A stretch of DNA of 64,000 nt from Hyperoplus lanceolatus (lineage: Eukaryota > Chordata > Actinopteri > Uranoscopiformes > Ammodytidae). The notes under the pieces are model-generated. The model was not told the DNA's origin. It saw only the letters and a program-made list of their open reading frames with translations, and searched no databases. Positions 1 to 64,000 of the stretch are shown in pieces. The stretch spans positions 14,101,501-14,165,500 of the forward strand of contig CM049416.1 in the NCBI GenBank assembly GCA_026929865.2, given 5' to 3'. The first letter of the stretch is position 1. The number at the start of each line of letters is the position of its first letter. The translations under genes and the position numbers were made by a program.

Positions 1-544
1 AGCTTTGAAACGAGCCAGTTCCTCCTCCCTTTTTACCAGATCCACAACTTTTTCTCTCTAAAGAAAGAAATGTTTTTTGAGCACAGTTGACACCGCATTG
101 TTTGACAAGAGGGTGGCTTTTTTATGATTGCCCATCATGTTAATTTTTATTTTCTTTAGAAAGAGGTTGTGTGGGATGGGTTATTTTAATCCAGGGTCAG
201 TCCGGGATAGTGGATTCAATGGCCTAGAAAGAAAACAAGACATGTCTAGACCACAACCATAAATACTATTTGCAGCATATTTTTAAACTTAAGCCTTCAC
301 ATCTGCTTTATAAAGTTCAAAATCGGCATAACATCTACCTTGGATAAACCGTTAAAAACTCTATAGGGGCTAATTTGGTCCCCTTAAAATCAGTTTTTAA
401 GCCTTTTTTCCCTACACATTGTTTTCAATGTGTCTGTCATATGAAAAAAGTCTTGCAGTGAAATTGTGTTGATACTGGAGTCACAGGTCAGAGTTTTAAT
501 GGTTGCATGAGATACAATGTGGATGTGTGTGTATGTTCTTCAGG

Positions 545-705
<161 letters not shown>

Positions 706-1508
706 CGTGGCGTGCGCTTAAAGGATATTGACCCGGTGCTATCCACAGATTATGACTTATCTATAATAATCCAAGGGGCGGGGGGATGGATATGCTGCGA
801 ATGGATGGAGAGCTAGTATATGCGTGCCCTTGATCAAAACGCTTCAAACGCGGATTCAGGTGAAAGCAATTTGCCTTGCCTTTGAGACACAATGTTTTCA
901 TGTCACCTCCTGAACAAAACGTCACTGCAGCACACAGTTACTTGGTATATTTTCCATGTTTCCTGCCGATCCAGTTTTGTGACCTTCCACTTTTCTTTTC
1001 TTTTTCTTCTTCTGAATTTGGCTCTTTGTCGAACCACTGTCTCAACACATTTCCTACTCAATCCAACAGTTGGGAATTAAAAAGGCTCTACCAGAATGGA
1101 ACTCCCCTTCTGTTTTTACAGACCTGGCAAACTCCTTCATATGGGGAGGGAGGGAGCCCTTGTTGACACTGACTTGTAGTTACTCACTGAGTGGAAGGAA
1201 TGATTGCTAGGAGCTTTGGGTCTCTCGGTATTAAACAAAAGGCCGGTGGATTAGATCATGACACCATGATGGATGCATTGGAAGATGGCCAGAGTCCCAT
1301 CAAAAGTGGATTCATAGTTTCGGGGATTGGCCTTATTAAGACGCTGACTAGAGGAGGAGGTGACAGTGTTGAAGTTGACGTCAAAGCCCCAAGATAAAGA
1401 TTGTGTGAGTAATGTTGTATTTGTGATGGTGGACTGGGGATAGATGGAAGGTGCTCACTTCAACCATTGCTGGTTATTTGTGACTCTTGACTGCAATAAG
1501 CTTACTAG

Positions 1509-1512
<4 letters not shown>

Positions 1513-1549
<37 letters not shown>
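1513..1549. repeat. (TG)n microsatellite
   Basis: About 18 TG units in UBE2H intron 1. Confidence 0.95.
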
Positions 1550-1550
<1 letters not shown>

Positions 1551-2723
1551 CATGTGTTCACATCATTATCATTTATGTGAGGAGGCAATGGATCGTGCAA
1601 TGTGAGCTACTCCCTTTCCCTACCTCCTCCTTCCTCTCACATAATCTCACTATGGTGACACCAATATTTGCAGATCACTAAGTCCTTAACCTTTGGTTTT
1701 GTACTTGCTTGTGGAATGAATTTATGCTTTAAACAGTATCCGTTAAGCCCCGTAGTCATAGGTTTCAACTATACACAGTCAGTATGGCTAATGTCAATTA
1801 GCCTGCAGAATAATCAGTGTTGATTCATTCTAGCCTTATTAATAACTTATCTCCCACCCTTGCCTCACTGCAGTCTTCTCTAGCATAACGCACACATTCC
1901 ATACCATCCCCCTCCTTGGCATTACTTCCCCCTTCTCCCATGTAGTTGTGCACACATTCACACACCAGTGGTCTCCAAAGTGCATAGATGTCCTTACATG
2001 AAGGGCAGAACTTGAGTTAGCCTGCAGAATGAAAACATAATGCATGTAGTTCCACTCCTGACGTGGCAGTTTGACTGGAGTCTCCCTATTGTGTATGGCT
2101 ATAGAGCTGCAATTTTTTTTATGGCTATTCACGCAAGCCTTGGACTTTGCATCAAAGAGCTTCAGAAGGGCTTCTCGACTACCGACAAAAGTGAGAACAG
2201 AAGAGGTTCCTCTTCTTGTCTGACAATGACACATTTCCCTTACCAAAAAAGCCGGGGACTCTAGTCTGCTCTACTCAGACTCAAACCTGAGCTTAAAATA
2301 ACCTTCCAGTTTGATTTAACCCTTTGGAGGTCAGCTTCCACTGCTAATGGGATACGCTCTCAATCAGGATTGACAAGCCAGCTGCAACTGTGCAGCATGG
2401 AAAACTATTTTTTTGGATCCCATCTCCAGTACCCTCTCTATCTCTAATGTGTTCTGTCTGGTCTTTCACTCTTGTTTTTTTTTCATGATGATCCCTTCCC
2501 ACAGTTTCCTTTTCTACTTGTTTATTTTGCCTCTCAGTCACTCTCCGTTTTCAGTTTTGATTTCCTGTGCGCCTTCTTCCCTCGGCTCACATGAAAGGCA
2601 AATCCTTTTCTGTGATGCATTTGTGTTAGAGCGGAGATCAAAAATGATATGAGCGTACACATTTTACACACATAGCTGTAATAATGGATTTCCCATATGA
2701 TACACCGAAGATAAGCTTTAGGG

Positions 2724-2725
<2 letters not shown>

Positions 2726-2764
<39 letters not shown>
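2726..2764. repeat. (ATT)n microsatellite
   Basis: About 13 uninterrupted ATT units in UBE2H intron 1. Confidence 0.95.
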
Positions 2765-4008
2765 GGTTATTATGTCTGTAGCTGAGAGTGGCGCTGGAAA
2801 ACAACGGGTGATTATTTCCTGCACTAACCGTTCTAAACGTCTCCTGTGTTAGATAAAAGTCAGAACAGGCTGACTGTTGGCTTTTTTCTCTCTTTGTGTA
2901 CCAAGATCCTTGCATCCCAGTAAATAGTGTGTCATCATTAATATGGTGACATTATTATGCATCACGGCTGTTTGTTGACATCCAAACAGTCGTACACCCA
3001 CATGTTTACAGAATCGTCATTCTCTGCGGTCTGTTGCATGGGGAGAGTTGGATTCAAATAATTTTCAGAGCTTTTGCCTTGATCAATCATGATGTCCCTT
3101 CCACAACGACTAAATATGAAATAATTGTTATAACCTCATACTTTTCATTACCTCTTAACAAAAGCATAACTCAGTTCAGTAACTTGCACGTGTGTTGACA
3201 TGTCTTGTCAGAAGGCTTCTCTCTGATTGGCTGGATTATTTGCTCATCTAGACTCAAAGAGCCACTTTGATTTTAGTTTTTCATAAAAGGAGTTACCGAT
3301 CTCCTCCAATGTTTAGGAAGAGAACTATATTTGTTTTGTGAGACCAAAGTGTGTATGTTTACGACAGTGGGAGATTCTTCACTTGAGTTTTCTGACTGTC
3401 CCTCACCCTCAGGTTGTTGGATTACAAACTACGTAACATAAATTTAGATCGGAAGGTGTACTTTGTTATTTCAAGCCCGACATTAGATACGACATGTGGA
3501 AAGAGGACTGCATGATCCTGGAAGGCATTGTGATCTATTGGCCGGTGATATTGTGAATGATTTTTTTTTTCTTGTTTTGAAATGACTGGGCCAGCATACA
3601 CTGGGGATATATTAATTCAACGTGCAGAATGATACATTGGCATGAGGCTATCGATTGTCATTGAAAATGAGTCTCCAAGACTAGGGGTCAGAACAGCATC
3701 CAAGTGTAATTTTCCTGCATTGATTTGTTTTCATTATGTGTCACGAGCTATCATTTCTCTCTTTTGTTTTCATAACTGTGTGATGTGAAAGAATGATATT
3801 GGGTAGAAGAGAGGATGGAAAAAGGTCACGCTCGGCTCGTGTCCTTGCAGCAAAAGCATGTGTTGCATTTGAAACGACTGCAGCCGAATTTCCATTTCAA
3901 CAAGGCAAAATTGTTGGCAAACCTGTATATTCTTGCATTATCATTGTGTTCCCTCAGGTTGGGTATGTGTGCTGTCACGTGAAGACGTTGTCCTTAACAG
4001 CCTTACAG

Positions 4009-4085
4009 CATCGAGAGCAAGCATGAAGTAACCATCCTCAGTGGACTCAACGAATTTGTAGTGAAGTTTTTCGGGCCACAAGGAA
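4009..4085 (+). CDS. ube2h: UBE2H exon 2
   Basis: Acceptor CCTTACAG ends at 4008; donor GTAAGT begins at 4086. It encodes [20 protein letters not shown] then FGPQG. It starts with the last base of the Leu18 codon and ends one base into Thr44, so it leaves phase 1 for exon 3. Confidence 0.95.
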
Positions 4086-4739
4086 GTAAGTGTTTGTGTT
4101 TGTTTATCTCAATGCTGTTAGAAAACTGTTAATCGGACCACATGTAATGTTTAGTTAAACCCTAACCAGAGCTTAAAGTGCCTTGATATTAACAGAATGT
4201 GTGCTGAGGGCATCCAGCGCAGCAGACTGTCATTCTCCTGTTTAGAACATAACAAGAGGTTTGTCACGTAGTAGAAAAGTAAAACAGATTGAAAGCAGGC
4301 CTTGAAAGCAGAGGAGCCAGGCTGGAGGAGAATTTGGAGGAGGAGGAGAGTGGCCTCATCAGCAGGAAATACTTCTTTCAATATGTTGTTAGCACTGAAA
4401 CCACTGCTACGTACTCATGCATCAGTTAAAATAGGAAGTGGGTGTTCGACCCTTTTTATGATGCCTCGAAACGATGCCAAAATGTGTGTGTCTGTGTCTG
4501 TCTGTGTGTAGTCATACTGTATGTGTTGGTCAGATTCAGTATGGCACATTGGGGTCCTGTTATACACAGCTATTCTGGGAGAGCACTTCATACTCTCACG
4601 TTCTCATTCTGACCACCTCTTTCATGTCAGTGCATTATTACATGATTTGCAATTTAGTAATTATCCTGGGCTGAGATACTCACACTGCATAAAAAAATCC
4701 TGTCAAATGGAAACAGTGAAGTGGTATATGTGTAGCTAA

Positions 4740-4785
<46 letters not shown>

Positions 4786-7700
4786 TCGAAATTGATATAA
4801 TGTAAGATAGAGTGAAAGTCTCTCCTTCGTCCTCGACAGTGTTTAGTCATTATTTCTCTCTCATTTTCCAGCACCGTACGAGGGAGGCGTGTGGAAGGTG
4901 CGAGTAGATCTTCCTGACAAATACCCTTTCAAATCGCCATCAATAGGTGGGGGCTCTCTTCTATTACACCAAGGATATAGGATCACATTTGTTTGGGTTC
5001 CACTTCACTTTATTTATTTTCTCACGTTGTCCTCATCTCTACCTTGCTTTTTTTCTCAGGATTCATGAACAAGATTTTTCATCCCAACATTGACGAAGCG
5101 TAAGTTCATTTCGGTCAGGTTTTTTTTTTCTGTTACTTTGAGGCAACAGTGCATTGTAGACTATGGGGGTTTTGGTCCCTAACTCTCATATGAATGCCAT
5201 GGTGTGTTGAACCTTACCTCATTCAATGAGATTTAATTGACGTTTATTATGACGTCATGTAAACAGCTGGCCTATCATGTTGTGAACAAAAAAAAAAATT
5301 GGCTGATTCATTCATATTTTTAAATGTATTCTGTATTGCCTCTTAAGGTTCTACGGCTTTGAAATAGTGAAGAAATTCAACCTACTTTTTTTGTATTACA
5401 CTCTTAACTTTTATAGAAGCCACCAAATTTAGCTAACAGCTTCAAAATCACACTTCTATTGATCTTGGCCAAGTTCTTTGTGACACCGGGCCCTTTAATC
5501 CATTGCACAGAGTCTAAATCCTCTGTAGCACAGCTTTACATGTGACATTTCAATTTAACATACCGGTAAAGTGTGTTCATATAAATGTGACTTAAAAATC
5601 TTTCTGTCATAGATCTGTGGTTAACAATATTTACCCAGCTAACAAGAACAGACAGCGGTGTTTATGTCTCGCCTCAATTATTCAAACTACTTTAAGTTAT
5701 AAAGTTATACTGTATATTTACCAGTGACAAAATACCATTTGAATGCAACCACCTGATATGTCAGACCTGGTCACATGTTACTTTACAAGAATCTCCTACA
5801 CTCTCCATTAAACACAAGCAAAAGAATGCTGCATTTCTGAGCAACAGTTGCAAATGGACTGGCTTTGTTTGAACTGTTGACAAACTCAGCAAAAATTAGA
5901 AGGGGGATTGAAAGGCACACGTTTGCTGTACCCCTCTAACTCTTGTGTTTTCTTCTTGTTTTTCCCCAGTTCAGGGACGGTGTGCTTAGATGTCATCAAC
6001 CAGACATGGACAGCCCTTTATGGTGAGTATCCCCTGCTGCGTATGTGGCCGTATTAAGTTTCCGCACTGGGGTCTGTGTGATGATGAGAAAAAAACTTGA
6101 CACAGTGCCATCGGCATGGGTAAAAAAAATAAAATAAAAAAGTGACTGCAGGCCAGGGCCCCTATCTAGCAAAGTATGGGCACAATTGACCGTAATCTAC
6201 TTAGCGGTGGGGGAGGACGTAAACACTAATGAGGTAACACCCTCAACCAGAGAGGTCAGAATACATTCACCTTCAACAGGAATGATTTACTGTCTGTCAG
6301 CTGGGTGAGACGCCGACATGCTCGCATAGTCTCGATGGCAGCGATTGTTTCTCACCCAGTTGCTCATCTCACTGTCACAGTTCCTCTCTTTCTCTCTGTC
6401 TGTCTCTCTCTCTCTCTCTCTCTGTCTCTCTTTCTCTCTCTGTCTCTCTCTCTCGCTCCATGTCCCTGTGCCCTTCTCCCCATTTCCACATTAATTTCTC
6501 GTAACAGCCCCTCCACAGGGCTACGATAGCCTAGTAGCAATATAAATGCCATCACAGTAATATCCCTAGCAGATTTGACGGCATCCGTTTCTATTTATTG
6601 TCAATGGTGTTGTTGATATTACGGCGTAAATAGTATTAAAGCAACTTCAGAATTCAGAATTATTTCTTGATTCCAATGCGTTGATGTGAAGAGGAGAACA
6701 TTTGCAAATGAACGTGAACGCTATCAATGACTCAATTGAGGCTTGGCCTGCATTTGTCTACAATCAAGTCAAACCAGAATACAGCTTGTGTTATTTTTAC
6801 CTTTTGTTTCTACTCGTATCAAAAAAATGCTGTGGTTTGTTATGTGGCGAGTGTTTAAAAGAAAGCAAATCAGATTGTACAAACATAGGAGAGCATAGGC
6901 CAATCAACCACAGTGCAAGAGTGACCAATACAACTGATTAAACCAGCCAAACATGATAAATGCTGTCACAATAGTCTTGCAAAGCCAGACCAAACTACAG
7001 CAAGTAGTATGGGGAGTTACCCTGGTAGCCGATGTATGCGCTCATTGACGCTGGCAAAACCAGGGAAGCCAGACTACAATAGACTTGTGGCTAAGTGTCC
7101 CCAACTGGAGTGGACCCGAGGGTGACACCTAGGAGACAAGAGCAGAATTGCATGTTTTTTGTACTAGGCCTCAGCTCAAAGAGAAATCTAAAGGCCTGCT
7201 AGCAAAGCAAAGAGCTATTGAAAGGGATTAGTGTCTATTTGAGGCTGAGGGTTTTACATTAGTGATGTTGTTGGTAGAATATAGTATCATATGTCTTTGA
7301 TCCCTTTTTTTATACCGCGATCACCGACTAATGTGTGTGTACATTGATTATAAGCTTTCCTGTCAGCCGATCAACAGACGCGGCGGTTTTATATTTAACA
7401 TTAAATTTAGTTCATTGGATTTCCCCCAGATTATGTAACTCTCTACTTACGTATTGCTTTCATTTTGTTAAAGCTGTAATCCGTTGTCCTCTTTCTCAGA
7501 TCTGACCAACATCTTTGAGTCGTTCCTACCCCAGCTGCTGGCTTACCCCAACCCCATCGACCCCCTGAATGGAGACGCAGCTGCCATGTACCTTCACAGG
7601 CCAGAGGAGTACAAGCAGAAAATCAAAGGTTCAACCCTTTATCCGTATCTGTTGGGTCGCTTTTTAGATATTTAAAGGTGCAGTGTGTAATATCTGAATA

Positions 7701-7950
7701 TTTAGTGGCGAAAGTTCTAGAATCCAACGCTCCCTGGGTAACCCCACCACTTTCGAATAATAACACAAGCTACAGTGGCCTTCATGGACAATAAGCTAGT
7801 TACATACGATGGCATCATCCATCCGTGACTCAAGTTTTTCCACAATATCAAGTGATGAAGTGAAGATGTATTTAGTTATTTATTCTATAGTGCTTCTTCT
7901 TCGTCTAGGTGCAACGGGTGCATTTTTCCAGCACATTCACTTTTAAAAGG

Positions 7951-8016
<66 letters not shown>

Positions 8017-8545
8017 GATTGGATTTATATAGCGCTTTTCAAGGCACTCAAAGCATTGGCCAACCCGCTCTACCACCTGAGCCACGGTTGCCCTATGGCC
8101 ATTAAGTTTGTCCATTCTGTTCTACTGTAGAATCATGACGGTGCAAAATGGCGGGCCTCCATGGTGGCAAGCCCTGCTCTTATTTAGCTATACAAGGCTC
8201 ATTCTAAGGAAATAAACGAAAAACCTACTTTTATTTCCATTTTATACCAAGTCTGTTCTGAAAAATAGAAATACATTCTACACACTACACCTTTAAGTTA
8301 TTTTCCCATATCTATTACACTGGCAAAATATATAACTCTGATCACTGTTTATTACCTGCGAGTGTTGGCCGTCATTTCCCATCTGACCCTGCCCGCCTTT
8401 CTGTTTCTTTCCCTCCACAGAGTACATCCAGAAATATGCAACAGAGGAGGCTTTGAAGGAGCAGGAAGAAGGGCAAGGGGACTCTTCATCTGAAAGCTCC
8501 ATGTCTGATTTCTCAGAGGACGAGGCCCAGGACATGGAGTTGTAG
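4009..8545 (+). CDS. ube2h: UBE2H, ubiquitin-conjugating enzyme E2 H (partial: exons 2-7, exon 1 outside window)
   Basis: E2 enzyme that takes ubiquitin from E1 as a thioester and passes it to substrates; in vertebrates UBE2H is the E2 of the CTLH/MAEA ligase, is strongly expressed in erythroid cells, and ubiquitinates histones in vitro. The CDS is join(4009..4085, 4872..4946, 5060..5099, 5970..6022, 7500..7628, 8421..8545); every junction has GT-AG and the phases close. Using human numbering from memory, exon 2 starts at Ile19. The UBC fold is intact: HPN at 76-78, catalytic Cys87 in [13 protein letters not shown], then the conserved [18 protein letters not shown] segment. The acidic Ser/Glu tail ends [13 protein letters not shown]. 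Apparent differences from human are Gly29 to Ser, Tyr39 to Phe, and a Gln in the tail. Exon 1 (about 18 residues) is not in the window, so 1-4008 should be intron 1. The gene converges on NRF1. Identity is very secure. Confidence 0.97.
4743..4782. repeat. (TC)n microsatellite near exon 3 acceptor
   Basis: Twenty TC units ending 90 bp before UBE2H exon 3, in a region that may reinforce the polypyrimidine signal. Confidence 0.95.
4872..4946 (+). CDS. ube2h: UBE2H exon 3
   Basis: Acceptor TTTTCCAG, preceded by a (TC)n tract 90 bp upstream; donor GTGGGG at 4947. It encodes [20 protein letters not shown] then KSPSI, the central beta strands of the UBC fold. Confidence 0.95.
5060..5099 (+). CDS. 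ube2h: UBE2H exon 4
   Basis: A 40-bp micro-exon after a 113-bp intron. Acceptor TTTTCTCAG; donor GTAAGT at 5100. It encodes [14 protein letters not shown], which includes the HPN motif whose Asn stabilises the E2 thioester transition state. Confidence 0.95.
5970..6022 (+). CDS. ube2h: UBE2H exon 5 (catalytic cysteine)
   Basis: Acceptor TTTCCCCAG; donor GTGAGT at 6023. It encodes [17 protein letters not shown] with the active-site Cys87. Confidence 0.95.
6386..6460. repeat. (TC)n-rich low-complexity tract in UBE2H intron 5
   Basis: Imperfect TC/TCTG repeat. The remainder of the 6023-7499 intron shows nothing recognisable. Confidence 0.9.
7500..7628 (+). CDS. ube2h: UBE2H exon 6
   Basis: Acceptor TTTCTCAG; donor GTTCAA at 7629, a weaker but usable site. 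It encodes [20 protein letters not shown] through [20 protein letters not shown] to KIK. The following intron contains a MITE that starts 44 bp after the donor. Confidence 0.95.
7951..8014. repeat. (AAT)n microsatellite, probable A-rich SINE tail
   Basis: About 21 ATA/AAT units directly abutting the SINE-like fragment that follows. Confidence 0.95.
8015..8096 (-). mobile_element. Truncated tRNA-derived SINE fragment
   Basis: Read on the minus strand it begins GGGCAACCGTGGCTCAGGTG, a tRNA A-box-like head, runs GTAGAGCGGGTTGGCC, then jumps to a tail containing AAAAGCGCTATATAAATCC. The internal part is deleted. It resembles the SINE at 59,479-59,748 in its head. Confidence 0.6.
8421..8545 (+). 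CDS. ube2h: UBE2H exon 7 (last coding exon)
   Basis: Acceptor CCCTCCACAG. It encodes [20 protein letters not shown] and the acidic tail ending in MEL, with TAG at 8543-8545. Confidence 0.95.
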
Positions 8546-11500
8546 TGATAGGAGGGCATCCCCGCCCCCCTCCTTTATCCCCCTCCTCCACAGAGACTAT
8601 ATTTGATTTCCTAACCATGAGAAAGCAGACTTATAATATTCATATTTAAACAAGTTGATTTTTTTATTATTATTATTACTACTAAATAAGGATTTTTATG
8701 GATATAGCCTTTTGGTGTGTTTGCCCCCCCTCCACCCTCCCATTCTGTAGCCGTTTCTCCCCCCCGTGCACACAGACGTTGTGATTGCTTTCACGCACTC
8801 CCTCTCCCTGTCATCGCTGCATTTTTAAAAGGTATAAGTCATAGGCAAGGAATTCTCCCCATGAACAACTCATTTCTTTACCCATATTTCGCTTTTTTTA
8901 AATTGTAACTTTCCAGTTTGACCTGAATCCCAGTTTTCTTTCTTTTCCCATTTGGCGAATTGATTCTGACCAACATTTTGTTAGTTGCTCCGCTACAGAG
9001 CTAATTAGCCTTTCTTGTCTGGGTGTACAGCTCAACAATATTATCCTGCAGTGGAGACAGTATTTTTTTAAAGGCGCACAATCACATGCAAAGGTGTTTA
9101 AGCACACCTTACATAAAATACAAAGAATCTTAGTGAATTTTAGACACTCATAAATCAACCCTGAATGCGTCCTCAGCATATCTTTTCGACATATTGACAT
9201 GTCAGTAAAAACAAATATGCCTTTTTTTCTTTCTGGATTCTACCTAGACATGTTACTTAACTTTTTGTTACTCTTTGTTGACCTGCTGCAGCAACCTGTC
9301 TACATGTGCAGCTGTTCAGTGCAAAAATCGATGCTCTACAAGGTCTTTGCCTTGGAAAACAAATTCATTTTAACACGTCTCGTTACAGGGTGAGTGACAA
9401 TGTGGTGACACAAACGTGTTGGGTGCTTTTAGTGTTGATTTGTTGAGTTTGGCAATGAAGAAGAAGATGGCTTTATACTGATGCATTTGTGATGATTCTG
9501 GTCGGACTCACTTGGTATGATGGGAAAAATAATGATCATCTTTTCTGGTGACTTTAGGCATACACTAAAAACAGCAGCAAATTCAGTTTTAATTTTAGTG
9601 AAAAGCAACAAGAATTGTCATATAGTTAGTGAGTGGATCTGAGAGAAAGAAATGAAGAGCTATTTATCGAAGATTCAGGTTTGTGTAGGATCAGCCCTCC
9701 CCACATTCCACTGTTACCTTGAGTTTTCCCACAGTGCACACCCTTCATGTTGGTCTGACCTGTGTTATGTATTCCAACTGCACATCAACTGGACTGCCCC
9801 CCGCCCCCCTATGTCTGCCCCTCAGGGCCTTTGTTTGGATCAAGAAGAATACAAAATATGACATTTAGGATTGTAGCAATTTACACTTGAAGGGAATTCA
9901 TTTCAAATACATTTCAACATGTACAGATCTGACTTCTCATCTACAAAAAACAAAACCCTGTTGTGATATTTGGTGGGCAGATTAAGGCGTAAATCCATGA
10001 TGCGCAACAAGAGAATGCAATTGCAGCTTTGAATTGTGGCTACTTTTATTTCTTGTTTCTTTTTGTTCTTAAACTTTTTTTAAATTTGGGTCAAATCGTT
10101 TGGATTTTTTTTTTGTACAGCATCTACCTTGTACAGTGATAAGACGCCTCTATGTATCCTCATGACACTGACCGAGTGTTGCTCTTCGAGGCATGGCAGC
10201 GAAACTACCTAGAAAAAGCTTGAAATGTATTCACTTCGTAGACTTTGCAGTAAGAATCCCAGGTTGCTTTGTGGCTGATTGCAGATCCTGAGTGGGAGAT
10301 TCAAGGCAGGAGGTCACCTCTAATCTCTACACCCTCTTTCTATGCCTCATCAAAACAGTAAAGGGGACCGAATTCCACCCAAAAACCATGTTCTCCAACG
10401 AAATACCATGAAGGTTAAAAGTAACTAGAAAAGCACAGTGTTTTATCCCATCCCTACTTGTATCCTCCTCTTCTTGCAATTTTTGATTAGACATCTAAAT
10501 TTCCACTTTCCCACAGAGAAGGGCAATTACCCCGGGCTGAGTGGCGTTATGTTCATTTGAGCTAATGTTTTAATTTTTATGGCTCAGTTTTGAAATACAG
10601 TTTGGTTGTATCTTACATTGTGATTAACATTTTCACCCCGGACATATTGAAAATTATCCGCTACTATTTGTTGAGCTGTGTTTTTTTGACATGTCAGGAT
10701 AGGGTTAGTTTTGCTGGGTGTTGGACTTCAACTAAACAACATACAGTATGCTATATGACTGTATTACAGATAGAGTTAGCTAGTTTGGTATAATTACCTG
10801 ATAAAGCATTCATGACTCATCTGTTTCTTTAGGTAGTGTGTCTGTTGTGTGGTTATATGTAAGATACTCCATAGACATGCCTCATACTTCTTCTTTGCGG
10901 AGTCATTGTACAATTCTATGTTCATGATTATCACCACATTTGAATGCAGATTTGGCACAGAGCGGCTTCCTTCCTTAATTTATTTTTTATTTTTCAGATA
11001 TTAATCCGACGAGTTTGACTGTTTTAAAGCTATGGGATAATATTTTCTCTTCATCCAGCCTGGGAAAGTTTTGAATGTTAGCTCGGGGGGGTTAGCTTCC
11101 AGCAGGATGCAGCCATTTTAATGTGTTTGCAAAGCTCACGTCTACATGTGGAAGGCAGTATAAACCCATGTGAATGTTTTACACGTGTTTAGAGTGTTGG
11201 TGAAGTTTTTGACCCACATCCACTCAAACAGAACAAACCTGCAAAATGTATGCAGATCCCCACTCACGATTTGGCTTGCATTTTCTCTTGAAGCTGCCTA
11301 TAAATGTGCATTTGTTCATTAGAGAGACCTCCCTCTTTTTTTGTTTTTTAATCTAGGTCATCAGGCACCACTGTTGTAAGTTCTGGTTCTGCTCAGTTAT
11401 CACACTTTGTTATAAGAAATTCAGTTGTTGGAGTTGTTTTACTTTTAATTTGTGCAGTATTGTACTTGTGTGCTGGAAATACAGTATATCTCAGATGACA

Positions 11501-12390
11501 ATTGTAATAAAAAAATAGCACATGATGCAGTGGTGCAACAGGGAACCAATGATACTTTTGTTTCACGATCATCTGATCATTTCAGCAGCCTCCATGGTTG
11601 TCTTTTTATTTTATAATTTTTTTTAAATCCCTACATCACTTTCAAGAGACATAAGGGCATTTGCGTTTCAGGGTGTCCTTAAGTCAACAACTGAAGAAGA
11701 TCTTCTCAAATTAATGATAATGCTTCCCATCGCACCCTTTACTTCTAAATAATTTTTGAAAAAGTATGGAAAAACATGTTTGTGTGCTTTTATCTAATTT
11801 CCTTTCGGCTCCCCCTCCTCTTCTCCAAAAGCACAAGTGTAAAGATTACAAAGTGTTCACGACCCACTATTTTAAACAGTGACTCCAGTCAACCACATGT
11901 ATGTCATACATGGATTGATGGGGCCTCGCAATTCTAACTGCAAACTTACAGAGAAAGTCCAGTCCTTAGCCATACCCCCGCCCCCCTACACACACACACA
12001 CACACACCCTGCCGGTTACATTAAGGATGAAGGTTCTCGGCTAATTGGACAAGAGTCTATCATTAATCCATAGACGGGACGCTCAGGGGCCACCCTGTTT
12101 TATCAGCTGCAGAGAGTCCCACAGACTGTGTTGACTGTGTCTCCTTGTACACTTGCATGCTTCTGGTGTAGAGTGGAGGCTCAATTGGTGCACACCTCCC
12201 ATTCTGTCTTGTGCTTGTGTTGATATGTGTCCGGTTCAGGCCTACCGCTGCCTTCAGGGGGATTCAGCACACACAGCATGGAAAGTGGCAGTCTTTCATT
12301 TAGAGAAACTACGTAATTATTACCTAGTGTGTGATACTTGAGGGATAATAATAAAAAGTCAAAAGGTTTATTTTTTTTATTTTTAAAAAG

Positions 12391-12550
12391 GTCCATCCCT
12401 GGTCTTATTTTTACCACCCTCTTTGCCCTACTTCTCTTGTTTTTTCTTTGCATTGTGAAGTGGGCATGCTTGTCAAAAAGACAAAATGCTCTCTATTAAT
12501 AGGCTTATAACCTCATAAATAGTTGTGTATAAAATAAACTGTTATAACTT
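12391..12550. repeat. 160-bp direct repeat, copy 1
   Basis: Starts GTCCATCCCTGGTC and ends AACTGTTATAACTT. It differs from copy 2 (13,799-13,958) at one base (TTCTCTTG versus TTCTATTG). It lies at the end of the presumed UBE2H 3'UTR. Confidence 0.95.
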
Positions 12551-12557
12551 CTTTTTT

Positions 12558-12563
12558 AATAAA
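12558..12563 (+). promoter_or_regulatory. Candidate UBE2H distal poly(A) signal
   Basis: AATAAA followed within about 15-30 nt by TGTGTTTAAATGGTCTTTGT, a GU-rich downstream element. Best-looking polyadenylation site downstream of the UBE2H stop. Confidence 0.4.
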
Positions 12564-13595
12564 ACATTCAATGTGTTTAAATGGTCTTTGTCTGAGCCTG
12601 ATGACTCTCATATGTTGACTTCAGGACTTTACTGCAGCAAACATTAACATCTGCATATGTTGTATGTTTATATGTGATGTCCTAAGTCCATTGCGGTTTA
12701 TGCAGCCAGGTTGCATTCATTCTCTCTGGATCCTGATAATCTGATAAGTATGTCTAAATATGCCTTTATGATTCTGTGGGGAACTTTATGATCTCACTTA
12801 GCAGAATTCCAACTGTGTACATATTTAAGGTGAACCAAATGAGCACACTCCTAAAAGTCATATATAATGTAATTTTGCTTTATCTATTGTATAGATTGCT
12901 TTACAACTCTGCCATAATATACATTTAATATTTATATATGGGTGAAATTACACAGCCCATCAACCACACAAATCCATTATTCACATGTTTTATTTTATTT
13001 TATTCTTTTTAATTTATTCTTAATCCATTTTTTTTTGCCATTTCTTAAATTGATATTAAAAGTTGTATCCAGAAGAAGACATTAGGCATCCAAACGGATT
13101 GAGAAAACCTCTCACTGTCAGTTTCAGCACTTTGAATTGTGATAGAAAAGCATTAGATTTTGTCTTGTTCAGAAAACTGGCCTGTAAGAGCAGCAGCACT
13201 ACCACAAGGTGTCAGTGTGGCACTACGCTCCTCTGTCACAACTCCCTACTTCCAAGCTATGCTTCCAAGTCAACTTGTACAATATGGGCCACTGTCCATG
13301 TAAGAGCTGTGAAACCTGAGAATGAGGTTAGTGCCGCAGTACTGAAATGGGTGGGGGTAATGAACTGAATACAGCGGATTCCTTAAAAAAACACATTAGA
13401 AAAGTGTTTCCAGTGATTCTATTGTTGTAATCTGTTAACTGAATAACCAGTGTCTCCACCATTCTGGTTGGATTTATGTAGGACTGCATAAGTCTTGCAT
13501 ACTGCAGTGAACTGTTCCAAATCTGCTATAAGCATCTGAGCTTCTACCCTGGAGGTTTTATTTTGACGGGGACATCGCCATTGGACTGGGTGAGA

Positions 13596-13984
13596 TTAAA
13601 GCTGGGGTAGAGGATTTGGGGAGGAAATGGCAGTTGGGATAGAGATTTGAATCCAAATACCTCAACTACTCCACTTGTTCTCTTTGGTCCCTCCCCTATG
13701 GTCCCTCCTTGACACGCTCTACACAAACAAAGTCGTGCCAAAGTGAATGGACAGTCCCAACAGGCAAGGAGAACAGAGAATAAGAGCCTTAAAAAAATGT
13801 CCATCCCTGGTCTTATTTTTACCACCCTCTTTGCCCTACTTCTATTGTTTTTTCTTTGCATTGTGAAGTGGGCATGCTTGTCAAAAAGACAAAATGCTCT
13901 CTATTAATAGGCTTATAACCTCATAAATAGTTGTGTATAAAATAAACTGTTATAACTTGCTGAAACCATATACCCCAGCTTTAA
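13596..13984. mobile_element. MITE with TTAAAGCTGGGGTA ends, rearranged
   Basis: Left end TTAAAGCTGGGGTA, right end TACCCCAGCTTTAA, flanked by TTAA. The left 200 bp is highly similar, in inverse orientation, to the copy at 28,701-28,966. The right internal part has been replaced by the 160-bp repeat. Confidence 0.8.
13799..13958. repeat. 160-bp direct repeat, copy 2, embedded in a MITE
   Basis: 159 of 160 bases match copy 1, 1,408 bp upstream. It replaces the middle/right part of the MITE at 13,596-13,984. Confidence 0.95.
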
Positions 13985-14417
13985 CCTTCCTATGAGGGCA
14001 GCCTCTACATGCAAAGATGGCTGCTGTTTCAAAACTGAGCCACACGATGGCGCTCCCTCATCTAGCCCTCCTCACCCATCCATCCGTCCATTCTGAGCTG
14101 AACCCCCCTCCCACCCTTCAATCTGAATAATCACAGCAGGGGAAAATAAAATGCTGTGACATAAGGCTGTATAATCCCTTCTCCTCTCAAAAATGTATTC
14201 TGTCACGCAGCAATCTGCTCCCTCTCTCTCTCGCTCTCTGTCCATCTCTACTGCTGTAGCAGTGCTGCTGAGACATGAATTTACTCTCCAGTTTGATATT
14301 CCGTCGATGTTTGGAAGAAGCAGCACTGTGCTTTAACTTTTGTTACTTTTTGTTTTGTTTTGTTTATATTGTGATAAGATGAACCCGGAGAGACAAATAA
14401 CAAGAACATTCTCACAT

Positions 14418-14780
14418 TTAAAGCTATAGTGTGTAACTTTTTCATATAAATGAATGTCATTCACATTCAAGCCATCGCCAAACGAGTTGACACAAAGATA
14501 ATTAAGCAGCTTAATCAGCTCCCCAAAACTCTGTCTATCACTCGGAATGGCAGCATTTACAAACTAGTGTCGCCCTCCCAGCACTGGCGCAGGAGTTCAA
14601 TAAGCGCCCAGTTTTCAGTTGTTGATTCTACTGCTAAGAAAAAACCCGGACAGCAGAAGGTACAACATCCATGCGCAATGTCTGATGGACGCCCTCATGT
14701 AGATGCGTCAACGGTGTTGTTGTACTAACTCAGAATATTTCATGAGGGCTATATGCACTACAGATTTAATGCAGTTACAG
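14418..14780. mobile_element. Left part of a second MITE type (TTAAAGCTATAGTGTGTAAC end)
   Basis: Starts like the TTAA-type MITEs, but no matching right end is found; it is probably truncated next to the element starting at 14,783. A 92-codon open frame inside is not recognisable. Confidence 0.45.
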
Positions 14781-14782
14781 CT

Positions 14783-15228
14783 AGGGATGCATGATATTGG
14801 ACTTTTTGACGATATCCGATATTGTAAAACTCATTCGGGCCAATAACCGATATCGATACCGGTATATAGAATTAATATAATCTCTTGTTTTCCCACAACT
14901 AATTGCAGATATCAAGTCTCTTCTATTGAAGAATTAACATATTAGTATGCAAACTCTTATCGTGTCGACCCACCAGCAAATGCAGACATATATACAAGCT
15001 TTAATTACATTTTTTGTTTCAAATAGTTTTTATTTTGTTTCAAATGAGAAATATATTTTACTGCAGATTATGTAAAATATTTTGACCTCCTCCCTCGCTC
15101 TGCTACAGGTTGTATTATGTGATGATGCAGTAGTATAATTATCGGTTTGTAATATCGGTATGTTTTCCGATATCCGATATTTAATTTTAAAGCCAATATC
15201 TGCTGGTACCGATAACCTACCGATAAAC
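14783..15228. mobile_element. Non-autonomous hAT-like MITE (AGGGATGCATGATATTGG end)
   Basis: The left end AGGGATGCATGATATTGG and repeated GATATCCGATAT/ACCGATA motifs at both ends are typical of abundant hAT-type MITEs in fish. The right half contains the inverted motifs (CCGATATCCGATATTTAA) but lacks the terminal bases. No transposase. Confidence 0.6.
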
Positions 15229-15878
15229 AATGGCTCTAGGATAAAAACTACTTTTGTGAGACTTTTGTAACATTGTGTCATTTTTCGGGGCTGTAGTAAG
15301 AAGTTGGATTGAATTTCCTTGCGGTACATTTACAAGGTGCACTTCCTCTATGCCAGGGCCGCACAAGCTCCAGCGTGTCCACATCAGACCCCTAAAGGGC
15401 CTTCAGCCTGGGCCTTGAATGTCAGTCAGGTGCTCCACACCAGTCTGTGCTCCAACAGAAAGCCTGCAAAAACAAGAAAATTACTGCAGATTGGAGATGG
15501 CTGTTATAGGAACATACAGAGCACTATTTCTTCGTACTGAATCATTGTGCTGTGGTGGGTACGATATTGAAGGAGTGTAGTCCAGCAATTCCTCTCGTGG
15601 GAGACAATCCTGTTTATGTTCTCCTTCAGAGCCACAGAAGACATGGTGCAGTATGAGGGGTGCAATGTGGCACCAACCCTGCACCATTATGCAGCAGCAA
15701 CTTTGGTGGGCATTCTGTTAAGGGAAAAACATCCAAGGTTTCATCAAAAGTAGCTAATGACGCACTGTCTGTGTATTTCATTTCAATTGTCATGGTTGAG
15801 GACAGGTTTTCAAAGCAGACTATTTGAGCTGTCAAAACCCATCCCTCTGTTTTCCCCCCTGCATCAAAAAAAGTAGGT

Positions 15879-15925
15879 GGAGGGAGGGAGGGAGGGAGGG
15901 AGAGAGGGAGGAGAGGAAGGGAAAG
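15879..15925 (+). repeat. (GGGA)n tract with G-quadruplex potential
   Basis: Runs of GGGAGGGAGGGAGGGAGG on the + strand followed by purine-only sequence; at least four G3 runs separated by single A. Confidence 0.85.
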
Positions 15926-16054
15926 GAAAAAAGGACGAGGCTTTGTGTCTCCTCACAGTTCTGACCTCCACAAGTCCAGCAACCCGAGTATCTCAATGAA
16001 ATATTTAGAGCTCCTGTTTTATCCGCAGTGCGTTGGTCAAGATGAACTGTGGGG

Positions 16055-16150
16055 CCTCCATGACGTAATGCCGGCCATCTGATTGGTCCACGCTGAGAGC
16101 AAGGGCGGTCAGGTGACCTGTGCCGCTGTGGCCTTTTAAGGCATTACGAT
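16055..16150. promoter_or_regulatory. Compact regulatory-looking module
   Basis: A perfect 9-bp inverted repeat, CGTAATGCC (16,064-16,072) and GGCATTACG (16,140-16,148), encloses an inverted CCAAT box (ATTGG, 16,082) and the palindromic E-box-like CAGGTGACCTG (16,110-16,120). The left arm overlaps a CRE-like TGACGTAA. No gene start is recognised here; it may be an enhancer of a flanking gene. Confidence 0.3.
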
Positions 16151-17617
16151 TGCCCTGAGGCTCCACATTATATGCTTGTGGGTTGTCTGCTGTAAATTAT
16201 GATCAATCACCATCATGTTGGATGCTGCAGTATTTTCCGTAGCCAAGCTTTTAGCAGTAAATCTACAGTGTGCGTACTATCTGTAATGAAGGCCTTATAC
16301 GGAGATCAGTTTCTACTCATATGTTATAAAAAACGAATCATTTTAACTGTTGACATTTCCCAAAGTGCCTTTCATTATGACCCGAGGCCTCCATAGAGCC
16401 ACAGTGCATGGTGCAGTCATGTAAATTAAAAGCTAAGTCATAGTCTCATAAGATCAAAATTGATTTTGTTCATGTTGTGTGTATTTTTTCCCCACTGCTA
16501 ATTCCTTTATTTTATATCCCCCCCCCCCCCAAAAAAAAAAAGTATCCGTCTGCTATTCAGAGTGGCAGCCCATCAACCAATCTGGATGAACCATTACCAC
16601 CACCAGCATGCTAGCTGTGTGTTGGGTTTCTCAAGCTTGGGGCTGGGAAGCAGGCGACGGGCCCTCTCAGGTTACAAGCTCTGTTTCAGTGGTACAGTGG
16701 GGGGTGGATGGTGATTGTGTGGTGGTGGTGCAGCAGCAAGCAAGCAATACAATGATCCCTGGGTCTTTACTAATAGATGACCTGCTGACTAACATGCCCC
16801 TACCCTCCCACCCATCCAGCTATCCAGCCATCCATCAACCCCTTTGCTGCAACAGACAGCTAAAGACAGTGCTGGTGGTTGCAGCCTCAGTAAATATAGA
16901 TTAACATGACAAAAATACAGACAGTTGTCAGGTGTTTAAAAATGTTGGCCTTTTCTCATGACCTTATTTTTGCTGTTAAAATTATTTTAATTAATTAATT
17001 TATTTTTACAATGTTTTATTTCCCTGAGTAATGATGCGGCATGTGCCCCAGTGCAGTGAATAATCCCCTGTTCAGTAATCCTTTGTGGAAGTTATTGCGC
17101 CAGTTGGAGCTACAATATCATTTCACATTAGAGGAGTTAAGACTAAACATTTTGTTTTGTCATCAACCCAGATATTAGGCTGCTACCCATCCCCCATATC
17201 CTGTTCGGTTGAATATCATTATCATTATTTTAATGTTCTCTCCATTGTACTTATTTTTGTCCAGTGTTCCAAATATTTAAGAATAAATTACAACCGGTTG
17301 GAATAATTTGAATGTAGGCCTATGTATCCAATTTGAGTGTAACTGGAGACCTTTGATAATAAATCATATCATTCACAGCAACATTATGGCCTAAGAATTA
17401 AAAAAGTTCTGAGGAATAACTTTCTGTTTTTTTTCAACATTTTGTGCGGAATTATGAAGCAATAAAGTGTCTTCCTCTTCATATTTTCCGTGGCACTTCC
17501 TTGGATCCTCGATATAACGTGATCTCTATTGTTGCCATCTCGCTTTTCTTTTGAAAGCAGCAGCAGACACAATCTTGCCACATTATAATTTCATTTTCAT
17601 CTGGTGTCCTATATCAC

Positions 17618-18260
17618 ATGGCCCTAGGTCCGTGTACGGCCCTGATGCGGCTCAAGCGCACACAGCCATCTGATCCCTACGCTGGCACCTGTTTCAACGG
17701 GCCCGGCACAACTGCAGCACGCAACCAAATGAGTATTTTAAATATTCATCGAGAGAGGCTACTCATCTCCTATACACGCGCTGGCCCCGGCCCCTCTTTG
17801 GCACAGATGATCCGCGTCTCCGGTTTCGCCTTCTACCAGGTGGACACCACGTCACGGCTTTTTTAGAGAGCCTTGCGCCGAGTCACCGGCGGATTGATTT
17901 CACTGTCGCTATCTAAACCCTGAAAAGGAGTGTGAATGTGTGTAACCAAACCCAGGCCCATCACCTCTAAATATTACACGAGTTTGTATCCACCTATAGT
18001 TACCAGCCTAATTATCAACAGCAGGTTAATGGCCAACAGAGAGGAGCATGGGTACAGCTCGCCCTCTTATATATATAAGGCTTCCAAAAGTGAAGTTGGG
18101 ACATAGGCTACCTCGGCCTCTCGCTTCATCAAAGGGCCCTGCTGGTGGTGCAGCAGTTCTGCGTAAAGCGAGAGGAGCAGCTGAGGCCCCTGAAGGCGCG
18201 AGGACACCAGGACTCCATCGGGCCAACATCAGGTTGTATGGTTTTGACTATAAGGGTTTT
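17618..18260. promoter_or_regulatory. GC/CpG-richer island in intergenic DNA
   Basis: Stands out from the AT-rich surroundings by CpG density. Contains a symmetric TATA-like CTTATATATATAAG at 18,066-18,079 and a compound stem-loop at 18,117-18,175. Short open frames on both strands have no recognised domains. Confidence 0.3.
18117..18175 (+). other. Compound stem-loop in the CpG-rich island
   Basis: Outer arms CCTCTCGCTT (18,117-18,126) and AAGCGAGAGG (18,166-18,175) pair perfectly over 10 bp. Inside, CTGCTG (18,139-18,144) pairs with CAGCAG (18,151-18,156) around a GTGGTG loop. Lies about 40 bp downstream of a TATA-like sequence. Could be a structured RNA element or a protein-binding palindrome. 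Confidence 0.3.
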
Positions 18261-19073
18261 GGTGACGGATTATGAAAGCGTAGAGGCAGAAAATGGTCAT
18301 GACATAGGTGATTAACCGTAGAGGAAACCTATTATGTGGCAGACCACCAAACATTCCTTTTCCCATTTGACAGGAAATGTTATGAAATATGCCCGTATAG
18401 TAACCACAAGTGCAGGCTGTAAATGCAGTAGGCTATTTGATAATCATTTGCCATCTGGACGTGGTCATTTGATCCTGCAGCATCTCGACCCCAAGAACTG
18501 CAGCCTCAACTGCATCAACCGACTAAAACTATAATCCCGGTGGCATGATGGGGGGCTGGGAAAGGAAGATGCACCGAATAGTCTGTTTGATGTAGGCCTG
18601 TATGCTTGGGTTTTGAATCTGAAAATGCAGCGCACGCCACTTTGCATTGGGAATTAGTGCCATTTGTAATTGCTGTTTACTCCAGAAATGAGGCAGGATT
18701 CAGTTTAAAGGTGAATTCTCAGAATACAGTGTCCCATGTAGGATACATTTGTGCAATATAAATTGGACTTGTCATTTAGCTCTTTTTTCCCCTACATCTC
18801 GCGCTCTCTGTCTCTCCATGGAAACAGCATGTGGTATTTGGGTGCTGGCCTGGTAGGGAAACGGTAAACTATTGACCTGTAACTAAACCACAGGCCTGGC
18901 TGGAGGCCTCAGCTCTGCTGCCTGAGAAGGCCTTTTCGGATTAAACAAAACAAAACAAAACATGCATTAGGTCTGTGTGAGACAATGTAATCGAATTGTA
19001 GCAGAATGGAATGGTCTAATTCAGCATTTAGTAAATAGTAGGCTAAATCTCAGGACTATATTTAAATTAGCAT

Positions 19074-19075
<2 letters not shown>

Positions 19076-19143
<68 letters not shown>
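19076..19143. repeat. (AT)n microsatellite
   Basis: About 33 AT units, uninterrupted. Confidence 0.98.
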
Positions 19144-19144
<1 letters not shown>

Positions 19145-20040
19145 GTTTAATATGTGTATCAAGATTTTTAGTTGCCTATATTACAGCATGAAATACCAAA
19201 GCTCTGTAAATGTGAATTTTTAAAATCATAAGGCCTATATTTTGTTTGCAGGCTTAATGAAAGAATCAATGCCTCTTTTAGTCACAATATTGTTTCTTAT
19301 TTTATTGGCGACCCTACATTGATGTCTTAAACCAAAATATAAAAAATAAATAAAAAGCATATAGGCATCTGGATGTCCTTGGCTATCCGCAGTAAATTGT
19401 TCGGTTGAGACAGGGGGTTGGTCCAAAATGATTCGTCAGGAGATGGTTTAATCCGGAGAGACAAAACCAATCCTCAGCGGCTCAGACTGCGGCAGTCCTG
19501 CGGGTTAAAATGGGACACCCCCCTTTTAAAGTCTCCGCGCCTCCAGATAGATTCACTTTATAGAGACTATAGGCCTTTATAGAGCCAGCCTAGCACTGAG
19601 GCCATGCGCGCAACAGAACAGGGGAAACGCAGGCGCTTTTGGATTAATGCGCTTGAATAGGCCTATTTGTCTTTCTTACCGTGGAAAGCGTCTGAAATTG
19701 CTGCCCTAAAACCAAGTGGAGGAACGCTGGATGGAAGCAGCTTGGGTCCCGCTTTAAGGAAAACGCACACCGTTAAGAACACAGGTAGGCTGCTCACCGG
19801 TACCATCTGTACCCTTAGAGGCCGTGCCATTTTAAAGGGGAGGGTTACATGTTTTTTTCACGAGAACATTAGGTTAAAAATGTAGGAGTATTCAATATGT
19901 CTGTTGATAGTGCACCAGTCACTACAGCTGTAGGCCTTTTTGTGAGGAATAGTAAACCAGTTGCACAGCCTGTATAGGCCTGCTTTTATTCCAAACTAGT
20001 CTGAGACCTACCCTGATCCTCTATGCGCCTGCGTCGTTAA

Positions 20041-20061
20041 AAAGGTGCACGGTGCACCTTT
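20041..20061. promoter_or_regulatory. Perfect palindrome AAAGGTGCAC-G-GTGCACCTTT
   Basis: Ten-base arms around one central base. Each arm carries an AGGTG/CACCT box; paired CACCT boxes are the known bipartite target of ZEB-family repressors. It is about 370 bp upstream of a candidate donor site and just upstream of a purine-rich, CpG-containing 5'UTR-like region. A promoter role is inferred. Confidence 0.4.
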
Positions 20062-20099
20062 CTTTCTACCAGTGTGCCACTGGGACGCGCAGGTAAAAG

Positions 20100-20425
20100 G
20101 GAGGAGGCTGAGTTTGAAAGGAGAGGGAACCGGTGGGAGAGAGAGAAGAGAGAGAGAGAGGGGGAGAGGAGCGCAGGGCTGAAATTGACATTCGATACTC
20201 AGGAAGTTCAGAACGCCGCTTGGATTTCTTTTGTTTCATTGTAATTCTGCAGTGCTGCTGCGGGCAACACGGACCGGAGGCTGCTGTTGCCTCAACATAT
20301 CTTCAATAGTGGAACTCTTTTAAAATTATAATAATAGGTTAAGGACTTTAAAAAAGTCCTTTGGGACTGACTTCAGTGCACTTTGTAGCTTCAGGTACGG
20401 CGCACAACGATGGACTCCGAGGAAG
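20100..20425 (+). other. Candidate first exon of the miR-183 cluster primary transcript
   Basis: GC-richer, purine-rich segment that looks like a vertebrate 5'UTR and ends GACTCCGAGGAAG followed by the donor GTATGG at 20,426. An ATG at 20,410 opens only five codons (MDSEE) before the donor. It has the orientation and distance (3.6 kb upstream) expected for the start of the miR-183/96/182 precursor, but could also begin an unrecognised gene. The start at 20,100 is a guess. Confidence 0.35.
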
Positions 20426-23400
20426 GTATGGACTACATTTTATATTTTACTGTTTTTGCTCCAGTTAGACTATAGTTTACTAGGCTTACTGTAGTTTATA
20501 GAGACGCATCAGCGAGAGGGAAGCTGCGCGAGGACATTTCATTCAAAGTGTTTAAAAAAATAAAAAAATAAGGAGGGAGCCTATGATAGTCTGTTAATTT
20601 AAACACAGTTTTGTTTATCTGTTACTCTAATCCATGCAGCGAGGGACTTTTTTAACCATCTTCTTGCCTGAGCCAAAAAAAATCCGAACAGGTTGGATTT
20701 AGTCGGAATTAGAAAAAAATAGTAAAAACATAAAATACGTTAAATGTCAGTCAATAACACTTAAAATAACCATCTTGTAGCTGTTTGTAATATTCTAATA
20801 TGTGTTATTTCGGTGACGCTGGAGGTTGTTGGTATATAGGTCTTTATTACACTGCACCTGCTGCTTTTTTCCTCCCAACTGCAATAAATACCAAGTAGCA
20901 CGGTTTTAGCAGCCTAATCCTATAGATTAATCCTGCGCGTTTGGTGTCTTGTAAATATTTACTCCAACAGAAGATAATCAGGATGGTAGCCTATGCACAA
21001 TACACAATACAATATACAAATTAAATTGGAAACAAAAAATATAACCAAATACTGCATTTTTAATTGCCATACAACTGAAATACCCTAAATAAGAATAAAA
21101 AAGTCACATCAATATAAATTCACTAAATTTAAATATAGGAATTGAATGAAATTACTGGGATTCCCATCTTGTCCTGAATGCGTCTTTTACATTTTTAAAT
21201 ACATTTTTTTTAATAGACCATGCAAGCAAATAGTTCAGGTTTGACTGATAGATAGCCTAATTGAAAATCGTGCTGTGGGATTTAAGAGGAGGTTGTAAAT
21301 CCTCCTGAAATAACCGTGAAGTTGAAACTTGTTTGACTCCCTATTCAGACAAATGGGATTAACTGAAGGGGCTTTGGAGCTGCTTTGAATTAACGGTGAC
21401 AGAGACAAAAGGCAGTCTGGGCCGTGCAATGTTAACATTTCAGTCTTTTTTGGTAAATTCTCATGCTACATTATGATGAGGAGGGGGAATATTGATTAGT
21501 AGGCCTACACTCTCACTGCATTATTTGGATATGAACTGATATTTAAATTAGTGTAATTGTGCAGAATCCCTTAAGATGTATTGATATTACAAATACATTT
21601 TTTTATTAAGGAATAAAGTAGAAATTAATTTGAATTCTTGACAGTGAGAATATAATCTATATTATAACACAAACTGTCATTATTATTCATTTTTTTACTT
21701 ATTAATTATATCCGCTTGAAAATGATCTTCATGAAAAATGGGCGGTTCTAGTTTATTTAGGCTAATGCAGATGGGTTTTTGTATTTTAACAGCTGGCCTT
21801 GATGACACATCAAAGCAGGATGACTTTGTATGTCATTTATTAACCAGATTACTTGTCCAAACAAAAAGGCTTATTTACAGAAGTTTAAGAAATCGATATC
21901 AGGTCAATGTGAACAAACATTCTTTTCAGATAATATTATAAAAAAATCTCGTAGAATAAATAAAAAGGCAAATTCTATTAATGTCTTCTTATGTTATGCC
22001 GCAAATGCATACATACAGAAATTATGAAGTAGTTTTTCCTTTATGGCTGCTGCCGGGGCTCATAAGAAGTCTTATGTTAAAAAAAGCATGCCATAAAAAA
22101 TCTCATGAAGCTCCATTCCCATCAAATTAAGATATGAAAAGGCAAGACGTGGGCAAATCTTTAAAGGACACAGGTTCTTTCTTCACTTGGCTTTTTAGTG
22201 CTATTGATTTCTCCAGGAAATGGCAACGGGAGTCTTGCTCGGGGAGCCATTTGGGCATCTGAAGAATCACTTAGTACATGGTTTGATCGCAGGAATCAAT
22301 GGGAGCTCCGCGCACTGCAGGGCCCAGGGTGAGGGAGATAATGGCTGAAACCAAAGGGTGGGGCGTTTGAGGACCGTCAGCCTCTCCGATTCGGTATTTT
22401 ATCTGCAGTGCATGGATTTGTTTTTGACAACGCGTCCCAAGGTCAGGAGAAGGACTGAAGGTTATCACTCGACTGCACCATTGTGTATCCTAGTTTTTGT
22501 GGACTTCATATCCGCACTGAGAAAGTGGCATTGTAGAGAATGTAATTTTTCTGTGGCTTTTGTATGAAATGGCCGGAAATACCTTTTTTTAAACATTAGT
22601 TGATTTGCTATAATTTCCACATCTGGCTGTAATGGCAGCAATTTTCTGGGATTGGTGTTTTACATTGATGAGTGGACAAAAATGCAACTTGCTTGCTGTA
22701 AATCCAAGCCCAGCTTCAATGGAGCATAATATGTTTTAAAAAAAACCTGTTGGCTGGCTGCTCATTTTACTTCCTGGAGATATTTACTTAACAATCTTGC
22801 TATAGATAATTGGCTTGTCACCACAACAGAGAAGAAAAGAGGGCCTCATCTTGGGTTATCAAATTCAGCCTTTCAAATACGAACATTGATCGAAAAAGAA
22901 AAAAAATCGGCAATGGGCACTATGTCTTGACCATGAAGAACAGTGGCTGGACAATGTAACAATGCTAATCTACATAGAGAATTAAAGGGTCAAGTTTAAG
23001 GTGTCACCCATTTTAGGGGGGCTGGGCAGGACGTTAAGAGATTACCTACAAACCATAAAGGCCCACTTTATACCAGCCTTGTTTCTCAGACATTAACAGG
23101 TTTATAATGTCTCCTCATGGTGTTATCACAAAATAGTAGAATTTATCGTAGAATCATTTTAGTCAGTAGCCTACATTTTTTTGTTCACTGAAATCCAGGG
23201 CATGATTGATTTATTCCTCTTTTATGGTCTGGTCCCGCTATGCAATGCAAAGAGGAAAATCAATCGGCAACATTTTAAAAGATAAATGATCAAGTGTGGA
23301 ATTTTGATGTAGGATGTATGGGCACGATTGTGGAATTCAAGGTTTATGTTGCACCATAATCTTGTAAAAGTCCCTGTTGCTGTGCTGTGAGCTTCAAATG

Positions 23401-23870
23401 AAACAACAACAAAAAAGTCAATTGGACGACTGCTTCATCCTACATTATCTAAAAAAAACAAACCAATATTGCTGCAAACACTATACGAATTGATGATATA
23501 CAGCCATATTACATTCTTACTAACTTGTAAAAGCACTGCTTCGTAGTTTCATCAGCTGTCGACCTTAACTCTCCTTTCTGGGAAATCTAAAGACGGCAGT
23601 GCAGGCGATTAGCAATGAACAATTAGAGGAGGATGTTTTGCTCACCCCTAGCCTAGGATTGGCTGGACCTATATTTAGTTGCCCACACGGAGACACGGTA
23701 GCCTTTGACCTATTACTTAATGCGTGGATCAATCCACTGCAGTGCAGTGCGCCTTGAGTTAAGCTGCGTCACTGCAACCGCGCAATCATATTGTAGACTG
23801 TAGGAGCTTCTCTGCCTTTTTCACACCGTTTCTTCACTTTGCTCTCACACTTCTGTTCATCCCTCTCTCT
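20426..23870 (+). other. Presumed intron/upstream region of the miR-183 cluster
   Basis: AT-rich, no coding exon recognised. At 23,600-23,800 there is a denser stretch with GATTAG, CCTAGGATTGG and GGATCAATCC motifs, of the homeodomain (OTX/CRX) type, next to the cluster. Regulatory meaning is speculative. Confidence 0.35.
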
Positions 23871-23988
23871 CTCTCTCCAGGCTTTCGTTTCTGGAGGTCT
23901 AATTTGCATAGTTTTGCTTCACCTGGCTGAACTATCCTCACAGGCTGACCGGCTGGCCTGCCTGGGTGTATGGGGGTGATAATGACTC

Positions 23989-24068
23989 CTGTTCTGTGTA
24001 TGGCACTGGTAGAATTCACTGTGAGAGCTCACTATCAGTGAATTACCATAGGGCCATAAACAGAGCAG
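23989..24068 (+). ncRNA. mir183: pre-miR-183
   Basis: MicroRNA precursor. The 5p mature form is at 23,999-24,021 and begins TATGGCACTGGTAGAATTC; the 3p arm at 24,038-24,060 begins GTGAATTACCATAGGGCC. The arms pair across a short loop and the stem continues at the base (CTGTTCTG with CAGAGCAG). Sequence matches vertebrate miR-183-5p as I know it. First member of the sensory-organ cluster that acts in hair cells, retina and sensory neurons. It sits on the UBE2H strand between UBE2H and NRF1, as in human. Confidence 0.97.
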
Positions 24069-24251
24069 AGAAAGAACCACTTGATGATGCCCGTCCCTCC
24101 GCCATGGCTTACTGCCTCTGGCTCTCCTATCTCCTGTGCTTGTGGGTGGGGTGAATGTGATGTAATGACTGTGGTGTGGTTGCGTAAACTCCGACATCTC
24201 TCTCTGTCCTGATATGCTTCTGCAGAAAACAGCTGCTTGCATTTGAAGGAC

Positions 24252-24294
24252 CCAGCCAGCCAGCCAGCCAGCCAGCCTGCCTGCCTCTCCTCTT
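24252..24294. repeat. (CCAG)n/(CCTG)n repeat between miR-183 and miR-96
   Basis: Tetranucleotide CCAG repeats passing into CCTGCCTG, 10 bp before the miR-96 hairpin. Length variation here would alter the spacing of the hairpins in the primary transcript. Confidence 0.9.
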
Positions 24295-24297
24295 CTT

Positions 24298-24373
24298 TGC
24301 CCATTTTGGCACTAGCACATTTTTGCTTCTGTATATATACTTTGAGCAATTATGTGTAGTGCCAATATGGGAC
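24298..24373 (+). ncRNA. mir96: pre-miR-96
   Basis: The mature 5p at 24,305-24,327 begins TTTGGCACTAGCACATTTTT; the 3p arm at 24,347-24,368 begins CAATTATGTGTAGTGCC. The two arms form a hairpin with a GTATATATAC-containing loop. Seed TTGGCAC is intact; mutations in the human miR-96 seed cause progressive deafness. Lies 230 bp after miR-183, so one primary transcript is expected. Confidence 0.97.
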
Positions 24374-24786
24374 AAGATAGACTTCCGTCACTTTCGCATC
24401 ATCTTGGACACTCCTATGTATTAGTATAATGCTTTGGTGTCTCTGTGCTTTCGTGTAATTTGGTCTCCAATACATGGCTGTACCAAGAACTCTAAGTGGA
24501 TGTGGATCTACATTTTTAAGACATGCTAGCTCCTATGTGCAACAACACCTCATATGCCAGTCAAACCATGACCTTGAAGAATGATACTAGCACAACAGAG
24601 CCAAATGAATAATCAGTTAATGTTCCTCCCTCTCCATTTAAATAAGGAAACACCTTTTGCTAAAAATGTGAAATTAAGAATCATGCCATATCTTTTTTGC
24701 GGATTTCTTCTGTCAATCTGAATGACCTTACCATAAACCAAGTTCTGTATGTAAGTGGCTCATGTGAGTGTGAAAAAGGCCCAGCA

Positions 24787-24877
24787 GCTCTCTGGTGGTG
24801 TTTGGCAATGGTAGAACTCACACTGGTGAGGTAGATGGATCCGGTGGTTCTAGACTTGCCAACTACTGCTTGAGAGC
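24787..24877 (+). ncRNA. mir182: pre-miR-182
   Basis: The mature 5p starts at 24,801 with TTTGGCAATGGTAGAACTCA; the 3p arm at 24,845-24,865 begins TGGTTCTAGACTTGCC. The base of the stem closes with GCTCTC/GAGAGC. Third member of the cluster, 414 bp after miR-96. The seed TTGGCAA overlaps that of miR-96, so the two share many targets. Confidence 0.97.
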
Positions 24878-25214
24878 GTCCACCACTGACTCACTAAGTC
24901 ACTGCCAGCCGTCCGGCGCCAAGTGGAAACAAGTCAAACGTCTTTGAAGGGCATTTTAGGGAGTGAGTCAGTGGCCGATGGTGGTGAAGGGTGGGGTGAG
25001 ACTCACTTCCTCCCCCTGCGCACCCCGGCTTCAAAACTCCGGTAACTCTTCAAAAGGAAAGTGTGGAAAACGGTCAGGGCAAACCATGTTTTTTTAAAAT
25101 TTTATTTCAAAACTGATGATGTGGATCCAGGTAAAAAAAAATAAGTTTTCCTCTCTTTCATTGACAAAAGAGGAGACACAGAGTGCACTATATATACAGT
25201 ATATATGGCGATAT

Positions 25215-25370
25215 ATATGGGGGCGGGACCTGATAAGCCTTTGGCTTCTTCCGTCTCCCTTCGGACAACACAAAGTATGATGTATGAATATTTGCAAGAG
25301 AAAATTGTGTATTGTGTGGAATTGTCCGAAAGAATAATAAATAAATAAATAAAAATAAATATATGGACGC
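25215..25370 (+). mobile_element. Probable 3' end of a non-LTR retrotransposon
   Basis: GGGGCGGGACCTGATAAGCC followed by GGCTTCTTCCGTCTCCCTTC, then AT-rich sequence ending in ATAATAAATAAATAAATAAA. This 'GATAAGC...CTTCTTCC...CCCTTCGGAC' pattern with a short A-rich tandem tail is typical of 3' ends of fish LINEs. No reverse transcriptase remains. Confidence 0.45.
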
Positions 25371-26109
25371 AATAGGATGTGGTTTGAGAAAATGTCTTGA
25401 AACCTAAAAATTACAACGAGAACAAATGATGTCCCTAATATTTACTCAATTATATGTAATTAATATATTCGGTGTATAATTGTTACATATTGCAAATAAA
25501 TGTACAAATAGGTTCTAGAAGATTGGTAACGACCCCAAAGACAAGAAGGAAAATGAGACCTGGATCAGAAATCAATTTAAGTGTTTCCTGAAACTGGAGT
25601 TTCTGATGAAATCAATGCAAAAACGTCTTATCAGCGTCTTATAACGCCCCTTTTCTCTGATGATACTGCCTGTTAAACACCTTTTACCCAAAGCCAAGAC
25701 AGGATACCATGTAAGTTTTTTTTAAAATACTGAAATTAAACAATAAGTGTTGAACATTGCACGTCATTGATTATCAATTAATTTTTTAAATCTTTTGCTG
25801 AGAAAAATGGGAACATTTGCCATTTCCAGGGGCTGAATTATGAGGATTTGCTTCTTTTATCTGTTTGATATTTTCTAATATCTACAGTAAATATGATTCC
25901 ATTTCAACTTTTGACTTTTCTATTTTTTACCTGATGTAGACTAGTCGATTAATGTAGTATTAAGAATAAGTATTGACTGAGTAAGGAATAATAATGATAA
26001 TCATTAGTTGCATCCCTACATGTATTGAATGGAAGCTGATGATAATGGCTTCCTCTGTTGAAAGGCCAGTCTTGTCTTGAGGTTTGACCAGCAGAGCTAG
26101 ATCAAGTGA

Positions 26110-26601
26110 GTGCAGGGACTGAGTGGTCGTACAGAGGTTCAGCTATTCTGCCTCCATCAGGGGGTTCCTCTCTTAGCTCTGTGGCATAATTGGCAAAACC
26201 GCGCAGTATCATCTTACCCGTCTCTTTCAATGCGGCCTTTTTCCCTCCTCCCTTCCCAAGCCAAGAGGGTGGAGAGAGATGGGGGAGTCGTTCTCAGATG
26301 TTGGTTTGGTCCATCGACAGAATGGCTACACATTGAGCTCCATATATCTGGGTCAGGGTCTGCTAATGTAGGTGACAGGGGGATCTGGGGATTAAAACCT
26401 CTTTATCTGCCTCTGCATAAATCCTTCTTTATAGCCTACACTTCAGCTTTAGCTGATTTGTATTGTTACCAGTTTGCCTGCGGGTTGCTGTGGCTATATT
26501 TGATGTACATGGACGTCGCCATCGCACTGGTGCAGAGGCTCTTTAGCTTATGTACGTATGGGTCGTCCATTAAAAACAGAGAGAGAGCGGGTAAGTGCTG
26601 A
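26110..26601 (+). other. Unassigned 163-codon open frame ending on a strong splice donor
   Basis: The longest open frame in the window outside repeats and transposons (MQGLSGRTEVQLFCL... to KNRERAGKC). No domain is recognised and the composition is not convincingly coding. The frame runs over a consensus donor, GCGG|GTAAGT, at 26,591. It lies 1.2 kb after miR-182 on the same strand, so it may be an exon of the cluster's host transcript rather than a protein gene. Confidence 0.25.
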
Positions 26602-27081
26602 GATTGTGGTGACACACGGACTAGTTGACATGAAAGAGCTCAGCTCAAGCTGTTGTTCACTGGACAACTGATTCAGGTTAACTGGGGTTGTGTCTTATGT
26701 TACAGAACATACCAAGCACATATGACATGCATAGTGTGAACATGCAACTGAACAGTCTAGGGTTTTGTAATGCCGAAATCAATGTAACAAGGAATGTTTT
26801 CTTAGTTTGTTCTCCTGCTGACTTTAATCACTCAAATGGCATATTGTTTTTTTTAAATATATCATATAAATCCCTTTTCTGTGATATGTGCAAATAAATA
26901 CTTTCAACAGACTGATCCATGTGTCAGACTACGTCTACTAACGATCTTCTCTGCAGCAAAGTGCATTGTGGGATAACCCCTTGTCAATGCGAGGCCTTCT
27001 CCAGATGGGCCGGGCAGCTCAGGTTACACCGCATTTTTCAGTAGTGGCCCCTCTATCCCACAGCCCCCCTGGCCCCTTTCT

Positions 27082-27187
<106 letters not shown>

Positions 27188-27927
27188 CCTGGGTGGGTAT
27201 GAGACAGTGCTTCGCCTGTGCTCTAATGCAGCCTGCAGCAGAGCATTAGTGAAATGAGATTATGATCATTCTTCTTACATAGTGTCTGGGCAGAGGTGTG
27301 AGCTGAGAAGGTGAGGATGCCATTATTAGACCATTAGACTACATTATGGGAAGGAAGATGCTTCATCATCAGCAACCTGTCTTCTGACGCTATGGCTTCA
27401 CGGGAAGCCCAGATGTGTAGTTAGTAGGGTCGATTTCAAAAGAAAAACATTATTTATGTTCAAGTTTGTCCATGTTTTCAAAGATGAGAAAACAGTTTCT
27501 ACCTCATAAGGCCGGTGGGTCAAACGAGGGTCAACGGCAGAATCTCTTCTGAATGGTTAGACAGTGTGACAGATCTACAAGTAGGCCTATTCAATTCTGT
27601 AGGTTTTATATTTTTATTTTTAGGACAAGGGGTAGTAGATTATCTCTTGTTGGAGCAAGCGGGGGCTTGGTTGAAACCGTGAGCAGTTTGTAGGCCTACG
27701 CATGTGTGCGTGGGCCACATGGGAGTGCAGCAGCAGAGCCAGGGATGCACTGTATTAAGACACGATTAGTGGAGATTAAAGCTCTGGCCTAGAGTCTGCC
27801 TGCACGACTCCAGGCAACAAGAATGACCAAAGCCCTATCCTACCCTGTGTTGACCCCTGTGGAGCATGGGCCACTGAAGCCCTTGCTACATCCTATGTGC
27901 ACCAACCGACTGAGGACAATCAATAAC

Positions 27928-27928
<1 letters not shown>

Positions 27929-27974
<46 letters not shown>
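27929..27974. repeat. (CA)n microsatellite
   Basis: About 23 CA units, followed by GCCTGCCTGCCTG. Confidence 0.95.
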
Positions 27975-27976
<2 letters not shown>

Positions 27977-28700
27977 CTGCCTGCCTGACCTCTGCCCAGT
28001 GATTCCTCCAGTAAACATATTGCCCCCAAAGACAAGAGCACAGGCACTCTCACACTGCAGCCTGACTATCCTAGATTGGATGGTTCTAATGACATCCAAT
28101 CATGATCAAAGTCAGTAAGATTGGTTGCGACAATTGGAGGAGTGTGTGGAAGAGTGTATTGTGCACGATGATGTAACTTGTGAAACAGTGTCACACAATG
28201 ACGGCGCTACACCGGGGCTAAAGCCCCGTTAGAAATTTGGTTAGCCCCGGTTCAGCCCCCAAGGAATCAGGATACTAGTTACATATAGGCTACTGTATTG
28301 CAGTAACAGCTGTTAATATTTTCTTTAAACGCTCTAAACAATTAAATCTTCAACAATCTTCACATCAGGCAAGCCTATTCTGTAGCCTAGTGATGCGCAG
28401 CGTATTTTTATTTATTTTTTTGCCTTGCACCCGGCCGAGAGTCAAGCTGCTCTGCCGGGCGAAGTCCGCCCGGCAGCAAATATGTCACTAAAATAGGCTG
28501 CTGCATCCAAATCATCCCCGATCGCCAATTTGATACTAGCCTACAGCAACACAATTTAGCAAAACTGTCAGGATCGCGTGGCGCTGTCAAAGGTGCAGAT
28601 CTGGCCACTGGAGCAGAGAAGAAGCCAGCGTGTCTGTTTCTCCGCAGCGCACAGCACAGGGAATATCTAATAGGCTACTATTTTTATTATAAAATGTCAC

Positions 28701-28966
28701 TTAAAGCTGGGGTATGTGATTTCTGATTGGTCAAAGTTAACATGAGCTGTACACTTTGACCAATCAGAGCGAGGCTCTGATTCTCTGTTCTTATTAGCTG
28801 TTGGGACTGTCCATTCACTTTGGCACAGCTTTGTTGGTGTAGACTCATGTCAGAGAGGTACCATAGGGGAGGGACCAAAGAGAACAAGTGGAGTGGTTGA
28901 GGTATTTGGATTCGAATCTCTATCCCAACTGCCATTGTCTCCCCAAATCCTCCACCCCAGCTTTAA
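28701..28966. mobile_element. MITE with TTAAAGCTGGGGTA ends (intact copy)
   Basis: Begins TTAAAGCTGGGGTATGTGAT and ends CCACCCCAGCTTTAA, flanked by TTAA. Contains the inverted pair TGATTGGTCAAAGT / ACTTTGACCAATCA at 28,724-28,767. It is the full-length relative, in opposite orientation, of the rearranged copy at 13,596-13,984. Confidence 0.8.
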
Positions 28967-30960
28967 GAGCGACGACAAACACACAGGTCAGTAATCATTT
29001 AGATGGCAAGATGATGAGGCAGATTCTTTGGAAAATGTAAAAAAAGGCAAAAGTTTATGATGATGTGAACAACTTACTGTATGTGTGTGCTTTTTAAGTC
29101 GCCAGAACGTCAGAAACAAGTCATTGAGGCTCAAATTTGGGAAAATATCCAGGCGCCGTGCATGATGCACACAATCTCTGACTTTAACACACGACCAGTG
29201 GGTCTGCTGGCCGTTCACTATCAGACAGTGTTTGTGTGTGAATGCCTGGTGTTGTTTTAACTTTATATTCTTTTTCCCCCCCCAATGTTGGATCTATGGA
29301 AAAATGTGTTGTACTCCAGTTGGATTCAAAAGTACTATCCTGCAGGACCTGGTAGGGATAAATATCATTCATAAGTCACCTTTTTTCTTATAAGCATTTT
29401 GAAAATGCAGATTGATGTCCCGACTGTTTAAAAATGTTTTTAGTTCATATTCTAGAATACAACTATACAGATATACTAAAATGAATGAATTAAAATACAC
29501 AAAAAAACAGATTCCTGTGTTTTAAAACATTTATTATAACTTTAAGGTGTCTTAAGGCTGTGTCTTTGTGAATCGAGTCATCTTTTCTGAACCCATAACC
29601 TAATTGTGTTCACCTTTAATGATGCAGTTGAAAGGTTTTGATGCACCATGTTTAACTGAGTGGATGGATGGTGCAAAGAGAGAGAGAGAGAGGGTTGTGT
29701 GGAGGAGGGAGAGCTTTATGAGGTGGTGTAGGCCTTTTTCAAAGAAAACAACCTAATAAGGCCTTCTTAATCTGCAGGGACAGTTTGATGCGCAATGCGT
29801 GTCACACACCTACAATGAAAGGAAGCCCTTGCCTACAAAGACCCACAATACATGCTCTCATGTCTTTCTCAACTCACACGAGGGGTCCAATTAAAAAAAA
29901 AATACCAGAGGAAGGAGAATAAAACACGAAACAATAAGAACAAATCTTCATCTTTTCATCTGTGTGACTGTGAATGCAACCTGCTTCAGCTTTAATCTGG
30001 AGGGAGAGCGAGATATACACTGACGCCTGGTAGATTAAGGCCTGAACGCTTCTCTTCTCTCTCTGCTCTACTCTGCAACAGAAGGGCCCGGCCAGCAAAT
30101 CCCTGGCTTTAAAGCAGTAGAGGTTCAGGCAGCTTATGATGTAATCACACAGCCCTGTCTGTCACGGCATTGGAAGTGGGGGGTAGCCTATGCTGTAGAG
30201 GAGATGTGTGGCCACTATATTAGTATGGGATAAAATTCAAGAGAAATGTGTCATTCTTCCAAAAAAGGGAAGATATGGTTGTAAAGTCGTCAACTGTGAA
30301 TACCAAAAGGTCAAACGTAAAGCTTCCTGTATAGTGTAGGTCTCCTTAGCTACTATGGAAGAGGTGGGACAAGGTCATCGCTTTGCAATGCAGTTAAGTT
30401 TCAAGTCAAGACGGATTGGCTACGTCCAAGTCATCTTACAAATGACAAATACTGAACCTTGCTCTTTACAAAATAAAAGCACAATTTGTGTTAATGATAA
30501 ATTGAAATATTGTAGCCTATCATCAGTTATACCCTCACAATTTTAGAATATTGCTGTGTTTCGCTGAAGCTAGAAGCACATTTGAGATTGAGCTAAAAGG
30601 TTGGTTGTAGGTTTTGTCAAGGGGTTCATTAGCTTTGTTCATGACTGTACAGTAAACATGCAATACTATATCAAACAAAAGCAATTGCTCAGTTATATTT
30701 ACTTGTGCCTCACGTGTTGCTCTCCTCACTTGTGTTTTTTTCTGGCCTGAGGCCTAAGCATTTAATTGCCAATGACTGCTGCCGTTGTTGCATACGATGA
30801 GTAAACTTCTTGATTCTAATATTTTAATAACAAAGCTACAGAGCTGCCTGTATAACAAACTAATTTCATTCAGTTTTAATAAGAAAAACTAATGTAGCTG
30901 CAACATTTTAACGCTTCAATAATCAGGAAGGAAAGAGAACGAATGTTGAACAGCAGCCAT

Positions 30961-30976
30961 TTTATTGGACTTTATT
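30961..30976 (-). promoter_or_regulatory. Candidate NRF1 poly(A) signals (two AATAAA)
   Basis: The minus strand reads AATAAAGTCCAATAAAATGG, two hexamers 10 bp apart, followed by T/GT-containing sequence. Confidence 0.45.
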
Positions 30977-31587
30977 TTTTAAATAGTGGTGAGAGTTGAA
31001 CCAAATGTTACAGCTGCATCGAACTGTATCGATTTGCATCAAGCAATGTTTTGTGTTAGGTTTTTTATTTAATTTGTTTTTAAAGGAAATGCTTTTTAAA
31101 TATTCCCATCGCAAATACTGCAGCTCCTGTTCAAGTATACAATTAACTTCCTGTGATAACCAAAGTGATGCAGACCACCATACAAAGGAGTTTGTGTTAA
31201 TTAGAAAATAACATATACCAAGGGGGGGTGGGGGGGTGCACCTATCCATGCACTGGCAATAAATTGATTTTGTAGACAAAATGGCTGCCTCAGGAAGTCG
31301 GCACACAGCAGTCCAGCAGTAATAACACACCTTGATGTATATATCCTGAGTCTTCACAAATCTTGACATGTGCGTGGATCACGGTAAAACAGCACAGGAC
31401 ATACACACAACAATGACAACATGGTATTTCAACATAATATTTTATCATCTTAATGAGAGAAATGTCTTCAGCTTAGACGCTATTCTGTACACTAACAGAG
31501 GTTTTAGGTGAGTTGAGGTGGAAGGAGTAAAAATTTAGGGTCGTGATCAGGGATGCAGCGGAAAATGAGAGTGGGGTGATTTTTGAC

Positions 31588-31597
31588 TATGGCACTG
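31588..31597 (-). promoter_or_regulatory. Predicted miR-183-5p target site in the NRF1 3'UTR
   Basis: The minus (mRNA) strand reads CAGTGCCATA, complementary to nucleotides 1-10 of miR-183-5p. Upstream in the mRNA, GAATTTACAATT offers possible 3' supplementary pairing with GAATTC in the microRNA. The match is exact; function is inferred. Confidence 0.5.
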
Positions 31598-32051
31598 AAT
31601 TGTAAATTCATTCTAAAGAAACAATACAGTCAAGTACAAGGAACGACAAGGAAATTCCAGAACAGTTATAGTAGTTCCACACTCTGGGGTTGAAGAAGTG
31701 GTGTGGCTTTCCTCCCAACGCTTTTTTTGGTTCATCTTTGTTTGAAGTTAAAGGTTAGATCGTAGAGGAAATAAATACTTAATACTCAACATCACAGAGC
31801 TAAAAAAAAAACGAAAAATCGAAAAACATGAAGCTGAATGGAAGAAGAAAATTACATCAACGAAAGCAATATCTTTACATAGTAAACACAATGCATTGAT
31901 AACTCACTCTTTACATCCCCCTGCAGATGTACATTTAAAAATATATCTGACATTGTACACAACCGCGCGATGTCTTGGAAAACAGTAGGAATCCACCAAA
32001 ATCTCCAAGGTTTTTTTTCAGTGCCTTCTACTCCGTCCATGGTTTTAATTG

Positions 32052-48541
<16,490 letters not shown>

Positions 48542-48584
48542 TATTGGGCCCCTGGTTTACACAGCTGGATCCACAGGACAATGA
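48542..48584 (-). other. nrf1: NRF1 5'UTR, part in the first coding exon
   Basis: A 3' splice site on the minus strand, ATGTCTCCTCAG, ends at 48,585, giving 43 nt of 5'UTR before the ATG. Another AG (TGGATCCAG) is closer, so the acceptor is a best guess. Confidence 0.5.
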
Positions 48585-49642
48585 CTGAGGAGACATACAA
48601 GAGAAGATGCAGTAGAAGATAAAGACAGGGATGTTTAGAAATGTAAATGTCTGTAGTAATGACTATTGATATACAGCGTAGCAGATGCATTTCTTGTTGT
48701 TTTACATTGTTGATGCGCTTTATCCTGGTTTTGGGAACTATGTCTAGACGAATTTCATGCGGCTTTTGATTTTTCGAATACATTTTCCATCTGCTCTGTA
48801 AAGCACTTCATAGCTTTGTTTTGAAAGGTGCTATTATGATTATTATTTGTATCATACACCATGTGAACTACCAGCTGACCTAAATATGCAATTTTATTTT
48901 TTATAGATGTGCTTATAAGCATATGGCAGCATAACTGGGTCATGCTGATCCAAAACAGGTTGAGGCTTTTGATAGAAATACAGTATGTATGTGGTTATAC
49001 ATTATTGGAATGAAAGCCAATTCAAACAATCAGAAATACTTTCTGGTAAATTCATTTCACATGACTGAAGACACTGCATGATTTTTTTTTTGTATAATCC
49101 GCGAGTGCACCACAAATGCATCTTCTGACCTTCACAATCATGCAATTTAATACAAAACTGTGACCGTGGACATCATCATTGTCACCATTTATTTTCACAG
49201 TAGGTTCTGGTTCATTGGTGCGCATCAAATTTCCTTCCTATGACCCAAAAATAGTGTAAGTATATACTTACTGTAAGCTTTGTGCTTATTGTCTGAGCAC
49301 ACTGATCGCACCACTGCTGCTCTGCCTCTAGAGGGCTTTATACTGTGTCAATCATCAATAGTACTGTAACATTTTTGTAATAACATCACAGGAATCAAAG
49401 CATGAAAATGTATCGTTTATTTTCCCTTTTTATTATGTGTCTGAAATCATAGATCTTACAAAGAGATGGAGCTGCAAGACTTGCATTGTTATGGATGGAT
49501 ATTGCTTGGAAATATTTAGGATGGTAAGAGACATCATAGTTTTAAATGTAACTGACTCAAAGGGAATGTTTGATAACAACGGTCTAAATGAAAGAGGTCA
49601 GTATGACTCTGAGTGTCTGCAATATTCACTGGTGGCTGGCTT

Positions 49643-49703
<61 letters not shown>

Positions 49704-50472
49704 GTTTTGTTATCTGTTTGAGATACTTGGACAGGAATGTTGTTACCCATCAACGCACAATTACGAAATAAACCATCATTAAACATGGCCAAACAGGTTT
49801 ATTTGCATTCACTTTCCCTTGCAGCAACTATATGGACAGTAGCCTAGTATCTGATGGAAACAACCCGACAATAACATTGATATTTAATCATGCGCATGGC
49901 TTCTAATAATGCCAGTTTTCACAATACTTAGTAAGCAAGAACAGCTACGTCACGGTTCTGTAACGTTAGCAGACCTGCCGGGTCGGTTGACAACGTCTGC
50001 CAAACTGAGCTAAGCTAGCAATGTCCTACATTTGGCTAATACGCTAGCTAGCTACACATTTGGCGGTATAGCGTTGGTAATCTGAATGAACATAAACTAG
50101 AATGGAGAGCAGCTGCACAGTCTTGGTGTCTGCAATGTGATTATACATTAATTCAGCGTGATATGAAAGGTAAACCGCCTATGAAAAGGTAAACGCAGCA
50201 GCAGCTAGCATGAAACCCGCGCAATATGAAACAAAACAGATCGCTACGACGGGCCCAGCGGCCTACGTCTCCTCCACAGCTATTCTATTCTATACGAGCT
50301 TGTTGTCGATACCAGCCTACAACACGATTCCACACAAAAAGCCATATTTTTATCGTAATCCTGCTCCAGTCAACATCTAAACAATCTGCATCTTTCACCC
50401 GGACGCTGCCGGGTTCGATGATGCGGCTGCGCCGGGGCTGAAATAATGGAGATTGCGCGGTAGGGCACTAAC
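48585..50472 (-). other. nrf1: NRF1 5' intron
   Basis: Intron between the presumed non-coding exon and the first coding exon. Holds an (AT)n tract and, at 49,890-49,899, the palindrome CATGCGCATG, which resembles a partial NRF1 site. No exon recognised. Confidence 0.5.
49648..49702. repeat. (AT)n microsatellite
   Basis: About 27 AT units in the NRF1 5' intron. Confidence 0.97.
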
Positions 50473-50660
50473 CTCAGAGCGGCTGCGCTACTTCGGGCCT
50501 GCGCCGTACAGCGGGGATGGATCCGAGCTTTAATGGAGGACAGAGGGGAGCCAGCAGCAAACACAGCGATCAGACCGCACACAACACTGATCTTCACTAG
50601 TGGTGCCTTCAGGTGCCTCTTCCAGCTTCACAATGCATACACTCCGGCGTGCGTTTAGAA
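50200..50660. promoter_or_regulatory. CpG-rich NRF1 promoter region
   Basis: CpG-dense island in AT-rich DNA, overlapping the presumed first exon. Contains half-site words GCCTGCGCCG, GGCTGCGCCG and ATTGCGCGG that resemble GC-type NRF1 motifs. No TATA box. Confidence 0.5.
50473..50620 (-). other. nrf1: NRF1 non-coding first exon (estimated)
   Basis: GC-rich minus-strand sequence with many CpGs ending CCGCTCTGAG followed by the donor GTTAGT (50,472 downwards). No start codon matching NRF1 is present, in line with a leader exon. The transcription start is a guess. Confidence 0.5.
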
Positions 50661-50720
50661 GGCATTTAGCCAAATTAAGGAGAGGGCAAAATAACCTCTT
50701 CAGAAAGTCATAAAATATAG

Positions 50721-50808
<88 letters not shown>
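50721..50808. repeat. (GATA)n microsatellite
   Basis: About 22 GATA units, about 100 bp upstream of the presumed NRF1 start. Confidence 0.98.
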
Positions 50809-51269
50809 TCAAATGTTCATTAAAAAATATCTGCATACTCCATTTCTTATGATTCTTTATTTAAAAGTATATTTTTGCAAATTGTTGCAAATCTCAAACT
50901 GTAATATGAACAAGCTCGAGTCTATAATCTCGTTGATGATGTTGCAAAACCAGTACAGTTTTCATGAAGGTAAACATTAATATAACAAATATTAACCAGA
51001 AATGTAAGCCAAGACAGAACAATTTTATTTGGAAACAGTTTACTGCCTACACTAGGCTTAAACAAGTTACTTTCACAGCATTTGCTGATGCAGTCTCCAT
51101 TTCTCGATCGGCTTCCCTTCACATTTAGGAAATGTAGTTATCAAACATTTCTTCTTTCCAGTCAAGGCGATTGCGCATTTTTATATAATCCAGATTATGC
51201 TACTGTTCACCCTTTAGGCTACTGTTTGCAGACAATATTGAGGAATATTTCCGATAGTCAATGAATGGC

Positions 51270-51351
51270 ACATAAAACCTGCCAAGCCACGCCCCTCTCC
51301 ACTCAGACACTGAGCGGGGCTGCCGCTGTCGTCCGTCGGACCGGCTCTGAG
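51270..51351 (+). other. Candidate divergent first exon upstream of NRF1
   Basis: CpG-rich block with a CCACGCCCCTC GC/CACCC-type box followed by CCGTCGGACCGGCTCTGAG and the strong donor GTAAAG at 51,352. About 0.7 kb from the presumed NRF1 start and on the opposite strand. No downstream exon recognised. Confidence 0.3.
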
Positions 51352-51733
51352 GTAAAGTTATCCTCCCGTTGGGCTAGCAACACAATATATAAAATACAAA
51401 AATAAATAAGTAACGGAGTATTATTTGTATTAGGCCTATGTTGAAAACATTTTTAATTTGGGGAAGCGTCCATGCCAACTAAGAACTACTAAGACCAAAA
51501 CAGACCATAACAATAACTTTCCAATCAGCAACACCTGTGTGACTGTGTGATTAGATAGCCTACTACACACTGGACTAAATTCTACACTGACATGTTGATT
51601 TCTCCTTCAGGTTAATAGAATGCTTGCTTTTCCTTCAAAGACATTATTCAAACAAATAATGAATAGGCTACATAGGCTAATCATAATTTGGTCCCAATTT
51701 GCTTCCATTGAGTTTTAGACTTACAATTGAGTT

Positions 51734-52710
51734 TAGTGGAGGTCCTGGGAAAGTTTTGTATGCGTTTCATTTAGCGGAGAATATCTCAGCTAATATGACC
51801 CCAGTGGGATGTGTGACAAAATCTCTGCCCGGGACCAAAGTCCTGAAAATTACCACAACAGGTTACACTAGTATCACACTACGTGGTGAATGGGACTTTT
51901 ACTTTTTTACCAGATTAATCTTCATATTATGAGAAATAATTTTTGTATTACACTTAGTCTAAAACATTTAATACAATATGCAAATTAGGCAATATCTCAT
52001 TCAATATGCGTACATAGGTAGACTGTTTTTTTTAGCCATTTTCATTATCAAATCAGAATGTTTACACTCTTCTATGACCTTATAATAATTGTCATGGTGA
52101 ACATTGTGACCCCCTCAGAAAATCTGTAACTTCAAGGGTTTATATGTACACATAGGCCTATTTAATGAGATATTGGCTAATTTGCGTATTGTATTAGCCT
52201 ACTTTTTTTTAGACAAAGTGTAATACAAAAAGTATTTCTCTTAATATGAAGATTAATCTTGTAGAAATGTATGAGGATATCTATAAAGGAGGAAAAAGTT
52301 TCATTCACCACGTAGTGTGATACTAGTGTAACCTGTTGAAGTGCATACAAATCATATCCAGGACCCCTACTAAAGGGTGTATATGTGGTTACGCATATTT
52401 AATGAGATATTGCCTCATTTGCATATTTTATAAAATTTTTTAGACAAAGTGTAATACAAAAAGTATTTCTCTTAATATGAAGATTAATCTGGTAAAAAAA
52501 AGTCTGAGGATATCTATAAAGGAAAAAATGTCCCATGTACCACGCAGTGTGATACTTGTATAACCTCTTGTGGTCATTTTCAGGACTTTCGTCCCGGGTA
52601 GAGATTGTCACACATCCCACGTTGTTCACTGGGGTCATATTAGTCTATAACAGTTGAGATATTCTCCGCTAAATGAAGCGCATACAAAGCTTTCCAAGGA
52701 CCTCAACTAA
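51734..52710. repeat. 1-kb foldback (inverted) repeat with internal duplication
   Basis: The left arm (51,734-51,900), which includes TTTCATTTAGCGGAGAATAT, GTGGGATGTGTGACA and CAAAGTCCTGAAAAT, recurs inverted at 52,540-52,710. The segment with AGACAAAGTGTAATACAAAA and ATGAAGATTAATCT occurs twice in tandem (52,211 and 52,441) and inverted at 51,911-51,965. No coding capacity; probably a non-autonomous DNA element. Confidence 0.8.
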
Positions 52711-55700
52711 TACAATTTATTTCTGGACTGAACATGTTTGAACCCAACTAATAAGAGTCTAAAAAAACGTCTCTGTAACTTTGCCAGTTCACTGCTACTC
52801 CATTTAAAGGTAAAAGTCAATGTGTATCGGTTTTAGTATTCATGAAGGTCTCAATTATCTCTGACATGGGCCATTTCTGTCAGTACTGGTGGGAGCACTA
52901 CAGTTTTAAAGTTTGCTGGACTGTTCTGATGCTGTTAGCCTCACCTGTTTTTGTACTACATACAGATATATGGGACAGAACATGTGATGAAAAATTGAAA
53001 AAGCAAACTGAAAAGATATAGAAACACAGGTAAGTTGCTTATGATTTCCTACCTTTTTCTGTTGTATTTCTACTATTGTAGAAACTTCAGCAGAAGTGTT
53101 AAATCTCCAATGAAAATATCATTGACCAGCAGTTGTAACTCAAAATTAACCTGAAGGGGGCAGCGTTGCATTACAAATGGCACTTGGAGCTCAACCTCTT
53201 AAATTGGTTGTAACAGGAGATGGCAGTGAGAGGCATCATTTCTGAGGGCGCTCTGCAGGTGCCCCGGCATGTATTCAAAGTGATGGATGTTTTACATTAG
53301 TGTGTGGTGACAGCAGCTTATGTTTGTGTCTCACTAAATGTCAGCAAGTATCATATTCAAAAAATCTGGCAGGGGAGCCCGAAGAAGAGTGTGGCTCCAC
53401 ATTTTATAGCTTCCATACTGTGTAACTGACCTTCATACACGGTCTCATTAATGCTTATGTCTCGCCTTTCAACACCTGCAAACGCTACATGATCGACAAA
53501 CTGTGGTCAGAAGCAGGGGGTATACTTTACACTGTCGCTTACAGAACCCTGTTGAGATGTATTTGCTGAGTTGTCTTTGCAAAAATGTTTTCCCCCATAA
53601 TTGGTTTATATTAGGATTTCTTGACACTGTTGACCATTGAAATATTAAATGTGTTGGTAACTTGCATCGATTAAGCTCAAGGTAATCTTAGCTGAGTTGT
53701 AGTTATTAAGAAGGTACAAATTTAGCATTTGTTAAGTTACTTTGGTACTGAGTTTTCATTCACTTGATGTATTTCTCAAGGGCACTGCAGTGGAAAAGCG
53801 TCTTCGGTTCAGTTGGTGATGGTGTGACTTAGATGGAGTGAAAAGCTAGAGAGTGTTAATGAACCGCGGTGCTATTATTTGGTCCTATTCCGTGGGCTGT
53901 GGTTTGCTATAGATAAGGCTGGGGGTCTGGAATCAATAATGGATGTAATTGGTGAGGTGGAAGTGAGGATAATTGAAGGTAATTGTGTGCAGCGTCACAA
54001 GCCTCAGAGAGAGGTCAAGACAACGGAAGAGAAGCAGAATCTGGTGCGGATGGGGGAAGAAAGTGATTTTTTGATCTCTCTATATGCCCACTGAATGGAA
54101 CATCTCCATGGTACCAAGTCGTGTTGACTTGTTGCTCCTTCAAGCAGCAACTGTTTAGATCTATTTTAGATAATAATGCAAGATTTATTATCTTAAATCA
54201 CAAAAGCAACTAGTTTAAATGTAAAAGAGGAATCAGCTGTGATGGAGAGCACAAATATAATGATACATCTTTATCTTTTTTGTCCCATTATTACAAAGCA
54301 GCGTAGACCAGCAGGGTTGGTAAACATGCAGGATTTCTCATTACATGATTTCTGATTCGCAAAGATCAAACCTTTTCTGAATAGTGGCTACAATTTGCAG
54401 CCACAGGTGCTGCCTTGTGCTTCATGAATTTTCAATCTGTTAAAATTTTCTTATACAAATCTCTAATAGTTTTCTAATCACCTACAGTCAATTTCGAAGC
54501 AGTTTTTGTCTGCTAGAAAATGATGCGGCTATACTTCATTAATGCATGCTGTTTTCTTTCTTGCAATTACAACCATGTCATTGTGCTGCTGTCTGCCAAG
54601 GAGTAGCATGTAGCAGTTGTTGGGCCATTTCAGCCAGACATATTCAATCAAGCAACTGTTTTAATCAATAGCCATACATGCAACAGCTTCAAGTCAAGGT
54701 GTACATATTACCAATAACTGGCATACTCAGCGCTCCTTAGATCAATTCTGTCGTCCATTCCAAATAACACTAGTATTGATGGACTTAATTTGGTTCATTA
54801 TAAAGTATACCTCTTTCCCCAAGGTTGTTGAACTCTCTCCAGGAGTACATACATTATGTAGGGTAAAACAGGTGAAATAGTCTGCATGTCCAGCAGGGGG
54901 CAATGCATTACCATGGATTGAACCAAAACTAAACTGCTGGAGAAACTTTCTTGCTGCTCTGCAGAGTCATGCCCACAGAATGAAATGACACATCCATTCA
55001 TATTTCACCCTGCGAACATTCAGAGATAACTTCCATCTAGTAGCTTGACGCAAAATGAATCCAAGATCAATGCTATGTTATGTTTATATGGATTATGTCA
55101 AATGTAAGGGGATGTATTTTGCGGTTTAGTTTACTTTCAGTTGAGATAAGTACATGTATTTTGTGTTAGCACTAAATAAATGGAAGGATGTACCTAGTGT
55201 AACCTTAAAAGTAGAAACGAACATTGTGGTATTGTGAGAGGTATATGAGAGTAACACAATTGCAAATCTTTGTTTGACTTTGCACAGTATGGACTATGCA
55301 GACACATTTTTTTCTGACCTTGCTATGTACCAGATGTTTTGAGAACTTGATCGATATTGGGTTTTAAGAGCTGACACTAAAGTTTTTTAACTTTTGAAGC
55401 ACACTGCACCACCATCTGCTTACCTGTGATAGCTTACTTCACCAACTTACTTGCTGCAGAGTTGCAAACGTTTGATGGCCAAACTATGTAATGATAAAAC
55501 ATTTTCTCAATGACCTCACATACTTTCTTTACCATATCCTGTTTACTATACTGTCATTTTTGATTTGTATTTAATTTTTGATTTGGACAGGTATATTGTA
55601 AGAGAGAATTTTTAGGTGAGTCAATGATGCAACGTCAGTTACTTGCTTTGAAGAGTTTCCAGGTTTCCTTCCTCTATGATCCCTCTACCTGTAGGATTGG

Positions 55701-58700
55701 GTGAAGGATTTTGTCCGTGATGAATGCTTTTTGCAATTTAATGGAATAATAGATTGGAAAAGTGCTCCTGTTATTTCTCTGTAGCTTAAAATTCAACTGG
55801 AAGGCGAATGTGAATAGATGGAACATATGCAGTGATTATCTCACATACATGCAAACCAGTGAGGTGCTTAGTATTGATTCCATATTTTGGCTCTAGACTT
55901 CCTTGTTTACCTGCTGAAAGACCCACTATTCTCCACGTTTTGGTCTCATTCCAACCATCTGTTCTCCCAATCTCCCTCTATTTTTTCTTGCAATGTATTG
56001 TGTGTCCATTCGCTATCAGCGCTATTTTATTTCAAAACGGAGTAAATACAAGAATTTCAAAGATTGAGTATGGCACTGTGTATGAGTTGGCAAGAGAAGG
56101 CAAGAGAAGGTAGAGAAGGTAGAGTTTCATTCCAGATAATCAAGTCAATGCTTCTCCCTTTATACTTCAAACACAGCAGCCTGTTGTCAATAGAAACAAG
56201 AGAGTGGAGAGGAGGATAATGAAGGGCACGAAAAACAGGATAAAGGGGAAAGCAAGCAGAAATTGTAAAGAGAAGAGTGAAACAACTATCAGTGGGCTGT
56301 CTCTCTATCAAGTGTCTCCTTCACGATGTGTTGCCATGCCTAATTGGAAAAGAAGTGTAGGTAATGAACCTATTTATAGACTCATTATTACAACACTCTG
56401 CATTAGCCATAAGTTATTCTGAACATCCAGGACAAGAGTTGTGGAGAGGAGAAAGTAGAATAGAGGCAAATTAAATGCATGAAGGACAATAGAGATTCAC
56501 TGAAGGGAAAATATAATTGTCATGAGTCTGCATACTTTGATGTGACAGGATATAATATCGCAAGTGTACTTTTGATGTCCCTTCACACACGCTGATGGTC
56601 GTGACCAAGATAATTGGGCCCCTGTTGACTTGCGTTGTACAATGAATGCTTGTTTTAAGACCTGCTGAACAGGGGAGTATAGCCATGTAAAACCAGGCTA
56701 CTGTACATCTTGCAAGCTCAGTGTTTTACTGCAAGATTGAGCACAATGAGCAAATCAGCAAATTGTGAGCTAGTGTTGCTAGGCTCAGGGTGGCAAAAGC
56801 AACTGGCAATCAAGAAAGGTGGCATATCAAATGCAAATACAGTAGAAGATGTCAGAATTTATGGTCATTGTATGTTTACAGGGAGTGACGTGGTCAGATT
56901 ATCCTGATGATGACCTTGGCTTTAATTATTATGAGTGTTGTTCCTGTACCTGTTGTGGTTCAATCCTCAACAGATTAGTAAAGAGGAATGGGCACAGAAA
57001 CAATCTGCGTACAACTGAAGAAAAGTTCACTTTAGTGTCTTTATCCACATTTCAACTCTACCGGTTTGATTTGACACCATGACCTTCATTTTTGTAAAGT
57101 ATAATATCAAAACATATTAGATCCACCTGTTTTTAAATGAAATAACTCATGGTTAAATGCTGTGTATATTTCGATGCAATTGACTCACTCTGTCGTACGT
57201 AATGGCACAATGATTTCTCCTTGACTTAATAAGCTTCATTAAGTTCTGACTCAATCCTTCTGCTGAGTTTAAGGTGTTCTTTTCTCATGCCGGATGATGC
57301 GAGTCGGGTAAAACAGTGCCATGCAGCATTGTTAGATTCTCCGTGAACATAGCCCATAGCAAAGACCAGATATATTTTCTCCCTAGATGTGCCATTCAGA
57401 AGTGCAATTCAGCACTTTACTCCACAGGGCAACTTTCAACAACCACCAAAATAGTCTTTGTTGTGTTTCAATATTTCCCAAGCCATTTCTCCGTTAAGTC
57501 TGATTCCCACCACAACCAAACAATGGCATTATCTCCGCCAGCCAAGATTCCCTGATGCTGCTGGTCCATTTTAAAGCTGAAGAAAAAGAGCTGACGAGAG
57601 GCGAAAAGTAAAGGCCAGCCACTTCCACTGTGTGTGTATATGTGTGTGTGCGCTTGTGCTATCCTTTCACTAATTGACCAGCTGTGGCTACGTGTTCTGC
57701 CTCCTTAAAGGCCCCATTGATCCCATGGCCATTTCACAACAGCCCTATTGCTTTGCTTGTACTCTCTGTTCTAGCCGTGTGTAACACCGCTGCAGTGAAG
57801 TGATTGCCGAGTTAAGGTGAATAGAAGAATTGCCACGAGAGAGGCAAGAGAGGGAGGTATATTGAAGGCAGCAGGAAGTCTGCCAGGAAATAAATGATCA
57901 GGCATAGCAGGATAGGTGTGTTGTATCACTTTATGAATCCCAATTCTTTGTGAAAACTATTTATATTATAGATTAAATGTGATATCCTGTAGACCGCATT
58001 CCGCTTCAGGAACCTACTTGATACTGTGCGCAGGAATCAATAAATAGATACCAGCATAAATGAATTGCTAAAGATTTCCCAATGATAAAAGCCAAATGCG
58101 GAAAGATGTCCAACAGTTTGCAGTTATTAAAATGTTCTCACATTTCTTGAATGTCAAATTCAGTGACAGTAATAAAGTCTAAGTGGAGCACATTATTGTG
58201 CCATCCTAAATATTGTGGGGCTCCCTTGGGGTCTGAAATGCATCTGCATAACTTCATTGTCTGGTTTCAAATCCTGCCAAAAACCTTTTGTCACCCCCTC
58301 TCACTCAACTTTTTTGTGCTTTTGTAAAAGCAAAAACCTTTAGAAGCAAATACAATATAATTGCCTTTAGCTGTGGGGCTAATGTCACAGAATGTGTTAG
58401 TTCCAAACTTGGCCCGGCGTTGAATGCAAGTTTAAGCACATTTTCAAGGGGAGAAACTTTGGTTAACAGAAGTCCATCTGCTGTAAAGTCGATCCAAAGA
58501 TGGAACCCTGCCAAACATCCCACACCTCCGAGTTCCTTTTTTATTTCTGATATTATACGAACTTTGACCTTTCTACCTCCAGGACTCTTCTTGTGGGTTG
58601 TGGGTCCTGTCAGCAACCTTCCAAAATGGTTTGTCTCTGTAGCACCTTCATCTTCATCATGAGTCATGTTTGCTGATTCATGCTGATTCCTTGATGTGTC

Positions 58701-59478
58701 ATGAAACAATTTAGACTACTCTGCGGCGCTATATTTATGTTAATTCTTTGAATTTTCTCTTTTTAAAACAGGCATGTTTGCCACTTTTCTTACTGGGATT
58801 TTTGTAGGATTAGCCATTGATATGTGTAGAAAAAACACATGTGTTTTTAAAGAACTGATCTATGTATCATACACAGCGTGTGGAATGTTTAAAAGTAGAT
58901 TCACTGCTGAAGAACCGCTAACACTTACAATAACCAGTATTTTTCCATTTTCATATGGCATATACTGCCTGGGATTTTGGCGTATCTGATGACACAAGTT
59001 GACCTTCTAATCTTGGTTTGCACTGCAGAAGGCATATTTGGCAGCTGGTCTGAGGTTCAGAACTTTGGGGAAATCCAAACACTTCAGTATAACTGATGTT
59101 TGACCTTTTTATGGCAATAAAAGGATCAGGTTCAGGATGACTATTGCGTTAATTGTCGTTGATTGTCATAGATGTTCATTCTCTCCTTTTCCAAACCTGT
59201 GTTTGTGTGTTTAAGCAGCTGTGTGCCAATAAACAGTGGCCAGATTGGCAGCTTTGTGCAACCTGCAGCCTAATTGGCTGCATTACAGTATGTAAACCAG
59301 CCACCATACACAATAACAAACACATACCTTCTAAACTATATACTTCATTATTGAAAAAGGCTTTTCATTGGGATGTGCTTCCCACAGTCTCTCTGTAAGC
59401 CAGATACAGAAAGACTGAGGGTGTTTCTCTGTTGGTGCAGAGTTTGGTGATGTTTATTACGTGTGAGAATGTGTCTTA
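52711..59478. other. Unassigned DNA, no gene recognised
   Basis: AT-rich sequence with short open frames only. The longest, 58,288-58,662 (+) and 58,305-58,709 (-), overlap one another on opposite strands and match no family I know. Could be intergenic or a long intron. Confidence 0.6.
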
Positions 59479-59748
59479 TTTTTTTTAACCTTTATTTATA
59501 CATGTATATCCCATTGAGTCCGAAGACTCTTTTGCAAGGGAGACCTGTTTTCCTTTCCCACGTTACCATTCACACACACATTCATACACCGATAGCAGGC
59601 TAACTATCGACATTCACACGAGGCAAGGTGGGTGAAGTGTCTTGCCCAAGGACACAACAACTATGACACAGGTGGCAGGGCGGGCATCGAACCTCCAACC
59701 TTTTGATCATCGGCCGACCCGCTCTACCAACTGAGCCACAGTCGCCCC
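59479..59748 (-). mobile_element. tRNA-derived SINE (V-SINE-like central domain)
   Basis: On the minus strand it begins GGGGCGACTGTGGCTCAGTT (A box), then GGTTCGATGCCCGCC (B box), a central domain TGTCCTTGGGCAAGACACTT shared by vertebrate V-SINE-type elements, and ends ATAAATAAAGGTTAAAAA. It is nearly complete, but no clear target duplication is seen. Confidence 0.85.
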
Positions 59749-61580
<1,832 letters not shown>

Positions 61581-64000
61581 TTAAATGCAGTGTAAATGTT
61601 GTATTAATGTTGCTGCCGCCGTACCAGAGGTGGTGTGTGTTTGTGTCTATGTAATTGAAGAAATTGAGATGGGTCAGCTTTTATTACTTGTGTACAGTAG
61701 CCTGTGTGTTGGTTGGATACTGTGACAACGTTATGACAATGGCTTAAGGTCATGTTCGATTGATTATCACCCTGGGATTTCCTCAGTCTACCCTCATGAG
61801 TATGATGGATGAAACTGTACAAAGGTCCTGACTCTATGATAGTAAAATGTTAGAATAGACATAGACATGTTAGTTTATGACAGTAGGATCACAGCATACA
61901 ATCTCATTTCTAAGTGACTTCTAGATATGTCTATTTTCTGTGGAAAGCCATAACAGGTTCCTTGGCGTGGACTTGAATACTATTTCACAATCGTATGAAT
62001 GATTTTTTCAATTTAATTTTTTAAATAATTTGTTATTACAAAAAGGCAAAAGTGTGTTTGAATTAATCCTGTCCCTATACAGGAGTCCAACAAAAAATGT
62101 TTAGATTTTGTTTAGGTTTAATTGAAATTGATTGCTGTCCCATGATAGTAACACCCCATTTTTTCTTTTGGCCATCATGCCACACACTGGGGGCTGTGTA
62201 ATAGCTTACCACAGTGTGTACACCCCATGTAAAATGCTAGTATTTGCAGCCTAATGCGTCGAGTTGATAACTGGGATTTGTCTGCTTTCATGTAACCTTC
62301 CTAAAACGTGTGTGATCAGGTGCAAAATAAGTGACCTTTTCCCATTTGTCTTCCTCAGAGGGGGCTGTGCCAGCTCAGAGCATTTCCCCCAGCTGTTGGG
62401 CTTAATACAGCACCACTGTAAAACAGCATGTCACTCTCTCATCTCTTTGATGTTCTCACTACGCCTTTGTACTAGTCAGGGCGACAGCGGGCCTCTCTAC
62501 ATGCCAGCAAGTCTCCAATAATCTAAATTAAAAATGGCTAATCTTGTTATTAGGCCAGTCCTTTTGGGCCACATGCACTTCAACACATCTGTCTCCCAGC
62601 CTCTCCTTTCTTTCTTTTTATGGTTATCAGTGGTGCCAAATGGTGCCAGAGGGATTTGGAGCTATTGTTTGCTGCCCTTGAACAATGTACATTAGTTTTT
62701 AGACTATAGTGTTGATCACTGTCTCCTCGGAGGCCACAGTAAATCTGCTTTCTGCCCGTGCCAAGGCATCTGCCTTCTTACTATTGCGAGTTAGAGTTAA
62801 TCCCCATAAGGAGGCTCAGTTGTGAATAAATCTGCATGTTTGCTTTGAGTCCCCAAGTACATCTGGACCATGCAAAGGAAAGAGCGCAAAGACCACTGTC
62901 CCAAATCCCACCTTTTGTAAACCCGGGCTCTGTTTCATGCAAGAGAACACAAGTGTAAAGACGCCTGCTGAATTTCTATCCAGATTTCTGTCTATTTGCA
63001 TATGCATAGGATGAATCATTGTTGTCATTTTAATGAAGGGGGGGGGACTCCCTCACAGGCAAATACTACAAAAAGAGACCATTTTGCTGGCAGACATGCC
63101 TTCATGATCAGCTTTAATAGGCTATTTTACTGGGGAACTGCATCGAAGTGGAGCGCATTAAGAAACAGCTTAAAGTGGCTCATAAACTGCTTGGATCCTA
63201 CAACACTCACTGTCATCATCATCATTTCAGACAGACAAAAAGCATTCCATTTAGAGTATTTTGTGCCCTTATCCCTCCCCATCCAGTCATTTTAGATTTC
63301 TGAAGCTGTGATACTGATCTGGTTAGTGTGTTAAAGCCCCTGTAAACCCACATTTACAAAATCTAAGCATCGTAAGCATCTGACAGTATTTAGTCAAAGA
63401 GTTAGTCATATATATCAATCCATATTAAAGATATTGTCATTTAGGTTAGATAACATTTACATAAATTTGGTTTAGATGAGGCAGGCTATGCACTGGTTCA
63501 TGTGACACAAGTATTCTTAACCAATCACGGCAGTTCTCTTCCCGAACGTTCTATAAATATAATGACTGTTGCCATTGGGACTTTTTGATACAGCCACACA
63601 CACACAGTCCTGGCAATAAACAAAAATGTTTTTATTATACGTTTTATAATATTTATGAACATCTATTTTTGATCAGACTTTTGTAACAAGCCTGTTGAGA
63701 CGGTAAGACCTGTGACGGCACTGGTACTTTGACTTTGTTGTGTTGGTTTTTTTCCCTGCTTCTTGCACTTTGCACTTTTGTGCCCAGGCCTGTGTACATG
63801 TTGTGATGTTTTGTGTCCGTCACTGTATTGTACTGAGACACCCAACTATTTTACTCTGTTAGACCAGGTTTCCAGAGACTTTATCTTAAAGGGGCCTAAG
63901 GGAAGCTAGCAAACTGTCAGACATGGTAGGTCTGTCTACACTAGACACTGACCAGTGAGGCTTATTCTTATTAGTGTTCTCCCATCCTCCTTACTTATCA
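61581..64000. other. Unassigned DNA at the right end
   Basis: No exon, RNA or mobile element could be supported. The stretch 62,350-62,840 has lower AT content and may hold non-coding regulatory sequence. Confidence 0.5.

Follow-up and report, generated by a model that had tools for sequence, protein, structure and literature searches.

The miR-183/96/182 cluster of Hyperoplus lanceolatus and a second genomic copy

Does a 64,000-nucleotide stretch of the Hyperoplus lanceolatus genome (hereafter the window, C22:14101501-14165500) carry a complete miR-183/96/182 microRNA cluster in its known vertebrate setting, and is this the only such cluster in the genome? The cluster has been reviewed in PMC4551935, relevant passages of which also mention a human miR-96-like paralogue, miR-1271. 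Its correct annotation matters because vertebrate sensory cells depend on it to an important degree and because mutations in the miR-96 seed cause hearing loss (PMC6303392).

Three hairpins between UBE2H and NRF1

An Rfam scan of the whole window yielded exactly three matches at or above the gathering score, all on the + strand, each spanning its full model and arranged in the order 183-96-182 within a few kb (23992-24870):

23992-24065, + strand: pre-miR-183 hairpin (RF00663, 96.4 bits vs. cut-off 53; miR-183-5p starts at 23999)
24297-24374, + strand: pre-miR-96 hairpin (RF00669, 100.3 bits vs. cut-off 65; miR-96-5p starts at 24305)
24794-24870, + strand: pre-miR-182 hairpin (RF00702, 99.8 bits vs. 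cut-off 71; miR-182-5p starts at 24801)

An earlier note, made from the letters of this DNA, had read here three complete hairpins in this order and on this strand, with intact 5p seeds and pairing 3p arms, and had proposed an Rfam search and folding of each hairpin as checks. The full-length matches, well above their cut-offs, bear out the first part of this reading. The window's + strand contains each of the mature 5p strings of miR-183, miR-96 and miR-182 (miR-182 taken to 22 nt), which are the same as in human, exactly once; they begin at 23999, 24305 and 24801, the very starts named before, and the seeds are thus intact. Folded together with 6 to 12 flanking bases and compared with 200 dinucleotide-preserving shuffles each, the hairpins reached -40.3 kcal/mol (z -5.7) for pre-miR-183, -40.0 kcal/mol (z -9.0) for pre-miR-96 and -42.2 kcal/mol (z -4.7) for pre-miR-182, with 0/200 shuffles as good in each case, in agreement with the claimed pairing of the 3p arms. 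A search of the window with ARAGORN found no tRNA genes.

The flanking genes were placed as follows:

4010-8542, + strand: UBE2H, six exons (exons 2-7 by our count), with their peptides located
4010-4084, 4877-4948, 5059-5100, 5971-6021, 7499-7627 and 8420-8542, + strand: the UBE2H exons, located by peptides
32052-47518, - strand: NRF1; the range runs from its stop codon (32052-32054) as far as the first DNA-binding-domain piece

UBE2H is represented by six peptide-bearing open reading frames (ORFs) on the + strand between 3998 and 8542, its first exon lying upstream of the window at C22:14090586; the peptide matches the UQ_con Pfam domain and, as its best solved structure, ubiquitin-conjugating enzyme E2 H (1.2e-98). 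The NRF1 exons extend on the - strand from the stop to at least 47.5 kb and include five pieces of the DNA-binding domain (PF10491) at 40167-47518, one of which (47387-47518) is reported with two internal stops, perhaps a match that ran across a splice site. An ORF at 32055-32243 we take, by its motifs, to be the NRF1 C terminus, and the ORF at 48106-48438, for which no Pfam match was found, is presumably the N-terminal coding part. With UBE2H on the + strand and NRF1 downstream on the - strand, the two genes are convergent, and the cluster lies between them as the earlier note had it, sharing the direction of UBE2H, whose stop lies 15.4 kb before it; the stop of NRF1 is about 7 kb away.

The same note had equated this arrangement with human 7q32, where we take NRF1 to be likewise convergent with UBE2H. 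For the flanks this equation agrees with the relevant passages of PMC5580467, in which NRF1 and UBE2H flank the human cluster at 7q32.2, with UBE2H as the immediate upstream neighbor on the cluster's own strand. Human MIR183/MIR96/MIR182 thus resemble the window in order, in strand relation to UBE2H and in the NRF1 flank (PMC4551935, PMC5580467, in their descriptions of the locus), whereas mir-96 and mir-182 are separated by 419 bases here vs. 4.2 kb in human (PMC4551935, same description). The zebrafish mir-183/96/182 genes on chromosome 4, as the pertinent parts of PMC6635406 and PMC12563060 describe them, represent the same cluster. Since this is a textbook vertebrate cluster, the locus in itself is ordinary.

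The surrounding stretch was surveyed for protein genes by scanning the 16 longest stop-to-stop ORFs lying wholly within 8.6-31.9 kb (at least 101 aa each, taken from the 40 longest listed for the window). None of the 16 has a Pfam match over the curated cut-off, a DUF3522 match (E 0.0066, below cut-off) being taken as chance, and the stretch is therefore empty of recognised protein genes at the level of ORFs of at least 101 aa. Elsewhere in the window, the NRF1 span harbors remains of Tc1/mariner transposase in both orientations at 44153-45238 (HTH_Tnp_Tc3_2, DDE_3), which look like two partial copies facing each other, and long CA/TG microsatellite runs at 511-813, 37052-37378 and 61100-61486 give rise to spurious long ORFs.

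A second complete cluster on C6

Searching the whole genome (806,742,258 bases in 527 contigs) with the same Rfam models placed each family above the cut-off at two loci, one in the window and one on contig C6, among the best 59 of 99,091 (mir-183), 69 of 148,340 (mir-96) and 58 of 37,216 (mir-182) candidates that were scored; a third, weak copy may lie beyond these best-scored candidates. The remaining matches, two each for mir-183 and mir-96, represent the reverse strand of these loci and fall below the cut-off. The second cluster is complete, on one strand and in the same order as in the window:

C6:13778234-13778307, - strand: second mir-183 (Rfam, 94.9 bits)
C6:13778057-13778134, - strand: second mir-96 (Rfam, 78.9 bits)
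C6:13777691-13777767, - strand: second mir-182 (Rfam, 82.7 bits)

Ungapped identity between the two copies amounts to 71/74 bases for mir-183, 64/78 for mir-96 and 66/77 for mir-182, and all three substitutions in mir-183, like 11 of the 14 in mir-96, fall within the terminal loop region. The miR-183-5p and miR-96-5p sequences are letter-identical in both clusters, nucleotide 22 is the one difference in miR-182-5p, and two letters separate the assumed miR-96-3p strands. Neither the spacers between the hairpins nor the compared downstream stretches gave a blastn match between the window and C6. The C6 hairpins for mir-183, mir-96 and mir-182 fold at -31.0, -38.6 and -33.1 kcal/mol, with 1, 0 and 11 of 200 mononucleotide shuffles, respectively, being as good; by this test the mir-182 fold (a modest z of -1.8) is not outstanding. 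A CNNC processing motif 16-18 bases past the assumed 3p ends occurs in 3/3 window and 1/3 C6 hairpins, an uncontrolled count to which we give no weight.

The existence of two copies could leave one of them free to decay, and the window hairpins could in principle be decayed or unprocessed relics with C6 as the working copy. We consider this highly improbable, as the window hairpins outscore their C6 counterparts throughout (96.4 vs. 94.9, 100.3 vs. 78.9 and 99.8 vs. 82.7 bits), fold well and retain intact mature 5p sequences.

Age and origin of the duplication

The duplication extends beyond the hairpins. A UBE2H copy lies upstream of the second cluster in the same orientation (6/6 queried exon ORFs were found, as well as the first exon), with its stop ~6.5 kb before the second mir-183. 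The two UBE2H copies differ at 36/64 four-fold sites and show a dN of about 0.03 over 164 codons with a dS of 2.1 (NG86) or 1.1 (YN00), and with such a dS the cluster duplication is old. Further upstream, ten collinear blastn blocks pair C22:14071792-14077642 with C6. This collinearity rests on the blastn matches, after dropping those that broke the order; tblastx collinearity was not used because of inflated E-values. Within the collinear region, one C6 ORF is Kelch-like (1.3e-06, below the Pfam profile cut-off), which we take to be KLHDC10, a UBE2H neighbor in human, and another pair is Na/Ca-exchanger-like (0.00086, below the Pfam cut-off, with the peptide still read from tblastx). C22 and C6 thus share a collinear duplicated block with ancient divergence, as is characteristic of ohnologues.

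This shared block does not appear to include a second NRF1. Three NRF1 queries from the window had no match at E 0.01 in 70 kb around the C6 cluster (including 40 kb downstream), and a genome search with PF10491, in which 5/5 candidates were scored, placed NRF1 only on C22. Downstream of the second cluster, in the position expected for NRF1, C6:13760509-13761444 holds a coding sequence resembling muscarinic acetylcholine receptors M2/M4. A separate observation concerns C22:14092929-14093536, between UBE2H exons 1 and 2, where 608 bases are 98% identical to a C6 site preceding exon 1 of UBE2H; this stretch, far more alike than the surrounding genes, is probably a recently moved transposable element.

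The near identity of the mature sequences might also suggest that the segment was duplicated recently, or that haplotypes of a single locus were left uncollapsed, but the spacers lack a blastn match, the downstream flank differs in having the muscarinic receptor-like sequence instead of NRF1, the synonymous divergence of UBE2H (the sole gene measured) is high, with dS above 1, and the two copies reside on separate contigs of 25.6 and 38.2 Mb. A recent origin of this kind is, in our estimate, scarcely credible. Overall, the window almost certainly holds the orthologous fish miR-183/96/182 cluster, which would form one transcript and represents one of two ancient duplicates.

Both clusters most likely derive from the teleost genome duplication, which is the simplest source because the human and zebrafish clusters are described as single. 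The second cluster sets Hyperoplus apart from human, for which the relevant passages of PMC4551935 describe one cluster, and the two complete clusters contrast with zebrafish, for which the corresponding passages of PMC6635406 report no further cluster paralogs and argue genomic non-redundancy from the single copy. A duplication older than teleosts (early vertebrate 2R) would require extra losses in view of these single clusters (PMC4551935, PMC6635406, same passages); the UBE2H dS, being near saturation, leaves room for such an age, since it cannot date the duplication closely. We view the older date as unlikely.

Signs of duplicate miR-183 genes in other fish are already found in print. For Asian seabass, the passages of PMC3055879 on these microRNAs name miR-183-1 and miR-183-2, both eye-specific, which may not be two genes because end-shifted clones are mentioned there as well; for pikeperch, the relevant part of PMC10778745 includes slu-mir-183-1-2-5p, with suffixes that mark identical matures from different loci. 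As in Hyperoplus, the names in both species point to duplicate miR-183 genes.

A conserved upstream block and the retention of both clusters

When the intergenic DNA between UBE2H and miR-183 was compared across both copies, hairpins excluded, one clear match emerged:

22190-22274, no strand assigned: candidate conserved non-coding element, pairing with C6:13778780-13778864

The block is 80% identical over 86 columns (72.5 bits, E 2.7e-14) and is situated 1725 bases from miR-183-5p in the window (about 1.7 kb upstream) and 480 bases from it on C6. For comparison, 30 C6 segments of the same length, placed at random downstream of the cluster and in part overlapping, gave at best 34.6 bits, the opposite strand gave 29.2 bits, and the reversed sequence had no match at E 1. 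A second upstream match of 34.6 bits was dropped, as it equals this best chance level. The earlier description of the intergenic region as otherwise empty therefore stands for recognised protein genes (16 longest ORFs) but not for conserved non-coding sequence.

Several other identities for the block were considered. Neither strand folds more stably than its shuffles (z 0.56, 0.16), which speaks against another hairpin gene, and a single-base gap in the two-copy alignment makes a coding exon unlikely. As to a common repeat, 22150-22310 searched against the genome matched nowhere but at its own position; this tells against close copies only, the search being blind at 80% identity since it missed the C6 partner too. 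A conserved E-box pair was likewise rejected, only one motif (CATTTG) being kept in the C6 copy. The block is therefore taken as a candidate enhancer or promoter-proximal element. In human, the relevant passages of PMC5580467 report start sites at 5.0-6.9 kb upstream of miR-183, farther away than the Hyperoplus block at ~1.7 kb.

While the three hairpins, their folds, their synteny and their conservation are direct observations, the transcript, processing, targets and tissue are inferred by analogy with the known family. On that model, transcription by Pol II would start at a promoter upstream of miR-183 and yield a single RNA bearing all three hairpins, which Drosha and Dicer would excise. 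The three 5p strands, alike in their seeds, would then repress overlapping sets of targets in sensory cells, photoreceptors and hair cells among them. Both duplicates, having been kept complete, would most likely still act on common targets, with expression perhaps divided between them. A more specific version, which we put forward tentatively as possible rather than probable, holds that both clusters are active with divided sensory expression, partly via the element kept at 22190-22274 and C6:13778780-13778864. In this version, the two-letter difference in miR-96-3p, one letter of which probably lies in the seed, would give the passenger strands partly different targets, and the loss of the NRF1 duplicate would mean that the cluster itself was what selection retained.

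What the second cluster, the lack of a second NRF1 match and the shared upstream block add to knowledge of this family is modest. Fish with two clusters may provide a natural setting in which to examine dosage and division of labor, and the shared upstream block offers a short candidate promoter or enhancer that is open to testing.
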